Assembly: GCF_003544935.1 (NCBI RefSeq)
Contig: NZ_CP032098.1
Location: 1,984,001-2,048,000, forward strand
Direction: 5' to 3'
Source of the DNA: Malaciobacter molluscorum LMG 25693
GTDB taxonomy: Bacteria; Campylobacterota; Campylobacteria; Campylobacterales; Arcobacteraceae
Length of the DNA: 64,000 bases
A model generated the notes under the pieces. It did not search any database. It had not been told where the DNA came from and saw nothing but the letters and a program-made list of their open reading frames with translations. A program made the translations under genes and the position numbers. This document shows positions 1 to 64,000 of the stretch, one piece after another. Numbering within the stretch: the first letter of the stretch is position 1; every line of letters starts with the position of its first letter.

Positions 1-712
1 TTACAATTGCAATTGTTAAAAATAATAAAAATAATAAAATATTTTGTATTACTTGTTGTTTAACTCTTTGTTTTAAGATCTCTTTTTTTAAAGCAATTTG
101 TTTATCAATATCATCAGTATAAACACCAATTGCTATTACCCAATTCCATTGCTTATAATATTTAAAAAATGATAGTTTTTGTTTTACCTCATTTGAGTTT
201 GGTTTTATATAAGAATAAAGACTAAAAGATTCACCTTTTTTTCTTATATCTTTCATAAACTCTTCACGAAACTTTTTTCCATCTTGGTCTTTATAATTTG
301 TAGAAATAAGTTTTCCTAATAAATCAGGTCTATTAGGATTTACAATTAATTTAGCAAAATCATCTCCACCTTGCATTTTTTTTATATCATATACAAAGAA
401 ATAATCACTTTTTTTAGCCTGAAAAGATATATTATTTAAAAGTCTTATAGTATCTTCTTTTAAATCTTCTTCTGTAACATTCTCTTTTGTTAGATTATAA
501 TTTAGTATATCAATAACGGTATCAACTTCTTTTTTTAAAATTTCTTTTTGATTATTGTAATATTCATGTATATATTTTTGCATCTCTTTTTCAAAATTGT
601 TATTGGTATTTTTAACATAAAAATAAGAAATCATAAAAATCATTGAAGACATAATTATGATAAAAATATAAATAATCATTTTTGATATATTTTTTTCTGT
701 AATTAATTGCAA
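1..712 (-). CDS. Cache-domain membrane sensor, 5' part only (probable sensor histidine kinase)
   Basis: Translation of the minus strand from a TTG at 712 is open to the window edge (237 codons, C-terminal part missing). It shows an N-terminal membrane segment (about residues 12-30), an extracytoplasmic domain ending in the sCache-type pattern YKQWNWVIAIGVYTDDID, then a second hydrophobic segment near residue 225. That is the sensing half of a single-Cache receptor; the output domain lies outside, so kinase versus chemoreceptor cannot be told. A kinase is favoured because the gene is divergent from a response regulator starting 85 bp away. The TTG has GGATTTTC immediately upstream, typical of this genome; the first ATG in frame is codon 12, inside the first membrane segment. 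Confidence 0.75.
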   Translation of the reverse strand, partial: MQLITEKNISKMIIYIFIIIMSSMIFMISYFYVKNTNNNFEKEMQKYIHEYYNNQKEILKKEVDTVIDILNYNLTKENVTEEDLKEDTIRLLNNISFQAKKSDYFFVYDIKKMQGGDDFAKLIVNPNRPDLLGKLISTNYKDQDGKKFREEFMKDIRKKGESFSLYSYIKPNSNEVKQKLSFFKYYKQWNWVIAIGVYTDDIDKQIALKKEILKQRVKQQVIQNILLFLLFLTIAIV

Positions 713-796
713 GAAAATCCCTACCTTTTTTTATTTATGCTGTGCTTAGGCTTTTTTTAGATATGATACCATATCTTTTCTAATAAGGATTTTACT

Positions 797-1480
797 ATGA
801 ATCAAGACTTAATTAAACAATTAAGTAGTTTTAATTTATTATATGTTGAAGATGAAGATGGTATTAGAAATAATATCTATGAAATATTGAGACATATGTT
901 TAAAAATTTATATTTAGCAAAAAACGCTAAAGATGCATATAAAATTTATCAAGAAAAAAAACCTGATTTAATTATTACAGATATTAGAATGCCAAAAGAG
1001 ACAGGTATAGATTTAATAAAAAAAATAAGGAAAACCGACTCAAAAATAAGAGTAATAATAACTTCTGCACATACAGATTTAGAGTATATGTTAGAAGCAA
1101 CAGAACTTCATTTAGTTAAATATATTATAAAACCTATAACTGAAGCTAAACTAACTGAAGCATTAGAGGCATTTATTAAAAGTTATGCAACTGCACCTGT
1201 TTATAATTTAATTCCTAAATGGATTTATGATGAGAGTAAATCTTGTGTAATTGGTCCAGATATTGAATATATATTAACAAAAAAAGAAAATGCATTTTTA
1301 AAACTACTTATAAATAAAAATAGAATCATTACGTATCAAGAGTTAGAGACTCAAATCTGGGATGATACAAATATTATGACTCCAAATGCAATGAGACTAT
1401 TTATTAAAAATTTCAGAAAAAAACTTCCTGATGGTATATTAAAAAACATCCAAGGAACAGGCTATAGATTAGTTATTTAA
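797..1480 (+). CDS. OmpR-type response regulator, receiver plus winged helix
   Basis: 227 residues. The receiver domain spans about residues 12-125, with acidic residues E18/D19/E20/D21, the phosphoacceptor D62 in ITDIRMP, S90 in the conserved Thr/Ser position and K112-P113. Residues about 150-227 form a Trans_reg_C-type winged helix (ending TGYRLVI), so it should bind DNA as a dimer after phosphorylation. It is preceded by AAGGATTTTACT. The divergent Cache receptor at 1-712 is the natural partner kinase, which is an inference from position. Its last 8 bases overlap convergently with the EI24 gene. Target genes cannot be read from the sequence. Confidence 0.85.
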   Translation: MNQDLIKQLSSFNLLYVEDEDGIRNNIYEILRHMFKNLYLAKNAKDAYKIYQEKKPDLIITDIRMPKETGIDLIKKIRKTDSKIRVIITSAHTDLEYMLEATELHLVKYIIKPITEAKLTEALEAFIKSYATAPVYNLIPKWIYDESKSCVIGPDIEYILTKKENAFLKLLINKNRIITYQELETQIWDDTNIMTPNAMRLFIKNFRKKLPDGILKNIQGTGYRLVI

Positions 1481-2270
1481 GTTCTAAAAACTTATCTATA
1501 GCATTTGCTTCACCATCTTTTAATTTTCTTAATTCTATAAAATAACCATGTCCTAAATATATTATAAAAAATACAGCTGAAAACAGTGTAATAAAAGGAA
1601 CCATTGATAACATATAAAGTAAAAAAGTTCTAATTCTAAAACTATTTTTTTGTTTTTTATGAATTATCATATAATCTTGCTCATTTAAAATTGTAGAAGC
1701 AACATCATGATTTAATAATTTATGAAAAAAATAATAAAAAGGCAGATTAAATGCAATTATATTTATTATTGGAATAAAATATAATGGAATAAATACAAAA
1801 AATAAGATTATCATAATAATTGTACTTTTTATAAGTACAATAAGAGGTGAAATAAAATTACCATGACCATCTAATGGCAAATCATTATAATGCCTTTTAT
1901 GTAAAGTATTTAAAATAAATGGTGTTAAAAAACCAATTATTGCAAGAGTTATAAAAACAGAAAACATCATTACAAAAAGTATTCCAATTGTATAAACTAA
2001 AAATCCGACCATCCATGCAGTTACAGAATATTGAAGTAAAAAATTCAACCAACTATAAAAAAATGGAGCATCATGAGAAACAACTATTTCTTGTCCATTT
2101 TGAGCTTGAGTAATCATTATTGATAAAGAATCCATTCCATAACTTGCAGTAGTAAAAAAGAGTGCAAACATAATAATCAATGTTATTATAAGTGGAACAA
2201 TAGCATATTGCAACATTCTTTTGGTAAAAAAATCTTTTAAACTAACCCGTACTAAATCAATTTCGTTCAA
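1473..2270 (-). CDS. EI24/CysZ-like integral membrane protein
   Basis: 265 residues with several hydrophobic segments (about 20-42, 65-120, 140-175 and 215-245) and the layout of EI24 domain proteins, the family of the sulfate permease CysZ and of many unassigned bacterial membrane proteins. The substrate is unknown, and no sulfur gene is nearby to support sulfate. It begins 3 bases after the end of the radical SAM gene, so the two are probably co-transcribed; its 3' end overlaps the convergent response regulator by 8 bp. The family assignment rests on overall hydrophobic pattern and is moderate. Confidence 0.6.
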   Translation of the reverse strand: MNEIDLVRVSLKDFFTKRMLQYAIVPLIITLIIMFALFFTTASYGMDSLSIMITQAQNGQEIVVSHDAPFFYSWLNFLLQYSVTAWMVGFLVYTIGILFVMMFSVFITLAIIGFLTPFILNTLHKRHYNDLPLDGHGNFISPLIVLIKSTIIMIILFFVFIPLYFIPIINIIAFNLPFYYFFHKLLNHDVASTILNEQDYMIIHKKQKNSFRIRTFLLYMLSMVPFITLFSAVFFIIYLGHGYFIELRKLKDGEANAIDKFLELK

Positions 2271-2272
2271 TT

Positions 2273-3154
2273 CTAATCCTTTTTATCAAATCTAGTTCTA
2301 TATTCACATTTTTGGCATAGTTCTTCAACTATAATATTATTTTTAAATCCATTTTGAATATTTTTTACTCTTGTAGAATTTAATATTTCTGATATAGTCT
2401 GTTCTTTTACATTTCCCAGATTTATACATGCATTTTGATCTAAACAACAAGGAACTACGTCACCATTACTTAAAATACCAAAATGAGAATCTAATCCATA
2501 ACAAAAACCTTTTTTTGAAACAAAATTATTATTTAAATTTGGCCAATTAAAATATTCATCAAAATTAAAAAATATTTTTCTATCAACTCTTATATTCTTA
2601 GGTCTTATTTTATAAATATCTTCAATATCGATACTTGTATTAAACTCATTATTTATTTTATTAAATACTTTTTTATTAAATTCTTTTGCACTTTTTGTCT
2701 CATCCAAATTCCATATTCTTAAATTTATAAAATAATCATGTCTATTTTTTTGAGCAAATTTTATAAATTTAATAATCGGGTTTAAATATTCATCTAAATT
2801 CTTTTTATGAGAGTTAGCATTATAAGAATTAATTGAAAAATTTATTTGTTTAATTGTACTATTTAATAAAGCCTTATAATGTTTTTCATTTATATTATTA
2901 GCAGTTGTAGTGATATTTACTTTAAGATTATATTTCTTACTAATATTTAAATAATCATTTAAATTTGATAAAACTAAAGGATCTCCTACTATATGATAAG
3001 ACAACTCTTTTGTATAATTTTTTAATTGATTATTTAAATTATCAAACTTTTCTAAACTCATCGTTGTAGATGGTTTTATTTTAGGAGGACAAAATGTACA
3101 TTTTAAATTACAAATATTTGTTATTTCAATATGAACTTTTCTAAACTTTTTTAT
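2273..3154 (-). CDS. Radical SAM/SPASM-type protein with an apparent AUA start
   Basis: Read from 3154 this is 293 residues. The N-terminus holds the radical SAM iron-sulfur motif CNLKCTFC (C15, C19, C22), followed by a TIM-barrel-like middle and a Cys-rich SPASM-like tail (CYGLDSHFG, VVPCCLDQ, LCQKCEYR) that should hold further clusters. Such enzymes modify peptides, proteins or cofactors; the substrate is unknown. The first ATG in frame (3061) lies after the cluster motif, so a protein starting there would be dead. An in-frame stop stands at 3175-3173, and the only codon with a Shine-Dalgarno (AAAGG, 7-base gap) is ATA at 3154. A broken peptide gene lies upstream on the same strand behind a terminator, and the EI24 gene follows 3 bases on. 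Confidence 0.8.
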   Translation of the reverse strand: MKKFRKVHIEITNICNLKCTFCPPKIKPSTTMSLEKFDNLNNQLKNYTKELSYHIVGDPLVLSNLNDYLNISKKYNLKVNITTTANNINEKHYKALLNSTIKQINFSINSYNANSHKKNLDEYLNPIIKFIKFAQKNRHDYFINLRIWNLDETKSAKEFNKKVFNKINNEFNTSIDIEDIYKIRPKNIRVDRKIFFNFDEYFNWPNLNNNFVSKKGFCYGLDSHFGILSNGDVVPCCLDQNACINLGNVKEQTISEILNSTRVKNIQNGFKNNIIVEELCQKCEYRTRFDKKD

Positions 3155-3201
3155 AAATAGACCTTTATTTTTTTATGATTGTATCAAATAAAAACTAAAA
3201 C

Positions 3202-3236
3202 AAAAAACCCCTCCATAGTAAACTATGAAGGGGTTT
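3202..3236 (-). terminator. Rho-independent terminator after the small minus-strand unit
   Basis: A 15-bp stem (3205-3219 with 3222-3236, one mismatch, two-base loop) has the core ACCCC/GGGGT, and on the minus strand it runs into a T tract at 3207-3202. It faces transcription coming from about 3470, which is what the broken small gene needs. Confidence 0.75.
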
Positions 3237-3259
3237 AGGAAAATAAGTATATATAGTGT

Positions 3260-3437
3260 TTAACTGTAAGTTTGCTCTAAAGCACCTAAAGCTTGTGTAA
3301 AACTTTTCACAAAAGATTACATACATTTACCATAATAATGGTGGTGTTGGTTGTAAAAATTACAAACATCAACTACTATTTCAAATACCTTTTGTTACAG
3401 TAGTTTTACAAAAAGCTTCGTAACATTTATTATTCAA
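3260..3437 (-). pseudogene. Broken small Cys/His-rich ORF of about 58 codons with its own promoter, RBS and terminator
   Basis: A TTG at 3437 has a full AAGGAGG Shine-Dalgarno (3451-3445, 7-base gap) and opens 18 codons, NNKCYEAFCKTTVTKGI, ending in TGA at 3381. If one A is dropped from the AAAA run just before, the frame continues as VFEIVVDVCNFY, then NQHHHYYGKCM, meets one TAA at 3319, and goes on in the same frame with SFVKSFTQALGALEQTYS to a TAA at 3260. The span is 178 bases, one more than 59 codons. A terminator follows 24 bases later. I read this as a small gene with one frameshift and one nonsense codon; a functional 17-residue leader peptide, a non-coding RNA or sequencing errors remain possible. 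No homologue is recognised. Confidence 0.5.
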
Positions 3438-3472
3438 TATTACACCTCCTTGTAATCTTTAATTAGTAAAAT

Positions 3473-3478
3473 TTTATA
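3473..3478 (-). promoter_or_regulatory. -10 box for the small minus-strand unit
   Basis: TATAAA on the minus strand, inside AAAGTATAAAATTTTAC, lies 35 bases upstream of the TTG at 3437. Campylobacterota housekeeping promoters are recognised largely by the -10 box, so no -35 is expected. The rest of the stretch up to 3586 is AT-rich sequence in which I see nothing else on the plus strand except the GATATAAAT-like -10 and AAAAAGGATTTTA ribosome binding site of the next gene. Confidence 0.45.
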
Positions 3479-3586
3479 CTTTACTACATTAAAGAAAATA
3501 GTTACTTTTTAACTAGTTGAGAAAATTAAAGTTCAAAATTTATTTAGTTTTTTTTTGATATAAATTCATTCACAAAAAGGATTTTA

Positions 3587-4591
3587 ATGAAAAATTTTAT
3601 AAACAACATTCCAAAAGCAGAATTACACTTACATATTGAAGGAACATTAGAACCAGAATTAATGTTTAAATTAGCAAAAAGAAATAATATAAAACTTGAA
3701 TATAAAACAATAGATGAGATTAAAAATGCTTATAATTTTACCAATTTACAGTCTTTTTTAGATATTTATTATAGTGGAGCAAAAGTTTTGCAAACAGAAC
3801 AAGACTTTTATGATTTAACTTATGAATATTTGAAAAAATGTAAAGAAAATAATGTAATTCACACTGAAATTTTCTTTGACCCACAAACTCATACAGCAAG
3901 AAATATAGATTTTAAAACAGTAATTTTAGGAATAACTAAAGCACTTGAAGATGGAAAAAATGAATTAGCAATAAGTTCAAAATTAATCATGTGCTTTTTA
4001 AGACACTTAAGTCAAGAAGATGCTTTTAAAACTTTAGATGAAGCAATGAAATTTAAAGAAAAAATCATAGGAATTGGTCTTGATTCTTCAGAATTAGGAA
4101 ATCCTCCTGCAAAATTTAAAGATGTTTTCAAAAAAGCTAAAGAACTTGGATTTAAACTTGTGGCACATGCTGGGGAAGAAGGAAGTTATGAATATATAAA
4201 TGATGCACTTGATTTATTAAATATACATAGAATTGATCATGGTGTTCAGGCAATTAATAGTGATAAATTAATGCAAAGATTAAAAGATAAACAAATAGCA
4301 CTAACAGTTTGTCCACTATCAAATACAAAGCTAAAAGTCTTTGATGATATGAAAGAGCACAGTATAAAGCAAATGTTAGATTATGGATTAAATGTAACAG
4401 TTAATTCAGATGATCCCTCTTATTTTGGTGGATATATGAATGATAACTTTCATGCTATTACAAATAGTTTAAATTTAACAAAAGAAGATATTATAAAACT
4501 TGTAAAAAACTCTTTTAACTCTTCATTTATAACAAAAGAAGAAAAACAAAATTTCATTAAAAAAGTTGATGAGTTTATAAAAAACAATTAA
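3587..4591 (+). CDS. Adenine deaminase of the adenosine deaminase superfamily
   Basis: 334 residues. The zinc-binding HxH is in AELHLHIEG (H14, H16), with the catalytic VAHAGEEG and the zinc-binding SDDP further on. The form [11 protein letters not shown] and the stretches EQDFYDLT and FFDPQTH match the subfamily that deaminates the free base adenine to hypoxanthine (as in the Pseudomonas and yeast enzymes) rather than the adenosine-specific branch, so many pipelines would label it adenosine deaminase. It serves purine salvage. It has a strong AAAAAGGATTTTA site, stands alone, and converges on dgt with a hairpin between. Confidence 0.85.
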
Positions 4592-4613
4592 GAGGATTTT
4601 TCCTCTTAAATTG
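4585..4613. terminator. Hairpin between convergent adenine deaminase and dgt
   Basis: TTAAGAGGA and TCCTCTTAA form a perfect 9-bp stem around a TTTT loop, extendable by AATT on both sides. It covers both stop codons. T tracts are short on either side, so termination strength is uncertain. Confidence 0.5.
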
Positions 4614-6075
4614 CAGTTAATTTTCTATACTCATCTAAAGCAAAATCATCAGTCATTCCAGAAATATAATCAATTATTAATCTTGCTCTATAATACCACT
4701 CTAATAAATTAAATTTTTGTTTATCTTTTGTATCTAACTCTTCAATAGCTTTTGAATATGCAACAATATGTTTTGAAGATAATCTACCTATTAATCGTGC
4801 TGAAACAAAACAATCTATTCTTTGCTTTGATACAAGTTTTAAAAAATCTTCACTTGAAAGTTCTAAAATAGGTTTATAACAGTTTAATAAGCCATGTAAT
4901 ATTGCATGACCTTTTAACTCTAATGCTTGTTTTTCTTTATTATTATAAATATATTTGATTGATATATTTTGTAAAACTTCAATAGCAAGTGAATATTTAT
5001 TTGTTTTATCAAAATCTAAAATGGCTTTATTAAAAGTCCCATCAAATATCTCTTGATGATTATCCAAATATACTTGTGCAACATATTTTACTAAATGATT
5101 AATCAAGCTAGCTCTTGTTAAAGTCAAAAAAAGATTAAATTGATAAGGTTCATCTTCTTGCTCTTTAGCTTTTTTATAATATTTTTCAATTAGTTCTAAT
5201 AAAAAAGTCTCATGCTTATTATATTTTTGATTTACTTTATTACACTCTTTTACAACATATTTATATAAATCATCTAAAGTAAATACTCCTTTATCAACAG
5301 CATCTTCAATATCTGCTGTTAAATATGAAATATCGTCAGCTGCTTCCATAATATATGTAAGAGGAAATCTGCATCCCTTTTGCATTTGTAAAGATTTACA
5401 AACTTTTTTTACAAACTCTTTTTCAGAATAGTAAAATCCTGGTTTTTTCTTTAAATAGTTTAATTTATCACCATCTTTTGGTTTTTCTTCAAAAGCACCT
5501 CGTGTATATTTTAAAACAGAAGCAGTTTGAGAAAAAGATAAATTTAATCTTTGAAGATATTTTATTATTCTTATTGCTTGTGCATTACCATCAAAATTTG
5601 TAATATCTCTTATTAATTTTTCTTTTAAACTCTCATTTTCTTTTTTTATTTTAGGATATAATTTCTTTAAACAATCAACACCTTCATTTTTCATCCAATC
5701 ATTTATTGAAAGCTCTGCAAAGTGTCCAAAAGGAGGATTTCCAATATCATGAAGTAAACTTGACATTTCAGAGATTGAAACAAAAGCATTATCTAAATTA
5801 TTCAAATTATATTTTTCAAAATTACTGTGTTTTTTTATCTCATCTAAAATTGTTTTTGCTATATATCTGGCGTTTTGTTGTACTTCTATAGAATGCGTTA
5901 ATCTACTTCTTACAGCTGCATTTAATTCTAAAGGAAAAACTTGTGTTCTTTTTTGTAATCTTCTAAATGCAGGAGTTGAAATAATTCTTCCTCTATCACT
6001 TTCAACTGAAATATCAATATCATTTATTGGATAAACTTCTCTACTTGTATTTAATTTTTTTGTATAATCAATCAT
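4606..6075 (-). CDS. dgt: dGTPase, HD-domain triphosphohydrolase
   Basis: 489 residues. It carries the N-terminal signature RRLQKRTQVFPL and LTHSIEVQQNAR, then the HD-domain metal site SLLHDIGNPPFGH, and a later EAADDISYL that supplies the remaining Asp. This matches long-form bacterial dGTPases, which hydrolyse dGTP to deoxyguanosine and triphosphate and so tune dNTP pools and resist some phages. It is a single gene, convergent with adenine deaminase, both touching purine pools. The start ATG at 6075 lacks a strong Shine-Dalgarno but begins the conserved region. Confidence 0.88.
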   Translation of the reverse strand: MIDYTKKLNTSREVYPINDIDISVESDRGRIISTPAFRRLQKRTQVFPLELNAAVRSRLTHSIEVQQNARYIAKTILDEIKKHSNFEKYNLNNLDNAFVSISEMSSLLHDIGNPPFGHFAELSINDWMKNEGVDCLKKLYPKIKKENESLKEKLIRDITNFDGNAQAIRIIKYLQRLNLSFSQTASVLKYTRGAFEEKPKDGDKLNYLKKKPGFYYSEKEFVKKVCKSLQMQKGCRFPLTYIMEAADDISYLTADIEDAVDKGVFTLDDLYKYVVKECNKVNQKYNKHETFLLELIEKYYKKAKEQEDEPYQFNLFLTLTRASLINHLVKYVAQVYLDNHQEIFDGTFNKAILDFDKTNKYSLAIEVLQNISIKYIYNNKEKQALELKGHAILHGLLNCYKPILELSSEDFLKLVSKQRIDCFVSARLIGRLSSKHIVAYSKAIEELDTKDKQKFNLLEWYYRARLIIDYISGMTDDFALDEYRKLTAI

Positions 6076-6156
6076 AATAAAATTCTTTTTTTGTTTTTAA
6101 AACAAATTATAACTTATTTGCAGTTATAATTGCATTTTGAAAAAAAGGAATAATTA

Positions 6157-6480
6157 ATGGAAATGCTTTTAAATGAGTACGATATGGTAGTTGGTGCTAA
6201 ATTTGATAATGGCACAATTCAAGATTATGTAGATGATAAAAATACTTATGGTCTTGTAAGAATAGAAGACTCAACTGCAAATTGGTTTTTATACAATGAA
6301 ATAGATAGTGATAATGAATCAAAAAAACTATATAAAGACGTTACGCAAAAAGAGCATTTTATACATGATGAATTTGGTGAAAAAATAGTTCTTTTTAACA
6401 AAGTGGGGAAAGTCTCATTTGAAGATTTTATAAAAAAAATCAATGAATATATTGATGATGGATTAGGACAAATAATATAA
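6157..6480 (+). CDS. Small acidic protein of unknown function
   Basis: 107 residues, rich in Asp and Glu, with no membrane segment or Cys. I do not recognise the family. The sequence alternates predicted strands and helices (GTIQDYVDDKNTYGLVRIED early, FEDFIKKINEYIDDGLGQI at the end), suggesting a small globular cytoplasmic protein. It has an AAAAAAGGAATAATT ribosome site, sits divergent from dgt across an 81-bp gap with TATAAT-like boxes, and ends in a good terminator. Real by codon use and signals; function open. Confidence 0.75.
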   Translation: MEMLLNEYDMVVGAKFDNGTIQDYVDDKNTYGLVRIEDSTANWFLYNEIDSDNESKKLYKDVTQKEHFIHDEFGEKIVLFNKVGKVSFEDFIKKINEYIDDGLGQII

Positions 6481-6511
6481 AGCTTAGATTATTTTCTAAG
6501 CTTTATTTTTT
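6479..6511. terminator. Rho-independent terminator, plus-strand gene at 6157
   Basis: AAAGCTTAG (6479-6487) pairs with CTAAGCTTT (6496-6504), followed by ATTTTTT. It begins at the stop codon of the upstream gene and overlaps the end of the convergent tautomerase gene. Confidence 0.75.
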
Positions 6512-6705
6512 CTAATATTGGTAATAGTTTCACCACCAATTGAATAATTATCTGTATTTACTTCTTCTATTATCACAACAGCATTTTTTGAACTTCTTTT
6601 AAAAACCTCTTCAAAATCATTTGCTATTTTTTTTGTAAATTCCTCTTTTTGTTCTTTTGAAGCGCCACCGTCTTCATGAGTCATTTTTACATTAATTACT
6701 GGCAT
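6496..6705 (-). CDS. 4-oxalocrotonate tautomerase family enzyme
   Basis: 69 residues beginning MPVINVKMTHEDGG. Pro2 after Met removal is the general base of this family, which tautomerises 2-hydroxy-dienoates and related keto-enol compounds as a hexamer of short subunits; the length fits. The true substrate is unknown. I start it at 6705, where AAGGAGAAAAAAT precedes the ATG; a longer reading from 6747 would hide Pro2. The start lies inside the last codons of the MFS gene (14-base overlap), so translation is probably coupled to that transporter. Confidence 0.8.
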   Translation of the reverse strand: MPVINVKMTHEDGGASKEQKEEFTKKIANDFEEVFKRSSKNAVVIIEEVNTDNYSIGGETITNIRKNKA

Positions 6706-7867
6706 ATTTTTTCTCCTTATTTTTATTAAAATATAATATAATTGCACCTAAAAAAAGAATAAATGCAGTTACATATAAACTGCTATCATAAGTTTTATAT
6801 TCATTAAGTAATGCAACAGAATATAAAGGCGCACTAATTTGACCTATTCCATAAGAACTTGTCAAAGCTCCCATCAAAAAAGCTGGATTTGATTTTGCTA
6901 TTATTCCACCTAAATTTAAAAATAATGCAACTAAAGCAATAAATGTTGCACCATATAAAAAAGCACTTAATAAATTAAAAAACATATTATTAGTAAATGT
7001 TGGAATTAAAATACTGATAATTAATAAAAACATACAAACTAAAATAATATTAGAACTTCCAAATTTATAGGCTAACCTCATCCAAATTATACAAGATGGG
7101 ATTCCAGCAACTCCAGCTAAAAGCCAACTATTTGAACCTAAACCTTCCAAACCTTTTATACTATTAATAATATCTGGTAAAAATGTAGCTTGTACTACAA
7201 AACCAATACCTACAGTAAAATATGAAAAAATCAATACAAAAATAAAAGAATCAAATTTAACTGCATTAGTTTTTATTTTTGTAAAATTTTCACTTTTTTG
7301 TTCATCTAAAATATAAAAACAATAAAAAGATAAAATAACAGCTAATATTGTTAAAGCGAACCAAGAGTATTGCCAAGAAGAGTAGTTTAAAACAACTCTA
7401 CTTATAATATCAGATACTACCATAGAAAATCCAATTCCTGAAAAATGTATCCCCATTGCTTTTGTTTTATCTTCAAATTTTAACCTACTCATAACTAATG
7501 ATGAACCAATAACCATAAGCATTGAAGAACCAAAACCTGCAATAAATCTTGAAACTATCCATAAAAAATCATTTGTGTCTAATCCCAACAATAAAGTTGT
7601 TGTAATACTAAGAAAAAGTCCAATTCTAAAAAATAATACTTTTTGTTTTATGCTTTTTATAAAAATTGCAAATATAGCTCCAAGTAAATAACCAAAATAA
7701 TTAATAGAAGCTAAAACACCTGCAAAACTAATATCAATTCTACTTTCTAACATAGAAGGCAATAAAGAAGTAAATGAAAATCTTGCAACTCCCATTCCAA
7801 TAATTAAAGCAAAAATTCCTGCAATTATAATATTTGTATTACTTTTTTTATCAAAAATATTAATCAT
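6692..7867 (-). CDS. MFS transporter, YbfB/YjiJ-like
   Basis: 391 residues with about 12 hydrophobic segments. The N-terminal GMGVARFSFTSLLPSML and the segment SINYFGYLLGA are characteristic of the YbfB/YjiJ family of major facilitator proteins, inner-membrane exporters or importers of unknown substrate. ATGs at 7879 and 7867 are both possible; the second has GAGAAG in front and is preferred. The gene is divergent from a LysR regulator with two similar palindromes between, and its 3' end overlaps the tautomerase gene, so the three look like one small regulated module for an organic-acid-like compound (inference). Confidence 0.8.
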   Translation of the reverse strand: MINIFDKKSNTNIIIAGIFALIIGMGVARFSFTSLLPSMLESRIDISFAGVLASINYFGYLLGAIFAIFIKSIKQKVLFFRIGLFLSITTTLLLGLDTNDFLWIVSRFIAGFGSSMLMVIGSSLVMSRLKFEDKTKAMGIHFSGIGFSMVVSDIISRVVLNYSSWQYSWFALTILAVILSFYCFYILDEQKSENFTKIKTNAVKFDSFIFVLIFSYFTVGIGFVVQATFLPDIINSIKGLEGLGSNSWLLAGVAGIPSCIIWMRLAYKFGSSNIILVCMFLLIISILIPTFTNNMFFNLLSAFLYGATFIALVALFLNLGGIIAKSNPAFLMGALTSSYGIGQISAPLYSVALLNEYKTYDSSLYVTAFILFLGAIILYFNKNKEKKYASN

Positions 7868-7900
7868 TATTCTTCTCATTATTAAATTTTAGTTATAATA

Positions 7901-7947
7901 TCACTAAAGATGATACTTTGTCAAATAACTAATCACTATAAGTGATA
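7901..7947. promoter_or_regulatory. Probable LysR operator: two related palindromes
   Basis: ATCACTATAAGTGAT at 7933-7947 is a perfect 6+3+6 palindrome, and ATCACTAAAGATGAT at 7901-7915 resembles it, 32 bp apart. They occupy the divergent MFS/LysR intergenic region, the usual place for LysR recognition and activation sites. Use by this regulator is inferred. Confidence 0.6.
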
Positions 7948-7959
7948 TAAGGAACAGTG

Positions 7960-8784
7960 ATGGATTCAAACCTATTAAAAGTCTTTCTAAGTGTAGCAAA
8001 CAACCATAGCTTTTCTAAAGCATCCATTAAATTAAATTGTGCACAATCAAATGTAACAGCAAGAATAAAACAATTAGAAAAAAGTATTAATAAAACTCTT
8101 TTTTATAGAAGTTCAAAAGGTATAATCTTAACAGATATTGCAAAGAAGCTACTTCCATATGCAAAAGAAGTAGTAAATAGCATGAATAAAACAGAAGATT
8201 TTTTAAAACATTTAGATCATGAAGAGAGTTTAAAAATTGGTTCAACTGAATCAAATGCAGCAACAAGAATAGTAACTCTACTTAATAAAATACATATAAA
8301 ATATCCAAAAATGAATTTGGAACTAACAACTGCACCAACAGAAGATTTAAAAGATTTATTGATAAATTATAAGATTGATATTGCTTTTATAAGTGGAGAA
8401 CCAAAAGAAAAAGAGTTTAAAATATTAAAAGAGTATAAAGAAGAGTTGGTACTACTTAAATCAAAAAAAAATAAACACTCAAAAAATATATTATCATTTA
8501 AAAAAGGCTGTACATACAAACAATATATTGAAAATTATTTAAAAGAACAAAATTTGGAATATAAGAATATAGAGTTTGGAAGTTTAGAGACAATATTAGG
8601 TTGTGTAAAAATTGGAATGGGAGTATCAATTTTACCATTAAGTGTGATAAAAAAATTAAAATTGGAAAATGAATTAATTATTGATGAATTACCAGATTAT
8701 ATGAAAAATATTCACACTTATATGATATGCAGAGTTGATAATGAACCCTTAATATCTAAATATTTAAAAAAACAAGATTTATAA
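7960..8784 (+). CDS. LysR-family transcriptional regulator
   Basis: 274 residues. An N-terminal winged helix (about residues 1-60, with FLSVANNHSFSKASIKL and CAQSNVTARIKQLE) is followed by a substrate-binding domain of periplasmic-binding fold that carries the co-inducer site. ATG at 7960 follows AAGGAACAGTG; the GTG just before is less well spaced. It is divergent from the MFS/tautomerase genes and very likely controls them and itself through the palindromes between. The inducer is unknown. Confidence 0.85.
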   Translation: MDSNLLKVFLSVANNHSFSKASIKLNCAQSNVTARIKQLEKSINKTLFYRSSKGIILTDIAKKLLPYAKEVVNSMNKTEDFLKHLDHEESLKIGSTESNAATRIVTLLNKIHIKYPKMNLELTTAPTEDLKDLLINYKIDIAFISGEPKEKEFKILKEYKEELVLLKSKKNKHSKNILSFKKGCTYKQYIENYLKEQNLEYKNIEFGSLETILGCVKIGMGVSILPLSVIKKLKLENELIIDELPDYMKNIHTYMICRVDNEPLISKYLKKQDL

Positions 8785-8822
8785 TGCTATAATTCGCAAA
8801 TTATAATAAAAAAGGACTTACT

Positions 8823-10094
8823 ATCGAAAACTTTGGTTCAATAAAATTATCAAATGAAATTTTAAAAGCATTAAGTGAAAAAGGTTATGAAAATCCAACC
8901 TCTATACAAAAAAAAACTATTCCTGTCATATTAACAGGAAAAGATATTATAGCTTCAGCTAAAAGTGGTACAGGGAAAACAGCAGCTTTTTTACTTCCAA
9001 TAATAGAAAAACTAAAAGATGAAATTGATTATAGTAAAATAAGAGTTCCAAGAGTTCTTATTATTGTACCAACAAGAGAATTAGTAAAACAAATATCTCA
9101 AAATCTTAAAGATTATTCAAAATATCTAGATATTAAACAAAGTGTTGCATTTGGTGGAGTAAATAATAAAACTCAAGCACAAAAAATTCAAAATGGAACA
9201 GATATTATTATAGCAACTCCAGGAAGATTAATAGATCACATTCAAAATAATGCAATTAATATTTCAAGCGTAAATCATATTGTGTTAGATGAAGCAGATA
9301 CTATGCTTGATATGGGATTTTTAAAAGAGATTGAAATAATACTTTCACAAACAAGTGCATATAAACAAATAATGATGTTTTCTGCAACAATATCACAAAA
9401 TGTAAAAAAACTAGCAAAAGCTTATTTAAATAATCCAACGATAATTGAACTAACAGATGTAAGACAAAGAGTAAACATCATTGAACATACTGCATATAAA
9501 GTAGATAGTTTCAAAAAGATTGAAATGTTATCTTATTTGATTGGTTCAAAAAATTATGAAAAAGTATTAGTTTTTGTAAATACAAAAAAAGCAGCGGATG
9601 AAATAACACAACATTTTAATTTAGATGGATTAAAAACTTTATGTATTCATGGAGATATTAAACAATCTGGAAGAAATAAAGCAATTAAGCAATTCAAAAG
9701 TGGTGAAATAAGAGTTTTAGTTGCAACAGATATTGCTGCAAGAGGTATTGATATTGAGAACTTAGAATATGTTGTAAACTTTGAGCTTCCTCAAAGTACA
9801 GATGATTTTACACACAGAGTAGGAAGAACAGGAAGAGCAAATAAAAAAGGTAATGCAATTACATTAATTTGCGCAAAAGAGTATAAAGAACTCGAAAACA
9901 TTGAAAAAGATTTGATGATTACAATAAAAAGAGAAGTTTTAGAAGGTTTTGAGCTAACTGAAAAACAACCAAGAATATTTAAACCCAAAAAGAAAAAACT
10001 AACTCAAAAGAAAAAAGTAGAAAAACCTACAAAAAAAGCAAGTTCAAAGAAGACAACAAAAAGAGATGCAAATAGAAGTTTTAGGAGAAAATAG
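8823..10094 (+). CDS. DEAD-box RNA helicase with an apparent AUC start
   Basis: 423 residues read from 8823. All helicase motifs are present: Q motif (PTSIQ), Walker A (AKSGTGKTAAF), PTREL, TPGR, DEAD, SAT, ARGIDI and HRVGRTGR, then a Lys-rich tail (about the last 50 residues) typical of ribosome or RNA-decay helicases such as RhlE. The first ATG, GTG or TTG in frame is a GTG at 9282 inside the DEAD motif, too late for function. An in-frame stop stands at 8790-8792, and the only codon behind a Shine-Dalgarno (AAGGA, 6-base gap) is ATC at 8823, giving M-ENFGSIKLS. Follows the LysR gene and directly abuts the DUF2721 gene. Confidence 0.88.
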   Translation: MENFGSIKLSNEILKALSEKGYENPTSIQKKTIPVILTGKDIIASAKSGTGKTAAFLLPIIEKLKDEIDYSKIRVPRVLIIVPTRELVKQISQNLKDYSKYLDIKQSVAFGGVNNKTQAQKIQNGTDIIIATPGRLIDHIQNNAINISSVNHIVLDEADTMLDMGFLKEIEIILSQTSAYKQIMMFSATISQNVKKLAKAYLNNPTIIELTDVRQRVNIIEHTAYKVDSFKKIEMLSYLIGSKNYEKVLVFVNTKKAADEITQHFNLDGLKTLCIHGDIKQSGRNKAIKQFKSGEIRVLVATDIAARGIDIENLEYVVNFELPQSTDDFTHRVGRTGRANKKGNAITLICAKEYKELENIEKDLMITIKREVLEGFELTEKQPRIFKPKKKKLTQKKKVEKPTKKASSKKTTKRDANRSFRRK

Positions 10095-10577
10095 ATGAAA
10101 TCAATTAATATAGCAATTACAACACCTGCATTATTATTTCCTGCTATATCATTACTTTTATTAGCATACACAAATAGATTTTTAACAACAGGACAATTAA
10201 TTAGAGGATTAAGTGCAAATGCAAGAGATGGGAAAGTTCCAAAAGCATCAAAACAAATTAAAAACTTAAAAAAAAGAGTTTCATTAATAAAAGCAATGCA
10301 ACTTTATGGAGTATCATCTTTAATACTTTGTACTATTTCAATGTTCTTAATATTTCTAGAAAAAAACTTTGCAGGTGAAATTTTATTTGGATTAAGTTTA
10401 TTAGCAATGACTTTATCTTTAATAATTGCTTTATATGAAATATTTATATCTGTTGATGCAATTAATTATGAATTAGAGGGTATAAAAAGATACTCAAAAT
10501 CATATAAAAAAGACAAAAAAGAAGAACATGATGATGAAGAAAGTCATGATACAATAGAAAATGATGAGGTAAAATAG
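10095..10577 (+). CDS. DUF2721 membrane protein
   Basis: 160 residues with three hydrophobic segments (about 8-27, 73-95, 100-122), the conserved TTPALLFPAISLLLLAY start and YTNRF, matching DUF2721. The C-terminus is a charged, Asp/Glu-rich tail. The function of the family is not established. It starts on the base after the helicase stop, with TTAGGAGAAAATAG spanning the junction, so the pair is translated from one message. A hairpin follows at 10563-10591 before the convergent exonuclease. Confidence 0.7.
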   Translation: MKSINIAITTPALLFPAISLLLLAYTNRFLTTGQLIRGLSANARDGKVPKASKQIKNLKKRVSLIKAMQLYGVSSLILCTISMFLIFLEKNFAGEILFGLSLLAMTLSLIIALYEIFISVDAINYELEGIKRYSKSYKKDKKEEHDDEESHDTIENDEVK

Positions 10578-10591
10578 ATATAACCTCATCA
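10563..10591. terminator. Hairpin between convergent DUF2721 and exonuclease genes
   Basis: GATGAGGT pairs with ACCTCATC around an 11-12 base AT-rich loop, covering both stop codons. No clear T tract, so it may only be a weak or bidirectional terminator. Confidence 0.4.
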
Positions 10592-11107
10592 ATCAAAAAT
10601 ATTATTCATACATCTTAAAATCTCATATGTTTTAGTAACATCATATGTTGCAGTATGATGTTTATTTTCATCAAATTCTATACCATAAAAAGCACAAGTT
10701 TCATCTAACTTGGGATTTTTTATATTTCCATTTTTATTTTTTGCAGCAACCAAATATTTATTTTCTTTCATAGTACAAATATGATTTTTAAAATATACTT
10801 TTTTATTTAAGTGTCTTAGCTCAAAAGATATATTATGTGCTACTAAAGTATTACAATTTTTACAAAATGTAAAAAAATCTTCATCTTCTGTAAAATATGA
10901 AGAATATCTTTTATCTTTTCTATATTCCATAATCATTTCAGGAGTTAATCTATGAACTGCGAAAGAATAAGGATTTAAAGGATATCTTGATAAATAATAT
11001 CTATGAAATTTATCTATTACATTAAAGTTTTTATCAAGCTTAACAGCGGCAACTTCAATTACATCACCAACACTTTTACTATTTGTCTCAAAATCAAGTA
11101 TAATCAT
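10589..11107 (-). CDS. DnaQ-like 3'-5' exonuclease
   Basis: 172 residues of DEDDh exonuclease fold. Motif I is LDFETNS (D5, E7), motif II is AHNISFELRHL and motif III is HTATYD (H151, D156). In motif II the usual metal-binding Asp is Glu (E96), a conservative change. Length and lack of other domains suggest a stand-alone proofreading or repair/RNA-processing exonuclease, not the polymerase III epsilon subunit. It lies directly after the sodium channel gene (its ATG is the base next to the channel's stop), probably in one operon. Confidence 0.78.
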   Translation of the reverse strand: MIILDFETNSKSVGDVIEVAAVKLDKNFNVIDKFHRYYLSRYPLNPYSFAVHRLTPEMIMEYRKDKRYSSYFTEDEDFFTFCKNCNTLVAHNISFELRHLNKKVYFKNHICTMKENKYLVAAKNKNGNIKNPKLDETCAFYGIEFDENKHHTATYDVTKTYEILRCMNNIFD

Positions 11108-11878
11108 CTATTCTCTACTTTTAATAATAATTTCTTTTAATTGTTTGATTTCTTGTTTAAGCTCTTCTATTTGCTTTAACTCTTCTGATTTTTCTTCTTT
11201 TTTTTCATCTCCTTTTATAGTAAATATTGCATCAACAATTAATCCAATAAAAAGATTTACCATAATAAAAGTTACTAATAAAATAAATATAATAAAAAAT
11301 ATCCATGCATAAGGATAAACTTCAATTATAGGTCTTGCTATTCCCATAGACCAACTTTCTAAAGTCATAACTTGAAAAAGTGTATACATACTATCACCTA
11401 ATGATCCAAACCATTGAGGAAAATGTGAAGAAAAAAGATTTGTAGCCATTATAGAAAATACATAAAAAAATAATAATAAGACCATAGAAACAGAAAAAAT
11501 ACCAGGAATAACACCAAGTAATGCTGCAATTATTGTACGCATTTGAGGAACAACACTTAAAAGTCTAAATAATCTTAATACTCGAAGAACTCTTAATATA
11601 GAGAGATTAGCACTAGCAGGAACCAATGAAATTGCAACTACAAAAAAATCAAAAAGACTCCAAGGATTTTTAAAAAAATCTATTTTATAAACAAAAATCC
11701 TTAGTATAATTTCAATAGTAAAAATAAATATAATTAAAGTATCTATAAAATCTAAAATTTCTCCATACTTTAAAACAATATCTTTTGAAGTTGCTAAACC
11801 TAATATAATACCATTTAAAACAATCAAAAAGATTATTAAATTTTGAAATCTATTCGATGTAATAAAATTTTTTAACAA
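11108..11878 (-). CDS. Bacterial voltage-gated sodium channel (NavAb/NaChBac type)
   Basis: 256 residues, one six-helix repeat. S4 carries four gating arginines at three-residue spacing (R96, R99, R102, R105 in [13 protein letters not shown]), and the pore holds the selectivity filter TLESWSM (T172-L-E-S-W), identical to the filter of NavAb of Arcobacter butzleri as I recall it. The C-terminal 30 residues form a heptad coiled coil that assembles the tetramer. It lets Na+ in on depolarisation; the physiological role in these bacteria, perhaps motility or pH, is unsettled. Grouped with the exonuclease downstream. Confidence 0.93.
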
Positions 11879-11942
11879 GAAAACCCTTTAATATAAAATT
11901 TTTTGTAATTTTATATTATTTATATTAACAAAATAATAATAA

Positions 11943-12716
11943 CTAGGCTACATCTTCTCCATTATTTAAAATAATGAAGTTTTTAATATTATTTTTTGCA
12001 ATTTCTTCAACTTTTTGTAAAATTTCTCTATTATACTCATCACAAATTTCTATAATACATTTTTGATTAGAACTATAAAATAGCATATCGATACAATCAC
12101 CTAAATTATTTTTTTCAATATCTATTATAAATTTTTGCATTTGAGATATTTCATCATCTTTTTTATTTTGACTCTCATATAAAATAAAACTATTTTCTAG
12201 AATGATTTTTTCTTTTTCATTTTTTGTTTTTAAATATTTATATGAAATATTATTTTCGTCTAATAATTTTGTAGTAATAAAAATCATTTCATCAATATCA
12301 TTTTTTTCTAAATATTGTAATAAAGAAATTGTATCAATCACTAAAATATCTGCAAGGGCAGTAGTAAAAGGTGCTGATTCATAAACCCTTGAAAGACATA
12401 TATTTTTTGGCATCAATACTGGTATCAAGTTTTTTAACTCAATAAACTCTTTTTTTAGTTGTTTGATTTTGAATTCATCTAAAATATAAACTATTGAAGA
12501 TTTGTCGAAATCATTTTTTTGTGTGAATTCTATTTTAAACTCATTTACATAATTAGAATTCTCATCACAGTATTTTATTATTAAGTTATTATCAATGTCA
12601 TATCTATTATCTTTCTTTACAGATATAACTTCTACATTAATCATTTTTTCAAACTCATTTCTAATATTAAAATTAAAAATTTTAATGTAGTTTTCCAAAA
12701 CTTCATTAATACTCAT
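11943..12716 (-). CDS. Unknown cytoplasmic protein, 257 residues
   Basis: I do not recognise the family. It is acidic to neutral, Asn/Ile/Lys-rich, with no membrane segment or signal peptide. A conserved-looking core (LIPVLMPKNICLSRVYESAP) separates two alpha/beta halves, and FMN- or nucleotide-type motifs are absent. It is divergent from the 7TMR-DISM kinase, and the TGTGACG direct repeat at 12821-12839 is in the same orientation relative to this gene as the repeat before the acyltransferase, so it may belong to that regulon (inference). Confidence 0.7.
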   Translation of the reverse strand: MSINEVLENYIKIFNFNIRNEFEKMINVEVISVKKDNRYDIDNNLIIKYCDENSNYVNEFKIEFTQKNDFDKSSIVYILDEFKIKQLKKEFIELKNLIPVLMPKNICLSRVYESAPFTTALADILVIDTISLLQYLEKNDIDEMIFITTKLLDENNISYKYLKTKNEKEKIILENSFILYESQNKKDDEISQMQKFIIDIEKNNLGDCIDMLFYSSNQKCIIEICDEYNREILQKVEEIAKNNIKNFIILNNGEDVA

Positions 12717-12820
12717 AACTTCTCCCTAGTATTGATACAATAAACATAGATTAATAATAAAATCTAAGTACACTACCTGTGTTATAATTGCCATATAATT
12801 ATTATATTTTAATATTTGTG

Positions 12821-12839
12821 CGTCACAGTTTACGTCACA
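12821..12839 (-). promoter_or_regulatory. Direct repeat TGTGACG-N5-TGTGACG in divergent promoter region
   Basis: On the minus strand TGTGACG is repeated after five bases (12-bp period). It stands between the unknown gene (start 12716) and the 7TMR-DISM kinase (start 12911; -10 TATAAT at 12876-12881). The same repeat, TGTGACA-N5-TGTGACA, stands before the acyltransferase at 15579. Tandem half-sites about one helical turn apart are typical of OmpR-class regulators; the regulator encoded at 14745 is the likely binder. Confidence 0.55.
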
Positions 12840-12910
12840 ATTTTTATTTTTACAAAGCAATTAGCAACTTTTTAGTATAATAGAACTAAATTCTTATAGG
12901 TTTATTGTAA

Positions 12911-14752
12911 ATGTACATAAAAAAAATTCTTTTTTCAATATTATTATTATCAATATATTTAAATGCAAATATTTTATCAATTACAAATAAAGTTCCTTTT
13001 AATGATATTCTTCCTAATAGTAAAATATATATTGATAAAACAAAAAGTTTAACAATCAATGAGATACAGCCTAAAAGTTTTAAAGATGTAAATGAAAAAT
13101 CTTTAGGTTATGGATATTCACCTAACTTTATCGTTTGGGTAAAATTTACATTAAAAAATAAAACAAATACAACAGTTAATAAAATATTAGAATATGACAA
13201 TGCTTTAACTACAAATATATATTTATACGAAAACAATAAACTAATAGCAAAAAAAGGTTTATCACATATAAAAAAACAAAGAAAAAGCATAAATCCAACT
13301 TTTGAAATTAAATTAAAACCTAATTCACAAAAAACATATTATATCCAAGCTTCTTCTTATATCACTACTTTAATTGTAAAATTAAATTTGTGGAATAGTG
13401 AAAACTTTTATGAAAAAGAGATTCAACATCAAGTTATATTAGCACTTTTTTTTGGAGGAATGTCAATACTTGGATTTTATAACCTATTTATATTCTTTTT
13501 TACAAAAGATAAAAGTTATTTCTATTATGTATTATATATATTTGGAATAATGATTCATCATTTAATGTATTCAGGTGTCACAAATATATATTTTTTACCA
13601 CATAATTGGGTTATGCCATTTATTCATTATGCTACATATATTGTTGGTTTTCCGGCTCTTGCACTTGCACTTTTTACAAAAAGTTTTTTAAATATAAAAA
13701 AATATAAAATTATAAATAAAACATTAAATATATATTTAGCTTTATTTCCTTTTTTATTAAGTCTATTTTTTATAACAGATAGTTTTAATAAATATAGAAA
13801 TATATTTTCTGTAATACTATTAATATATTTAGTAATTATTACTGTTTATACAAGTTTAAAAAGAAATAGACAAGCCTATTTTGTATTATTTGGGTGGTTT
13901 ATATTTTTAACAGCTGGAATGTTTATGTACCTGTCAAGTATAGGGATATTTAATGTTTTTATAGATTTTCCATATTATATAGAAACTTCTTTAATGCTTG
14001 AGGCTATTGTATTTTCTATTGCCCTAGCAGATAGAATAAAAGTATTACAAAAAGAAAAACAAGAAGCACAAAAAAAATTAATATTGCAACAAAAAAATGA
14101 GCAAAAAAGACTTCAAATAAAAGTAAATGAAAAAACAAGAGATTTAAAAAAAGCTTTAGATGAAAAAGGACTGTTATTAAAAGAATTAAATCATAGAGTA
14201 AAAAATAATATGCAAACAATTGTATCTTTAATAAGACTTCAAAGTGATGATATAAAAGATGAAAAATTAAAAGATGTATTAAAAACTATTAAAAATAGAA
14301 TTAAAGCTATGGGCCATTTACATGAATTACTATATAAACAAGATAATTTAGGAAATGTTGATACATATAAATACTTTGAAATTTTAATACAAGAAGTAAT
14401 GCAAAGTTATAATTGTAAAAATGTAAAAATTGATTTAAATGTCGAAACAAACTTAAAAATAGAAGAAGCTATATATTGTGGACTGATTGTAAATGAATTG
14501 ATCTCAAACTCTTTTAAATATGCATTTGATGATGTAAAAGAAGGAAAAATAAATATCAATCTTTATAAAACAAAAAATGAATATACATTAATTGTTGAAG
14601 ACAATGGAAAAGGTTATGATTCTTCAAAACCAACAAATTCATTAGGACTAATGCTTATTAATACATTGGCATGTAATCAATTAAAAGGGAAAATAACTAT
14701 CGATAATAAAGATAAAGTTTCAGTAAAAATAAATTGGAGAGATAATGAATAA
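12911..14752 (+). CDS. 7TMR-DISM sensor histidine kinase
   Basis: 613 residues. A signal peptide (about 1-20) leads to an extracytoplasmic beta-rich DISM domain (about 25-165), then seven hydrophobic helices (about 172-375), a coiled coil (375-420), a HisKA_2-type dimerisation helix with phospho-His H428 in KELNHRVKNNMQ, and an HATPase domain (NELISNSFKYAF, DNGKGYD, LGLMLI). DISM domains are thought to bind carbohydrates or other small ligands outside the cell. The gene overlaps the response regulator by 8 bases, so the two form a cognate pair. A -10 box lies at 12876. Confidence 0.9.
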   Translation: MYIKKILFSILLLSIYLNANILSITNKVPFNDILPNSKIYIDKTKSLTINEIQPKSFKDVNEKSLGYGYSPNFIVWVKFTLKNKTNTTVNKILEYDNALTTNIYLYENNKLIAKKGLSHIKKQRKSINPTFEIKLKPNSQKTYYIQASSYITTLIVKLNLWNSENFYEKEIQHQVILALFFGGMSILGFYNLFIFFFTKDKSYFYYVLYIFGIMIHHLMYSGVTNIYFLPHNWVMPFIHYATYIVGFPALALALFTKSFLNIKKYKIINKTLNIYLALFPFLLSLFFITDSFNKYRNIFSVILLIYLVIITVYTSLKRNRQAYFVLFGWFIFLTAGMFMYLSSIGIFNVFIDFPYYIETSLMLEAIVFSIALADRIKVLQKEKQEAQKKLILQQKNEQKRLQIKVNEKTRDLKKALDEKGLLLKELNHRVKNNMQTIVSLIRLQSDDIKDEKLKDVLKTIKNRIKAMGHLHELLYKQDNLGNVDTYKYFEILIQEVMQSYNCKNVKIDLNVETNLKIEEAIYCGLIVNELISNSFKYAFDDVKEGKININLYKTKNEYTLIVEDNGKGYDSSKPTNSLGLMLINTLACNQLKGKITIDNKDKVSVKINWRDNE

Positions 14753-15431
14753 TATAAAAATATTAATTTTAGAAGATAATACAATTGTAGGATTTGATAT
14801 AAAAAGAAGTGTTGAAGCACTTGGATATGAAGTTACAAAATGTGTAACTACTTATAATGAAGCATTAAATGCACAAGAACAAAATCCTGCTGATATAGCT
14901 ATAATGGATATTGATTTAGGTAAATATAGTAAAGATGGAATAGAAACAGCAAAAGATATACAAAAAATAAAATTTACTCCTATAATATTTTTAACTGCAT
15001 TTTCAGACAATGAAACAATGCAAAAAGCAATAAATGGTGATTTTATTGCTACATATATAACAAAACCCTATAATAGAGAATCAATTGCACCTGCTATTTT
15101 AGTAGCAAAATCAAGACTTAGAAATACTGATTTATTAAACAATAATTTAATAACATTAAAAAACAACTATATTTTTGATAAAAATAAAGAACTTTTATAT
15201 TATCAAAATGAACCAATAAAATTAAGTAAACAAGAAAGAAAACTATTTTCACTTTTAATTGCAGCTAAAGGTAATATTGTAGATTTTGAAAATATAGAAT
15301 ATGAAATCTGGCCAGATGGACCAGTATCAGATAGTTCTTTGAGAACTTTACTTTATAGAATAAGAAATAAAGTAAATTCAGAGATTATTGAAACTGTTCA
15401 ATCTTTTGGATGTAGAATAAATATAAAATAA
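14745..15431 (+). CDS. Response regulator, receiver plus winged helix, partner of the DISM kinase
   Basis: 228 residues. Receiver: E10/D11, phosphoacceptor D55 in AIMDIDLG, T84 and K107-P108. The C-terminal part (about 135-228, with LSKQERKLFSLLIAAKG and SSLRTLLYRIRNKV) is a Trans_reg_C winged helix. It overlaps the kinase gene by 8 bases. The acyltransferase gene follows after 209 bp carrying a direct repeat that also stands before the kinase, so the regulator probably controls both promoters (inference). Confidence 0.88.
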   Translation: MNNIKILILEDNTIVGFDIKRSVEALGYEVTKCVTTYNEALNAQEQNPADIAIMDIDLGKYSKDGIETAKDIQKIKFTPIIFLTAFSDNETMQKAINGDFIATYITKPYNRESIAPAILVAKSRLRNTDLLNNNLITLKNNYIFDKNKELLYYQNEPIKLSKQERKLFSLLIAAKGNIVDFENIEYEIWPDGPVSDSSLRTLLYRIRNKVNSEIIETVQSFGCRINIK

Positions 15432-15578
15432 TATATTCAATATACTCACTGCTTTTTTATTATTTAATTTATAACTCCTAGACACATAAGCATGTACTCT
15501 TTTTTAGAACTGTAACTTTTTAATTATTTTATACACTTAAAAATTATATTTATTATTTTATTGTTTATTATATAAAAA

Positions 15579-15597
15579 TGTGACAATTATTGTGACA
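15579..15597 (+). promoter_or_regulatory. Direct repeat TGTGACA-N5-TGTGACA before the acyltransferase
   Basis: Two identical 7-base half-sites, 12-bp period, end 43 bases upstream of the ATG at 15641. The half-site recurs once more, inverted and partial, as ATCACA at 15618-15623. The remaining intergenic stretch from 15432 is AT-rich with no ORF or clear terminator. Confidence 0.55.
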
Positions 15598-15640
15598 TTG
15601 TTGATTTAACATATTTATATCACAGATAAAGGATAAAAAT

Positions 15641-16399
15641 ATGTTTAACATAAATAAGAACAGCTCAGTAGAACAGTTACAGTTACTTCTTAAAAGTACA
15701 ATAAATAAATCATTAGATTATATGCCAAAAAGCTTTAATGATGAACAGTTAAAAGCATTTGATGTTTTCAAAAAAAGAATATATTTAGAAGAGATTATTG
15801 AAAAAAGTGTCTCTTTTAATAAAAGTTTAAATTTTGAAACAGAAAATAAAAATTTATATATAGTAAAAAATGTAGAAGAGTTAGTAAATATATTCAAATT
15901 AAGAAGTGAGATATATACTAGATTAAATTATAATAATGAATTTCCTGAAATTATTGAAGGACTAAATTTTGATAAATATGATGTCAATTCTGCAATTATA
16001 TATAATAAAACTGACAAATTAATAACAGGTACTTGTAGACTTATTTTTGATTCAGAAAAAAAATTACCAATTGAAGAAAAACTTGATCTTGATTATATAA
16101 GAGATGATTTTAATGCTATTGCAGAAGTATCAAGATTAACAATAAAACATCAAAAAGAAGGATTAAGTTTAGACTTTAAAAATTTAACTCAAGGAATTTA
16201 TGCAATATTAAAACAAAATAATCAAGATGCAACAATATCCGTAATAAGCAAAGAACACTTTAAATTATATTCAAAATTTGGTGGATTTAATATTGAAAAA
16301 GAGTTAAATTCATATGGACATTTAAATAAAACATTTGTAATAACATCTTGGGATATTTCTAAAATTTCAAAATTTTTCCAAAAAGCTTTTTTAAAGTAG
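15641..16399 (+). CDS. LuxI/FeeM-like GNAT-fold acyltransferase (autoinducer-synthase-like)
   Basis: 252 residues. After a helical N-terminal extension (1-70) comes a GNAT-type domain whose charged pattern follows the acyl-homoserine-lactone synthase/N-acyl amino acid synthase group: R88 in LRSEIYTRL, D111 and D114 in FDKYD, R133 in GTCRLIFD, E162 and R165 in AEVSRL, with IYN..DKLITG between. Such enzymes join a fatty acyl group from acyl-ACP to an amino compound. PEP-CTERM/exosortase-associated acyltransferases share the pattern and cannot be excluded. The product is unknown. RBS AAAGGATAAAAAT; preceded by the kinase/regulator pair and the TGTGACA repeat. Confidence 0.65.
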   Translation: MFNINKNSSVEQLQLLLKSTINKSLDYMPKSFNDEQLKAFDVFKKRIYLEEIIEKSVSFNKSLNFETENKNLYIVKNVEELVNIFKLRSEIYTRLNYNNEFPEIIEGLNFDKYDVNSAIIYNKTDKLITGTCRLIFDSEKKLPIEEKLDLDYIRDDFNAIAEVSRLTIKHQKEGLSLDFKNLTQGIYAILKQNNQDATISVISKEHFKLYSKFGGFNIEKELNSYGHLNKTFVITSWDISKISKFFQKAFLK

Positions 16400-16417
16400 T
16401 CAAAAGACTACTTTAAA
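16390..16417. terminator. Hairpin between acyltransferase and sbcC
   Basis: TTTAAAGTAGTC and GACTACTTTAAA pair perfectly over 12 bp with an AAAA loop and cover both convergent stop codons. The flanks give no long T tract. Confidence 0.5.
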
Positions 16418-18782
16418 GCTCAATAACACGTTCAAACATCTCTTTTATTTCTAACTCATGACTTATAAGAAATATTTGTCTATATTGCTCTTTAATTGTA
16501 TTAAAAGCCTCTAATATTTCCAGTCTTCTATTTTCATCTTGGCTTCCAAATACTTCATCAAAAGCTAAAAAAGATATTTGTGAACTACCACTTAATTCTT
16601 GTAAAGTTTTAGATATAGCTATTCTTAAAACTAAATTTGCTAAATCAATTTCTCCTCCACTAAATCTTTCTATTGGATATTTTCTATTTTCATCATAAAT
16701 AAAAAAATCAAAATCATTAGAGACTTCTATTAATTGATATTTACCTTTTGTAATTTTTGCATACATATTTGAAGCAATTTGAGATATTCTTGGTGCAATT
16801 TTTGAATTTATTGTAGTTTTAAAATCCTGTAAAGTAATTTTTATTTTTGTATAATCATTTAAGTCATCAATTTTCTTTTGTAAAATATTATTTTTATGAT
16901 TATTCTCATCTAACTGTTTCGTAATATTTTTTATCTCATTTTTAATTCTTGAATCTTCTAATTTTTTATCATGAATTAAATCAGATAAATCATCTTTTTG
17001 TTTTCTCATTTTTTCTATTTGTAATTGTAAATTTTTATGAGCTATTTCATCATATTTAATTGATTCAAACTCGATATTTCTATTTTTGATATTTGATTTT
17101 GAATTATCAATATTTTTTTCTTGTTCTTGTAGATTATTAATTATTGTCTTTTCTCTTTCAAGTTGAGTTTGTAAAGTTAAAAAATATTCATAATCTTTTC
17201 TAATTACTTCTAGTTTCTCTTTTAATAATTTGTGTTGCTTTTCATCATAAATATAAGAACTTAACTTATCTATTTGATCATTATTATTTTTACCTCTTAA
17301 TTTTATATCTTCCAAATAGTTTAAATTATTTGATAAATCTTTCTTCTTTTCATGTAATAAATATATTTTTGAATGAAGTTGTTTTTCTTTTTTGTTAGAT
17401 TCATCTAAAATAAGCTGCTTCTGATTTATTTCTTCTAATAATGTATTTAATTTAATATTATATTCTTCAATATTTTTTTTATAATTAGATTCTATTAAAT
17501 TATATAAATTATCTAATACCATGTCATAATCATCTAACAAATCTCTTGTACAAGTTGGACATTTAGAATTTTTACCTAATTTTTGTATTGTTTCTATTTT
17601 ATTTTTTGTATCATTAATTAGATTTTCTTCACCTGCAATTTTGTCTCTTAATTCTCTTTCTGTGATTTTTTTATCTTGTAACTGTTTTTGATAAATAATA
17701 ATATTTTCTTTTATTGAATTGTGTTCTTTTTCTATATTTGCTAATTGTTTTAATTGTTCTTCCAAATAAGAAATATCATCCTTTTGCTTTTTATATGAAA
17801 GTCTTAACTCATCTCTTTCTTTTATTAGTGCTTCTTTTTTAAGAAACTTTTCTTTTAAGATATCTTGTTCTTTTACTTTTGATAATAATTCTTCATATAA
17901 AATTTTTACATTCTTTACTTTTTCAAACTCTATTTTTTGTTTATTTAATAATTCTAATTCTTCTTTATATTTTTGCAAATTTTTTTTAAAAGACAAAAGA
18001 TTTGTTTCTTCAAGTTTTATACTATATTCTAAACTCTTTTTTTGTTCTTTTATTTTATTAAAAATTTCAAGTTCATCTCTTTTTTTATTCTCATTTTTAA
18101 TTAATTCTTCTTTTTTCTTTTCTTCAGCAAATATTTGCGAATTTAAAATCTTTAAATTATCATTATTGTATTTTAACTTTTTATTAAGTTCATCAACATC
18201 TTCAATACTTAAAAGATAAGATGAAAAATTTTTTATATCTCTATTTAAATCTCTAAGTGATAAAGTTAAAAAGTTTTCTACAAAATCAATTTTTTCTAAA
18301 CCAAGAAGTTTTCTTATCATTTTTTTTCGTTCTTCTTTATCTAAACCACTTAATTTAGTTAATTCTTTTTGAGAAGCAAATAACGTACTTAAAAAAGCCT
18401 CTTTATTCATCTTTGTTAATTTAATTATCTCTTTTGTTACTTCTTTTGCACCATTTGTTATTAGTTCAGCATTTTTAAATAATTTTGCATTAGCAATTAA
18501 ATTTTTACCTCTAAATTCTCTTGATACAATATATTCACAATTATCAAATTCAAAATACAATTTAACTTTTAACTCATCTTTTAATTCTGCACTTACATTT
18601 TTAATCAGTTCTTTAGAACCTTTATTTTTTAGTTCACCATATAAAGCAAATAATATTGCATCAAAGATAGTTGATTTTCCACTTCCATTTTTTCCAATAA
18701 TTCCTGTTAATCCATCAAAAAATTCAAAAGTAAACTCTTTATATTTTTTAAAGTTTTTTAAATACAATTTAGATAGTATCAT
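16413..18782 (-). CDS. sbcC: SbcC/Rad50-like exonuclease ATPase subunit
   Basis: 789 residues. N-terminal Walker A is GIIGKNGSGKSTIFDA; long coiled coils (about 170-380 and 430-640) flank the zinc hook CPTC (C408, C411); the C-terminus has the ABC signature FSGGE, Walker B (FLAFDEVFGSQD) and a switch His. Together with SbcD it opens hairpins and blocked double-strand ends in DNA. It is shorter than the E. coli protein (about 1,050) because the coiled coil is shorter, as in archaeal Rad50. Its start overlaps the sbcD end by 14 bases, so the two are coupled. Confidence 0.92.
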   Translation of the reverse strand: MILSKLYLKNFKKYKEFTFEFFDGLTGIIGKNGSGKSTIFDAILFALYGELKNKGSKELIKNVSAELKDELKVKLYFEFDNCEYIVSREFRGKNLIANAKLFKNAELITNGAKEVTKEIIKLTKMNKEAFLSTLFASQKELTKLSGLDKEERKKMIRKLLGLEKIDFVENFLTLSLRDLNRDIKNFSSYLLSIEDVDELNKKLKYNNDNLKILNSQIFAEEKKKEELIKNENKKRDELEIFNKIKEQKKSLEYSIKLEETNLLSFKKNLQKYKEELELLNKQKIEFEKVKNVKILYEELLSKVKEQDILKEKFLKKEALIKERDELRLSYKKQKDDISYLEEQLKQLANIEKEHNSIKENIIIYQKQLQDKKITERELRDKIAGEENLINDTKNKIETIQKLGKNSKCPTCTRDLLDDYDMVLDNLYNLIESNYKKNIEEYNIKLNTLLEEINQKQLILDESNKKEKQLHSKIYLLHEKKKDLSNNLNYLEDIKLRGKNNNDQIDKLSSYIYDEKQHKLLKEKLEVIRKDYEYFLTLQTQLEREKTIINNLQEQEKNIDNSKSNIKNRNIEFESIKYDEIAHKNLQLQIEKMRKQKDDLSDLIHDKKLEDSRIKNEIKNITKQLDENNHKNNILQKKIDDLNDYTKIKITLQDFKTTINSKIAPRISQIASNMYAKITKGKYQLIEVSNDFDFFIYDENRKYPIERFSGGEIDLANLVLRIAISKTLQELSGSSQISFLAFDEVFGSQDENRRLEILEAFNTIKEQYRQIFLISHELEIKEMFERVIEL

Positions 18783-19890
18783 CTATACTATCCTCATATT
18801 TATCAAATAATTCATCTGTTTTTAATTTTAATCTATTAAATTCATGTTCTAAACTATTTTGTTTTAAATATTCCGTGAAATACTCTTTTAAAGAAATTGA
18901 TTGAATATCTTCAAGTGTAGCTTCATTTTGAGATATAAATTCCCTTTTTATTACAAGATAAAAGCAAGATGGCAAATAACTTTTAATCTCTTTATTAGAG
19001 ATATTTATAGAATCCATTATATTTAAATTTTTTATTGTTAACTGAACTATACAATTTTCTAAAGTATTATTTTTATTTATATTTTCTAACTGGTTAAATA
19101 TATCATTTGCATCAATTTCAAAACTTAAAAATTCTCTTACATTAATTTGTTTAAATTCAATGATTAAATCATCGTTTGATAAATCTAAGTATATAAATCC
19201 CTTATTATTTCTTTTATCATTAAATGATGTTCTTTCACTACTTCCACTATAATATACATTTTCATAACTTTTTACATTTGAAAAACCATGCCAATGTCCT
19301 AATGCAACATAATCCATAATATTAAATAGAAACTCTTTTTCCTGGGGGAAAACAAATTCTCCAAATTCACTCATTAAATAGCTAGCTCCAACGCTACAAT
19401 GAAGCATCAATACATTTTTTTTATTAGGATTTATACTATTTTCAATATTTACTAATTCATTATCAATACAATTTTCATCATTTAAATGCGGTAATGCATG
19501 AAAAATAATATTATCAAATTCAAACATTTCATATTTATTTTTATATGCACAATAGATATTTTCAAAACCATCAAATATTGAAAGAATAGGTAAAGAACTC
19601 TTAGTTCTTGGAGTAGAATGATTACCTGCAATAATAATAATTGGAATATCTAATTCATTAAGTTTCTTTAACCTATCTAATGCAAAAGAGATAGCCCTAT
19701 TAGATGGGCTACTTCTATGAAATAAATCACCTGTATGAATAATATAATCAGGGGATAACTTTATAATATTATCAACAATAGAATCAAAAGCAGAATAAAA
19801 ATCAGCTTCTCTTTGATTTATTCCATCTTCATTAATTATATCCAAATCATTAAAACCTAAATGTGTATCACTAAAATGTATAATTTTCAA
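18769..19890 (-). CDS. sbcD: SbcD/Mre11-like nuclease subunit
   Basis: 373 residues. The calcineurin-like phosphoesterase motifs are all present: SDTHLGF (D8, H10), HTGDLFHR, AGNHSTPR, LHCS and GHWHG, which bind two Mn2+ ions; a C-terminal region binds the SbcC coiled coil. Acts as the nuclease of the SbcCD repair complex. First gene of the sbcDC operon, reading away from the small membrane-peptide gene on the other strand. Confidence 0.92.
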   Translation of the reverse strand: MKIIHFSDTHLGFNDLDIINEDGINQREADFYSAFDSIVDNIIKLSPDYIIHTGDLFHRSSPSNRAISFALDRLKKLNELDIPIIIIAGNHSTPRTKSSLPILSIFDGFENIYCAYKNKYEMFEFDNIIFHALPHLNDENCIDNELVNIENSINPNKKNVLMLHCSVGASYLMSEFGEFVFPQEKEFLFNIMDYVALGHWHGFSNVKSYENVYYSGSSERTSFNDKRNNKGFIYLDLSNDDLIIEFKQINVREFLSFEIDANDIFNQLENINKNNTLENCIVQLTIKNLNIMDSINISNKEIKSYLPSCFYLVIKREFISQNEATLEDIQSISLKEYFTEYLKQNSLEHEFNRLKLKTDELFDKYEDSIDDTI

Positions 19891-19969
19891 TTAGCACCAA
19901 CTTAATATTTTATTTTAAAGAAAATCTTATTTTTTATAAAAAAGTCACAAGTTTATTAGATTAGCAAAG

Positions 19970-19975
19970 TATAAT
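19970..19975 (+). promoter_or_regulatory. -10 box for the 24-residue peptide gene
   Basis: A perfect TATAAT within GCAAAGTATAATAAAC, 23 bases before the start codon and just ahead of the ribosome site AAAAGGATTGTT. Confidence 0.6.
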
Positions 19976-19998
19976 AAACTTTTATTAAAAGGATTGTT

Positions 19999-20073
19999 AT
20001 GTTATCATTCACTGCAATGCTAAGTATCGTTATTGGTTTATATTTAGCACTAATTACAACTTTATTATTATAA
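19999..20073 (+). CDS. 24-residue hydrophobic membrane peptide
   Basis: ATG at 19999 opens 24 codons: an N-terminal MLSFTAML, then SIVIGLYLALITTLLL, one transmembrane helix with no charged residue. It has a TATAAT box and an AAAAGGA site at proper spacing, so it is likely translated although far below usual length cutoffs. The stop abuts the stop of the convergent gene at 20074. No family is recognised; small subunits of membrane enzymes and type I toxins look like this, but nothing nearby decides. Confidence 0.6.
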   Translation: MLSFTAMLSIVIGLYLALITTLLL

Positions 20074-20610
20074 TTATTTTAAAAGATAAGGTAAATCTCT
20101 TTTCAAACTCTCTAATAAATCTTCATTTAAAAAGAATTTACTGTATGATAGTTCTGGATGTTTATATACAAAAGAACAAATATATCTATTTTTTCTAAGT
20201 ACATCTACTGCTTGCTCTAAATTAACTCTATTTGAATCATCTAAATTGTAATAATCATAAATTTTATGCAAAGGTTTTTTGATATTCTTATCTTTTATAA
20301 AAACAATAGAATCATCAAAAAATTCAATTACATTTTCATCATTATTTTTTATTTTGCAAAATGCAAGTTGCACATCATCAAAAGTTATATCAAATTTATA
20401 ACCTAATAATAGTATCTTTTTAACATTTGATAAATCATTTTGTTGAAAATAATATTGTAAAAGAAGTTTTAAATAATGATCTCTCAAATCCTCTTCTTGC
20501 TTTAATAATTCATCTACAATAATATCAGCATCTTCTATTTTTTTATTTTTAATAAAATCATTATGTAAAACTGATATTTGTGCAATAATTTCATGCAATC
20601 TATTACTCAT
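20074..20610 (-). CDS. Unknown protein, 178 residues
   Basis: Mostly helical and acidic, with repeated Leu/Tyr pairs (LRDHYLKLLLQYYFQQND) that give a TPR- or HEAT-like impression, no Cys pair and no membrane segment. I do not recognise it. It begins 113 bp beyond the rRNA operon terminator on the same strand, behind ATAAGGATATTAT. The stretch 20611-20723 upstream holds no gene; it is unusually purine-rich on the plus strand (several GGAGG). Confidence 0.65.
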   Translation of the reverse strand: MSNRLHEIIAQISVLHNDFIKNKKIEDADIIVDELLKQEEDLRDHYLKLLLQYYFQQNDLSNVKKILLLGYKFDITFDDVQLAFCKIKNNDENVIEFFDDSIVFIKDKNIKKPLHKIYDYYNLDDSNRVNLEQAVDVLRKNRYICSFVYKHPELSYSKFFLNEDLLESLKRDLPYLLK

Positions 20611-20723
20611 ATAATATCCTTATTAAATATAGTAGATTATACCTACTTAAGGTTAATGAAACATGAATTAAAAAAAAGGAGATAAAGATAAATAAAAGGG
20701 TGAAGGAGGAGGTGAAAGGAGGT

Positions 20724-20776
20724 AAAAAAAAAGGCTTAGTTAAGAATACTAGAAAAAAGTATAAATAACTAAACCT
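20724..20776 (-). terminator. rRNA operon terminator
   Basis: On the minus strand AGGTTTAGTTA (20776-20766) pairs with TAACTAAGCCT (20742-20732) with an inner ATACT/AGTAT stem, followed by a run of nine T. It stands 16 bases beyond the 5S gene. Confidence 0.85.
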
Positions 20777-20791
20777 AAAAATAAAACTCAA

Positions 20792-20909
20792 AAGCTGGCA
20801 GAGACCTACGTTTCCACACCTGAAAGGTGCAGTATTATCAGCGCTGAAGTGCTTGACTTCCAGGTTCGGAATGGAGCTGGGTATTTCCACTTCGCTTTTT
20901 CCACCAGCA
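20792..20909 (-). rRNA. rrf: 5S ribosomal RNA
   Basis: About 117 bases, bounded by the complementary ends GCTGGTGG and GCTGGCAG-like termini, with the conserved CCGAACCTGGAAGT and GAAACGTAGGT segments. Last gene of the operon before the terminator. Ends are accurate to a few bases. Confidence 0.9.
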
Positions 20910-21049
20910 ATATGAGTATACAATGAACTTATCATTCACTCTATACTCACATTCTTATGAGCTCTTTTATATTAAAGTCTTTTTCTTCTTTCAATAACTA
21001 ACACAACTACTTAGTAAACTTAATAAGATAGTAAACCAAGTTAATTAAT

Positions 21050-23957
<2,908 letters not shown>

Positions 23958-24240
23958 TTTAAGTTAGCCTAAAAAAATCTTACGATTTCTCCAGGGTACC
24001 TTTTATAAAACAATATCTCTATTATTTTACCTTGATAATTATTCCTTGGCTACTATCTTATTAAATTTAATAAAATAGTTGTGTTCTTTCTTTTTATCTT
24101 TGAAATTGTTATTTCTTAGAAAAATTTAGACTTTAACATTATATTTTTAAATAACTTGATTACTCTTGTAATCTTTTGGTTTTTTTTGAAACCAAATATA
24201 AATCTTACTTTTTTTAAGACTTATATTTAGTTTCTTCAAA

Positions 24241-24316
24241 TGGTGGAGATAAGCGGGATCGAACCGCTGACCTCCTGCGTGCAAGGCAGGCGCTCTCCCA
24301 GCTGAGCTATATCCCC
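24241..24316 (-). tRNA. tRNA-Ala (anticodon TGC)
   Basis: 76 bases with encoded CCA. Acceptor GGGGATA, D-arm AGCTCAGCTGGGAGAGC, anticodon loop CTTGCAC giving TGC, and T-loop GTTCGATCC. In the 16S-23S spacer. Confidence 0.97.
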
Positions 24317-24370
24317 ATTTGTATTTCTTATTTGGTATTCTTCTAATCTTTAAAGATTATTCAATCTTCA

Positions 24371-24447
24371 TGGTGGGCCTACCAGGACTTGAACCTGGGA
24401 CCTCACGATTATCAGTCGAGCGCTCTAGCCAGCTGAGCTATAGGCCC
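24371..24447 (-). tRNA. tRNA-Ile (anticodon GAT)
   Basis: 77 bases with encoded CCA. Acceptor GGGCCTA, D-arm AGCTCAGCTGGCTAGAGC, anticodon loop CTGATAA giving GAT, T-loop GTTCAAGTC. First tRNA of the spacer after 16S. Confidence 0.97.
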
Positions 24448-24537
24448 ATTCACCTATTGTTATCAAATAATCTTTATAAACTGAATATCCTAGATCTTTT
24501 TGCTAGATAAGAATCGAATCTTATCTAGTCTTCTCTG

Positions 24538-26054
<1,517 letters not shown>

Positions 26055-26193
26055 ATTTTTTGAATGTTTAATTCTCTGACTAATTAATCTCTTAATTACT
26101 CGTGTTATAGACGAAGAATTTTTATTTCTTCTTGTTTTTTATATATCTAGTATATTCAGTTTATAAAGATTACTTATCTTTACCAAACTTCTC

Positions 26194-26205
26194 TGTTAAA
26201 GAACT
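26194..26205 (-). promoter_or_regulatory. boxA-like antitermination element in the rRNA leader
   Basis: AGTTCTTTAACA on the minus strand matches the boxA core (NusB/S10 binding) and lies between the promoter and 16S. The rest of the leader (26055-26193) is AT-rich and holds the RNase III processing arm around 16S; no gene is seen in 26055-26415. Confidence 0.65.
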
Positions 26206-26246
26206 CTTCACTTTCTTCCTTCCGGCCTCAGCGAATTTGGACGGGA

Positions 26247-26275
26247 ATTATAGTCTCTTTTCCCCTCTTTGTCAA
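26247..26275 (-). promoter_or_regulatory. rRNA operon promoter, full sigma-70 consensus
   Basis: TTGACA (26275-26270), a 17-base spacer and TATAAT (26252-26247) on the minus strand, with an AT-rich UP-like stretch upstream. Most promoters here lack a -35, so this perfect match marks a very strong promoter. Confidence 0.9.
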
Positions 26276-26415
26276 GAGCTACAACTTAATAAAAGCTTAA
26301 ATTTTGAAAATCACGTTTCGAATATTTTTTTTATCTATATTTTATAGAGTTTTATATTGTTTGTTTTTTAATTTTTTGAATAATTTAAGTTAATTTATTT
26401 ATAAAGAAGAAATAA

Positions 26416-26441
26416 AATAAGTAGTTATTTAACTACTTATT
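26416..26441 (-). terminator. Terminator after the MTA/SAH nucleosidase gene
   Basis: AATAAGTAGTT and AACTACTTATT pair over 11 bp with a four-base loop and overlap the stop codon; on the minus strand TTATTTTATTT follows. It separates the gene from the rRNA promoter. Confidence 0.65.
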
Positions 26442-27131
26442 TTTTAAAGATTTAGCAATTTTTATTACATAATCAGCAGAAATTTTTGCACTTGATTTTA
26501 AAAATTCATCAAAATCAAAATTAGCATCCATATCTGCACTATCAGATATAGATCGTAATATAAAGAAAGGAACATTTAAGGCATTACAAACAACTGCGAC
26601 ACTAGCACCTTCCATTTCCAATGCATCAGCTTTAAATGTATTTAATATAAAATTTTTTCTTTCAACAGAATTTACAAATTGATCTCCTGTTGCAATTGTT
26701 CCTTCTAATACTTTTATATTATTATCAAGGGCAACTTTTTTTGCAACTTCTCTAATCTTTTTAGAAGTATCAATAAAAACATTTCCACCAGGAACATAAC
26801 CATATGGATGTCCAAAAGCAACAATATCTAAATCATGCTGACACAATTTATCTGCAATTACTAAATCACCAATTTTTAAATTATTATTAACTGCACCTGC
26901 AACACCTGAAAATAAGAGTGTATCACAACCAAATTTTTCAATCATTGTACTTGCAGTTAAACTTGCAAATACTTTACCAATTTTAGAATAAGCTATCACT
27001 ACATCTAAACCATCAAGATTTGCTTCATAATATTTATTATCAGCATATTCTGTTATTTTTATATTTTCAAAATATTCTAAAAGAGGTTCTATTTCCTCTT
27101 GCATTGCACCCATTATTGCTAATTTATTCAT
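26433..27131 (-). CDS. mtnN: MTA/SAH/aminodeoxyfutalosine nucleosidase
   Basis: 232 residues. Catalytic Glu in GAMQEEI (E13), purine-site EMEGASVA and the catalytic Asp in SISDSADMD match the MTAN family. In Campylobacterota this enzyme removes adenine from methylthioadenosine and S-adenosylhomocysteine and also from 6-amino-6-deoxyfutalosine in the futalosine route to menaquinone (MqnB role). The adenine released would feed the adenine deaminase seen at 3587. Overlaps fabD by 8 bases at its start. Confidence 0.9.
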   Translation of the reverse strand: MNKLAIMGAMQEEIEPLLEYFENIKITEYADNKYYEANLDGLDVVIAYSKIGKVFASLTASTMIEKFGCDTLLFSGVAGAVNNNLKIGDLVIADKLCQHDLDIVAFGHPYGYVPGGNVFIDTSKKIREVAKKVALDNNIKVLEGTIATGDQFVNSVERKNFILNTFKADALEMEGASVAVVCNALNVPFFILRSISDSADMDANFDFDEFLKSSAKISADYVIKIAKSLKNK

Positions 27132-28056
27132 TTAAAGCCTCAATTGTTTTATTTAATGTATCAAAATCACTAACATTATATGTAGGTTTTTTTGTTATTT
27201 TTCTATTTAATCCTTTAAGTACAATACCATTACCAAATTCAATAAAAGCATCAACATCAGATTCTTTTGAAGATATAGAATGTTTATATTTTACAGGATT
27301 AATTAATTGTTCAGATAATAGTTCTATCGCCTCTTCTTTAGTATTATAAGCTTTAGCAGTTACATTTGATATTACATCTGTTAAAAACTCATCTTTTAAA
27401 TACTCTTCTAAATATGGTTTTAAGTTTTCAACTGCACTTTGCAATAACTCACAATGGCTTGCAACTGACATATCAAGGACAATAGCTCTTTTTGCTCCAG
27501 CTTCTTTAAAAGTATCAACTAAACTTTCTAAATCAGTTTTTAATCCAGCAAGAACAATTTGTCCGTCCATATTGTAATTTGCTGCCCAAACATTAAGTCC
27601 TTTTGATCTTTGTTCTTCACACATTTTTTCAACAGTTAAATCATCTAATCCAACTAAAGCCATCATTCCTGCTCCTGCTCCTGCACAAGCCTCATTCATA
27701 AATATTCCTCTTTTATGAACTAATTCTATAGCATCTAGATAATCTATTGCTCCAGCACTAACCAATGCAGAAAATTCACCTAAAGAATGACCTAAAACAA
27801 ATTCAGGTTTTATAGTATATTTATCATTGAAAATTTTATTTGCAATTGAAGATACTAATAATATTGCAGGTTGAGTATATTCTGTTTGCCCTATTTTATC
27901 ATTTTCTTCAAATAGTAATTCTTCAAAATTAATTCTTAATCTTTCACTGGCTTTTGAAATCATATCTTTTGCTATTTCACTATTTTCGAAAAAATCTTTT
28001 CCCATACCAATTTTTTGGCTTCCTTGTCCAGGGAAAATAAAAGCAACTTTTTTCAT
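27124..28056 (-). CDS. fabD: Malonyl-CoA:ACP transacylase
   Basis: 310 residues. FPGQGSQ at the N-terminus, nucleophile Ser in GHSLGEFSALV, then Arg and the catalytic His in VASHCELL, with QTEYTQPAILL. It loads malonate from CoA onto ACP for fatty-acid elongation, in the cytoplasm. Short gap-free link (8-base overlap) to mtnN downstream; a twin hairpin separates it from slyD upstream. Begins at ATG after AAGGTAAAAAA. Confidence 0.94.
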   Translation of the reverse strand: MKKVAFIFPGQGSQKIGMGKDFFENSEIAKDMISKASERLRINFEELLFEENDKIGQTEYTQPAILLVSSIANKIFNDKYTIKPEFVLGHSLGEFSALVSAGAIDYLDAIELVHKRGIFMNEACAGAGAGMMALVGLDDLTVEKMCEEQRSKGLNVWAANYNMDGQIVLAGLKTDLESLVDTFKEAGAKRAIVLDMSVASHCELLQSAVENLKPYLEEYLKDEFLTDVISNVTAKAYNTKEEAIELLSEQLINPVKYKHSISSKESDVDAFIEFGNGIVLKGLNRKITKKPTYNVSDFDTLNKTIEALNE

Positions 28057-28090
28057 TTTTTTACCTTAATATTAAATTTTAATCATAGTT

Positions 28091-28167
28091 AAAACTATTT
28101 TTAAAAAGCAAAAGTTTACTTCTTAAAAATAGTTTTGCCCAAAAGTGTTCTACACTCTTGGGCAAAA
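28091..28167. terminator. Two overlapping hairpins between slyD and fabD
   Basis: One is a perfect 14-bp repeat, AAAACTATTTTTAA (28091-28104) with TTAAAAATAGTTTT (28123-28136). The other is TTTTGCCCAAAAGTG (28133-28147) with CACTCTTGGGCAAAA (28153-28167), one G-T pair. They share 28133-28136. The GC-rich one followed by an AT-rich run reads as the slyD terminator. Confidence 0.55.
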
Positions 28168-28192
28168 AAAAGTATTCTAATTTAGAATTAAA

Positions 28193-28771
28193 TTAGTGTC
28201 CGCAACCGCATCCACCAGATTGTTTTTCTCCTCCTTCAGATGAGCAACAACCACCTTCACCGTGGTCATGGTCATGGTGACCACCACCACAACAACCACC
28301 ACCCATAGCAGCCATACCACCAACAACACCAGTTTCAATTTCTTCTTCAGTTGCATCTCTTAAAGATAATACTGCTACAGAGAACATTAAACTTTTACCT
28401 GCCATTGGATGATTATAATCAATTGTTACATCATTATCTGTAAAAGATTTTACAGTTACTTGTACAGTTTCACCATTTTCTCCAGTTCCATAAAGACTCA
28501 TACCTTCTTGTAATTCAATTCCTGCAAATTGTTCTTTTGGTAAAGTTTGCATTGCTTCTTCATTATATTCACCATATGCATCTTTTGGCTCTACTAATAC
28601 ATCTGCTTCTTCATTTAAAGCCATTTCAACTAATTTCGTTTCTAAACCTGGAATAATTTGACCTTTACCTGAAACAAACTCTAGTGGTGCTCCACCAACA
28701 TTTGTATCTAAATGCTCACCTGAGTTTGCATCTTTAAGTGTGTACTCTATTCCAATTACTTTGTTTGACAT
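28193..28771 (-). CDS. slyD: FKBP-type prolyl isomerase with metal-binding tail (SlyD)
   Basis: 192 residues. An FKBP domain with an inserted flap (GEYNEEAMQTLPKEQF, YNHPMAGKSL) is followed from about residue 150 by a Gly/His/Cys-rich tail (GGGCCGGGHHDHDHGEGG and CGCGH). SlyD is a chaperone and prolyl isomerase that binds Ni2+ and helps mature [NiFe] hydrogenase and urease; whether such enzymes exist here is outside the window. It stands alone behind AGGAGAAATT. Confidence 0.92.
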   Translation of the reverse strand: MSNKVIGIEYTLKDANSGEHLDTNVGGAPLEFVSGKGQIIPGLETKLVEMALNEEADVLVEPKDAYGEYNEEAMQTLPKEQFAGIELQEGMSLYGTGENGETVQVTVKSFTDNDVTIDYNHPMAGKSLMFSVAVLSLRDATEEEIETGVVGGMAAMGGGCCGGGHHDHDHGEGGCCSSEGGEKQSGGCGCGH

Positions 28772-28794
28772 AATTTCTCCTATTTAAGTTTAAT

Positions 28795-29769
28795 TTATAA
28801 TTTTGATATATTCTTTGTTGCTATTTTTGCTTCTTTTGAACTTGGGTAAACATCAATTAATGTTCCATAAAACTTAGAAGCATTACTAAAATCTTTAATC
28901 TTTTCAAAAGATATAGCACTGTGTAATAAAAGCTTAGGCATCCAAGAGGCTTTATCATATAATACAGCTGATTGTTTAAAATATTTTATTGCCTTTTCAT
29001 ATTTATCTCTGTAATACCACATCTCACCAAGATAATAATTACTTTCAGCAGGTTTATAATTTAATTCAACTAACTGTTCAAACATTGGAATTGCTTTTGT
29101 AAAATAATCTTTTTTAAACAATTGTTTTGCTTCATCCAACATCTTTTTTTTATCTGCGAATGATAACTTTTTTGTTTTAGCTGATGATTTTATTTTTACA
29201 TTAGTTTTTTGGCCTAAACTTTTTTTAAATGCATTAAACTCATCTAATGTAACAAATTGTTTCATATTTGATTTCAATTCTGATACTGAAACATACTTTT
29301 TATTAATTTCATTTACTTCATTTGCTAATTTATCAATTGCATTTTTTAATGTATCTAAATTTTTCTTATTTTCTTTTTGAATATCTTCTTGCATTGTCAA
29401 TAATTGACTAGTTACTTTTTTTAGATTTTCAATATCTGTTGTATTTTTTGTACTAATATTTTCAGCTTCTTCAAGCTTTTTAATAATTTTATTTACATTT
29501 AATACAGTATCATTTAATTTTTTTGAATCACCTTCATATATTGATTCTATACCATCAATTCTTTGGCTAAGAGATTCTAATGTAGTCTTAACACCTTTAA
29601 ATTTTGTATCAATTTTACCTAAATCATTTTTATTTTTAAGAATATATTTTTCAGTCTTATTCAATCCGTAAGGTTTATCAGTATTCAAATCACCTGCACC
29701 AAAAACAGAAACTTCATTAGCAAAAGCTAATGAAGATAGTAAGATTATAGATGTTATTTTAATTTTCAT
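28795..29769 (-). CDS. Tol-Pal coordinating periplasmic TPR protein (CpoB/YbgF-like)
   Basis: 324 residues with a signal peptide (1-17, ending SSLAFA), a long charged coiled coil (about 35-190) and three TPR-like units at the C-terminus (AKQLFKKDYFTKAIPMFEQL, YYRDKYEKAIKYFKQS, FSNASKFYGTLIDVYPSS). That layout is the Tol-associated CpoB family, which links outer-membrane constriction with peptidoglycan synthesis in the periplasm. It follows pal by 31 bases, last in the tol operon. Confidence 0.8.
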   Translation of the reverse strand: MKIKITSIILLSSLAFANEVSVFGAGDLNTDKPYGLNKTEKYILKNKNDLGKIDTKFKGVKTTLESLSQRIDGIESIYEGDSKKLNDTVLNVNKIIKKLEEAENISTKNTTDIENLKKVTSQLLTMQEDIQKENKKNLDTLKNAIDKLANEVNEINKKYVSVSELKSNMKQFVTLDEFNAFKKSLGQKTNVKIKSSAKTKKLSFADKKKMLDEAKQLFKKDYFTKAIPMFEQLVELNYKPAESNYYLGEMWYYRDKYEKAIKYFKQSAVLYDKASWMPKLLLHSAISFEKIKDFSNASKFYGTLIDVYPSSKEAKIATKNISKL

Positions 29770-29800
29770 ATATTTCTATTTATTCTAAGCTCTAAAACTA

Positions 29801-30373
29801 TTATGGTAAAAGCTTATGTTCAGCTCTTCTGTTTTTTTGCCAGCAGTTTTTATTTTTTTCAGTACAAACAGGATTACTTTCACCAAAACTCACTAAAGAG
29901 ATTGAATCTGCGTTAATTCCTTCTGATACTAATGCATCTTTAGTAGCTTTTGCTCTTTTTAATCCTAATGCATAGTTATACTCATCAGTTCCCCACTCAT
30001 CACAATTACCTTCAATTTTAATTTTTGTAGTAGGTTTAATATCTGCAAGTTTTTTTGCATTATCTTTAGTTTTTTCAATCATTTCAGAATTTAATTTATA
30101 TTTATCAAATCCAAAATAGATATTTTCAATAAACACTTTTTTGCCATTGATCATATAATAATAACCATTTTCTGCTTTTTGAGCTAATGTGTCATTTACA
30201 GTATCTTCTTGAACATTACTGTTATCAATACTATCTAAACTAGACTCAGAATTATTAACTGTACTTTGATTTTGTTCAGTTGCCGAACTTCCGTCCATTT
30301 CTACATTTTTTTGACTACAACCAGTAAATAACACTGCTGCAACTAAAAAAGAGTAAATACCTATCTTTTTCAT
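29801..30373 (-). CDS. pal: Peptidoglycan-associated lipoprotein
   Basis: 190 residues. A lipobox, LFTGC (Cys19), is followed by a Ser/Asn-rich linker and an OmpA-like C-terminal domain (IYFGFDKYKLN, GNCDEWGTDEYNYALGLKRA, KNRRAEHKLLP) that binds diaminopimelate in peptidoglycan. The protein is anchored in the outer membrane and works with TolB; it corresponds to Omp18 of Campylobacter. The 107-bp gap to tolB carries a -10-like TATAAT near 30457, so it may also have its own promoter. Confidence 0.93.
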   Translation of the reverse strand: MKKIGIYSFLVAAVLFTGCSQKNVEMDGSSATEQNQSTVNNSESSLDSIDNSNVQEDTVNDTLAQKAENGYYYMINGKKVFIENIYFGFDKYKLNSEMIEKTKDNAKKLADIKPTTKIKIEGNCDEWGTDEYNYALGLKRAKATKDALVSEGINADSISLVSFGESNPVCTEKNKNCWQKNRRAEHKLLP

Positions 30374-30480
30374 AACAATTCCCTTATATAAATTTTAATT
30401 GATTTTACAAAAACTAAACTTAATTATAAATTACAACCAAATTCAGAAAAAATACCTATAATACACTATTTATAGATATT

Positions 30481-31749
30481 TTACCAATCAATTGATTGAA
30501 TTTTTCCACCATTTAAAGGAAAAGTAAATGACTTATTATAGTTTAATCTAATAATTCCAACATAACTTCGTCCATTTATGTTTTTAATATGTAAAATTGA
30601 TTCTCCATCAGCTGAAAACTTTGGAAATTGATTTACACCTGTACTTGTTAATCTTCTTAAAAAATCACTTTTTGTTGAGATTAAATATAAATTAAAAGTC
30701 CTAATACCAAATTCATTCGCTTTATCTCTACTTGAATACACTACATAATTTTTATATGTAGTTGCAGAAGAGTTATTATTACCATGATATACTACTCTTT
30801 GTACACCTCGTTGACCTATTGTTTTTAAAAATATATTTGGATGATTTAATCTATCCGATACAAATATTATTTTTTTATCATTTTCAACAAAATGTGCACC
30901 AACATCAATCCCTTTATATGTAGTTAATCTTTGCTTAGTTTTTGTATTAATATCATATAAATAAATATCAGCTTGTCCATAAGGTGAAGCTGTTACTAAT
31001 ATTTTAGAACCATCTTTACTAACATCTGAAGCAACAATTAATCCTTCGCTTTTCATTATAACTTTCTTTTTACCTGTATATAAATTTGCTTCTATTAATG
31101 TAGGTACACTATTTCTATAAGTTGTATAATAATAACTTTTTTGTTCATTATTTACCCATTTAGGAAAAATATTAAGTCCACCACTTACTATTCTTTTTTG
31201 AAAACTTAATGTATAATCACCAATATAAATATCTGCTTTTTTAGAGTCTTTGTATACTGAGAAAATAACAAATTTATCCATCCAGTCAATTGAAGGAGCT
31301 TTTAAATATTTATTAACAGCAATTGCAATTCTATGAGATAAAAAAGGATACCTTTTCTCATATTTTGTAGAAAAAGATTTATTTTGAACTAATTGTTTAC
31401 TATTAATATCATAAAGTTTTGTATTAACTGTGATTCCTCCAAAACCTGTATTTATTGAGTCTATATTTAAATATAAATCTACATTATTCTTTTGTAATAT
31501 ATATAAATCGGGTTTTGAATTAAAATTAGTAGAAACATATGTTGCTTCAACATTAAAATGCCCACTTACTTTTAGATCATTTACAATTACTTTTTTAACT
31601 TTCTTTAAAAAATTTATATCTTTACTATTTTTTGCAATTGCAACAACAATTTTTGGTAAATTTTGAGATTTTTTAACAATTTCTAACTTTGCATCAACTG
31701 CAAATGCCAAATTAAAAAAACACAATAATAAAATTATTAATTTCTTCAT
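30481..31749 (-). CDS. tolB: Periplasmic beta-propeller TolB
   Basis: 422 residues: signal peptide (1-17), an N-terminal alpha/beta domain (about 25-165) and a six-bladed propeller with repeats such as DVSKDGSKILVTAS, NDKKIIFVSDRL and FSADGESILHI. TolB shuttles between Pal and the inner-membrane TolQRA motor. It starts 3 bases after the tolA-like gene and so is translated from the same message. Confidence 0.92.
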   Translation of the reverse strand: MKKLIILLLCFFNLAFAVDAKLEIVKKSQNLPKIVVAIAKNSKDINFLKKVKKVIVNDLKVSGHFNVEATYVSTNFNSKPDLYILQKNNVDLYLNIDSINTGFGGITVNTKLYDINSKQLVQNKSFSTKYEKRYPFLSHRIAIAVNKYLKAPSIDWMDKFVIFSVYKDSKKADIYIGDYTLSFQKRIVSGGLNIFPKWVNNEQKSYYYTTYRNSVPTLIEANLYTGKKKVIMKSEGLIVASDVSKDGSKILVTASPYGQADIYLYDINTKTKQRLTTYKGIDVGAHFVENDKKIIFVSDRLNHPNIFLKTIGQRGVQRVVYHGNNNSSATTYKNYVVYSSRDKANEFGIRTFNLYLISTKSDFLRRLTSTGVNQFPKFSADGESILHIKNINGRSYVGIIRLNYNKSFTFPLNGGKIQSIDW

Positions 31750-31752
31750 ACA

Positions 31753-32511
31753 TCATCCTTTTGATTTAAACGTTACTTCTATAGTTGTACTTGAACCTTT
31801 ATTGTGAGGAGGATAAGGTAAGTTTTTTTGTTCCTCTAAAAATTCTTTTAAAAGAGTATCGAATTTTTCATTAGTAGAATATTTTAAAAATTTGTAATTA
31901 AAATTTCCAAGTTTTGATATTATAATCAATACTTTTGCAGATAATCCATCATCTATCATAATAGGATTCCATCTTTGTGCAAGTATTTCATGAATTTTTG
32001 AAAAGTATGGATCATTTGCATGTTCTGAAGAGGTATCAATAGCTAATGATCTCTTTTTCATCTTCACATCATCTAACATTTTAGATAGATTTAAATCACC
32101 ACTTGTTTTTTTCTCTCTTTCAAATTTTGATTTAAATCTACTTGAAACATTTGAAGATTTAACATTATTTACAACTTCTTTAACAACTTTTTCTTCTTTT
32201 GTATCAACATTTGCAAAAAGAGATTTTATATTAGCCTTTTGTTTGGGACTATTAGAAACTGATTTTTTAGCAACATCTTCCTCAACTTTTTTATTTACAC
32301 TCATTTTTGAAATATTATTTTGTTTTTCATCAGATAAAACTACTTCTAATTCTAAAACAGTAGTTTTTTTTGAAGAATCATAAAGTTTTACATCATGTTC
32401 ATCTATATATAATAAAAATAACGTAAATACCAAAATATAAATAAAAAAAGATAAAATTCCAGATAAATAAAAGTTGGTATCATTACGTGCAGTAGAAAAA
32501 AGTTTTAACAT
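31753..32511 (-). CDS. TolA-like protein with TonB C-terminal domain
   Basis: 252 residues. One transmembrane helix (about 18-38), a charged Lys/Ser-rich periplasmic stretch (about 45-165) and a TonB/TolA-type C-terminal domain (WNPIMIDDGLSAKVLIII, PYPPHNK). By position between tolR and tolB it fills the TolA role, carrying energy from TolQR to the outer membrane; primary sequence alone would equally say TonB. Confidence 0.82.
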   Translation of the reverse strand: MLKLFSTARNDTNFYLSGILSFFIYILVFTLFLLYIDEHDVKLYDSSKKTTVLELEVVLSDEKQNNISKMSVNKKVEEDVAKKSVSNSPKQKANIKSLFANVDTKEEKVVKEVVNNVKSSNVSSRFKSKFEREKKTSGDLNLSKMLDDVKMKKRSLAIDTSSEHANDPYFSKIHEILAQRWNPIMIDDGLSAKVLIIISKLGNFNYKFLKYSTNEKFDTLLKEFLEEQKNLPYPPHNKGSSTTIEVTFKSKG

Positions 32512-32517
32512 TTATAA

Positions 32518-32907
32518 TTATCCATCAGTAATTAAAGATACTTTTAAAAATCCTGCTTCTTTTACAGTTTTTAAAACATACATTACATCATTATAAACAA
32601 GAGTTTTATCAGCTCTAATATGTATAGGAGTATTTCTATTTTTTGATTTAGCAAATAAAATAAAACTATCTGGAAAATCTTTTAAATCATATCTATTTTT
32701 ATTAATACGTACTTGTCTATTTTTATTAATAAATATAGTTATTTTTTTTACATTTTCTAGTTGTCTTGATTTACTTCCACTAGGTAAATTAACTGGTTCT
32801 TCAAACTCCATAACTGGAGCTGTAACCATAAGTATTGCTAATAATACTAACATAATATCAACTAATGGAGTAATATTTAATTCAGGCTTTTGGTTAAAAT
32901 CATACAT
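32518..32907 (-). CDS. tolR: TolR/ExbD-family proton-motor subunit
   Basis: 129 residues. One transmembrane helix carries the proton-coupling Asp in LNITPLVDIMLVLLAILMV, followed by a periplasmic domain. The start chosen is ATG at 32907, behind AAAGG at 8-base spacing and 5 bases beyond the tolQ stop; a TTG at 32925 is less likely. Works with TolQ in the inner membrane. Confidence 0.88.
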   Translation of the reverse strand: MYDFNQKPELNITPLVDIMLVLLAILMVTAPVMEFEEPVNLPSGSKSRQLENVKKITIFINKNRQVRINKNRYDLKDFPDSFILFAKSKNRNTPIHIRADKTLVYNDVMYVLKTVKEAGFLKVSLITDG

Positions 32908-32911
32908 ACTA

Positions 32912-33472
32912 TTAACCTTTAGCAACTAAAATTTCAGCTTGTGCCTTAATATATGTATTTAATTCATAAACTTTTCTAACTAATATTTGATGAAATGTAT
33001 ATGCAAATATTGCTACAAAAATTCCAGCTGCAGTTGCAACTAATGCTTCACTTATTGCAGGTGCGATAACAGAAAATCCAACTTTACCTTGATTTGAGAA
33101 CTTAGCAAAAGACTCTAATATACCAACAACAGTACCAAATAATCCAATAAAGGGCGCAGTTGAAGAAATAATAGATAACCAAGAAATACCAAAACTTGCA
33201 TCTTTGATAATCGAAATTTCACATGCATGAAGAATATGTTTTGAAGAAGAACCACTTGAACATTTATATAATGAAGATAAAGGACTTATATCAGTACCTC
33301 TAGAAGTTAAAGTATCTAAAGACTTTTGTTCATTAACAATTAAAGAATTTAAATTTAATAACCTATATATAAAAATCCAAAAAATAGTAACTAAATAAGC
33401 AGATAGCAGTACTAACACAAGAATTGTGATAGCACTACTATTACTAAGATAATCTAATATCAAATCAATCAT
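32912..33472 (-). CDS. tolQ: TolQ/ExbB-family proton-motor subunit
   Basis: 186 residues, three transmembrane helices (about 12-32, 100-125, 140-165) with the conserved ISSTAPFIGLFGTVVGILESF and the ATAAGIFVAIFAY helix. It forms the pentameric channel around TolR. Start is ATG at 33472, giving MIDLILDYLSN; the longer frame beginning inside atpC lacks a good ribosome site. It begins 10 bases after atpC, so the tol genes are read through from the ATP synthase operon. Confidence 0.9.
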   Translation of the reverse strand: MIDLILDYLSNSSAITILVLVLLSAYLVTIFWIFIYRLLNLNSLIVNEQKSLDTLTSRGTDISPLSSLYKCSSGSSSKHILHACEISIIKDASFGISWLSIISSTAPFIGLFGTVVGILESFAKFSNQGKVGFSVIAPAISEALVATAAGIFVAIFAYTFHQILVRKVYELNTYIKAQAEILVAKG

Positions 33473-33482
33473 AGGATACTTT

Positions 33483-33860
33483 CTACGCGAAAGAATTGAT
33501 TTTTGCTTCAACTGAAGCAACAGATACATTAGAATCTTTTACAGAATTAACTAATTCTTTTGCCGCTTCAATATTTTTAGCAATATTAGAATCTTCACCT
33601 TGAGTTAATGCAATAGCTCCATCAGCTAGTACATCAACAGAACTTTCATTTACTTTAACATGTCCCCAATTTATAGCAACAGCCTCAGTAGAATTTGCTT
33701 TTTCAATAACAATTACACCTACTGTTAAAGAAGAAACAAGTGATGAGTGTCCAGGTAAAACACCAAACTCTCCCTCTTTTCCAGGAAGAGTTACAGTTTT
33801 TACGTCATCATTGAAGATTTCTCCATTTGGTGTAACTATTGATAATCTAATTGTCTCCAT
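33483..33860 (-). CDS. atpC: ATP synthase F1 epsilon subunit
   Basis: 125 residues, beta-sandwich with LPGKEGEFGVLPGHSSLVS and a short C-terminal helical part. Epsilon ties the rotor to the c-ring and restrains ATP hydrolysis. Last F1 gene of the operon, 9 bases after atpD. Confidence 0.94.
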   Translation of the reverse strand: METIRLSIVTPNGEIFNDDVKTVTLPGKEGEFGVLPGHSSLVSSLTVGVIVIEKANSTEAVAINWGHVKVNESSVDVLADGAIALTQGEDSNIAKNIEAAKELVNSVKDSNVSVASVEAKINSFA

Positions 33861-33869
33861 AGGCTAACC

Positions 33870-35288
<1,419 letters not shown>

Positions 35289-36176
35289 TTATTTTAATGA
35301 TTCAACACCACTGATAATTTCTATCAGCTCTGTTGTAATTGCAGCTTGTCTAGCTTTATTATATTCAACTGTTAAACTATTAACTCTATCTTTTGCATTA
35401 TTAGTTGCAGCTTCCATTGCTTGCATTCTTGCAGAATGTTCTGCAGCTAAAGAGTCAATCAATGCATAATACATATTAAAATCTATATATTTTGCTGTTA
35501 ATTCATTTAACACTTCTTCATCGTCATCTGGTTCTATAGAAAGCATTGAACTATCATTCTCTTCAGTTTTTGCATTTTCTAAACTAATTGGTAAAAGTTC
35601 ATTAACTCTTAATTCTTGAGTTAGCATATTTAAGAACCCATTATAAACTAAAATTACTTTTTCTGTAATTCCATTATTAAAATCTTCTACAACTTCGCCA
35701 ATAAATTCAGCAGCTCTATCATAATCAGGTGCTGAAGACAAATCTCCAACTCTTTGTGCAAGCTCAACGCCTTGGAAACTAAAGAAATCAATTCCTTTTC
35801 TTCCTGCAGCTCTTAATCTTACATTTGCACCTTTAGCTTCATACTCTGCTTTTAATTTATTAACAGTTTTAATTGTTGCCATATTAAAACCACCGCAAAG
35901 ACCTTTGTCAGCAGTAACTAAAACAATATCAACTGTTTTAGGGTTGTCATTTGGAATAAATGCTTTATCAACATTTCCTTCTTCATGAACTTTGCTAACT
36001 CTATTTGCGATATCAGAAAGAACTTCATTTATCTTCTTTGCATAACTTCTAGCTTGTTCAGATAACTGTCTAGTTCTAGTAAGTTTTGCAGAAGATACAA
36101 GCTTCATAGCTTTTGTAGTCTTCTGAGTATTCTTAACACTGTTAATTTTAAGTTTAATCTCTTTTAAGTTAGCCAT
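35289..36176 (-). CDS. atpG: ATP synthase F1 gamma subunit
   Basis: 295 residues. N-terminal helix KLKINSVKNTQKTTKAMKLV and C-terminal RQAAITTELIEIISG form the central rotor coiled coil; LVTADKGLCGGFN in the middle is typical. Ten bases after atpA. Confidence 0.95.
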   Translation of the reverse strand: MANLKEIKLKINSVKNTQKTTKAMKLVSSAKLTRTRQLSEQARSYAKKINEVLSDIANRVSKVHEEGNVDKAFIPNDNPKTVDIVLVTADKGLCGGFNMATIKTVNKLKAEYEAKGANVRLRAAGRKGIDFFSFQGVELAQRVGDLSSAPDYDRAAEFIGEVVEDFNNGITEKVILVYNGFLNMLTQELRVNELLPISLENAKTEENDSSMLSIEPDDDEEVLNELTAKYIDFNMYYALIDSLAAEHSARMQAMEAATNNAKDRVNSLTVEYNKARQAAITTELIEIISGVESLK

Positions 36177-36186
36177 ATGCTAATCC

Positions 36187-37704
36187 TTAATTTGCACTGA
36201 ATACAGTTTTAAACTCATCTAATGCAGATTTTAATGCAGACTCAATCTCATCATCAATTTTTTGTTTACTTCTGATTGACTCTAAAATATTTGAATATTT
36301 TTGCTCAAAAAATGCGTGTAATTCATCTTCGAATTTAACTACATCATTTACAGCAACATCATTTAAATAACCTTTTGTACCAGCATAAATGATAACAATT
36401 TGTTTTTCAATAACTAATGGTTTATTAACACCTTGTTTTAATACTTCAACCATTCTTTGTCCAAGTTCTAACTCTTTTCTTGTTGATTCATCAAGATCAG
36501 ATGCGAATTGTGCGAATGCTTCAAGCTCTCTATATTGAGCAAGTGATAATTTTAATGTACCAGCTACTTGTTTAGTAGCTTTAATTTGTGCAGCACCACC
36601 AACTCTTGATACAGATAAACCAACATTAATTGCAGGTCTAATACCTGAGTTAAATAAGTTAGTTTCAAGGAAAATTTGTCCATCTGTAATAGAAATTACG
36701 TTTGTTGGAATATATGCAGCAACATCACCTGCTTGAGTTTCAATAATAGGTAATGCAGTCATTGAACCTGCACCTAAATTATCACTCATTTTTGCAGCTC
36801 TTTCTAATAATCTTGAATGTAGATAAAATACATCACCAGGGAATGCTTCTCTACCTGGAGGTCTTCTTAATAATAAAGACATTTCTCTATAAGCAACTGC
36901 GTGTTTTGATAAGTCATCATAAACTATTAATGCGTGTTTACCATTGTCTCTAAAATATTCACCAATAGTAACACCTGTATATGGAGCTAAGAATTGTAAA
37001 GCAGAAGATTCAGAAGCACCTGCATTTACAACAATAGTATAATCCATTGCACCATTTTCTTCTAATGTTCTAACAACATTTGCAACAGAAGAAGATTTTT
37101 GTCCGATTGCAACATAAATACAAATTACATTTTCAGATTTTTGATTAAGAATTGTATCAATTGCAACTGTAGTTTTACCAGTTTGTCTATCACCAATAAT
37201 AAGCTCTCTTTGTCCTCTTCCAATTGGAACAAGTGCATCAATTGCTTTAATACCAGTTTGTAATGGTTCGTGTACTGATTTTCTTGCCATAATTCCAGGA
37301 GCTTTTTCTTCAACAAATCTTGTTTCAGAAGCATCAATTGCACCTTTACCATCAATTGGCTCACCTAGTGCATTTACAACTCTACCAACCATAGCTTCTC
37401 CAACTGGAGTCTCTAATAGTTTTCCTAATCTTTTACAAGATACACCTTCTGCAAGACCGTTACCTTTACCAAGAACAACAACACCAACTGCAGACTCTTC
37501 CAAGTTTGAAGCAAGACCTCTCTCACCATTTTCAAACTCAACAATTTCTCCAGCCATTACATTTTTAAGACCGTATACTTGAGCAATACCATCTGCAAAA
37601 GAGATGATTTTACCAGTTTCATTTACATCTACATTTAATTCAAAGTTTTCGATTCTTTCTTTAATAATAGAACTGATTTCATCAGCTTGAATCTTTGCAC
37701 CCAT
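36187..37704 (-). CDS. atpA: ATP synthase F1 alpha subunit
   Basis: 505 residues. P-loop [28 protein letters not shown] and the [19 protein letters not shown] stretch mark the regulatory alpha subunit, which alternates with beta in F1. 21 bases after atpH. Confidence 0.97.
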
Positions 37705-37725
37705 TAAAATTCTCCTTTATAAGTT

Positions 37726-38256
37726 CTAAACTGCTTTTAAAATATGATCAATCATTTGAGATTTCAATCTATCTTTAGAAAAAGAAATTTCTACCCCAAG
37801 TCCATCAATATCAACTTTAATACCATTATAATCACAAACATTTTGTGTTAATGATAAATCTACATTAAATTTTTTACTAAATTCTTTTTCAATTGATGAA
37901 ATATATTCAGCAGCTAACTCTTTATTAGTGTAAATTACACCATTAAATGAGTTATTAATAACAGCAAGCTGAGCTTTTAACTCTTTTGCAATTACTGGAA
38001 TAATATCTAATCTTTTATTTTCACTTAGTAAGTTAATAAGATTTTTTAAAGTATCACTACAATTATCTAATAATGAGATAATTAAATTTACTTTATCACT
38101 ATTTTTTACTTCAATAGACGATATAATAGCGATAAATTTATCATCATTATAAGCTGAAGAGATTGCGTTTAATTCTTCACTTAAAGCAGTAACTGAAGCT
38201 ACTTCTCTTCCATCTAATAAAGCTTTTACATATCTTTTTGCCACTAAATCTATCAT
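37726..38256 (-). CDS. atpH: ATP synthase F1 delta subunit
   Basis: 176 residues, helical N-terminal domain (MIDLVAKRYVKALLDGRE) and a C-terminal part that binds the b/b' stalk. It clamps F1 to the peripheral stator. Start shares one base with the atpF stop. Confidence 0.92.
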   Translation of the reverse strand: MIDLVAKRYVKALLDGREVASVTALSEELNAISSAYNDDKFIAIISSIEVKNSDKVNLIISLLDNCSDTLKNLINLLSENKRLDIIPVIAKELKAQLAVINNSFNGVIYTNKELAAEYISSIEKEFSKKFNVDLSLTQNVCDYNGIKVDIDGLGVEISFSKDRLKSQMIDHILKAV

Positions 38257-38768
38257 TATGCTACCTTCTTAAGTACAATATTTGATAACTCATCTTGAGT
38301 TAATTCAACATCGTCTGAATTAAATAACTCTTCAAGAACTTCAGCAACAACTTGTTTTTTTGCTTTTCTTAGTTCAACTTTTGTTTTTTCATCAAAATTT
38401 TTCTCTAATTGAGCAATTTCAGCTTCAACTGCAACAATAACTTTTTGTTTAATTGAATCTACATCTTCTTTTGCATTTTCAACAATTTCAGCAGCAAGAA
38501 CTTTTGCATCTTCTAATTGTTTATTTGCAGAATCAATTTTCTTTTGTGAAGCTTTTAAAGTATCTTGTACTTTATCAAGTTCAGCTTGAATAGATAAACT
38601 TCTATCAGCAAAAAATGCTTTAACTTTATCGGCTAATAAGTACCATAAAATTCCAGCAAAAATTATAAAGTTAACGGTTCTTTGAACTATATCTGTTTCC
38701 GCACCTTCACTATTAGCAAATAATATAACAGGACTTAAAGCTAAACCTAATAATAATAACTTTTTCAC
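38256..38768 (-). CDS. atpF: ATP synthase Fo b subunit
   Basis: 170 residues. A hydrophobic N-terminal signal-like segment (1-18) precedes the membrane anchor (about 30-47) and a long charged helix that dimerises with b'. The extra N-terminal segment is common in Campylobacterota. Eleven bases after the b' gene. Confidence 0.9.
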   Translation of the reverse strand: MKKLLLLGLALSPVILFANSEGAETDIVQRTVNFIIFAGILWYLLADKVKAFFADRSLSIQAELDKVQDTLKASQKKIDSANKQLEDAKVLAAEIVENAKEDVDSIKQKVIVAVEAEIAQLEKNFDEKTKVELRKAKKQVVAEVLEELFNSDDVELTQDELSNIVLKKVA

Positions 38769-38779
38769 TTTAAATTCCT

Positions 38780-39202
38780 TTATATAGAGCTAAGCTTAGC
38801 TTTTAAGCTCTCATTAAATTGAGGCATTGAAGCTACTAATGAATCTTTTAATGCTTTTGTTTCTTCTTGTAAAGTATTTGCAAATTCTTCAGTTTTAACT
38901 TCTAAATTTGCTTTTGCATTTGCAAGTTTAACATCAGCACTTTGTTTTGCTTCATTATAAGCTTTATCTCTAATTGCTGCAGCTTCTTTTTTTGCAGCAG
39001 CAATAACATCATTTGCTTCAGCCAGCATGCCATCTACATTTGCACTGTTTGATTTTGCATTATCTAAATCTCTTTTAATAGATTCAGATCTATCATCCAT
39101 ATGCTTTAGTAGAGGCTTGAATAGACAACTGTTTAGTCTAGCAACAACTAACAAAAAGATGATACCAGAGCTAAGCAACAATACAGGACTTATGTCTAAC
39201 AT
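38780..39202 (-). CDS. atpF': ATP synthase Fo b' subunit
   Basis: 140 residues: membrane anchor at about 5-21, then an Ala/Lys/Glu-rich stator helix (DRSESIKRDLDNAKSN). A separate b' subunit beside b is normal in this phylum. First stator gene of the operon; the 102-bp gap from parB carries AT-rich sequence and GGAGGAATG. The a and c subunits are not in the window, as in other Campylobacterota where they are encoded elsewhere. Confidence 0.9.
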   Translation of the reverse strand: MLDISPVLLLSSGIIFLLVVARLNSCLFKPLLKHMDDRSESIKRDLDNAKSNSANVDGMLAEANDVIAAAKKEAAAIRDKAYNEAKQSADVKLANAKANLEVKTEEFANTLQEETKALKDSLVASMPQFNESLKAKLSSI

Positions 39203-39304
39203 TCATTCCTCCATATTTTTACAGTTTAGTTTGACTAAAACTGCTTAATTTTACCAAATTGTTTTATAAAATTATATTAAACAAAGGAAGAATGTCACAG
39301 AAAT

Positions 39305-40174
39305 TTATAAAGTGTTACGAAAATAATTAGAAATCTTTTCTATATCTTCTTGAGAGTTGATTTCAATCTTAAAATAATTTTTTTCGGCCTTAACTTTTAA
39401 CTTATTATCTTTTAAGGTTTTTAATACATCATTTAATGGTTTGAAATCATAATTTGTAGTTTTTTTATTTTTTTGTACTTTTTTTGTACTTGGATTCTTT
39501 AAATCTTTTACTAGTTTTTCAGTCTCTCTTACTGACAATTTTTGTCCAATAATTGAATCTGCTACTAATTTTTGTTCTGCTTCTTCTAAACCTAGCATTA
39601 TCTTTGCATGTCCTGCACTAATTTTACTATTTGCAAGCAATTGTTGTACATAAGAACTTAAATGAAGAAGTCTTAGTGTATTAGTTATTGATGTTCTACT
39701 TTTGAACACTTTTTTTGATAATTCATCATGTGTTATATTATGTTCATTTATTAATTGTGCATAAGAGTATGCCAATTCAATAATATTTAAATCATCTCTT
39801 TGAATATTTTCAATTAAAGCAAGTTCTCTTAATTTAAAATCCTCTATATCTAATACAATAGAATTTATTTTTTCAAACTTAGCTAACTTGTGAGCCTTTA
39901 GTCTTCTTTCACCAGAAATTAAAGTGAAACTACCATCAGAATCTTGAACTACAACTATAGGTTGTAATAGCCCATGCTCAACAATAGAATCACTTAACTC
40001 TTTTAATTTATCTTCATCAAATATTTTTCTTGGTTGATTTGGATTAGATTTTATTTTATCAACATCTAATTCAACAATCGCACCAATTTGTGATAAATCA
40101 TTTTTGCTATTGCTATTGCCATACGCAACTTCTACTTCCCCTAATAATTCTCCAAGTCCTCTACCTAGTGCCAT
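39305..40174 (-). CDS. parB: Chromosome-partitioning protein ParB
   Basis: 289 residues. Starts MALGRGLGELLG; the CTP-binding ParB/Srx domain has IVVVQDSDGSFTLISGERR and LALIENIQRDDL; a helix-turn-helix (about 150-190) and a C-terminal dimerisation segment follow. It loads on parS and spreads as a clamp. No parS copy was recognised in this window. 4 bases after parA. Confidence 0.93.
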   Translation of the reverse strand: MALGRGLGELLGEVEVAYGNSNSKNDLSQIGAIVELDVDKIKSNPNQPRKIFDEDKLKELSDSIVEHGLLQPIVVVQDSDGSFTLISGERRLKAHKLAKFEKINSIVLDIEDFKLRELALIENIQRDDLNIIELAYSYAQLINEHNITHDELSKKVFKSRTSITNTLRLLHLSSYVQQLLANSKISAGHAKIMLGLEEAEQKLVADSIIGQKLSVRETEKLVKDLKNPSTKKVQKNKKTTNYDFKPLNDVLKTLKDNKLKVKAEKNYFKIEINSQEDIEKISNYFRNTL

Positions 40175-40178
40175 TTAA

Positions 40179-40955
40179 TTATCCTGCTATTGCTCTTGCT
40201 AAATTTGTATATGCTTTAGTTCCCGTTGCAGCTGCATCATAAAGCATAATAGGTTTACCAAAACTTGGGCTTTCCGCAAGTTTAATATTTCGTGGTATCA
40301 CAACATATGAAGCATCATCAATTTTAAAAAGTTTACTTTCAAAATGTTGTGCTAAATCTGCAAATACTTGTTTAGATAAGTTATTAGTAGAACTATACAT
40401 TGTAGGTAAAAAACCTCTAATTTGTAATTGTCTATTAATTGTTTGCTTTACAAGTTTAATAGTATTTAGTAATTGAGCTAATCCTTCCAATGCAAAAAAC
40501 TCACATTGAATTGGTATTAGCACAGAATTTGATGCACTTAATGTATTTATTGTAATTGGACCAAGTGCAGGTGGTGAATCAATAATTATATAATCATAAT
40601 CCTTTTTTATAGGATCAATTTTTCTTTTTAAAATAAGTTCTCTTTCTTTAGTATTTTTATAGAACTCTTTTTCAATCCCAACTAAACCAATATTAGAAGG
40701 AGCAACTTTTAAATTTTCAATTTCTGTATCTAATATAATCTCATTTAACTCTTTTGTTCCAAGCATTACATGATATAGATTATATTCATATGTATCTCTA
40801 TGAAAACCTAAACTTGTTGTTGCATTAGATTGAGGATCAGCATCTATTAAAAGAACTTTTTTACCTCTTAATGCTAAAGCAGCACTTAGATTAACGGCAG
40901 TTGTTGTTTTTCCAACACCACCTTTTTGATTTGCTATTGATATTATTTCTGTCAT
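40179..40955 (-). CDS. parA: Chromosome-partitioning ATPase ParA (Soj)
   Basis: 258 residues. Deviant Walker A KGGVGKTTTAVNLSAAL, Walker A' LLIDADPQSNATTS and Walker B YIIIDSPPALGP. ATP-dependent DNA-binding dimer that moves ParB-parS complexes. Overlaps birA by 4 bases (ATGA). Confidence 0.95.
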   Translation of the reverse strand: MTEIISIANQKGGVGKTTTAVNLSAALALRGKKVLLIDADPQSNATTSLGFHRDTYEYNLYHVMLGTKELNEIILDTEIENLKVAPSNIGLVGIEKEFYKNTKERELILKRKIDPIKKDYDYIIIDSPPALGPITINTLSASNSVLIPIQCEFFALEGLAQLLNTIKLVKQTINRQLQIRGFLPTMYSSTNNLSKQVFADLAQHFESKLFKIDDASYVVIPRNIKLAESPSFGKPIMLYDAAATGTKAYTNLARAIAG

Positions 40956-41587
40956 CTTAAACTAAATACCTTTTTATTATCTATATTTATAGAGCCATCA
41001 CTGTTTAAAACAGCATCTTTTAGTGATTTTTTCTCATTTCCAATTGATACATGGAATTTTTTGCTATTTTGAAATTCTATCTTAAAATCTCTAAATATTT
41101 GCTTCCATGAAGTCTGATTTTCTATTTTATTAAAATAGTTTTTTAATGTTTTTTCTATATCTATTTTTATATCTAATTTTCCAAATTCATCACTTACATC
41201 AATTAAATTAATTCCAATCCCGCAAAATAGTAAATCATTACTCATAGTTGTTATAGTTCCACCTATTTTTTTATCATTAATATAAAAATCATTTGGCCAC
41301 TTAATCCAAACTTTTGAATTACTCTCTTCTAATATTTTTTTTAATATATAAGAAAAAAAGATAGAACAACTCTGAATTGGTAAATCTTTAGGTAAGTTAT
41401 CTACCTTATAAACAAAAGAGAAAAACAAATTACCTTTTACTCCAGTCCAACTATTACCTCTGCTTCCTATGCCATTTGTCTGATAATTTGTTAAAATGCA
41501 TGTAGGTTCAAATTTTTCAAGATTTTTTATATAATTTTTTAAATATGTATGTGTAGAATCAACTTGTTGTAATTTTATAATTTTCAT
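40952..41587 (-). CDS. birA: Biotin-protein ligase, catalytic type without DNA-binding domain
   Basis: 211 residues. The ligase motif GIGSRGNSWTG (GRGRxGRxW equivalent) and KWPNDFYINDKKIGGTI identify it; it attaches biotin to the acetyl-CoA carboxylase carrier. The N-terminal winged helix of E. coli BirA is absent, so it should not repress transcription. It heads the birA-parA-parB-atp line. Confidence 0.9.
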   Translation of the reverse strand: MKIIKLQQVDSTHTYLKNYIKNLEKFEPTCILTNYQTNGIGSRGNSWTGVKGNLFFSFVYKVDNLPKDLPIQSCSIFFSYILKKILEESNSKVWIKWPNDFYINDKKIGGTITTMSNDLLFCGIGINLIDVSDEFGKLDIKIDIEKTLKNYFNKIENQTSWKQIFRDFKIEFQNSKKFHVSIGNEKKSLKDAVLNSDGSINIDNKKVFSLR

Positions 41588-41593
41588 AAAAAG

Positions 41594-41640
41594 ATTATAC
41601 CTTATATTAATAGAATAACATATTAATATTATTCTATTAA
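41594..41640 (-). promoter_or_regulatory. birA-parAB promoter with a perfect 12-bp inverted repeat
   Basis: TATAAT (41599-41594) on the minus strand sits 7 bases before the birA start. Immediately upstream TTAATAGAATAA (41607-41618) and TTATTCTATTAA (41629-41640) form a perfect inverted repeat with a 10-base loop. No T tract follows it, so an operator reads better than a terminator for fmt, although the latter remains possible. Confidence 0.5.
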
Positions 41641-41680
41641 ATGTATAAGAAAATTAAATAATTTTATTAATAAAAGAGAA

Positions 41681-42604
41681 TTAATTTAGAGTATTACCTA
41701 CTTCTAATCTTTTTCCTCTTAAATAATCTGCTATATTCATAACTTTTTTTGAAGGTGGTTGAACTTTTGAAATTTTTATTTTTCCACTTTTACAACCAAT
41801 TATTGTAAAATCTTTATTTATTTCTAAAATTTCACCCTCTTTATTTGATGAATCTTCATCAATAAGTTCAATTTCTTTTATTTTTAATCCTGTTGATAAA
41901 AATATTCCTGGCCAATAACAATATGCTTTATATTTCAAATAAAGTTGTTTTGCATTATCAAAATCTATTAAACCATTCTCTTTTTTAATTTTAGAACAAT
42001 GACTTACTTCTGTACTATTTTGTTTTTTTGGATTAATTTTTTCAAAATTATCTAAAGTTGTAATTGTTAAATTAGCTGCTAAATATGATAATTTATCAAA
42101 AACTTCATCAACTAACATATTATTTTGAAGTTTTAAATATTCAATTGCTAAAATATCTCCACTATCAAGTCCCTCTTCCATAAACATAGCAGTTACACCA
42201 GTATATTTATCATCATTTAAAATTGATTCTTGAATTGGACTTGCACCTCTATATTTTGGCAAAATTGAAGCATGAAGATTTATGCAAGGAGCAATATTTA
42301 AAATCTCTTTTGGTAATATTTGTCCATACGCTGCTACAATTATAAAATCAGGGGATAATTTTTCTAATTCTTCTTTTATTTCATTATTATTTTTTAATTT
42401 ATCTGGTTGAAAAATAGGCAAATCCAAATTATTATCAATACAGTATTGTTTTATATGAGGAGCTGTCAAAATCTGTTTTCTTCCTACTTTTTTATCAGGT
42501 TGAGAAAAAAGTGCTAAAACTTCATAATTATCAGATTTTATTAATTTATCAAATATTATAGTTGCATAATCTGGAGTTCCCATAAAAACAATTTTTTTCT
42601 TCAT
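41681..42604 (-). CDS. fmt: Methionyl-tRNA formyltransferase
   Basis: 307 residues. FMGTPDYAT start, catalytic NLHASILPKYRGASPIQ with the Asn-His pair, and MEEGLDSGDI; C-terminal OB-type tRNA-binding domain. It formylates initiator Met-tRNA. Overlaps proB by one base. Confidence 0.94.
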   Translation of the reverse strand: MKKKIVFMGTPDYATIIFDKLIKSDNYEVLALFSQPDKKVGRKQILTAPHIKQYCIDNNLDLPIFQPDKLKNNNEIKEELEKLSPDFIIVAAYGQILPKEILNIAPCINLHASILPKYRGASPIQESILNDDKYTGVTAMFMEEGLDSGDILAIEYLKLQNNMLVDEVFDKLSYLAANLTITTLDNFEKINPKKQNSTEVSHCSKIKKENGLIDFDNAKQLYLKYKAYCYWPGIFLSTGLKIKEIELIDEDSSNKEGEILEINKDFTIIGCKSGKIKISKVQPPSKKVMNIADYLRGKRLEVGNTLN

Positions 42605-43377
42605 TAATCTTCCTGTATTTTAAATAATGTTCCACTTTTATGATCTTCTTTTATTAAAAAATCATATGCATTTGTTAAATCAAATCCAGAGCTTAAAAAC
42701 ATTGGAATTCCTCTATTCATTAAAAACTTTGCAGCTTTTAATTTAGTTACAATTCCTCCCGTTGCAAACTCTGAATTTGGTGTATGCTTCATTTCAAGTT
42801 GAGATTCATAAACAATATCTACATTTTTTTGTAAGACTGCATCTTCAAATTCTCTTGGATTTTTATTATAATATCCATCAATATCTGATAAAATTGCTAA
42901 TAAATCTGCTTTAAAATAATATGCTGCATGAGCTGCTAATTGATCATTATCTCCAAATAACAACTCGTCATTTGCTACAACATCGTTTTCATTTACAATA
43001 GGAATAACATTATTTTCTAATAATATTTCAACAACATTTTGAGCATTTTTTGTTCTTTTTTTAGAATCAAAATCATTTTCAATCATCAAAATTTGTGCAC
43101 AAACAAGCTCATGTTCTCTAAATCTTTTTTTATAATGTTTCATTAATAAAGGTTGCCCAATAGCAGCAAGAGCTTGTCTATTATAAATAACTTTTTTATC
43201 TAAATGTAATCTAGTATTTCCAGCACCAACAGCACCAGAACTTACTAAAATTACTTCATAATTTTTTTCTTTTTTTAATTTAGCTATAAAATCAACTAAA
43301 TTTGATAGTCTATCAAAGGCTAATTTATTATTATCAGTTAAAACAGCTGTTCCAACTTTAATAACGATTCTTTTCAT
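42604..43377 (-). CDS. proB: Glutamate 5-kinase, short form
   Basis: 257 residues of amino-acid-kinase fold: [43 protein letters not shown] and [11 protein letters not shown]. It phosphorylates glutamate in the first step of proline synthesis. The C-terminal PUA domain of the E. coli enzyme (about 110 residues) is absent, as is usual in this phylum. Overlaps obgE by 4 bases. Confidence 0.92.
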
Positions 43378-44465
43378 TTACTTTGTCCTAAAAGTTCATA
43401 TAAAGCATACCCTATTGATTTAGTATTTAAATGAGTTACAGATGATATTGGCAAAATAAAGAATGGCTTTGTTTTGTCAAATCTTGATAAACTTAAATCT
43501 TGAATATAGTAAGGGAAAGTTGTATCAAATCCAAATTCATTTGAATTTGATGTTTCTAAACTTAAACTCTCAATAAATTCTTTTATGTCTTTATTTAAAT
43601 CTTCACCATAGTATGCATCTATTTTTGTTAATGCAATTGCATAGTTTCTACCACTTAACTCAACAGAAAATTTTGCTAATTCTTCTTTTAATATTTCAAA
43701 TTGTTCTGTTATTTTTCTATGATTTGATACATCAATTGTAAAAAGTAAAGTTTTAGTTCTTTCTATATGTTTTAAAAACTCTATTCCTAAACCTCTACCT
43801 TCACTAGCACCATCAATAATACCAGGAATATCAGCCATAACAAATGAATTATATTCTCCTACTTCAACAACACCCAATTTAGGTGTTAATGTAGTAAATT
43901 CATAATTTGCAATTTCTGGTTCTGCATTTGATACAGTTGAAATTAAAGTTGATTTACCAACGTTTGGATATCCAACTAAACCAACATCAGCTATAAGCTT
44001 AAGTTCTAGTTTTATATCTCTTGTAAGTCCTGGTAATCCAGGCTGAGCATATGTTGGCCTTTGATTTTTAGAGTTTTTAAAATGAATATTTCCTAATCCA
44101 CCTTTTCCACCTTCTAAAAACTTAACTTTTTCACCCTCATTTAATAAATCTAACAATACTTCATTTGTATTAGCATCAATAACTTGTGTTCCAGGAGGTA
44201 CAATAAGTGTAAGTGCTGGTGCTGATTTACCTGTCATTCTTCTACCCATACCTTGCTTACCATTTTCAGCTTTAAGTACAGTTCTACCTTTATACCATGA
44301 TAGAGTATCAGTATTGTTATCTACTTGGAAATAAACATCTCCACCTTTACCTCCATCTCCACCATCTGGTCCACCTTTAACTACAAATTTCTCTCTTCTA
44401 AAAGAAGTACAACCTTGTCCTCCTTTACCAGATGAAACTGTAAATTTAACACTATCTATAAACAC
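43374..44465 (-). CDS. obgE: Ribosome-associated GTPase Obg
   Basis: 363 residues. Gly-rich Obg fold ([26 protein letters not shown]), then G domain with [17 protein letters not shown] and TKID. It aids late assembly of the 50S subunit. It starts with GTG at 44465 behind AGGAGTAAATA. The C-terminal OCT domain of some relatives is absent. Just upstream lie rpmA and rplU, the usual partners, but a terminator stands between. Confidence 0.94.
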
Positions 44466-44481
44466 TATTTACTCCTAAAAC

Positions 44482-44516
44482 TAAAAAAGGGTGCAGGCAA
44501 AGCCATACACCCTCTT
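44482..44516 (-). terminator. Terminator after rplU-rpmA
   Basis: On the minus strand AGGGTG and CACCCT enclose an inner GGC/GCC pair and are followed by six T. It lies in the 74-bp gap before obgE, so Obg is read either by partial read-through or its own weak promoter. Confidence 0.75.
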
Positions 44517-44539
44517 ATAAAAATATTTCATACCTCAAA

Positions 44540-44794
44540 TTATGAAGCGTAAACTGAAACTTTCTTTCTATCTTTATCTTTAATCTCGAACTTAACTACA
44601 CCATCAATTAAAGCATAAATAGTATGGTCTTTACCTATTCCTACATTTTCACCAACGTGTACTTTTGTTCCTCTTTGTCTAATAATGATGTTACCAGCTC
44701 TAACTGTTTCTCCACCAAATTTTTTAACACCAAGTCTTTTTCCAGCTGAATCTCTATTATTCTGTGTAGATCCTTGACCTTTCTTGTGAGCCAT
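44540..44794 (-). CDS. rpmA: 50S ribosomal protein L27
   Basis: 84 residues, starting [20 protein letters not shown] with GVKKFGGE and IIIRQRGTK. The N-terminal tail reaches the peptidyl-transferase centre. No cleavable extension of the Firmicute type. 17 bases after rplU. Confidence 0.97.
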
Positions 44795-44811
44795 TTCTTA
44801 TCTCCTTAAAA

Positions 44812-45129
44812 TTATGCAGCGATTTTAGTAATTCTAATTTTTGTGAAGCTTTTTCTAAAACCTCTTTTTAATTTACTATCTTTTCTTCTTCTTTTTTTGT
44901 AAATTATAACTTTTCTATCTCTATTTACACCTGTACCATCAAGTACTACTTCTGCTTGAACTTTTGCAGCTGAAATAGCATCACCAGTTTTTAGTTCACC
45001 GTCATTTAATGCAATAACATCAGTGATTTCTAATGTTTCTTTTGCAGCTTTACCTAGGTAATCTACATTAAGAATATCACCTTCTTGAACTTTATATTGC
45101 TTTCCAGCACATTTAATAATTGCGTACAT
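44812..45129 (-). CDS. rplU: 50S ribosomal protein L21
   Basis: 105 residues: [18 protein letters not shown], then [20 protein letters not shown], both diagnostic of L21. First gene of the rplU-rpmA pair; ribosome site AGAGGATTGAAG. The 99-bp gap upstream has no gene. Confidence 0.97.
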
Positions 45130-45228
45130 TCTTCAATCCTCTAACTATCTATATCTATCAAATACGTATTTTTTGTGAAGCGAAATGTTATCTAATCTTA
45201 GTTTAAACTTTGTTTAAGCGAAAATTTT

Positions 45229-45612
45229 TTATTGATAATCATAAGGCAATGCAATAACATCCATTTCAACAAGTACATTTTTTGGTAAAGTTTTTACCGC
45301 AACTGTACTTCTAACAGGTTTATGTTCACCAAATGCTTCAGCGTATAAAACATTTACTATACCAAAGTCATCCATATTATCCAAAAATATAGTAACTTTT
45401 ATTACTTTATCCATACCACTTTTGCAATCTTCTAACAACTTTCTAAGATTTTCAAGAACTTGTCTAGTTTGAACTTTTATATCACCTTGAACTAGTTCTC
45501 CTTCCGCTGTTAAAGGTATTTGTCCAGAAGTATAAATTAATCCATTAGCTTTAATTGCTTGAGAGTATGGACCAATTGCAGCTGGTACTCTATCAGTATG
45601 TAATAACTCCAT
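45229..45612 (-). CDS. ridA: RidA family enamine/imine deaminase
   Basis: 127 residues: AAIGPYSQAIKANGLIYTSGQ, the conserved RxxxxNL region (TRQVLENLRKLL) and the catalytic Arg in PVRSTVAV. It destroys reactive 2-aminoacrylate-type enamines made by PLP enzymes. Start chosen at ATG 45612 behind AGAGGAAGAAGAAA; a TTG/ATG reading from 45648 adds only a basic leader. Follows dnaG after about 50 bases on the same strand downstream. Confidence 0.9.
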   Translation of the reverse strand: MELLHTDRVPAAIGPYSQAIKANGLIYTSGQIPLTAEGELVQGDIKVQTRQVLENLRKLLEDCKSGMDKVIKVTIFLDNMDDFGIVNVLYAEAFGEHKPVRSTVAVKTLPKNVLVEMDVIALPYDYQ

Positions 45613-45664
45613 TTTCTTCTTCCTCTTTAATTTTTTGAGATTATACAAGTTTTTGAATTAATTG

Positions 45665-47296
45665 CTAATTATAAGTAACCATTTTACCTTGTTTTAGTTG
45701 AAATATCTTATCTTTTAATTTCCTAATTTCATTAGATTTCTTTTTAAAATCTAATGTTTTATCATATAATAAAGTATTTAATTTACTTGAATAATATTTT
45801 GATAATAATATACAAATCTCTTTTTTTAATCTTTCATCATCATAATCTTCTAATCTTTCATTTAAAAGTATTCCATTTAAAGAAGAATCATGAATATCGC
45901 TTATTAATAGTTCAAATTGTTCTTTATGATAATCAAAAATTTCAGAATCAACCATATCAAGAACATAGTCTAATCTTGATGGTTTTTCTAAAATTGCTTT
46001 TATTATACTTAATTCTGCAATATCTATTTTTGTTGAACTATTTTCTACTTTTCTTCTTGACTGAGTTGATATTTTTACTAAATTTTCTCTGATATTTAAT
46101 TTTTGTGCTAAATATCTTTTATATTCATCTTGATATAAAATACTTAAACTTTTTAAATATTCATTTGCTTCTTGTAAAGCTTTTTGTTTTTGAATAGGAT
46201 CATTAATATTATATTTTGCAACAATATAATCAATTGCATAAGAGATAAATGCTTGAGGATTTGAAAAAACTTTATTTAGCTCTTCTACTTTACCCTCTTT
46301 TACCATATCAGCAGGATCCATTCCATTTCCAAATATTACAACACCACCTTCAAACTCACTTTGACTTAACATCACTGAAGCTTTAAAAGCAGCATTTAAT
46401 CCAGCTTTGTCACCATCATAAGCTACAATAACTTTAGGTTCACCTCTTCTTAATAAAGGTAAATGATCTTTAGTTAAAGCTGTTCCTAGTGTTGCAACTG
46501 CGGTATTAAAACCAGCTTGATGAAGCATAATTACATCTAAATACCCTTCTGTTACAATAATTCTATTTCTTTTATATATATTCTCTTTAGCAATGTTATA
46601 GCCATAAAGAAGTTTAGATTTATTAAATATTTTTGTTTGAGGAGAGTTTATATATTTAGCACTATGTCCTGTAATTGTTCTTCCACCAAAACCTACAATT
46701 TTACTATTTAGTCCATAAATAGGGAAAGTGATTCTTTCTATAAATCTTGAATATAGTCCATTTTCACCTGAATCTATTACCCCTAACTCTTTTGCATCAG
46801 CTAAATTTAAATAGTTATTTTTTAAATAGTTAATAGTTTCAAAAGATTTTGGAGCATATCCTATTTCAAATTTTTCAATTGAAAACTCTGAAATTCCCCT
46901 ACTTTTTATATAATCTTTAGCAACATTATTATTAGCAAAAAGTTTTATAAAATATTGATTTATTGAATCTAATACTTTTAAATCTTGTTTTGGTTTATTG
47001 TTATCATCATAAGATAAAGTAACATTATACATTGAAGCTAATTTTTCTATTGCTTCAGGATATGCTAATTTTTCATATTCCATAATAAATTTTATTGCAT
47101 CACCACCAACTCCACAACCAAAACAATGGTATATTTGTTTAGCTGGACTTACGACAAATGATGGAGTATCTTCCCCATGAAAGGGACAGCATGCTTTAAA
47201 GTTTGCTCCTGATTTTTTTAATTCAAGAGATTGAGAAATTACATCTACTATTTCAAGATGATTTTTTAAATTATCAATTGATTCTTTAGTTATCAT
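45665..47296 (-). CDS. dnaG: DNA primase
   Basis: 543 residues. N-terminal zinc finger CPFHGEDTPSF...HCFGCGVGGD (CHC2), TOPRIM catalytic core (VTEGYLDVI, AYDGDKAGL) and a C-terminal helicase-binding region. Makes RNA primers for replication. ATG at 47296 is preferred over an upstream TTG. Divergent from the TPR gene at 47375. Confidence 0.95.
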   Translation of the reverse strand: MITKESIDNLKNHLEIVDVISQSLELKKSGANFKACCPFHGEDTPSFVVSPAKQIYHCFGCGVGGDAIKFIMEYEKLAYPEAIEKLASMYNVTLSYDDNNKPKQDLKVLDSINQYFIKLFANNNVAKDYIKSRGISEFSIEKFEIGYAPKSFETINYLKNNYLNLADAKELGVIDSGENGLYSRFIERITFPIYGLNSKIVGFGGRTITGHSAKYINSPQTKIFNKSKLLYGYNIAKENIYKRNRIIVTEGYLDVIMLHQAGFNTAVATLGTALTKDHLPLLRRGEPKVIVAYDGDKAGLNAAFKASVMLSQSEFEGGVVIFGNGMDPADMVKEGKVEELNKVFSNPQAFISYAIDYIVAKYNINDPIQKQKALQEANEYLKSLSILYQDEYKRYLAQKLNIRENLVKISTQSRRKVENSSTKIDIAELSIIKAILEKPSRLDYVLDMVDSEIFDYHKEQFELLISDIHDSSLNGILLNERLEDYDDERLKKEICILLSKYYSSKLNTLLYDKTLDFKKKSNEIRKLKDKIFQLKQGKMVTYN

Positions 47297-47374
47297 GGTG
47301 AAATTATACAATTTTATTATTTTATATGTGCTTTTATGATATTATATTGTTACTTTTATATGTAAAGGTAATTT

Positions 47375-48424
47375 TTGGATAGTATAGTACTGGATTATAG
47401 AGATCCTTTAGTAAGTGTAATTATATTTTTCTCACTTGTGTTTCTTATTTCATTTATTACTTACTCTATTGGTGTGTATAAAGAAAAAAATGCAAGAAAA
47501 GATTATAGAAAACTTCTCAATAGATTTGAATTAGGTAAATTAAAAGAAGAAGATTACGTTCATTTATATAAAACATATAATCTTCCTTTTGATTCTATAA
47601 TTTTATTGGCTTCAAGTTTTTTACATAAAGGTGATTATAATAAGGCGATTTCTGTTTATCTAGCACTTCTAGAACATGTAACAGATAGAGTCAAAAAAGA
47701 AGAGCTTTTAGAGTTATTGGGATCAACATATTTTAAAGGTGGTTTTTTACAAAGATCAAAAGAGATCTATTTAAAAGTATTAAAATTCTCACCAAGAAAT
47801 GAAAATGCTTTAAAACATCTTCTTATAATAAATGAAAGACTAAAAGATTATGATAAAGCTCTTGAAATAATAGAGGCTTTAGAAGAGTTAGATATTGAAG
47901 TAATAAGAGAAAAAATCTATATAGAAACTCAAAAGCTTTTAAATTCATCTGATTTAAGCTATAAAGAAAAAACAGAAAAATTATACACATTATTTAAATT
48001 AAACCATATTGTAGAAAGATTACTTATTCAGTATTTAATTCAATATAATAAAAGCTTTTTATGGGAGCATATTGATGAGTTTGAAATAAATAAATTCATT
48101 GACTTATTATGGTATTTAGATTTTAATGATATTGATTTTGATGTTGTAGATAAAAATAAACAATTATCAGAAATATATAATGCAAAAGGATATTTACAAA
48201 CTTGTAATCATAGTGAAGATTTTGTTTTTGATATTTTAATTGCATTAAATAAACATGAACATAAAATTCCGGTAACATTAGATTTTGAATTTATTTGTAC
48301 ATCATGTAAACAAACACATCCAATTTATGAATTGAGATGTCCACATTGTCACAATATCTTAACATATAAAGTAAAATATAACTTAACTAAGGATTTAAAT
48401 GAAAGAAATCAATCTTTACAGTGA
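47375..48424 (+). CDS. Membrane-anchored TPR protein with zinc ribbon (LapB-like)
   Basis: 349 residues. A TTG start follows AAAGGTAATTT. One N-terminal transmembrane helix (about 12-32), TPR-like helical repeats (about 60-170, e.g. HKGDYNKAISVYLALLEH) and a C-terminal zinc ribbon, CTSC...CPHC. The anchor/TPR/rubredoxin-like order is that of LapB (YciM), which regulates lipopolysaccharide synthesis with FtsH; sequence similarity is too low to be sure by eye. Overlaps rnhA by 26 bases. Confidence 0.72.
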   Translation: MDSIVLDYRDPLVSVIIFFSLVFLISFITYSIGVYKEKNARKDYRKLLNRFELGKLKEEDYVHLYKTYNLPFDSIILLASSFLHKGDYNKAISVYLALLEHVTDRVKKEELLELLGSTYFKGGFLQRSKEIYLKVLKFSPRNENALKHLLIINERLKDYDKALEIIEALEELDIEVIREKIYIETQKLLNSSDLSYKEKTEKLYTLFKLNHIVERLLIQYLIQYNKSFLWEHIDEFEINKFIDLLWYLDFNDIDFDVVDKNKQLSEIYNAKGYLQTCNHSEDFVFDILIALNKHEHKIPVTLDFEFICTSCKQTHPIYELRCPHCHNILTYKVKYNLTKDLNERNQSLQ

Positions 48425-48854
48425 TGGATCTAGCTTAGGCAATCCTGGTCCTGGAGGTTGGGGTACAATCCTTGAATATAATGGAAAAGAAAAAGAATTA
48501 TGTGGAGGAGAGAATAATACAACAAATAATCAAATGGAATTAATTGGTGTTATTGAAGGTTTAAAAGCATTAAAAGAACCTTGCATTGTAAATGTAATTT
48601 CAGACTCAACATATGTAGTAAAAGCAATAAATGAATGGTTAGATGGCTGGATTAAAAATAATTGGAAAAATTCCACTAAAAAGCCAGTTAAAAATTTAGA
48701 ACTATGGAAAGAGTATTTAAAAGTTTCAAAAATACATAAAATAAATGCTTTTTGGGTAAAAGGTCATGCGGGGCATGAGCATAATGAAAGATGTGATATA
48801 CTTGCAAGAACATTTGCAGAAAATTTAAAAAAACAAGGGGAAGAAAATGAGTGA
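48399..48854 (+). CDS. rnhA: Ribonuclease HI
   Basis: 151 residues. [19 protein letters not shown] opens with the first catalytic Asp; [10 protein letters not shown] supplies Glu, VISDSTYV Asp, and [12 protein letters not shown] the last His/Asp. It removes RNA from RNA-DNA hybrids. It starts within the TPR gene and overlaps rnc by 8 bases. Confidence 0.96.
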
Positions 48855-49524
48855 TTACTCAAAATTAGAAAAGTGTTTGGATTATCAGTTTAAAAACAAA
48901 GATCTGATAATCGAAGCACTTACACACAAAAGTTTAAAAAAGCCATACAATAATGAAAGATTAGAATTTTTGGGTGATGCAGTTTTAAATTTAATCGTTG
49001 GTGAATATTTATATAAAAAATTTCCAAATTCAAATGAAGGTGAATTATCAAAAATAAGAGCTTCACTTGTAAATGAAAATGGTTTTACAAAACTTGCTAA
49101 TGAGATAAAACTTGGTGATTATATATTTATTTCAACAGCAGAAGAGAGGAATAATGGTAGGCATAAAGCTTCAATTCTTTCTGATGCATTTGAAGCAATT
49201 ATGGGTGCAATTTATCTAGAATCAGGTCTTGATGCATTAAAACCTATTATTTTAGATTTATTAGAAAAATCTTACGAAAAAATAAATTTAGATGTTTTAT
49301 TTAGTGATTACAAAACTGCTTTACAAGAGATTACTCAAGCTCAATTTGGAAGTATTCCTGAATATAAAATTGAAGGTTCTTATGGACCAGATCACAAAAA
49401 AGAGTTTGAGGTATCAATTTGGATTGATGGCAAAAAATATGGTCAAGCAAAAGGTAAAAGTAAAAAATTAGCTCAACAAGCAGTAGCAAAGATTGCAATT
49501 GAACAGTTTAAAGGTGATAACTGA
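48847..49524 (+). CDS. rnc: Ribonuclease III
   Basis: 225 residues. Catalytic signature [29 protein letters not shown], and a C-terminal double-stranded RNA-binding domain ([28 protein letters not shown]). It processes rRNA and other duplex RNAs. Overlaps aroC by one base (TGATG). Confidence 0.96.
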
Positions 49525-50600
49525 TGAATAGTTTTGGACACAGATTTAGATTTACAACATTTGGTGAAAGTCATGGAAAAGCACTTGGTTGTGTTGTTGA
49601 TGGAGTTCCAGCTGGAATAAAAATAGATGAACAATTTATTCAAGACGAAATGAATAGAAGAAAACCTGGACAAAATAAATTCGCAACTACAAGAAAAGAA
49701 AGTGATAATATTGAAATATTAAGTGGAGTATTTGAAGGTTTTACAACAGGAACTCCAATATCAATGATTATTTTTAATGAAAATCAAAAAAGTCGTGATT
49801 ATGCAAATGTAAAAGATTTATTTAGACCAGGACATGCTGATTTTACTTACTTTCACAAATATGGAATAAGAGATTATAGAGGTGGAGGAAGAAGTAGTGC
49901 GAGAGAAACTGCAGCAAGAGTTGCAGCTGGCGCTATTGCTAAACTTCTATTAAAAGAATTAAATATTGAAGTACAAAGTGGAATTTGTGAAATTGATGGA
50001 ATAAAAGCGTTATCACATGATTTTACAAATGTTCAATCTTCTGAAATTTATGCATTAGATAAAGCAGTAGAAGAGAAACAAAAAGAAGCAATTTTAAATG
50101 CAAAAAATTCTCATAATAGTGTTGGAGGAGTTGCTTTAATAAATGTAAAAAACTGCCCCGTTGGTCTTGGTGAACCCTTATATTTTAAACTAGATTCACA
50201 AATAGCAAATGCTATGATGAGTATCAATGCAGTTAAAGCCATTGAAATTGGCAACGGATTTGATAGTGTAAAAACAAAAGGTAATGAAAATAATGATGAG
50301 ATTAGAGCAAATGGTTTTAAGTCAAATCATAGTGGTGGAATGCTAGGAGGAATATCAAATGGAGATGAAATAAACTTCAAAGTATATTTTAAACCTACTC
50401 CATCAATTTTTATAAAACAAGAAACAATAGATATTTATAATAATGAAGTTGATTGTGAATTAAAAGGAAGACATGATCCTTGTGTTGCAGTTAGAGGAAG
50501 TGTTGTAGCGGAAGCTATGACTGCACTAGTAGTTGCAGACATGTTACTATTAAATATGAGTTCAAATATTAATAATATAAAAAGAGTATATAAAAATTAA
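49524..50600 (+). CDS. aroC: Chorismate synthase
   Basis: 358 residues. [48 protein letters not shown] and [10 protein letters not shown] are diagnostic. It makes chorismate from EPSP with reduced flavin. Last gene of the TPR-rnhA-rnc-aroC run; terminator follows. Confidence 0.97.
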
Positions 50601-50604
50601 ACAT

Positions 50605-50645
50605 AAAACTTAGAAAAAAAAGTAAGTTTTACTTAATTTTTTTTT
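50605..50645 (+). terminator. Terminator after aroC
   Basis: AAAACTTA (50605-50612) pairs with TAAGTTTT (50623-50630), followed by ACTTAA and a run of nine or more T. Confidence 0.7.
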
Positions 50646-50647
50646 AT

Positions 50648-50692
50648 TATAATTATGAATAGCATCTCTTTGGTCAAGGGATGCTTTTTTTA
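50648..50692 (+). other. TATAAT box followed at once by an intrinsic-terminator hairpin
   Basis: TATAAT at 50648-50653 is followed by AGCATCTCTT (50661-50670), a TGGTC loop, AAGGGATGCT (50676-50685) and seven T. The hairpin reads as a terminator on the plus strand, yet aroC already has one upstream. It may terminate the convergent NifX-like gene, or the pair may yield a transcript of about 35 bases. Confidence 0.45.
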
Positions 50693-50695
50693 TGT

Positions 50696-51031
50696 TTATA
50701 TTTTTGTTAATTTATCCTGAACAAAATCACTATACAATCCTAAAACTTTTTTTCTTTTTTCTTCAGTAAAAATAGAAATTCCAACTTTTTTTAATTTTTT
50801 TTCTAATTGTTCATCAATATGAGGAACAATCAAAACATTAAAATTATTTGATTTAAATAGTTTAACAATTTCATCTTCTACATTTTCATGTATTCTATTT
50901 TCCATTAATTCTACTGAACTAATAGTTTGACCTGTTAGATTTAATACAGTAAAAAAGTTAGCTTCTTTTACATCAGGAGCAACATTTGACAGATAACTTA
51001 AATTTTCTATAGTAGGAAATACAATTCTCAT
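50696..51031 (-). CDS. NifX/NifB-type dinitrogenase-cofactor-like protein
   Basis: 111 residues from MRIVFPTIENLSYLSNVAPDV. The fold and the partner gene (DUF134) fit the family of small proteins related to NifX, NafY and the NifB tail, which bind iron-molybdenum or iron-sulfur cofactors. Most such proteins in non-nitrogen fixers have unknown roles. ATG 51031 behind AAAGGCTCAATT is preferred to a start 25 codons upstream. Divergent from the DUF134 gene. Confidence 0.6.
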   Translation of the reverse strand: MRIVFPTIENLSYLSNVAPDVKEANFFTVLNLTGQTISSVELMENRIHENVEDEIVKLFKSNNFNVLIVPHIDEQLEKKLKKVGISIFTEEKRKKVLGLYSDFVQDKLTKI

Positions 51032-51106
51032 AATTGAGCCTTTAATAATTGATAATTTTATAAAAGGATTTTGTAAAAACTTAATAAAGATTGATATATT
51101 TAACAA

Positions 51107-51435
51107 AAGTTTTTACAAAATTTAATGGTATTATAATCTAGATCGACCAAGAGAGGAGTGTTATTTGTATGTTAGGCTAGACAACTAAACAAAATGACCA
51201 ATCTAATTATATTTCTAATCATATATTCTAATCAAGCTTAACTCTTTAAACTAAGAATAATTTGAGAGAGCGGGTTCACTTAGTTTATATTTATTAAATT
51301 CACAAAATTTCATATGAGTTAAGTCTTGTGAACATATGACCGTATAATAACATTTATTCGGTCATATGTCAAGTATATTTTTAGATTTTTAATAAAATTA
51401 TGATAAAATCTCAAATTAAGAATTTAAGGAATTAA
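51107..51435. promoter_or_regulatory. Structured regulatory region between NifX-like and DUF134 genes
   Basis: No ORF. Seen within: TATAAT near 51131 on the plus strand; three TCTAAT boxes at 51202, 51214 and 51227; TAAACTAAG pairing with CTTAGTTTA (about 51247-51290); and a perfect 11-bp inverted repeat, ACATATGACCG (51332-51342) and CGGTCATATGT (51359-51369), that brackets a TATAAT at 51343-51348. The last is probably the operator and promoter of the DUF134 gene. Confidence 0.5.
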
Positions 51436-52026
51436 ATGCCAAGAGAAAAACTTGAAAGAAAATTAAATTTAAAACCAGTAAGTAAATACTTTGGACCTAA
51501 AGATATAAAAGCTAGTGAAGATGTAGTTTTATTACATGAAGAGTTAGAAGCTATACATTTAATGGATTCATTTTGTATGTATCAAGAAGATGCAGCAAAA
51601 AAAATGAATGTATCAAGAGCAACATTTGCAAGAATTGTAAAAAGTGCAAGAAAGAAAATATCACTTGCATTAATTACAGGTAAAAATATAAAAGTTCATG
51701 AAGTTAAAAATGAATTTAGAATAGCAATATGTTCAACAAAAGAAGATCAACTAGAATATGCCGAAGCTGAAGCTGAATATATTTGGATTATTCTTATTAA
51801 AGATTATAAACTTGCTTCTCAAAGCTGTATAAAAAATCCTATGTATAAAAATGAAGAAGAAGCAACATGTAATGTTCTTCCAGAGATTTTATATGATTAT
51901 AAAGTTAACTATTTTATGATAAAAGATATTGATTATGACCTAAAAATTTCTTTAATTGCCAAAGGAATATATCCGATGCTTAAAGAAAAGATAGAATTAG
52001 ATTCTCTTGTTGATATTTTTCAATAG
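51436..52026 (+). CDS. DUF134 helix-turn-helix protein
   Basis: 196 residues. The N-terminal 100 residues are DUF134: MPREKLERKLNLKP, the EELEAIHLMDSFCMYQEDAA helices and the HTH MNVSRATFARIVKSARKK, resembling sigma-70 region 4. The C-terminal half (about 100-196) is an unrecognised extra domain with alternating helices. DUF134 genes commonly neighbour NifX-like genes and are presumed regulators. RBS TTAAGGAATTAA. Confidence 0.8.
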   Translation: MPREKLERKLNLKPVSKYFGPKDIKASEDVVLLHEELEAIHLMDSFCMYQEDAAKKMNVSRATFARIVKSARKKISLALITGKNIKVHEVKNEFRIAICSTKEDQLEYAEAEAEYIWIILIKDYKLASQSCIKNPMYKNEEEATCNVLPEILYDYKVNYFMIKDIDYDLKISLIAKGIYPMLKEKIELDSLVDIFQ

Positions 52027-52046
52027 AGACAAACTGTCTCTATTTT
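52022..52046. terminator. Bidirectional hairpin between DUF134 and htpX
   Basis: AATAGAGACA and TGTCTCTATT pair perfectly over 10 bp around AAC, with TTTT following on the plus strand; it covers the DUF134 stop. Confidence 0.65.
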
Positions 52047-52893
52047 ATAAACTACTTTTTAACTCTTCCAATCTTGCTATTCTATCTTCTGTAGTAGGAT
52101 GAGTTCTAAAAAGATCAGAAAACTTTACATCTTTTCCACTAAAAGGATTTATGATAAACATATGTGCAGTTTGTTCTGTAGCATTATGCATTTCTCCTCT
52201 TTTTGCAAAGTTTTCTAATTTACTTAATGCACTTTGCAATCCACTTGCATCACCAACTAATCTTGCGGCACCTTCATCAGCCATATACTCTCTACTTCTA
52301 CTTACTGTCATTTGAATTACTGCTGCAGCTATAGGTAAAACTATTGCTAAAATTATCATAACAAATGGATTTGAATTTTGCCTATCATTTCCTCCACTAA
52401 ACATAGCTGTAAATTGCATCATATTTGCAATCATTGCAATAGCTCCTGCAAATACTGCTGCGATTGTTCCTATTAAAATATCATAATGTCTTACATGTGA
52501 AAGTTCATGAGCTATAACACCTTCAATCTCTTTTTCATTTAATAAATCAATTAATCCTTGAGTAACAGCAACTGCTGCATTTTCATGATTTCTACCTGTT
52601 GCAAATGCATTTGGCATTTCATCTGGAATTAAATATACTTTTGGCATTGGTAAATTTGCTTTATGAGCAAGCTTTTGTGTAATTTGATATATATAATGTC
52701 TTCTATCATTTATTTCAACTGCATTATAATGAGCAAGTACTTGTTTGTCTGAATAATAGTATGCATAAAAATTCATACCTGCAGCAAGTAAAAATGCTAT
52801 TAACATTCCGTTTGCACCACCAAATGAGTAACCAATGAAAACAAATAAGACAGATAATAGTGCTAAAAAAAATACTGTTTTAACTTGTTCCAT
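52045..52893 (-). CDS. htpX: Membrane metalloprotease HtpX
   Basis: 282 residues. Zinc site [13 protein letters not shown] (HExxH), transmembrane helices at about 8-45 and 150-205, and the third ligand Glu in [12 protein letters not shown]. It degrades damaged inner-membrane proteins. Single gene, ribosome site AAGGAATCATT. No heat-shock operator is visible before it. Confidence 0.93.
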
Positions 52894-52999
52894 AATGATT
52901 CCTTAATTTTAAATTCTGTAATGTTATTATATTATAATTTATCAACTTTAATAAACAATTTAAATTTATTTTATAAAAGTACATTTTTTAGGAGATATT

Positions 53000-53491
53000 T
53001 TGAAAAAGCTATATTTAATTAGACATGCAAAATCTTCATGGAAAAACTTAACTTTATCAGATTTTGATAGACCTTTGAATAAAAGAGGAAAAGTTGATGC
53101 TCCTTTAATGGCAGAATTATTAAAAGAAAAAGAAATCAAACCTGATTTAATAATTGCATCCCCAGCATATAGAACTAGAAAAACTGCACAAATTATTGCA
53201 AATAGACTTGGCTATGATAAAAAGCAAATAGTATATTTTGAATCATTATATCATGCTACATTAGAGACACTAATAGATGCTTTTAAATATTTAGATGATA
53301 GGTATGAAAATGTATTTTTAGTTGGGCATAATCCAAGTATTAACTATTTTGCAAAAAAATATTTAAATTTTGATAAAAATATAGTTACTTGTTCAATATT
53401 AGAAATATCAATTAATTGTATAATATGGCAAGATATAAAAAAAGATAATTGTAAGTTAATTTCATATGAATATCCTAAAAAATATAAATAA
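53000..53491 (+). CDS. SixA-type phosphohistidine phosphatase, copy 1
   Basis: 163 residues, histidine phosphatase fold: LIRHAKSSWKN with the nucleophilic His, ASPAYRTRKTAQI with Arg, and VGHNPSIN with the second His. SixA dephosphorylates phospho-His in signalling or phosphotransfer proteins. A TTG start follows TAGGAGATATT. A second SixA gene follows after 51 bp. Confidence 0.85.
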   Translation: MKKLYLIRHAKSSWKNLTLSDFDRPLNKRGKVDAPLMAELLKEKEIKPDLIIASPAYRTRKTAQIIANRLGYDKKQIVYFESLYHATLETLIDAFKYLDDRYENVFLVGHNPSINYFAKKYLNFDKNIVTCSILEISINCIIWQDIKKDNCKLISYEYPKKYK

Positions 53492-53542
53492 TTTATTTTT
53501 ATAAAAGTATAATTATATTTAAATTTAAAAATAGGCAAAAAA

Positions 53543-54019
53543 ATGAAAACACTATATTTAATGAGACATGCACAAAAAGAAATAGATAATACAAAAGATG
53601 ATTATGATATTGAATTAACGCAAGAAGGAATAACTAATACAATAAACTTTTGTAAAAAATTAAAAGAAAAAAACATCACAATTGACATGATTTTAACTAG
53701 TCCTGCAACAAGAGCAGAACAAACAGCACAAATAATAGCTGAAGAATTAAATTATGATGGAATAATTACAAGAAATGAAGTTATTTATAAAGCTTTTTTA
53801 AATGAATTATTAGAAACTCTATCTTATACATATGATAATATAAACTCGCTATTTATGGTAGGACATAACCCTGCAATTGGAACATTAGCTTTTAAATTAA
53901 CAAAATTAAGAGAAAATTTTGAAATGGGTTCAATTGCTAGAATAGATTTTGATTGTGATTCTTGGCTAGATATAAATGAAGAAAATGCAAAACTTATATA
54001 TTTTGAAAAAGGTATTTAG
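53543..54019 (+). CDS. SixA-type phosphohistidine phosphatase, copy 2
   Basis: 158 residues: LMRHAQKEIDN, TSPATRAEQTAQII and VGHNPAIG give the same catalytic set as copy 1. The two copies differ widely outside the motifs (perhaps a quarter to a third identical by eye), so the duplication is old and the substrates may differ. RBS AATAGGCAAAAAA. Confidence 0.85.
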   Translation: MKTLYLMRHAQKEIDNTKDDYDIELTQEGITNTINFCKKLKEKNITIDMILTSPATRAEQTAQIIAEELNYDGIITRNEVIYKAFLNELLETLSYTYDNINSLFMVGHNPAIGTLAFKLTKLRENFEMGSIARIDFDCDSWLDINEENAKLIYFEKGI

Positions 54020-54044
54020 GTAAATAAATTTTTATTTACCTAAA
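54015..54044. terminator. Bidirectional terminator between SixA copy 2 and mnmE
   Basis: TTTAGGTAAATAAA and TTTATTTACCTAAA are perfect 14-base complements around a two-base loop. It covers both stop codons. Confidence 0.7.
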
Positions 54045-55378
54045 CAAAATTCACCAAACATAACATCTAACATTTCATCATTATCAAATGGTCTTGTAAT
54101 ATTAGATATATTATGCAAAGCTTCAGTTATATGATGAGCAAAAAACTCTAACTCACCAGTATGTAAAGGAGTTGTAGATTCATTTATATGGTATAAAGTT
54201 TGTTCTACACTATCTACTTGTCTTTTAGAAATTAGAGTCATTTCATCTGCATGGGTATTTTTATCTAAAATAGTTTCAAGTTTTAAAATAAGAAGTTTTA
54301 TACTCTCTTTTGTACTTAAACTAATAAAATTATCATCAAGTTTAGATTTATCAAAAACATTATCTAAATCAGATTTATTTAAAACTTTAATTATTGTTTT
54401 ATCAGTTGTTTCTTCTAATAATGAAAGGATTTTTTCATCTTCTTTATCACACACTTTACTATTATCAAAAAGACTTATAACTATATCTGCTTCATTAATA
54501 GCATTAATAGATTTTTCAATTCCTATTTTTTCTATAACATCAGTTGTTTCATCTCTAATACCAGCAGTATCAACAATTTTAATAATATGAGTACCAATCT
54601 TTACTGATTCTTCAATAGTATCTCTTGTCGTACCAGCAATATCAGATATAATTGCTCTGTCAAAATTCAATAACCTATTTAAAAGTGATGATTTACCCAC
54701 ATTAGGTTTACCGATTATGGCAATTTTAAAACCTTCAATCATACCTTCTCTTCTTTTGCTTGCATCTAAAGTATTTGATAGTTTTTCTTTTATATTTCCT
54801 AATTTATATTCAATTTTCTCAAAAATATCTTCAGGTAAATCTTCTTCTGCATAATCAATACTTACTTCCGTATATGCAAGCATAAAAAGTAAATCTTTTC
54901 TAATATCTTCTACAAAATTTGATAATTCACCCTTTAATTGTTTTGCTAGAAGTTTTACTGCATCTTCACTTCTTGCTTCAATTATTTTTGATATTGCTTC
55001 TGCTTTAGATAAATCGATTTTCCCATTTAAGAAAGCTCTTTTTGAATATTCACCTGGATTTGCTAGTCTTGCACCATAATGTATAACTTCATCTAAAATA
55101 ATATTTGCTATTGCTACTCCACCATGACATTGAAACTCAACTATATCTTCACCGGTAAAAGAGAAAGGCGCTTTAAAATATATTAATAAAGCTTCATCAA
55201 TTGGTTTATCATCATGGGAATAAAGAGTTGATAATGTAGCTAATCTAGGAGTTAAACTATCTTTTTTAGATATTTTAAGAGCTATTGGTAATGCGTCTTT
55301 ACCACTAACTCTAACAATAGATATAGAACCTATTCCATTTGCAGTTGCTATTGCAACAATTGTACTTTCATCTAACAA
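54032..55378 (-). CDS. mnmE: tRNA-modifying GTPase MnmE
   Basis: 448 residues. N-terminal folate-binding domain (STIVAIATANGIGSISIVR), inserted Ras-like G domain (GKPNVGKSSLLNRLL, DTAGIRD, NKSDL) and the C-terminal FCLGK in which Cys445 is the CxGK cysteine. With MnmG it makes 5-substituted uridine at the tRNA wobble base. Starts 2 bases after jag, in the rpmH-rnpA-yidD-yidC-jag-mnmE cluster. Confidence 0.95.
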   Translation of the reverse strand: MLDESTIVAIATANGIGSISIVRVSGKDALPIALKISKKDSLTPRLATLSTLYSHDDKPIDEALLIYFKAPFSFTGEDIVEFQCHGGVAIANIILDEVIHYGARLANPGEYSKRAFLNGKIDLSKAEAISKIIEARSEDAVKLLAKQLKGELSNFVEDIRKDLLFMLAYTEVSIDYAEEDLPEDIFEKIEYKLGNIKEKLSNTLDASKRREGMIEGFKIAIIGKPNVGKSSLLNRLLNFDRAIISDIAGTTRDTIEESVKIGTHIIKIVDTAGIRDETTDVIEKIGIEKSINAINEADIVISLFDNSKVCDKEDEKILSLLEETTDKTIIKVLNKSDLDNVFDKSKLDDNFISLSTKESIKLLILKLETILDKNTHADEMTLISKRQVDSVEQTLYHINESTTPLHTGELEFFAHHITEALHNISNITRPFDNDEMLDVMFGEFCLGK

Positions 55379-55380
55379 TT

Positions 55381-56247
55381 TTACTGCTCTTTACTTCTAT
55401 ATTCATTTACTAATACGTATCTATCACCTCTGACATTTGTTTTAACAGCTACATATTTATTTGGGAATTCATCTCTTAATCTTTTTAATGCAATATGCAC
55501 TAATATCCCATCTAAAGGTTTAGTTTTAAAACTTCCTTTTTCTCTTATTGCTTCTATTGCTGGTTCTAAATAAGTATGAATTGCTTCTTCTTGATTTTTC
55601 AAAAATTGTGCAACTTCTAATCTTAACATTAATCCATATTTTTCATTTATCCAGTTAAACAATATATATGATAATGCTTTATATCTATATCCTTCTTTAC
55701 CAATAAGTAAAGCTGAATCTTCACCTGTAAATTCTATATATAGTGTCTCTTCATCATAGAATTCGACTTTTATATCATCAATTTCATAACATGTATTTGT
55801 AAATAAAGAATCAATCCCTTTTTTAACTTCTAATAAAATTTCATCTTTATCTTTTCTTACAATAATTTGTGAAATTTGTTGTTTTTCTTCAACTTCATAA
55901 AAATTATCAAAGATTTCTTGTTTCTCTTCAACTTTTGGAACTTTTTTCAATACAGGTTTTTCGTGATTTTCTTTTGTAGTATTACAACATGCATTTTCAA
56001 TTTTTTTAGAGACATCTTCAATTTTTATGTCTTTTTTTCTAAAGTGATTTTCTTTAGGTTTTTTATCAAATTCTCTTCTAGAGTTTTTCTCAATAACTCT
56101 AATGATAGCACTCTTACGACCAATACCAAGAAATCCTTTTCTTGGTTGTTGATCTATTTCTATTTCTAAATTTGTAATAGAACATCTATATTCACTTTTT
56201 GCTAATTCATATGCTTCTTCTAGAGTCTTTGCTTCAAACTTTTTCAT
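55381..56247 (-). CDS. jag: Jag/KhpB RNA-binding protein
   Basis: 288 residues. N-terminal Jag_N domain (KKFEAKTLEEAYELA, GFLGIGRKSA), a charged linker, a KH domain (about 145-215, with ALLIGKEGYRYKALSYI) and R3H (FPNKYVAVKTNVRGDRY). KhpB binds RNA with KhpA and affects cell elongation and division. Follows yidC by 9 bases as in most bacteria. Confidence 0.9.
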   Translation of the reverse strand: MKKFEAKTLEEAYELAKSEYRCSITNLEIEIDQQPRKGFLGIGRKSAIIRVIEKNSRREFDKKPKENHFRKKDIKIEDVSKKIENACCNTTKENHEKPVLKKVPKVEEKQEIFDNFYEVEEKQQISQIIVRKDKDEILLEVKKGIDSLFTNTCYEIDDIKVEFYDEETLYIEFTGEDSALLIGKEGYRYKALSYILFNWINEKYGLMLRLEVAQFLKNQEEAIHTYLEPAIEAIREKGSFKTKPLDGILVHIALKRLRDEFPNKYVAVKTNVRGDRYVLVNEYRSKEQ

Positions 56248-56256
56248 AATTAAATC

Positions 56257-57870
56257 CTATTTTTTTAAAGCTCTTTTCTTATCAAACATTTTATTTATAG
56301 TATATTGTTGAGCAATTGTAAACACGTTGTTTACAAACCAATATAATGTTAATCCAGCTGGGAACCATAAGAAGAAGAATGTAAATACTACTGGAAGCAT
56401 TTGGAATATCTTCTTTTGCATCTCATCTTGCATTGTATTTGGAGTAAGTTTTTGTTGTATAAACATAGAAATACCCATTAAAATTGGTAATACAAAATAA
56501 GGATCCATTTCAGCTAAATCTTTAATCCATAAAATCCATTCTGAACCTTTAAGTTCAATTGCATTTAACAACACTCTATATATAGCAAAAAAAACTGGGA
56601 TTTGTAATAAAATAGGTAAACAACCACCCATTGGATTAGCTCCATGCTTCTTATAAAGCTCCATCATATGCATTGATGCTTTTTGTTTATCATCTTTATA
56701 TTTTGTTTGAATTTCTTTAATTTTAGGAGCTAACTCTTTTAATTTTTGCATAGAAACCATACCTTTATATGATAAAGGATATAAAACTAATTTAATTAAA
56801 ATTGTAGCAATTACAATTGTCCAACCCCAGTTACCAATTAAATTATGAATATATTGTAAGAAAATAAACATAGGTTTTGCAATAAAAGTAAACCATCCAT
56901 ATTCAATAACATCTGTTAATTCTGGATTTAAAGCTTTTAAAGTTTTAAACTCTTTTGGTCCAATATATCCACTAAATGAAATATTATTGTTACCATGGAT
57001 AAATCCTTGAGGATTTTCTTCTTTATCTGGCATAACTGTTACAGCTAATGATTTATCAAAATTATAAATTACAGTTGCATAATATCTATCAAAACTTGAA
57101 ACAAATTTTATTCCAGTATAATTTTTAGTTTTTTCTAAATCACCATCTTTTGTTAATTCCATTGTTCCATCATTTTGTTTTACATATAAACCATGATCTG
57201 CATACATATCAGCTAAAACATTTGGTCTAAATCCATTTGTAATAAAAAAATTCTTACCATTTGTTGATGTTACTGTTAAATCATAATGACTATCTGGATA
57301 GAAAGTGAAAGTTTTTGTTAAAACTGTATCTTTAAGTTTTTGTGTTAAAACAAGTTTTTGTACTGATGTTGTAGCATCTACATTATTACTTGAAGCAACT
57401 AAGTTTGTTTCAAAAGCTTCTTCATTAACAGCAGTATCTGCAAATCTAACCTCTAAAGGTCTTAATTGATTAGCCTCAAATAATTTTATTTTTTGTTTAT
57501 TTTCATCAATATATTGTTTATCTTCTAAAACAACTTGTGCAATTCTTCCTAAACTATCTATTTTAATAGTATTATGTTTAGTTTTTACAGTTGCAATAAT
57601 ATCATTTGATGCGATAGCTTTTGAAGATAAGCCCTCAGCTGATTTTGAAATATTTTCACCAGATGCTGCAATATTAGAACTATTTTGTTCTACTTTAGGT
57701 GCACTATTTTGCTTGGTAACTTGTTCTTTTTTATTTTCAGCTTGTCTTGCTTCTTGTTGAGGCTTTAAAACTAAAAATTCATAAGTAATAAAAAATACAA
57801 GGACAACTATTGTCATAATTAACATTCGTCTTTGCATACCTTTGTCTTGATTCATCAAATTGTTATTCAT
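56257..57870 (-). CDS. yidC: Membrane protein insertase YidC
   Basis: 537 residues. First TM (about 15-33), large periplasmic domain (about 80-320), then five TM segments with YPLSYKGMVSMQKLKELAPK and the hydrophilic-groove Arg in YPLSYKGM-adjacent helix; C-terminus basic. It inserts small membrane proteins, including Fo subunits. Its start overlaps yidD by 8 bases. Confidence 0.95.
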   Translation of the reverse strand: MNNNLMNQDKGMQRRMLIMTIVVLVFFITYEFLVLKPQQEARQAENKKEQVTKQNSAPKVEQNSSNIAASGENISKSAEGLSSKAIASNDIIATVKTKHNTIKIDSLGRIAQVVLEDKQYIDENKQKIKLFEANQLRPLEVRFADTAVNEEAFETNLVASSNNVDATTSVQKLVLTQKLKDTVLTKTFTFYPDSHYDLTVTSTNGKNFFITNGFRPNVLADMYADHGLYVKQNDGTMELTKDGDLEKTKNYTGIKFVSSFDRYYATVIYNFDKSLAVTVMPDKEENPQGFIHGNNNISFSGYIGPKEFKTLKALNPELTDVIEYGWFTFIAKPMFIFLQYIHNLIGNWGWTIVIATILIKLVLYPLSYKGMVSMQKLKELAPKIKEIQTKYKDDKQKASMHMMELYKKHGANPMGGCLPILLQIPVFFAIYRVLLNAIELKGSEWILWIKDLAEMDPYFVLPILMGISMFIQQKLTPNTMQDEMQKKIFQMLPVVFTFFFLWFPAGLTLYWFVNNVFTIAQQYTINKMFDKKRALKK

Positions 57871-58195
57871 TATTATCGTTCCACTCCCTATTTTTAACTA
57901 CCAAATATTTATTTTTATTTATAGGTATATACCAATATTTGATTTTAATTTTTTTAAAATTTATATTATTATGCTTTGGCAACTTTATAATTGGATAGTC
58001 AATTCCACCTGCAAAAAGTTGATTACATTTTAATATCCGTGTTATTGTAAAATAAATAGCCTTAAAAAAAGAATTATTTTCAAATTGCCAGATTGCATAT
58101 TGAGAACAAGTTGGGTAATACCTACAACTTCCATAAGAAAAAATAGATAAATATTTTTGATAAAACTTAATTATATATTTAGCAACTCTATTCAT
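57863..58195 (-). CDS. yidD: Membrane protein insertion efficiency factor YidD
   Basis: 110 residues. YQKYLSIFSYGSCRYYPTCSQYA, the triple Cys/Tyr signature (C, C), is diagnostic; an amphipathic N-terminus contacts the inner membrane. The C-terminal 35 residues beyond the domain are Lys/Asn-rich. Overlaps rnpA by four bases (ATGA) and yidC by 8. Confidence 0.94.
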   Translation of the reverse strand: MNRVAKYIIKFYQKYLSIFSYGSCRYYPTCSQYAIWQFENNSFFKAIYFTITRILKCNQLFAGGIDYPIIKLPKHNNINFKKIKIKYWYIPINKNKYLVVKNREWNDNNE

Positions 58196-58527
58196 TTTAA
58201 TAGGTTTAAGTTTCTTAATGCAAAAATAAAATCTTTTTCCAATTTTTGGGCGTTTCTTTCAAATATTTTTTGTTTAGCAACAAATACGTAATTACCAGAA
58301 ATTACTCTATTTTCAAAAGAAACAAACATTCCTCTAAGTCTTCGCTTAGATCTATTTCTTTGTACCGCTCCACCTACTTTTTTAGATGCAACAAATGCAA
58401 CTTTTAGATTTTTATTAGGCGAAAAAAAAGCGACAAATGAATGAGTGTGCCATTTTTTGTCGCTTTTATATATCTTGTTAAAATCGCGTGAATTATTAAT
58501 TCGGTGTTTTTTGCTTAAACAGCTAAT
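58192..58527 (-). CDS. rnpA: Ribonuclease P protein component, apparent AUU start inside rpmH
   Basis: 111 residues. Diagnostic core [22 protein letters not shown] (RNR motif) with a conserved FVAFFSPN and a C-terminal [13 protein letters not shown]. It binds RNase P RNA and helps cleave 5' leaders of pre-tRNA. No ATG, GTG or TTG is in frame before the conserved [13 protein letters not shown]; a stop stands at frame position 58536-58534, and ATT at 58527 follows AAAGG with a 9-base gap. The reading starts inside the last four codons of rpmH, 13 bases of overlap, which leaves little room for another start. Confidence 0.9.
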
Positions 58528-58649
58528 CTTTTTCTACCTTTAGCTCTTCTTGCTTTAATAATTTTTCTACCGTTTTTAGTTGCCATTCTAACTCTAAAAC
58601 CATGAGTTCTCTTTCTAGGAGTGTTATGTGGTTGATATGTTCTTTTCAT
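58515..58649 (-). CDS. rpmH: 50S ribosomal protein L34
   Basis: 44 residues: [20 protein letters not shown], then [20 protein letters not shown] and RLAV. Too short for normal length cutoffs but unmistakable. First gene of the rpmH-mnmE cluster; ribosome site AGAGGAAAGCTAAAA. Confidence 0.98.
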
Positions 58650-58691
58650 TTTTAGCTTTCCTCTTATTGACTTTGACTAATTAAGTTGCGG

Positions 58692-58697
58692 ATTATA
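58692..58697 (-). promoter_or_regulatory. -10 box of the rpmH operon
   Basis: TATAAT on the minus strand, 42 bases upstream of rpmH. Upstream are AT-rich repeats (AAAGTAACTTT, AAGTAAACTTT) at an 11-base period, the kind of periodic signal reported for Campylobacter housekeeping promoters in place of a -35. Confidence 0.6.
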
Positions 58698-58770
58698 GTT
58701 AAAGTTTACTTAAAGTTACTTTAGTTTAAACTCTTTAAAAGATTGTAAATTAACTAAATCTGCAACAATT

Positions 58771-61347
58771 TTATTTAACATTTACTTGAATTTCATTATC
58801 TTTATAATCAAATTCTACACTACTACCTTCTTTAATTTCATCTTCTAAAATTAAATCAGCTAATCTATCTTCAACTATTTCATAAATTGCTCTTTTAAGT
58901 GATCTAGCACCATATACTGGGTCAAAACCTGCTTTTGCTATAAACTCTTTTGCACTATTTGTTAAACTAATTGTAATATCTTTTTCTTCTAATTTTCTTT
59001 TTATTTTATTAAATAATATATCAACTATATTTGTAATTGAATCTAATCCTAATTGTTCAAATATTATAATATCATCTAATCTATTTAAAAACTCTGGTTT
59101 AAAATTTAATTTTAATTCATTTAAAACTTCTGTTCGTCTATTTTCTTTATCAAATATTTCAATAATTTTTGAACTTCCAATATTTGATGTCAATATAATA
59201 ATAGTATTTTTAAAATCAACAGTAACACCTTTATTGTCTGTTAATCTTCCATCATCTAATACTTGCAACAATATATTAAATACATCAGGGTGAGCTTTTT
59301 CTATTTCATCAAATAAAATTACACTATAAGGTTTTCTTCTAACAGCTTCTGTTAATTGTCCGCCTTCATCATAACCAACATATCCAGGTGCAGCACCAAT
59401 TAACCTTGAAACTGCATGTTTTTCCATATATTCACTCATATCAAATCTAATAAGTGATTTTTCATCATCAAATAAGAATTTTGCTAAAGTTTTTGCACTT
59501 TCAGTTTTACCAACACCTGTTGGTCCTAAAAACATAAAAGAACCAATTGGTCTATTTGCTTCACTTAATCCTGCTTTATTTCTTTTTATAGCTCTACTTA
59601 TTGCTTTTATAGCATCATCTTGTCCAATTACATCCTCTTTTAATACAGATTCAACTTGTAAAACTCTTTGTTTTTCTGAATCCATCATTTTATTTACAGG
59701 AATTCCTGTCCATCTTGATACAATACTTGCAATTGATTCTTCATCAACAGAGTTTCTAAGTAGAGTACCTTGTTCTTGCATTTTTTTCCATTTTTCTTCA
59801 TTTTCTTTAATCTGTTTTTCTAAAGAAGGTATTTCTCCATACTCTATTGATGCAGCTTCCTCAAATCGAGATTCTCTTTTTGCAATATTTGCTTTAGTTC
59901 TTAACTCTTCTATCTTTGCTTTTAGAGTTGAAGTTGCATTAAAAGTCTCTTTTTCATTTTGAAATCTTGATTCTAGTCCTCTTTTTTCTTCATCTTTATT
60001 TGCTAATTCTTTTTCTATTTCTGTTAATCTTTGTTCATTTTTTTTAGTTTTTTCCATTTTTAAAGCTTCTTTTTCAACATTTAAAGATTGAATTTCTCTT
60101 TTTATTGCTGAAAGAGCATATGGTTCTGATTCTATTTGCATTTTCAATTCTGCTGCTGCTTCATCAATCAAATCAATTGCTTTATCTGGTAAAAATCTAT
60201 CTGTAATGTATCTATCACTTAATTTTGCTGCTGCAACTAATGCTGAATCATTAATAGTTACATTATGGTGTGTTTCTAATCTCTCTTTAATTCCTCTTAA
60301 TATTTGTAATGCTTCATTTACGTTTGGTTCATCAACTTTTACAGGTTGAAACCTTCTTTGCATTGCAGCATCTTTTTCAAAATATTTTCTATATTCTTTT
60401 AAAGTAGTTGCACCAATAGTATGAAGTTCACCTCTTGCTAAACTTGGTTTTAATATATTTGCTGCATCCATACTTCCTTCACTAGCACCTGCACCAATGA
60501 TAGTATGTATTTCATCAATAAATAAAATAATATTTCCAGCTTTTTTTACTTCATCAATTACTGCTTTTAATCTATCTTCAAACTCACCTCTATATTTAGC
60601 ACCTGCAATTAATGCACTCATATCAAGTGCAATTACTCTTTTATTTAATAAACTTGTAGGAACATCTTTATTTACAATTTTTTGAGCTAAGCCTTCTGCA
60701 ATTGCTGTTTTACCAGTTCCAGGTTCACCTAATAATACTGGATTATTTTTTGTTTTTCTTATTAGAATTTGCATCATTCTATTAATTTGTTCATCTCTTC
60801 CAATTACAGGATCTAGTTCTCCATCTATTGCTTTTTTATTTAAATCTGTACCAAATTTTTCTAAACTTTCAAATGTTTCATCAGAAGTTGCACTATCAAT
60901 TTTTGCCCCTGCTCTTATTGATTCAAGTTCTTTTTTTGCATCTAAAAGGTTTATATATTTACCCAATAAATCTTTTATTTGTTTATCATCAAAATTTGCA
61001 ATAAGCCAAGTATCTATAGCAATAAAACTATCCCCATTTGAACTCATTAGTCCATGAGCTTTTTCTAATGAATTCATAAAATTTCTTGATAATTTTATAT
61101 TTTCTTTCGAAATATTTGATGATGTTGGTAGTTTTGATGCTGCAGATTTAATCTCCAATTCTATAGCTGCTTTATCAACATTCATTTTATTTAATAATTG
61201 ATTTAATACTGAATTTGTATTTGTTATTAATGCCCATAAAAAATGTATAATATCTACTTCTTGATTTTTATTATGTAAACTTAGTGATACAGCTGAATCT
61301 ATTGTTTCAGCTACCTGATTTGTTATTTGTTCGAATATTTTTTTCAT
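58771..61347 (-). CDS. clpB: Disaggregating chaperone ClpB
   Basis: 858 residues. N-terminal Clp repeat domain (1-145), first AAA+ module ([13 protein letters not shown] near 203, [12 protein letters not shown]), a coiled-coil middle domain (about 390-520) and second AAA+ module ([13 protein letters not shown] near 600, [10 protein letters not shown]). With DnaK it pulls proteins out of aggregates after heat stress. A consensus-like promoter with HAIR- and CIRCE-like operators stands before it (61349-61409). Confidence 0.95.
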
Positions 61348-61348
61348 T

Positions 61349-61409
61349 TTAGCACTCCTTAACTTTAACTGCTAAATAATTATATCAAGTTGAGTGATAT
61401 AATGTCAAG
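61349..61409 (-). promoter_or_regulatory. clpB promoter with HAIR-like and CIRCE-like operators
   Basis: On the minus strand TTGACA (61408-61403), an 18-base spacer and TATAAT (61384-61379). CTTGACA-N7-ACTCAAC (61409-61389) resembles HAIR, the HspR site CTTGAGT-N7-ACTCAAG (11 of 14), and overlaps the -35. TTAGCAGTT-N9-GAGTGCTAA (61375-61349) resembles CIRCE, the HrcA site (16 of 18), and overlaps the Shine-Dalgarno AAGGAG. The -35 also overlaps the stop codon of the upstream kinase gene. Confidence 0.75.
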
Positions 61410-63528
61410 TATTTTTTAAATAATCAAAATATATTTTAAATTCACAACCTATATATTCACTATTTTTATAATTAATTTTTATATTATTTACATCAATTTT
61501 TCCATTCATATGATCAACTATTATTTGATGTGTCATATAAAGTCCAATTCCGGTTCCTTGTTTTTGATGTTTTGTTGTAAAATATGGTTCAAATATCTTT
61601 GATTTTATACTCTTTTTTATTCCACCAGCGTTATCCTTTATAGAAATAACAACTATGTCATTTTCTAAATATGTATGAATATTAATTAATCTATCTTCAT
61701 GATTTAACTCTTTTAATGCATCTTTTGCATTATTTATTATATTTATTAAAGCTTGTGTTAATTCATTTTTATAACCTTTTATAAATAAATCATTAGAAAA
61801 CTCTTTTTGTATGTCAATATAATGGTTTTTAAAACTTGATTCTAATAATTTTAAAGCTTTATTAATAACAAAACTTATATCTATACTCTCTTTTTCTTTA
61901 TCTACTTTAAAAAAGTTTCTAAAATCATCAATTGTTTTTGATAAATATTTAGTATTTTTTATAATCATATTCAATGAATTTTCCAAACTCTTATCATCTA
62001 AAATACCAAACTCTTTTTCTATTTTTATTCCACTTGCTGCTGTACTAATAGAACTTAATGGCTGTCTCCATTGATGGGCTATATTACCTATCATTTCACC
62101 CATCGACACCATTTTTGATTGTTGAAATATTAATTTATCTTTATTTTTTAATTCTGAAATATCTACAATATTTGTGATTTTTAATCTTTTTGAATTTAAT
62201 TCAACAAATTTCCCTTGAATTAAAGCAGTAAAAACTTCTCCATTTAATTTCTTTAATTCTACTTCATAAGGTAAATTATCTTTTAATATCTTTCTTTTTA
62301 CTGTTTGGATTGACGAATTTGCAATAAAATCAAAAATACTTTTATTTTTAATTTCATCTTTTGAATTTGCACCTAATAGTTTTAATGTTATATCATTTAC
62401 ATCAATGCAATACTTTGTATCATGTATAATTATTGCTTCCATAGTAGAATTAAATAAAAACTCAAAACTATCTCTTGAATTTTTTAGATGTTTTTCTCTA
62501 TTATTTATCTGAGTTTTCATTTTTTCAAAACTACCAATAAGTTCAGAAATCTCTTTAAAAGTAGATTTTTCTATTTTTTTATTATATTTTCCATTTGATA
62601 TATCTTTTGTAGTTTCTTGAAGATAATCAAATTGCTTAAAAATATTAGTAAATAATTTAAAAACAAAATAGAGTATAAAAAGAATAAAAAGAAGTACAAC
62701 AAAAAATAGGGAGATTAAAAAACCTTTTAATGTATTTAAAACTAAATCATAATTTTCTCTAATTACTATTGTCCACCCAGTTTTTTCTAATTTTGTGTAC
62801 ATGCCAAAATTATTATCATTAGAATTTGAATTTTTAAACTTGGCTAAATTAAATTCACTATTTTTATTAATTAGATCATTATAAATAGAACTATTTTTTG
62901 CATTAAATCTTTGATTAACTAGATTTATAGAATCTGGATTAAATATAAATATTCCATTTTGATCTAAAATTCTAATCATATGAGAATTATCATTATTTTG
63001 TAACTTTGTTATAAAGTTAGAGAAAATATCAAGCCTTAAAATAATGACTAATACTTTATTATCTTTTTTTAATGTGTAAGAAATACTAGGTTTATTATCA
63101 ACAGAAGAAAAAAATACATTTGACCATGAAGAACTTTTAAATTTATTTACAGATTTAAAATAAGTTTTATTTGAATAATCAAATCCTTTATAAATATGAT
63201 CATTACTTTTAGCATAAAAATCAATAATTCGTCCCTCTTTATTTAAAATTAATATAGAAGATATATCACTATTAAGCTCAACAACATTTTTTAATAAAGT
63301 ATCTCCTACTTTATAATTTTTAATTATATAGTTTGAAATCTTTTCTATTTTATTTAATAAATGATTTGCTTGAGATTTAACTTGTTTTATAACTTGTTGT
63401 TGAGAATGTTTTACACTATTTATTTTCATATCATTAAAACTAATAATTGATATAATACCAATTATTATTGAAACCATTATAATAGAAAAAAGAACAAGTG
63501 TAGAAATTGTATTTTTTAAACTTTTCAT
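61405..63528 (-). CDS. Sensor histidine kinase with double Cache domain
   Basis: 707 residues. TM1 (about 10-32), dCache_1 sensor (about 35-270, with DYSNKTYFKSV and TGWTIVIREN), TM2 (about 275-297), HAMP, PAS (about 360-460) and a kinase core with phospho-His in IAHQWRQPLSSIS and ATP lid GTGIGLYMTH. The HQWRQPL form is common in this phylum. It starts one base beyond the binding-protein gene, so the two are co-transcribed and the binding protein may present the ligand (inference). No response regulator is adjacent in the window. Confidence 0.9.
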   Translation of the reverse strand: MKSLKNTISTLVLFSIIMVSIIIGIISIISFNDMKINSVKHSQQQVIKQVKSQANHLLNKIEKISNYIIKNYKVGDTLLKNVVELNSDISSILILNKEGRIIDFYAKSNDHIYKGFDYSNKTYFKSVNKFKSSSWSNVFFSSVDNKPSISYTLKKDNKVLVIILRLDIFSNFITKLQNNDNSHMIRILDQNGIFIFNPDSINLVNQRFNAKNSSIYNDLINKNSEFNLAKFKNSNSNDNNFGMYTKLEKTGWTIVIRENYDLVLNTLKGFLISLFFVVLLFILFILYFVFKLFTNIFKQFDYLQETTKDISNGKYNKKIEKSTFKEISELIGSFEKMKTQINNREKHLKNSRDSFEFLFNSTMEAIIIHDTKYCIDVNDITLKLLGANSKDEIKNKSIFDFIANSSIQTVKRKILKDNLPYEVELKKLNGEVFTALIQGKFVELNSKRLKITNIVDISELKNKDKLIFQQSKMVSMGEMIGNIAHQWRQPLSSISTAASGIKIEKEFGILDDKSLENSLNMIIKNTKYLSKTIDDFRNFFKVDKEKESIDISFVINKALKLLESSFKNHYIDIQKEFSNDLFIKGYKNELTQALINIINNAKDALKELNHEDRLINIHTYLENDIVVISIKDNAGGIKKSIKSKIFEPYFTTKHQKQGTGIGLYMTHQIIVDHMNGKIDVNNIKINYKNSEYIGCEFKIYFDYLKNT

Positions 63529-63529
63529 A

Positions 63530-64000
63530 TTATCTCTTTAATTTAAACTCTTGATTATTTACTTCAACTAAAATATAATTCCTTTTAATATCACCATACC
63601 TATCAAACTCTATTTCTCCTTGCAATCCTTTAAATATTTTTTTAGTTAAGATATATTTTTTTATATCTTTTGCATTTGTAGAGTATCTTAACGCTTCTTT
63701 CAATATTTTAGCAGTTTCATATGCTTGAATAGATGCTGAAGATGGTTTTTCATTAAAAACTTTTATATATCTATTTTTAAATTTTAAATACTGTTTTTCT
63801 TTAGACATATTATCATAACCAGTACTAAAAAGAACACCTTCTACTGCCTTTCCACCCTCTTCTATAAATTGATAATCTTTTGCCCATCCTGAAGATGCAA
63901 TTATTTGTTTTATACGCTTTAATTTAAAAATTTGTATTAATTTTGCAGTATCTATTGAGTTTGCTATTATAAAAATAGAACTTGAGGTATCTAGTTTTTT
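63530..64000 (-). CDS. Periplasmic amino-acid-type binding protein, C-terminal part only
   Basis: The frame is open to the window edge (156 codons plus stop visible; N-terminus outside). IFIIANSIDTAKLIQIFK, VEGVLFSTGYDN, and SASIQAYETAKILKEAL followed by FKGLQGEIEFDRYGDIKRNY are typical of the last domain of Leu/Ile/Val-type binding proteins (Peripla_BP_6). Immediately upstream of the Cache kinase without ABC permease genes in view, so a sensory rather than transport role is possible. An internal ATG at 63808 is not the start. Confidence 0.8.
   Translation of the reverse strand, partial: KKLDTSSSIFIIANSIDTAKLIQIFKLKRIKQIIASSGWAKDYQFIEEGGKAVEGVLFSTGYDNMSKEKQYLKFKNRYIKVFNEKPSSASIQAYETAKILKEALRYSTNAKDIKKYILTKKIFKGLQGEIEFDRYGDIKRNYILVEVNNQEFKLKR

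Follow-up and report, generated by a model that had tools for sequence, protein, structure and literature searches.

Evidence from genome comparison for a genus-wide structured RNA carrying a short reading frame in Malaciobacter

Dual-function small RNAs such as Spot 42 with its 15-amino-acid SpfP, SgrS/SgrT and VcdRP are stand-alone terminated transcripts in which a good ribosome-binding site precedes a very short ORF; they have known mRNA targets, mostly use Hfq and encode a functional peptide. The AapA type I toxin mRNAs of Helicobacter pylori are short Campylobacterota mRNAs that have a closing helix and in which the Shine-Dalgarno sequence may be masked, features also predicted for the RNA described here. 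In uORF and leader-peptide attenuators, including TrpL and LeuL, a short ORF lies over alternative helices with a terminator downstream; the structured uORF motifs ilvB and fthC display this anatomy (PMC11109978). In Campylobacter jejuni both short ORFs on small RNAs and leader peptides are known (PMC11955535), and a survey of Arcobacter sp. L reports rare structured intergenic RNAs that are confined to the genus and unnamed (PMC6429828).

The locus studied here lies in a stretch of 64,000 nucleotides (the window, to which all positions refer) from the 2.8 Mb genome of Malaciobacter molluscorum LMG 25693. A sequence-only reading had interpreted it as a small transcription unit with a broken 58-codon Cys/His-rich frame and had listed a recent pseudogene, a frameshifted gene, a short leader peptide or an RNA as explanations. 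After comparison with relatives, what looked like a pseudogene is read as a structured RNA of the Arcobacteraceae, present throughout the genus and apparently not described before; it is ordinary in kind and apparently new as an instance. For Malaciobacter we found few small RNAs described in the literature. We consider it highly probable that the locus specifies a conserved structured RNA rather than a broken gene.

The nearest working analogy would be the dual-function small RNAs, with which the locus shares a predicted stand-alone terminated RNA, a very short ORF and a good ribosome-binding site. Unlike in those systems, the peptide drifts and Hfq (PF17209) is not found in any of the six Malaciobacter genomes, so that any pairing with mRNA is probably Hfq-independent. 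The arrangement of short ORF, alternative helices and terminator resembles the attenuators, but the next gene has its own promoter-like site and a family-wide range without the RNA. Unlike the AapA mRNAs, no conserved antisense partner is seen. The RNAs of the Arcobacter sp. L survey (PMC6429828) are likewise structured, intergenic and confined to one arcobacter lineage, but that survey concerns another species and the present locus is not found outside Malaciobacter.

The transcription unit and its distribution

On the minus strand a -10 element, AAGGAGG, a TTG codon, an 18-codon frame to TGA, about 145 nt without a common open frame and a terminator follow one another (Table 1). The small transcription unit proposed from the letters is partly confirmed, its predicted -10 element, AAGGAGG, TTG and 14-pair terminator being present as sequence signals. 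TACAAT is found at the same position as the -10 element in the relatives G001, G002 and G003 (alignment A1), and transcription would start at about 3464-3461. In the pair counts from six genomes, three pairs of the terminator stem have changes on both sides. Two terminator-type sites are found in the region, compared with 0.3 expected.

Table 1. Features of the RNA locus and of the adjacent gene, in window coordinates. All are on the minus strand.
Feature	Position	Sequence or partner	Basis
Structured small RNA, about 250-260 nt, 6/6 genus genomes	3205-3464		Same-locus DNA homologues, covariance model, pair counts
Probable -10 element of the RNA's own promoter	3478-3471	TATAAAAT	Sequence and alignment A1
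Shine-Dalgarno sequence, invariant, partly paired in P1	3451-3445	AAGGAGG	Alignment
Start codon of short ORF	3437-3435	TTG	Sequence
Short ORF, TTG to TGA, 18 codons	3381-3437	Peptide MNNKCYEAFCKTTVTKGI	Alignment and ORF comparison
Closing helix P1, 5' arm	3441-3447	AGGUGUA, pairs with 3251-3245	92.9% of cells paired, changes one-sided only
P1, 3' arm	3245-3251	UAUACUU	Pair counts
P2, 5' arm, within short ORF	3404-3418	AAGCUUUUUGUAAAA, pairs with 3302-3289	96.1% paired, one two-sided pair
P2, 3' arm	3289-3302		Pair counts
P3 (or pseudoknot), 5' arm	3387-3395	ACAAAAGGU, pairs with 3317-3309	100% paired in six, two two-sided pairs
P3, 3' arm	3309-3317	AUCUUUUGU	Pair counts
Hairpin H2	3371-3405	AACUACUGU..CAAA[AGGUA]UUUG..AUAGUAGUU	Manual alignment: three two-sided pairs
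Hairpin H3	3346-3373	GUUGAUG..CAACCAAC	97.6% paired, one two-sided change
Hairpin H4	3329-3342	ACCAUUAUUAUGGU	100% paired, one two-sided change
Hairpin H5	3273-3284	UGCUUUAGAGCA	100% paired, invariant
Intrinsic terminator	3236-3205	14 pairs, then T run	Terminator scan and pair counts
Promoter-like site of radical SAM gene, 3' of terminator	3178-3188	TTTGATACAAT	Alignment and other-genus loci
Radical SAM/SPASM protein gene, neighbour outside the RNA	2273-3154		Neighbour-gene analysis

The genus set comprises six genomes, including Malaciobacter halophilus DSM 18005 and Arcobacter sp. CECT 8985, within a family set of 104 Arcobacteraceae genomes (six Malaciobacter and 98 others). A DNA homologue search finds the locus at the same place in all six, with 72-92% identity in the five relatives. 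The covariance model R1 scores 204-266 bits in each of them and has no credible match in the 98 other Arcobacteraceae genomes. The locus was not found in the other Campylobacterales sampled either, and nothing matched in the plasmid, phage and viral collections. Judged from these searches, the RNA is best read as restricted to Malaciobacter. Its identity to the M. molluscorum sequence is 0.71-0.94, compared with 0.50-0.83 at the fourfold sites of the flanking genes. The RNA exceeds fourfold-site conservation in nearly all comparisons, the exception being a 13-site fragment of ada in G001, which gives a tie (0.77 versus 0.76).

Several weaker candidates were rejected. DNA matches from other genera (L008-L012) either fall within protein-coding regions or resemble the locus no further than a short match. 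A model match of 21 bits (L063) is antisense within a protein gene and is regarded as chance, and a lone pattern match in Flavobacterium (L020) has no covariance-model match.

The order radical SAM gene, RNA, ada (adenosine deaminase gene), dgt (dGTPase gene) and a gene for a 107-amino-acid protein (6157-6480) is the same in all six genomes, that of G001 being cut by a contig end. In most loci of other genera that were read, the 107-amino-acid gene is the divergent neighbour of the radical SAM gene. This adjacency suggests that the RNA-ada-dgt block (3205-6100) was inserted in the Malaciobacter lineage. The radical SAM gene is present in 93 of the 104 Arcobacteraceae genomes and outside Malaciobacter it occurs without the RNA. 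Directly 5' of it, TTTGATACAAT or a close variant is found with and without the RNA, other genera included, which argues against both a simple attenuator and the suggestion that the enzyme modifies a peptide from this locus. No relative has an intact 58-codon precursor ORF beside the enzyme, and the enzyme of other genera lacks this locus; the modified-peptide link is not supported.

For the radical SAM gene the apparent start codon is non-standard, ATA or ATT, at 3154-3152 on the minus strand. In 29 of 29 readable loci, from several genera, one of these two codons stands in first position with AAGG a few nucleotides before it, and no ATG, GTG or TTG is found there. A conserved AUA or AUU start, as in infC, would be unusual.

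Fold of the RNA

The nested helices P1, P2, P3, H3, H4, H5 and the terminator were proposed by RNAalifold from the six sequences, and pairs were counted on a sequence-only MAFFT alignment of the six genomes. Across the 55 pairs of the model, 97.9% of cells are paired, eight pairs are changed on both sides and the covariation score is 0.215. None of 500 shuffles reaches the paired fraction, the two-sided count or the covariation score. When the partners are slid by 1-3 columns, pairing falls to 38-49% and two-sided pairs to 0-1, an excess that is partly built in because the structure came from the same sequences. More weight falls on the shuffles and the two-sided changes. With only six genomes, some of them closely related, the counts overstate the number of independent changes. 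Without the terminator, folding-energy z scores are only moderately low (-0.96 to -3.15). The conserved, covarying fold strongly supports the option of an RNA that had been named among the explanations.

The hairpin H2 was counted on a hand-made alignment with one gap moved, and its three two-sided pairs are additional to the eight. Its span includes the last part of the short ORF together with the stop codon, and its 5' bases are those used by P3. As two-sided changes occur in both, P3 and H2 both seem to be kept; they would be either alternative folds, or a hairpin whose loop pairs downstream in a pseudoknot. The H5 stem is longer in G001, G002 and G003. An alternative closing helix (columns 4-11 with 145-152) has no two-sided changes.

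The short reading frame

The short ORF has 17-20 codons in the relatives and is preceded by AAGGAGG and started by TTG in all six genomes, with a spacing of 5 or 7 nt between the two. The relatives' peptides are MNDNYYEAFCKTTVTKGI, MKYNNYEAVCKTKSKGI, MKQIIRRAFCNETKGLKGI, MQKQLNKEAFCKKTRGLKGI and MTDNITEAFCDNAKGLKDI. Within the ORF every length difference is a multiple of three, which is not so outside it. All ORFs of at least ten codons on both strands of the six genomes were compared; this is the sole one with a stop column common to at least four genomes, and its stop is common to all six. Under random changes the frame would have stayed open in the five relatives with chances of 0.73, 0.55, 0.29, 0.27 and 0.28, the product being about 0.01; this value excludes the condition on indels, uses change numbers entered by eye (counted values are close) and is weaker than it appears because ancestry is shared.

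Codon changes in the ORF amount to 0-2 synonymous and 3-11 nonsynonymous per pair of genomes. The conserved peptide residues, AFC and KGI, coincide with the paired RNA segments P2 and P3, and the ORF could therefore be a by-product of RNA conservation. Since most changes alter the amino acid and AFC and KGI lie in helices, it seems to be the frame and not the peptide that is kept. For the short leader peptide that had been considered, the conserved ORF of 17-20 codons gives partial support.

The 58 residues reconstructed earlier are the TTG frame joined to another frame by dropping one base and reading through one more stop. The TGA at 3383-3381, which had been attributed to a frameshift, does not vary among the six genomes, and the Cys/His-rich continuation (QKVFEIVVDVC..HHHYYGKCM) belongs to a different frame from the TTG ORF. 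In the closest relative considered here, G005 (92% identical), this frame reads ..HHH*YGKGM*, with a further stop inside, and in G004, G001, G003 and G002 stops or shifts occur at other places. Indels downstream of the TGA are not multiples of three. An intact 58-codon ORF is found in none of the five Malaciobacter relatives, one of the two findings that the sequence-only reading had said would refute it. The extra base and the TAA can be read in the letters of this one genome, from which the peptide can indeed be rebuilt, but the rebuilt Cys/His-rich frame is open in no relative. Because all relatives carry the same 'defects' and a non-coding pattern of substitutions, the pseudogene and frameshifted-gene readings are rejected, and a recently broken gene for a 58-residue peptide is extremely improbable. 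A conserved short ORF inside a structured RNA can mimic a frameshifted gene when a single genome is read.

Possible role and alternative explanations

We propose that the locus would yield a small RNA of about 250 nt that stands alone and ends at its intrinsic terminator. It would fold into the closing helix P1, the long P2, P3 or a pseudoknot competing with H2, the hairpins H3 to H5 and the terminator, with the short ORF in its 5' third over the 5' arms of P2, P3 and H2. Ribosomes would translate this ORF, and a ribosome on it or ending at the UGA would open P2, P3 and H2. Since the peptide drifts while the frame is kept, the act of translation may matter more than its product. On this view the molecule would be regulatory, its fold reporting on translation or responding to it, and would act without dependence on adjacent genes. 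Comparison of the six sequences shows the shared predicted fold and, with less force, the short ORF. The RNA is probably a regulatory RNA of a fairly ordinary kind, and translation of the ORF probably remodels its fold. As a whole, with translation given its role, the proposal is tentative, and we consider it slightly more apt to fail than to hold. If translation of the ORF does control the fold, the locus would provide a tractable ribosome-regulated small RNA that needs no peptide. A stronger form, in which the ORF is kept translatable irrespective of its peptide and the ribosome toggles between the P2/P3 and H2 folds, switching a trans-acting activity of a free-standing RNA, is doubtful.

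The RNA may instead be entirely non-coding, with RNA pairing or protein binding as the reason why AAGGAGG and UGA are kept, and with the open frame a coincidence. The nearly exclusively nonsynonymous changes in the ORF agree with this, as do the location of its conserved parts in the 5' arms of P2 and P3 and the pairing of part of AAGGAGGU in P1. However, in all six genomes a perfect Shine-Dalgarno sequence precedes TTG by 5-7 nt despite a 2 nt change in spacing, the multiple-of-three rule holds inside the ORF and not outside it, and no second ORF has a common stop. We regard a plain non-coding RNA as unlikely, though it is the least unlikely of the alternatives. If translation does take place, its product could be what matters, the transcript being a structured, translation-inhibited mRNA for a functional protein of 17-20 residues, possibly a type I toxin like AapA. 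The ideal ribosome-binding site and the conserved frame suit such an mRNA, and P1 and a possible hairpin between AAGGAGG and CUUUUUGUAA could restrain its translation. Yet in the six genomes the peptide is neither hydrophobic nor conserved outside the paired RNA segments, no sequence-conserved short hydrophobic or amphipathic toxin is found and ORFs on the antisense strand are not common to the genomes. The hairpin over AAGGAGG (columns 7-16 with 48-57) has no two-sided changes and is mismatched in G003 and G004. We regard a small-protein mRNA as improbable.

An attenuator would make the short ORF a leader peptide that, through terminator read-through, governs both the radical SAM gene and a CysZ-like gene that follows it. 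The genes are on the same strand, RNA and radical SAM gene are adjacent in six of six genomes, and the succession of short ORF, overlapping alternative helices, terminator and gene is that of the ilvB and fthC attenuators (PMC11109978). Against this stand the conserved promoter-like site of the radical SAM gene 3' of the terminator, found also in genera without the RNA, and the occurrence of that gene throughout the family, while the RNA is confined to one genus. Moreover, a helix scan brought out no helix of a terminator arm with two-sided changes other than the terminator itself, that is, no covarying antiterminator, and the ORF contains no run of regulatory codons. Control of the radical SAM gene in this manner is quite unlikely, and a regulatory RNA independent of its neighbours remains our preferred reading.

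No Rfam family matches near 3200-3480 at its gathering score. PyrR (32.4 bits, gathering score 54) and His_leader (25.2 bits, gathering score 49) are permissive matches that are helped by the terminator and not common to the relatives. The locus is not 6S RNA (RF00013), for which the genome's only candidate is elsewhere (G000:C1:1503481-1503656). At 38.2 bits this candidate falls short of the Rfam gathering score (46.4), and standard annotation may therefore miss it.

In the search for targets, the most conserved unpaired stretch of the RNA, ACACUAUAUAUAC, has no convincing antisense match, the matches being near chance level. A 20 nt sequence, GTATATATAGTGTTGAATTT, is identical in L093 and L097 (around position 1501), where it is intergenic beside an rraA-like gene. 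It has 13 nt in common with the complement of the RNA's conserved 3' stretch, and this match has the same sense as the RNA with respect to the rraA-like gene. Elsewhere in the window, a complete rRNA operon (16S, two tRNAs, 23S and 5S) is located at 20793-26054 on the minus strand.

Follow-up and report, generated by a model that had tools for sequence, protein, structure and literature searches.

Three genes that lie in the same direction within the window, the 64,000-nucleotide stretch of Malaciobacter molluscorum LMG 25693 DNA that was analysed, encode a 7TMR-DISM sensor histidine kinase, a response regulator (RR) and a predicted FeeM/LuxI-fold N-acyltransferase, and a fourth gene diverges from the kinase gene (Table 1). 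The kinase carries 7TMR-DISMED2, 7TMR-DISM_7TM, HisKA_2 and HATPase_c domains above the Pfam cut-offs, and all 19 of the orthologs aligned retain H428 in the HisKA_2 motif. The RR combines a receiver domain (Response_reg, REC) with a winged-helix DNA-binding domain (Trans_reg_C), both assigned by Pfam, and adjoins a histidine kinase, as expected for the OmpR/PhoB type. The ORF coordinates agree with an earlier sequence-only reading of this DNA, according to which the kinase and RR frames overlap by 8 bases and 209 bp separate the RR from the acyltransferase. The divergent gene product had nothing above the cut-off in Pfam, and nothing in NCBIfam either; its AF2 model was too poor (pLDDT 54) for a fold search, and clear relatives were found among the fetched stretches in the same genus only.

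Table 1. Genes and predicted regulatory elements of the cluster, in window coordinates
Feature	Position	Strand	Remarks
Divergent gene, 257 aa	11943..12716	-	Family unknown; predicted RR target
-10-like element TAAAAT	12806..12811	-	Exactly 10 nt past the second repeat
Second perfect repeat	12822..12839	-	Faces the divergent gene, not the kinase
7TMR-DISM sensor histidine kinase, 613 aa	12911..14752	+	DISMED2 + 7TM + HisKA_2 + HATPase (Pfam)
OmpR/PhoB-type response regulator (RR), 228 aa	14745..15431	+	Pfam; ortholog adjoins the kinase in relatives
Direct repeat TGTGAC-N6-TGTGAC	15579..15596	+	Proposed RR site; 62 nt upstream of the acyltransferase start
-10-like element TAACAT	15607..15612	+	Exactly 10 nt past the repeat
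FeeM/LuxI-fold N-acyltransferase (predicted), 252 aa	15641..16399	+	Pfam FeeM; AF2 fold matches

The sequence-only reading had placed the third protein with the acyl-homoserine lactone (AHL) and N-acyl amino acid synthases on the basis of a charged-residue pattern, and had proposed profile searches and structure prediction as checks. The FeeM profile and the predicted fold bore this out. R88, D111, D114, R133, E162 and R165, which we take to correspond to LuxI residues in charged pattern and spacing, were invariant in 22 of 22 relatives, while in a second alignment set (n = 24) R133 was conserved only at the ≥90% level. The Pfam FeeM profile (PF21926) scored 56.5 bits against a cut-off of 27. 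By contrast, a LuxI family call was rejected because Autoind_synth (PF00765) reached 13.8 bits (cut-off 24), and assignment to the PEP-CTERM/exosortase-associated acyltransferases (TIGR03694, exosort_acyl) was rejected at 31.9 bits (cut-off 111.95); Acetyltransf_5, at 16.8 bits, was also under its cut-off of 22.4. Searched with the LuxI family at E 1, the genome itself yielded nothing. A PDB sequence search with the acyltransferase as single query returned three weak, unrelated matches and was set aside, and a profile search found FeeM at E 3.5e-4. The AF2 model (pLDDT 88.3), which has an N-terminal helical extension of approximately residues 1-67, retrieved FeeM (PDB 2G0B) at Foldseek ranks 1-5 and aligned to it with Z 18.4 over 171 residues (rmsd 3.1), and the top structural matches were FeeM, RpaI, MesI, LasI and BjaI (Z 18.4 to 16.6). 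An ordinary acetyl-CoA-dependent GNAT with no lipid chemistry is an extremely improbable identity for this protein: many plain GNATs share the fold, the best with Z 15.9, level with the lowest-scoring AHL synthases, but the FeeM profile scores twice its cut-off, FeeM and the acyl synthases head the structure list, and the charged residues are invariant. By profile and model, the protein belongs within the FeeM/LuxI fold group and not with unrelated GNATs, and we infer that it would attach a fatty acyl group to an amine to yield an acylated small molecule. The enzyme's six plasmid copies carry the annotation 'hypothetical protein'.

The three genes stay together in relatives, and neither outcome that the sequence-only reading had named as refuting it occurred. 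The enzyme was present in 41 of 104 Arcobacteraceae, all 41 of which had a kinase ortholog (Fisher p 9e-24); judged by coordinates, the enzyme lay beside the kinase in 40 of them. Phylum-wide, among 397 Campylobacterota genomes comprising 25 with FeeM above cut-off and 372 others, the kinase adjoined the best FeeM match in 22 of the 25. Conversely, the kinase was found at approximately 410 bits or more in 46 Arcobacteraceae, 41 of them with the enzyme and five that kept the kinase ortholog alone.

The enzyme gene and the divergent gene share a promoter pattern, TGTGAC-N6-TGTGAC-N10-TANNNT (hereafter the box), and in the window the promoter of the kinase gene itself is not in the activating orientation. 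Only three perfect repeats occur in 2.8 Mb, two of these in the kinase/RR/FeeM cluster; a site at 814590 with two mismatches was set aside, since it falls in or next to a 636-aa ORF and has no clear target. Among 24 FeeM loci, a box within 400 nt upstream of FeeM was perfect in 14, had one mismatch in 4 and two mismatches in 2, mostly at 55-64 nt from the start; overall it was imperfect or absent in 10 of the 24. A perfect box complete with the -10 element was scored before FeeM in 12 of 32 named loci.

The plain repeat without the -10 element gave about 149 real and about 133 reversed matches in the 397 genomes, the latter mostly from six genomes; because the reversed control was equally large, this count was dropped and weight was placed on the joint pattern of repeat and -10 element. 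The joint pattern occurred at 109 sites, as against 3 for the reversed control, and in 21 of 25 FeeM genomes versus 11 of 372 others (p 3e-23). In FeeM genomes, TANNNT stood exactly 10 nt past the repeat at 25 of 29 module-locus sites and at 59 of 62 others that were fetched; 3 of these 91 repeat sites were intragenic. In whole counts, 91 of 101 repeats had the -10 element in FeeM genomes versus 18 of 48 elsewhere (p 5e-11). A sample of FeeM-negative sites had it at 1 of 14, in a genome (G325) with an RR homolog of 137 bits; paralogs can score as high. Four further FeeM-negative sites, deliberately taken from G030 and G345, all had it; kinase, RR and box are present in these two genomes and FeeM is absent. 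In G209 and G074, FeeM is present, with no strong RR match and no box. The distribution of the box follows the RR and not FeeM, and the repeat with its fixed -10 spacing, a putative -35-region site, is read as the predicted activating site of the RR. It is very unlikely that some other regulator owns the repeat and that its nearness to the cluster is due to chance. RR binding is a prediction, TGTGA resembles half of a CRP site, and boxes occur in G056 and G146 despite only weak RR matches; against this, the repeat is direct and not inverted, two of the three perfect copies are in the cluster, and the repeat tracks the RR ortholog even where FeeM is missing.

The sequence-only reading had further suggested that an acylated signal is made under, and perhaps sensed by, a two-component pathway. 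The first part is well supported by the shared rigid promoter, which makes the enzyme a predicted target of the two-component system; the second is doubtful, five Arcobacteraceae having the kinase ortholog but no enzyme. A quorum-type arrangement, in which the acylated product would be the ligand of the DISM kinase and closed positive feedback would turn on defence at high density or upon neighbour lysis, is a doubtful reading. The near-obligate linkage (41 of 46 kinase genomes) and the RR box upstream of the enzyme would both fit a synthase-receptor pair, but the five genomes argue against obligate pairing, and in two of them, G030 and G345, the box directly after the RR precedes a lipoprotein-like gene that fills the slot of the enzyme. 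DISMED2, moreover, is tabulated as carbohydrate-binding in a table of PMC6690266. We consider similarly doubtful a quorum- or danger-gated immune regulon in which an acylated alarm from the FeeM/LuxI-like enzyme would be sensed by the DISM kinase, be it the maker's or a neighbour's, with the RR then switching on, through the one rigid promoter, any anti-phage and anti-competitor systems plugged in behind the box, among them cargo exchanged at one hotspot.

The other predicted targets behind the box vary across genomes and include whole Gabija and whole IetAS systems and Hachiman, Old, GmrSD, TIR and SIR2 proteins, as well as phospholipases, Tle1-like proteins and secretion and envelope genes, the envelope type including DUF5625 proteins, LprI, an outer-membrane channel and ShlB; the majority of targets belong to no known family. 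In the M. molluscorum genome, a DUF6414 gene lies behind the box, and a Hachiman-like operon behind a copy with one mismatch. Inspection by eye also showed lipoproteins and a stomatin/NfeD-like operon behind boxes. PADLOC at 1e-20 matched at least 8 of the 52 proteins encoded downstream of boxes, a set chosen by hand when some of the Pfam results were already known, versus at most 3 of 80 same-locus proteins not behind a box (p 0.025). This second control set was drawn because the neighbour set included GajB, which is itself behind a box. The p value rises to 0.15 without SbcC and the one-mismatch operon, and the defence enrichment behind boxes is weak (p 0.02 to 0.15). PADLOC at 1e-5, which gave 161 families in the 52 box-downstream proteins and 94 in 52 module neighbours, was not used as a test because many of the models are generic helicases or ATPases. 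A HamA-centred test was set aside as too small: HamA occurred in 29 of 397 genomes, three of these with FeeM, and a box was found at 1 of the three HamA genes in the fetched stretches (30 of 32 places viewed).

These targets also bear on an envelope stress response, in which the kinase would sense cell-wall or outer-membrane damage, the enzyme would contribute to remodelling of the envelope by making an amino-acid-containing membrane lipid or a precursor, and the defence genes would be passengers. The envelope-type targets, the genes noted by eye and the lipoprotein-like genes of the FeeM-negative G030 and G345 would suit such a response, but the presence of Gabija, IetAS and Hachiman genes downstream of boxes speaks against it, and we regard it as a possible but somewhat unlikely explanation. 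The system as a whole is probably a danger or competition response under the kinase and RR, with an acylated product as output. In such a response, the DISM kinase would phosphorylate the RR, which would bind the direct repeat, with its period of 12 bp, at the -35 region and activate a sigma-70-type promoter in the fashion of PhoB. The very rigid promoter by which the RR appears to activate the enzyme gene also precedes several anti-phage and competition genes. The FeeM/LuxI-fold enzyme would be one of its most constant targets, the remainder being genome-specific and largely accessory (anti-phage systems, antagonism and envelope genes, many without known family), and looks like one output among several; its acylated product may serve as a defensive lipid, surfactant or alarm.

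A single promoter pattern would provide a handle on an apparently undescribed Campylobacterota regulon, one that would tie a lipid-signal-type enzyme to anti-phage and competition genes; no paper on it was among the matches listed in the open-licence PMC literature. How bacteria time the expression of their defence systems is an open question, for which the predicted switch, site and targets are testable.

Among known enzymes, the FeeM/Nas N-acyl amino acid synthases (PF21926, PDB 2G0B) share the profile above cut-off and are the best fold match. The present enzyme differs from them in its N-terminal helical extension, in the E-x-S-R at 162-165 (presumably as in LuxI), where the aligned 2G0B has Q and F, and in adjoining a two-component system under which it is predicted to stand; neither an ACP nor a PEP-CTERM gene was noticed in its neighbourhood. 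LuxI-type AHL synthases (LasI, EsaI, RpaI and BjaI) have the same fold (RpaI Z 17.7, LasI Z 16.7), but Autoind_synth is below cut-off here and there is no LuxR among the three cluster genes. In PhoR/PhoB-type activation, an OmpR-type RR acts at a direct repeat that ends about 10 nt before the -10 element; the RR type is the same here and the repeat-to--10 spacing similar, whereas the period of 12, the repeat sequence and the DISM/HisKA_2 kinase differ. The DISM kinases RetS and LadS belong to the Pseudomonas Gac/Rsm pathway, whose danger response would be the closest functional analogue of the system described here. According to PMC11888443, that one pathway controls species-variable antagonism and anti-phage genes, secondary metabolites included. 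The kinase and regulator types differ, however, the host here belongs to the Campylobacterota, and the role that small RNAs and Rsm play there is proposed to fall to a DNA-binding regulator and its promoter box.

The three open reading frames lie where the sequence-only reading had placed them, with the overlap and gap it described (Table), and Pfam identified DISMED2, 7TM DISM, HisKA_2 and ATPase domains in the kinase and REC and Trans_reg_C domains in the response regulator (RR). The third protein, proposed to be a LuxI/FeeM-like acyltransferase, matched Pfam FeeM at 56.5 bits (cut-off, 27). LuxI and PEP-CTERM membership was rejected, as these models, like Acetyltransf_5, scored below cut-off. 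In searches at E 1 it was the single FeeM match in the genome, and no LuxI match was found there. The charged residues picked out from the sequence, R88, D111, D114, R133, E162 and R165, were invariant, together with S164, among 22 relatives, and R133 and S164 were at least 90% conserved in a second set (n = 24). The order and spacing of the conserved residues match the LuxI signature. Using a good AF2 model (pLDDT 88.3), Foldseek returned FeeM (2G0B) at ranks 1-5 and LasI next; a second fold comparison gave Z scores of 18.4 for FeeM, 17.7 for RpaI, 16.8 for MesI, 16.7 for LasI and 16.1 for TofI, against 15.9 for the top plain GNAT. An additional helical N-terminal extension lies beyond the FeeM/LuxI matches.

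Positions of the features discussed (L, fetched stretch of a genome; G, genome searched)
Feature	Location	Strand	Remark
Kinase	12911-14752	+	
RR	14745-15431	+	
Enzyme (FeeM)	15641-16399	+	
N-terminal extension	15641-15841	+	enzyme residues ~1-67
Divergent gene	11943-12716	-	257 aa
Box copy 1	15579-15596	+	precedes enzyme
Box copy 2	12822-12839	-	between kinase and divergent gene; directed at divergent gene
Box copy 3	own genome		precedes DUF6414 gene near integrase-like ORF (named by eye)
SbcC/SbcD-like genes	16413-19890		by eye; convergent with acyltransferase
Gabija, G373	L043:8659-12520		complete
1460-aa protein, G329	L163:6651-11030		immediately downstream of box
Box promoter and leader with Hachiman-like operon, own genome	L063:5695-6331		hotspot behind RR box
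Box promoter and leader with deoxyribosyltransferase operon, G255	L105:3400-3950		hotspot behind RR box
Leader repeat, own genome	L063:5860-5960		between box and HamA-like gene
Second response regulators	L040-L042, L044-L046, L241, L244, L245, L248, L249, L251, L253, L254		

Named relatives include Arcobacter sp. CECT 8985 (76%) and Malaciobacter halophilus (69%), as well as entries labelled Sulfurospirillum, Sulfurimonas, Sulfuricurvum and Nitratifractor. A scan with two short peptide patterns, which reaches near relatives only, gave 32 loci, each from Campylobacterota or under a MAG label without a name. The copies in G373 and G444 carry a stop within the matched stretch. The enzyme is also present, annotated as a hypothetical protein, on six Aliarcobacter/Arcobacter plasmids; one of these plasmids (MK715471) is that of PMC6690266, in which a table names the DISM kinase and a response regulator.

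FeeM exceeded the cut-off in 25 of 397 Campylobacterota genomes, and the kinase adjoined the best FeeM place in 22 of these, the exceptions being G209, G074 and G165 (kinase and RR 31 kb from FeeM). It was found in 27 of the 32 named loci, some of the others being broken by contig ends. Of 104 Arcobacteraceae, 55 matched the kinase at 1e-80; the enzyme was found at 1e-15 in 41, every one of them within the 55. Judged from coordinates, kinase and enzyme were adjacent in 40 of the 41 (exception, G418), so that the grouping seen in the single sequence holds across relatives. A kinase of ~410 bits or more was present in 46 genomes, five of which (G400, G008, G345, G030 and G322) lacked the enzyme. 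The nine other matches, of 276-344 bits, were taken as paralogs; with these scored kinase-negative, co-occurrence gave a Fisher p of 9e-24.

The perfect direct repeat TGTGAC-N6-TGTGAC (the box) has three copies in the 2.8-Mb genome. It occurred in 55 of 397 genomes, 22 of the 25 with FeeM and 33 of the 372 without; summed over all 397, the plain repeat showed no excess (~149 versus ~133 for the reversed control, the latter mostly from six genomes). What makes the difference between real sites and control is the -10. In PhoB-type activation, a direct repeat replaces the -35. TANNNT stood exactly 10 nt past the repeat at 25/29 module-locus and 59/62 other fetched sites of FeeM genomes, at 1/14 sampled sites of FeeM-negative genomes and at 4/4 in G030 and G345; the intragenic sites in these groups numbered 1/29, 2/62, 10/14 and 0/4, respectively. 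By whole counts, FeeM genomes had the -10 at 91 of their 101 repeats, versus 18 of 48 elsewhere (p = 5e-11). The joint pattern of box and -10 yielded 109 sites in 32 genomes (21/25 with FeeM versus 11/372 others), against 3 for the reversed control across the 397 genomes. Within 400 nt before FeeM, the best box was perfect at 14 of 24 loci and had one mismatch at 4 and two at 2, one locus being left unscored.

The distribution of the box follows that of the RR. G209 and G074 have FeeM but neither a strong RR match nor a box. G030 and G345 have kinase, RR and a perfect box directly 3' of the RR, followed by a lipoprotein-like gene, and no FeeM. G325, G265 and G331 combine kinase and boxes with an RR of 121-137 bits, a range that paralogs also reach, and G056 and G146 have boxes and no more than weak RR matches; this check covered the box genomes other than G304, G342, G356 and G378. 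Because the box follows the RR even where FeeM is missing, the enzyme would lie under the control of the two-component system, which does not need it to exist. The earlier proposal of an acylated signal made under a two-component pathway gains from a box that precedes the enzyme and tracks the RR.

The likeliest working scheme, which we consider reasonably probable, is that the kinase would act through the RR and the box on accessory genes as well as on the enzyme, whose acylated product would be one output. The near-equal reversed control of the plain repeat weighs slightly against this scheme. A closed quorum loop, the boldest reading, is possible. Many relatives have, 3' of the acyltransferase, a second response regulator resembling the first; a box of its own frequently accompanies it, and a cascade is possible.

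Under the scheme of kinase, RR and box, the accessory genes would be those behind boxes. These include Hachiman HamA (198 bits) and a HamB piece in G393, IetA (280) and IetS (162) in G390, Old (267) in G303, GmrSD in G373 and SIR2-TPR, TIR and AbiZ-like DUF6161 proteins in G329. In G373, Gabija (GajA 599, GajB 878 bits) lies beside the FeeM module with a box 306 nt upstream. SbcCD-like genes (partly by eye), two Tle1-like phospholipases and envelope or secretion-type genes (ShlB, outer-membrane channel, LprI and DUF5625 proteins) also occur. SbcC/SbcD-like genes elsewhere follow a box with a -10 in G303 and G291 and a box without one in G395. The 1460-aa protein of G329, which has neither a Pfam nor a PADLOC match, is a candidate unknown defence gene.

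In the genome studied here, a one-mismatch site lies ~390 nt upstream of a HamA-like/HamB-like operon (HamB, 138 bits); no PADLOC model matched the HamB partner, with no HamA match at 1e-10. In the sister genome G255, this promoter with its leader recurs at 84% identity ahead of a different operon with a deoxyribosyltransferase gene; therefore, the cargo behind it differs. In the genome studied here, the leader carries a ~31-bp direct repeat twice, ~35 bp apart, CRISPR-like by eye.

PADLOC at 1e-20 matched no fewer than 8 of the 52 proteins downstream of boxes and no more than 3 of 80 controls (p = 0.025), a count resting on the 25 families listed out of 34; p was 0.15 once SbcC and the one-mismatch operon were removed. 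At least 16 of the first genes behind boxes scanned with Pfam had no family. The defence theme is suggestive, not proven. The nearest described behaviour to the proposed regulon is that of the Pseudomonas Gac/Rsm pathway, which is reported to control antagonism and phage defence (PMC11888443).
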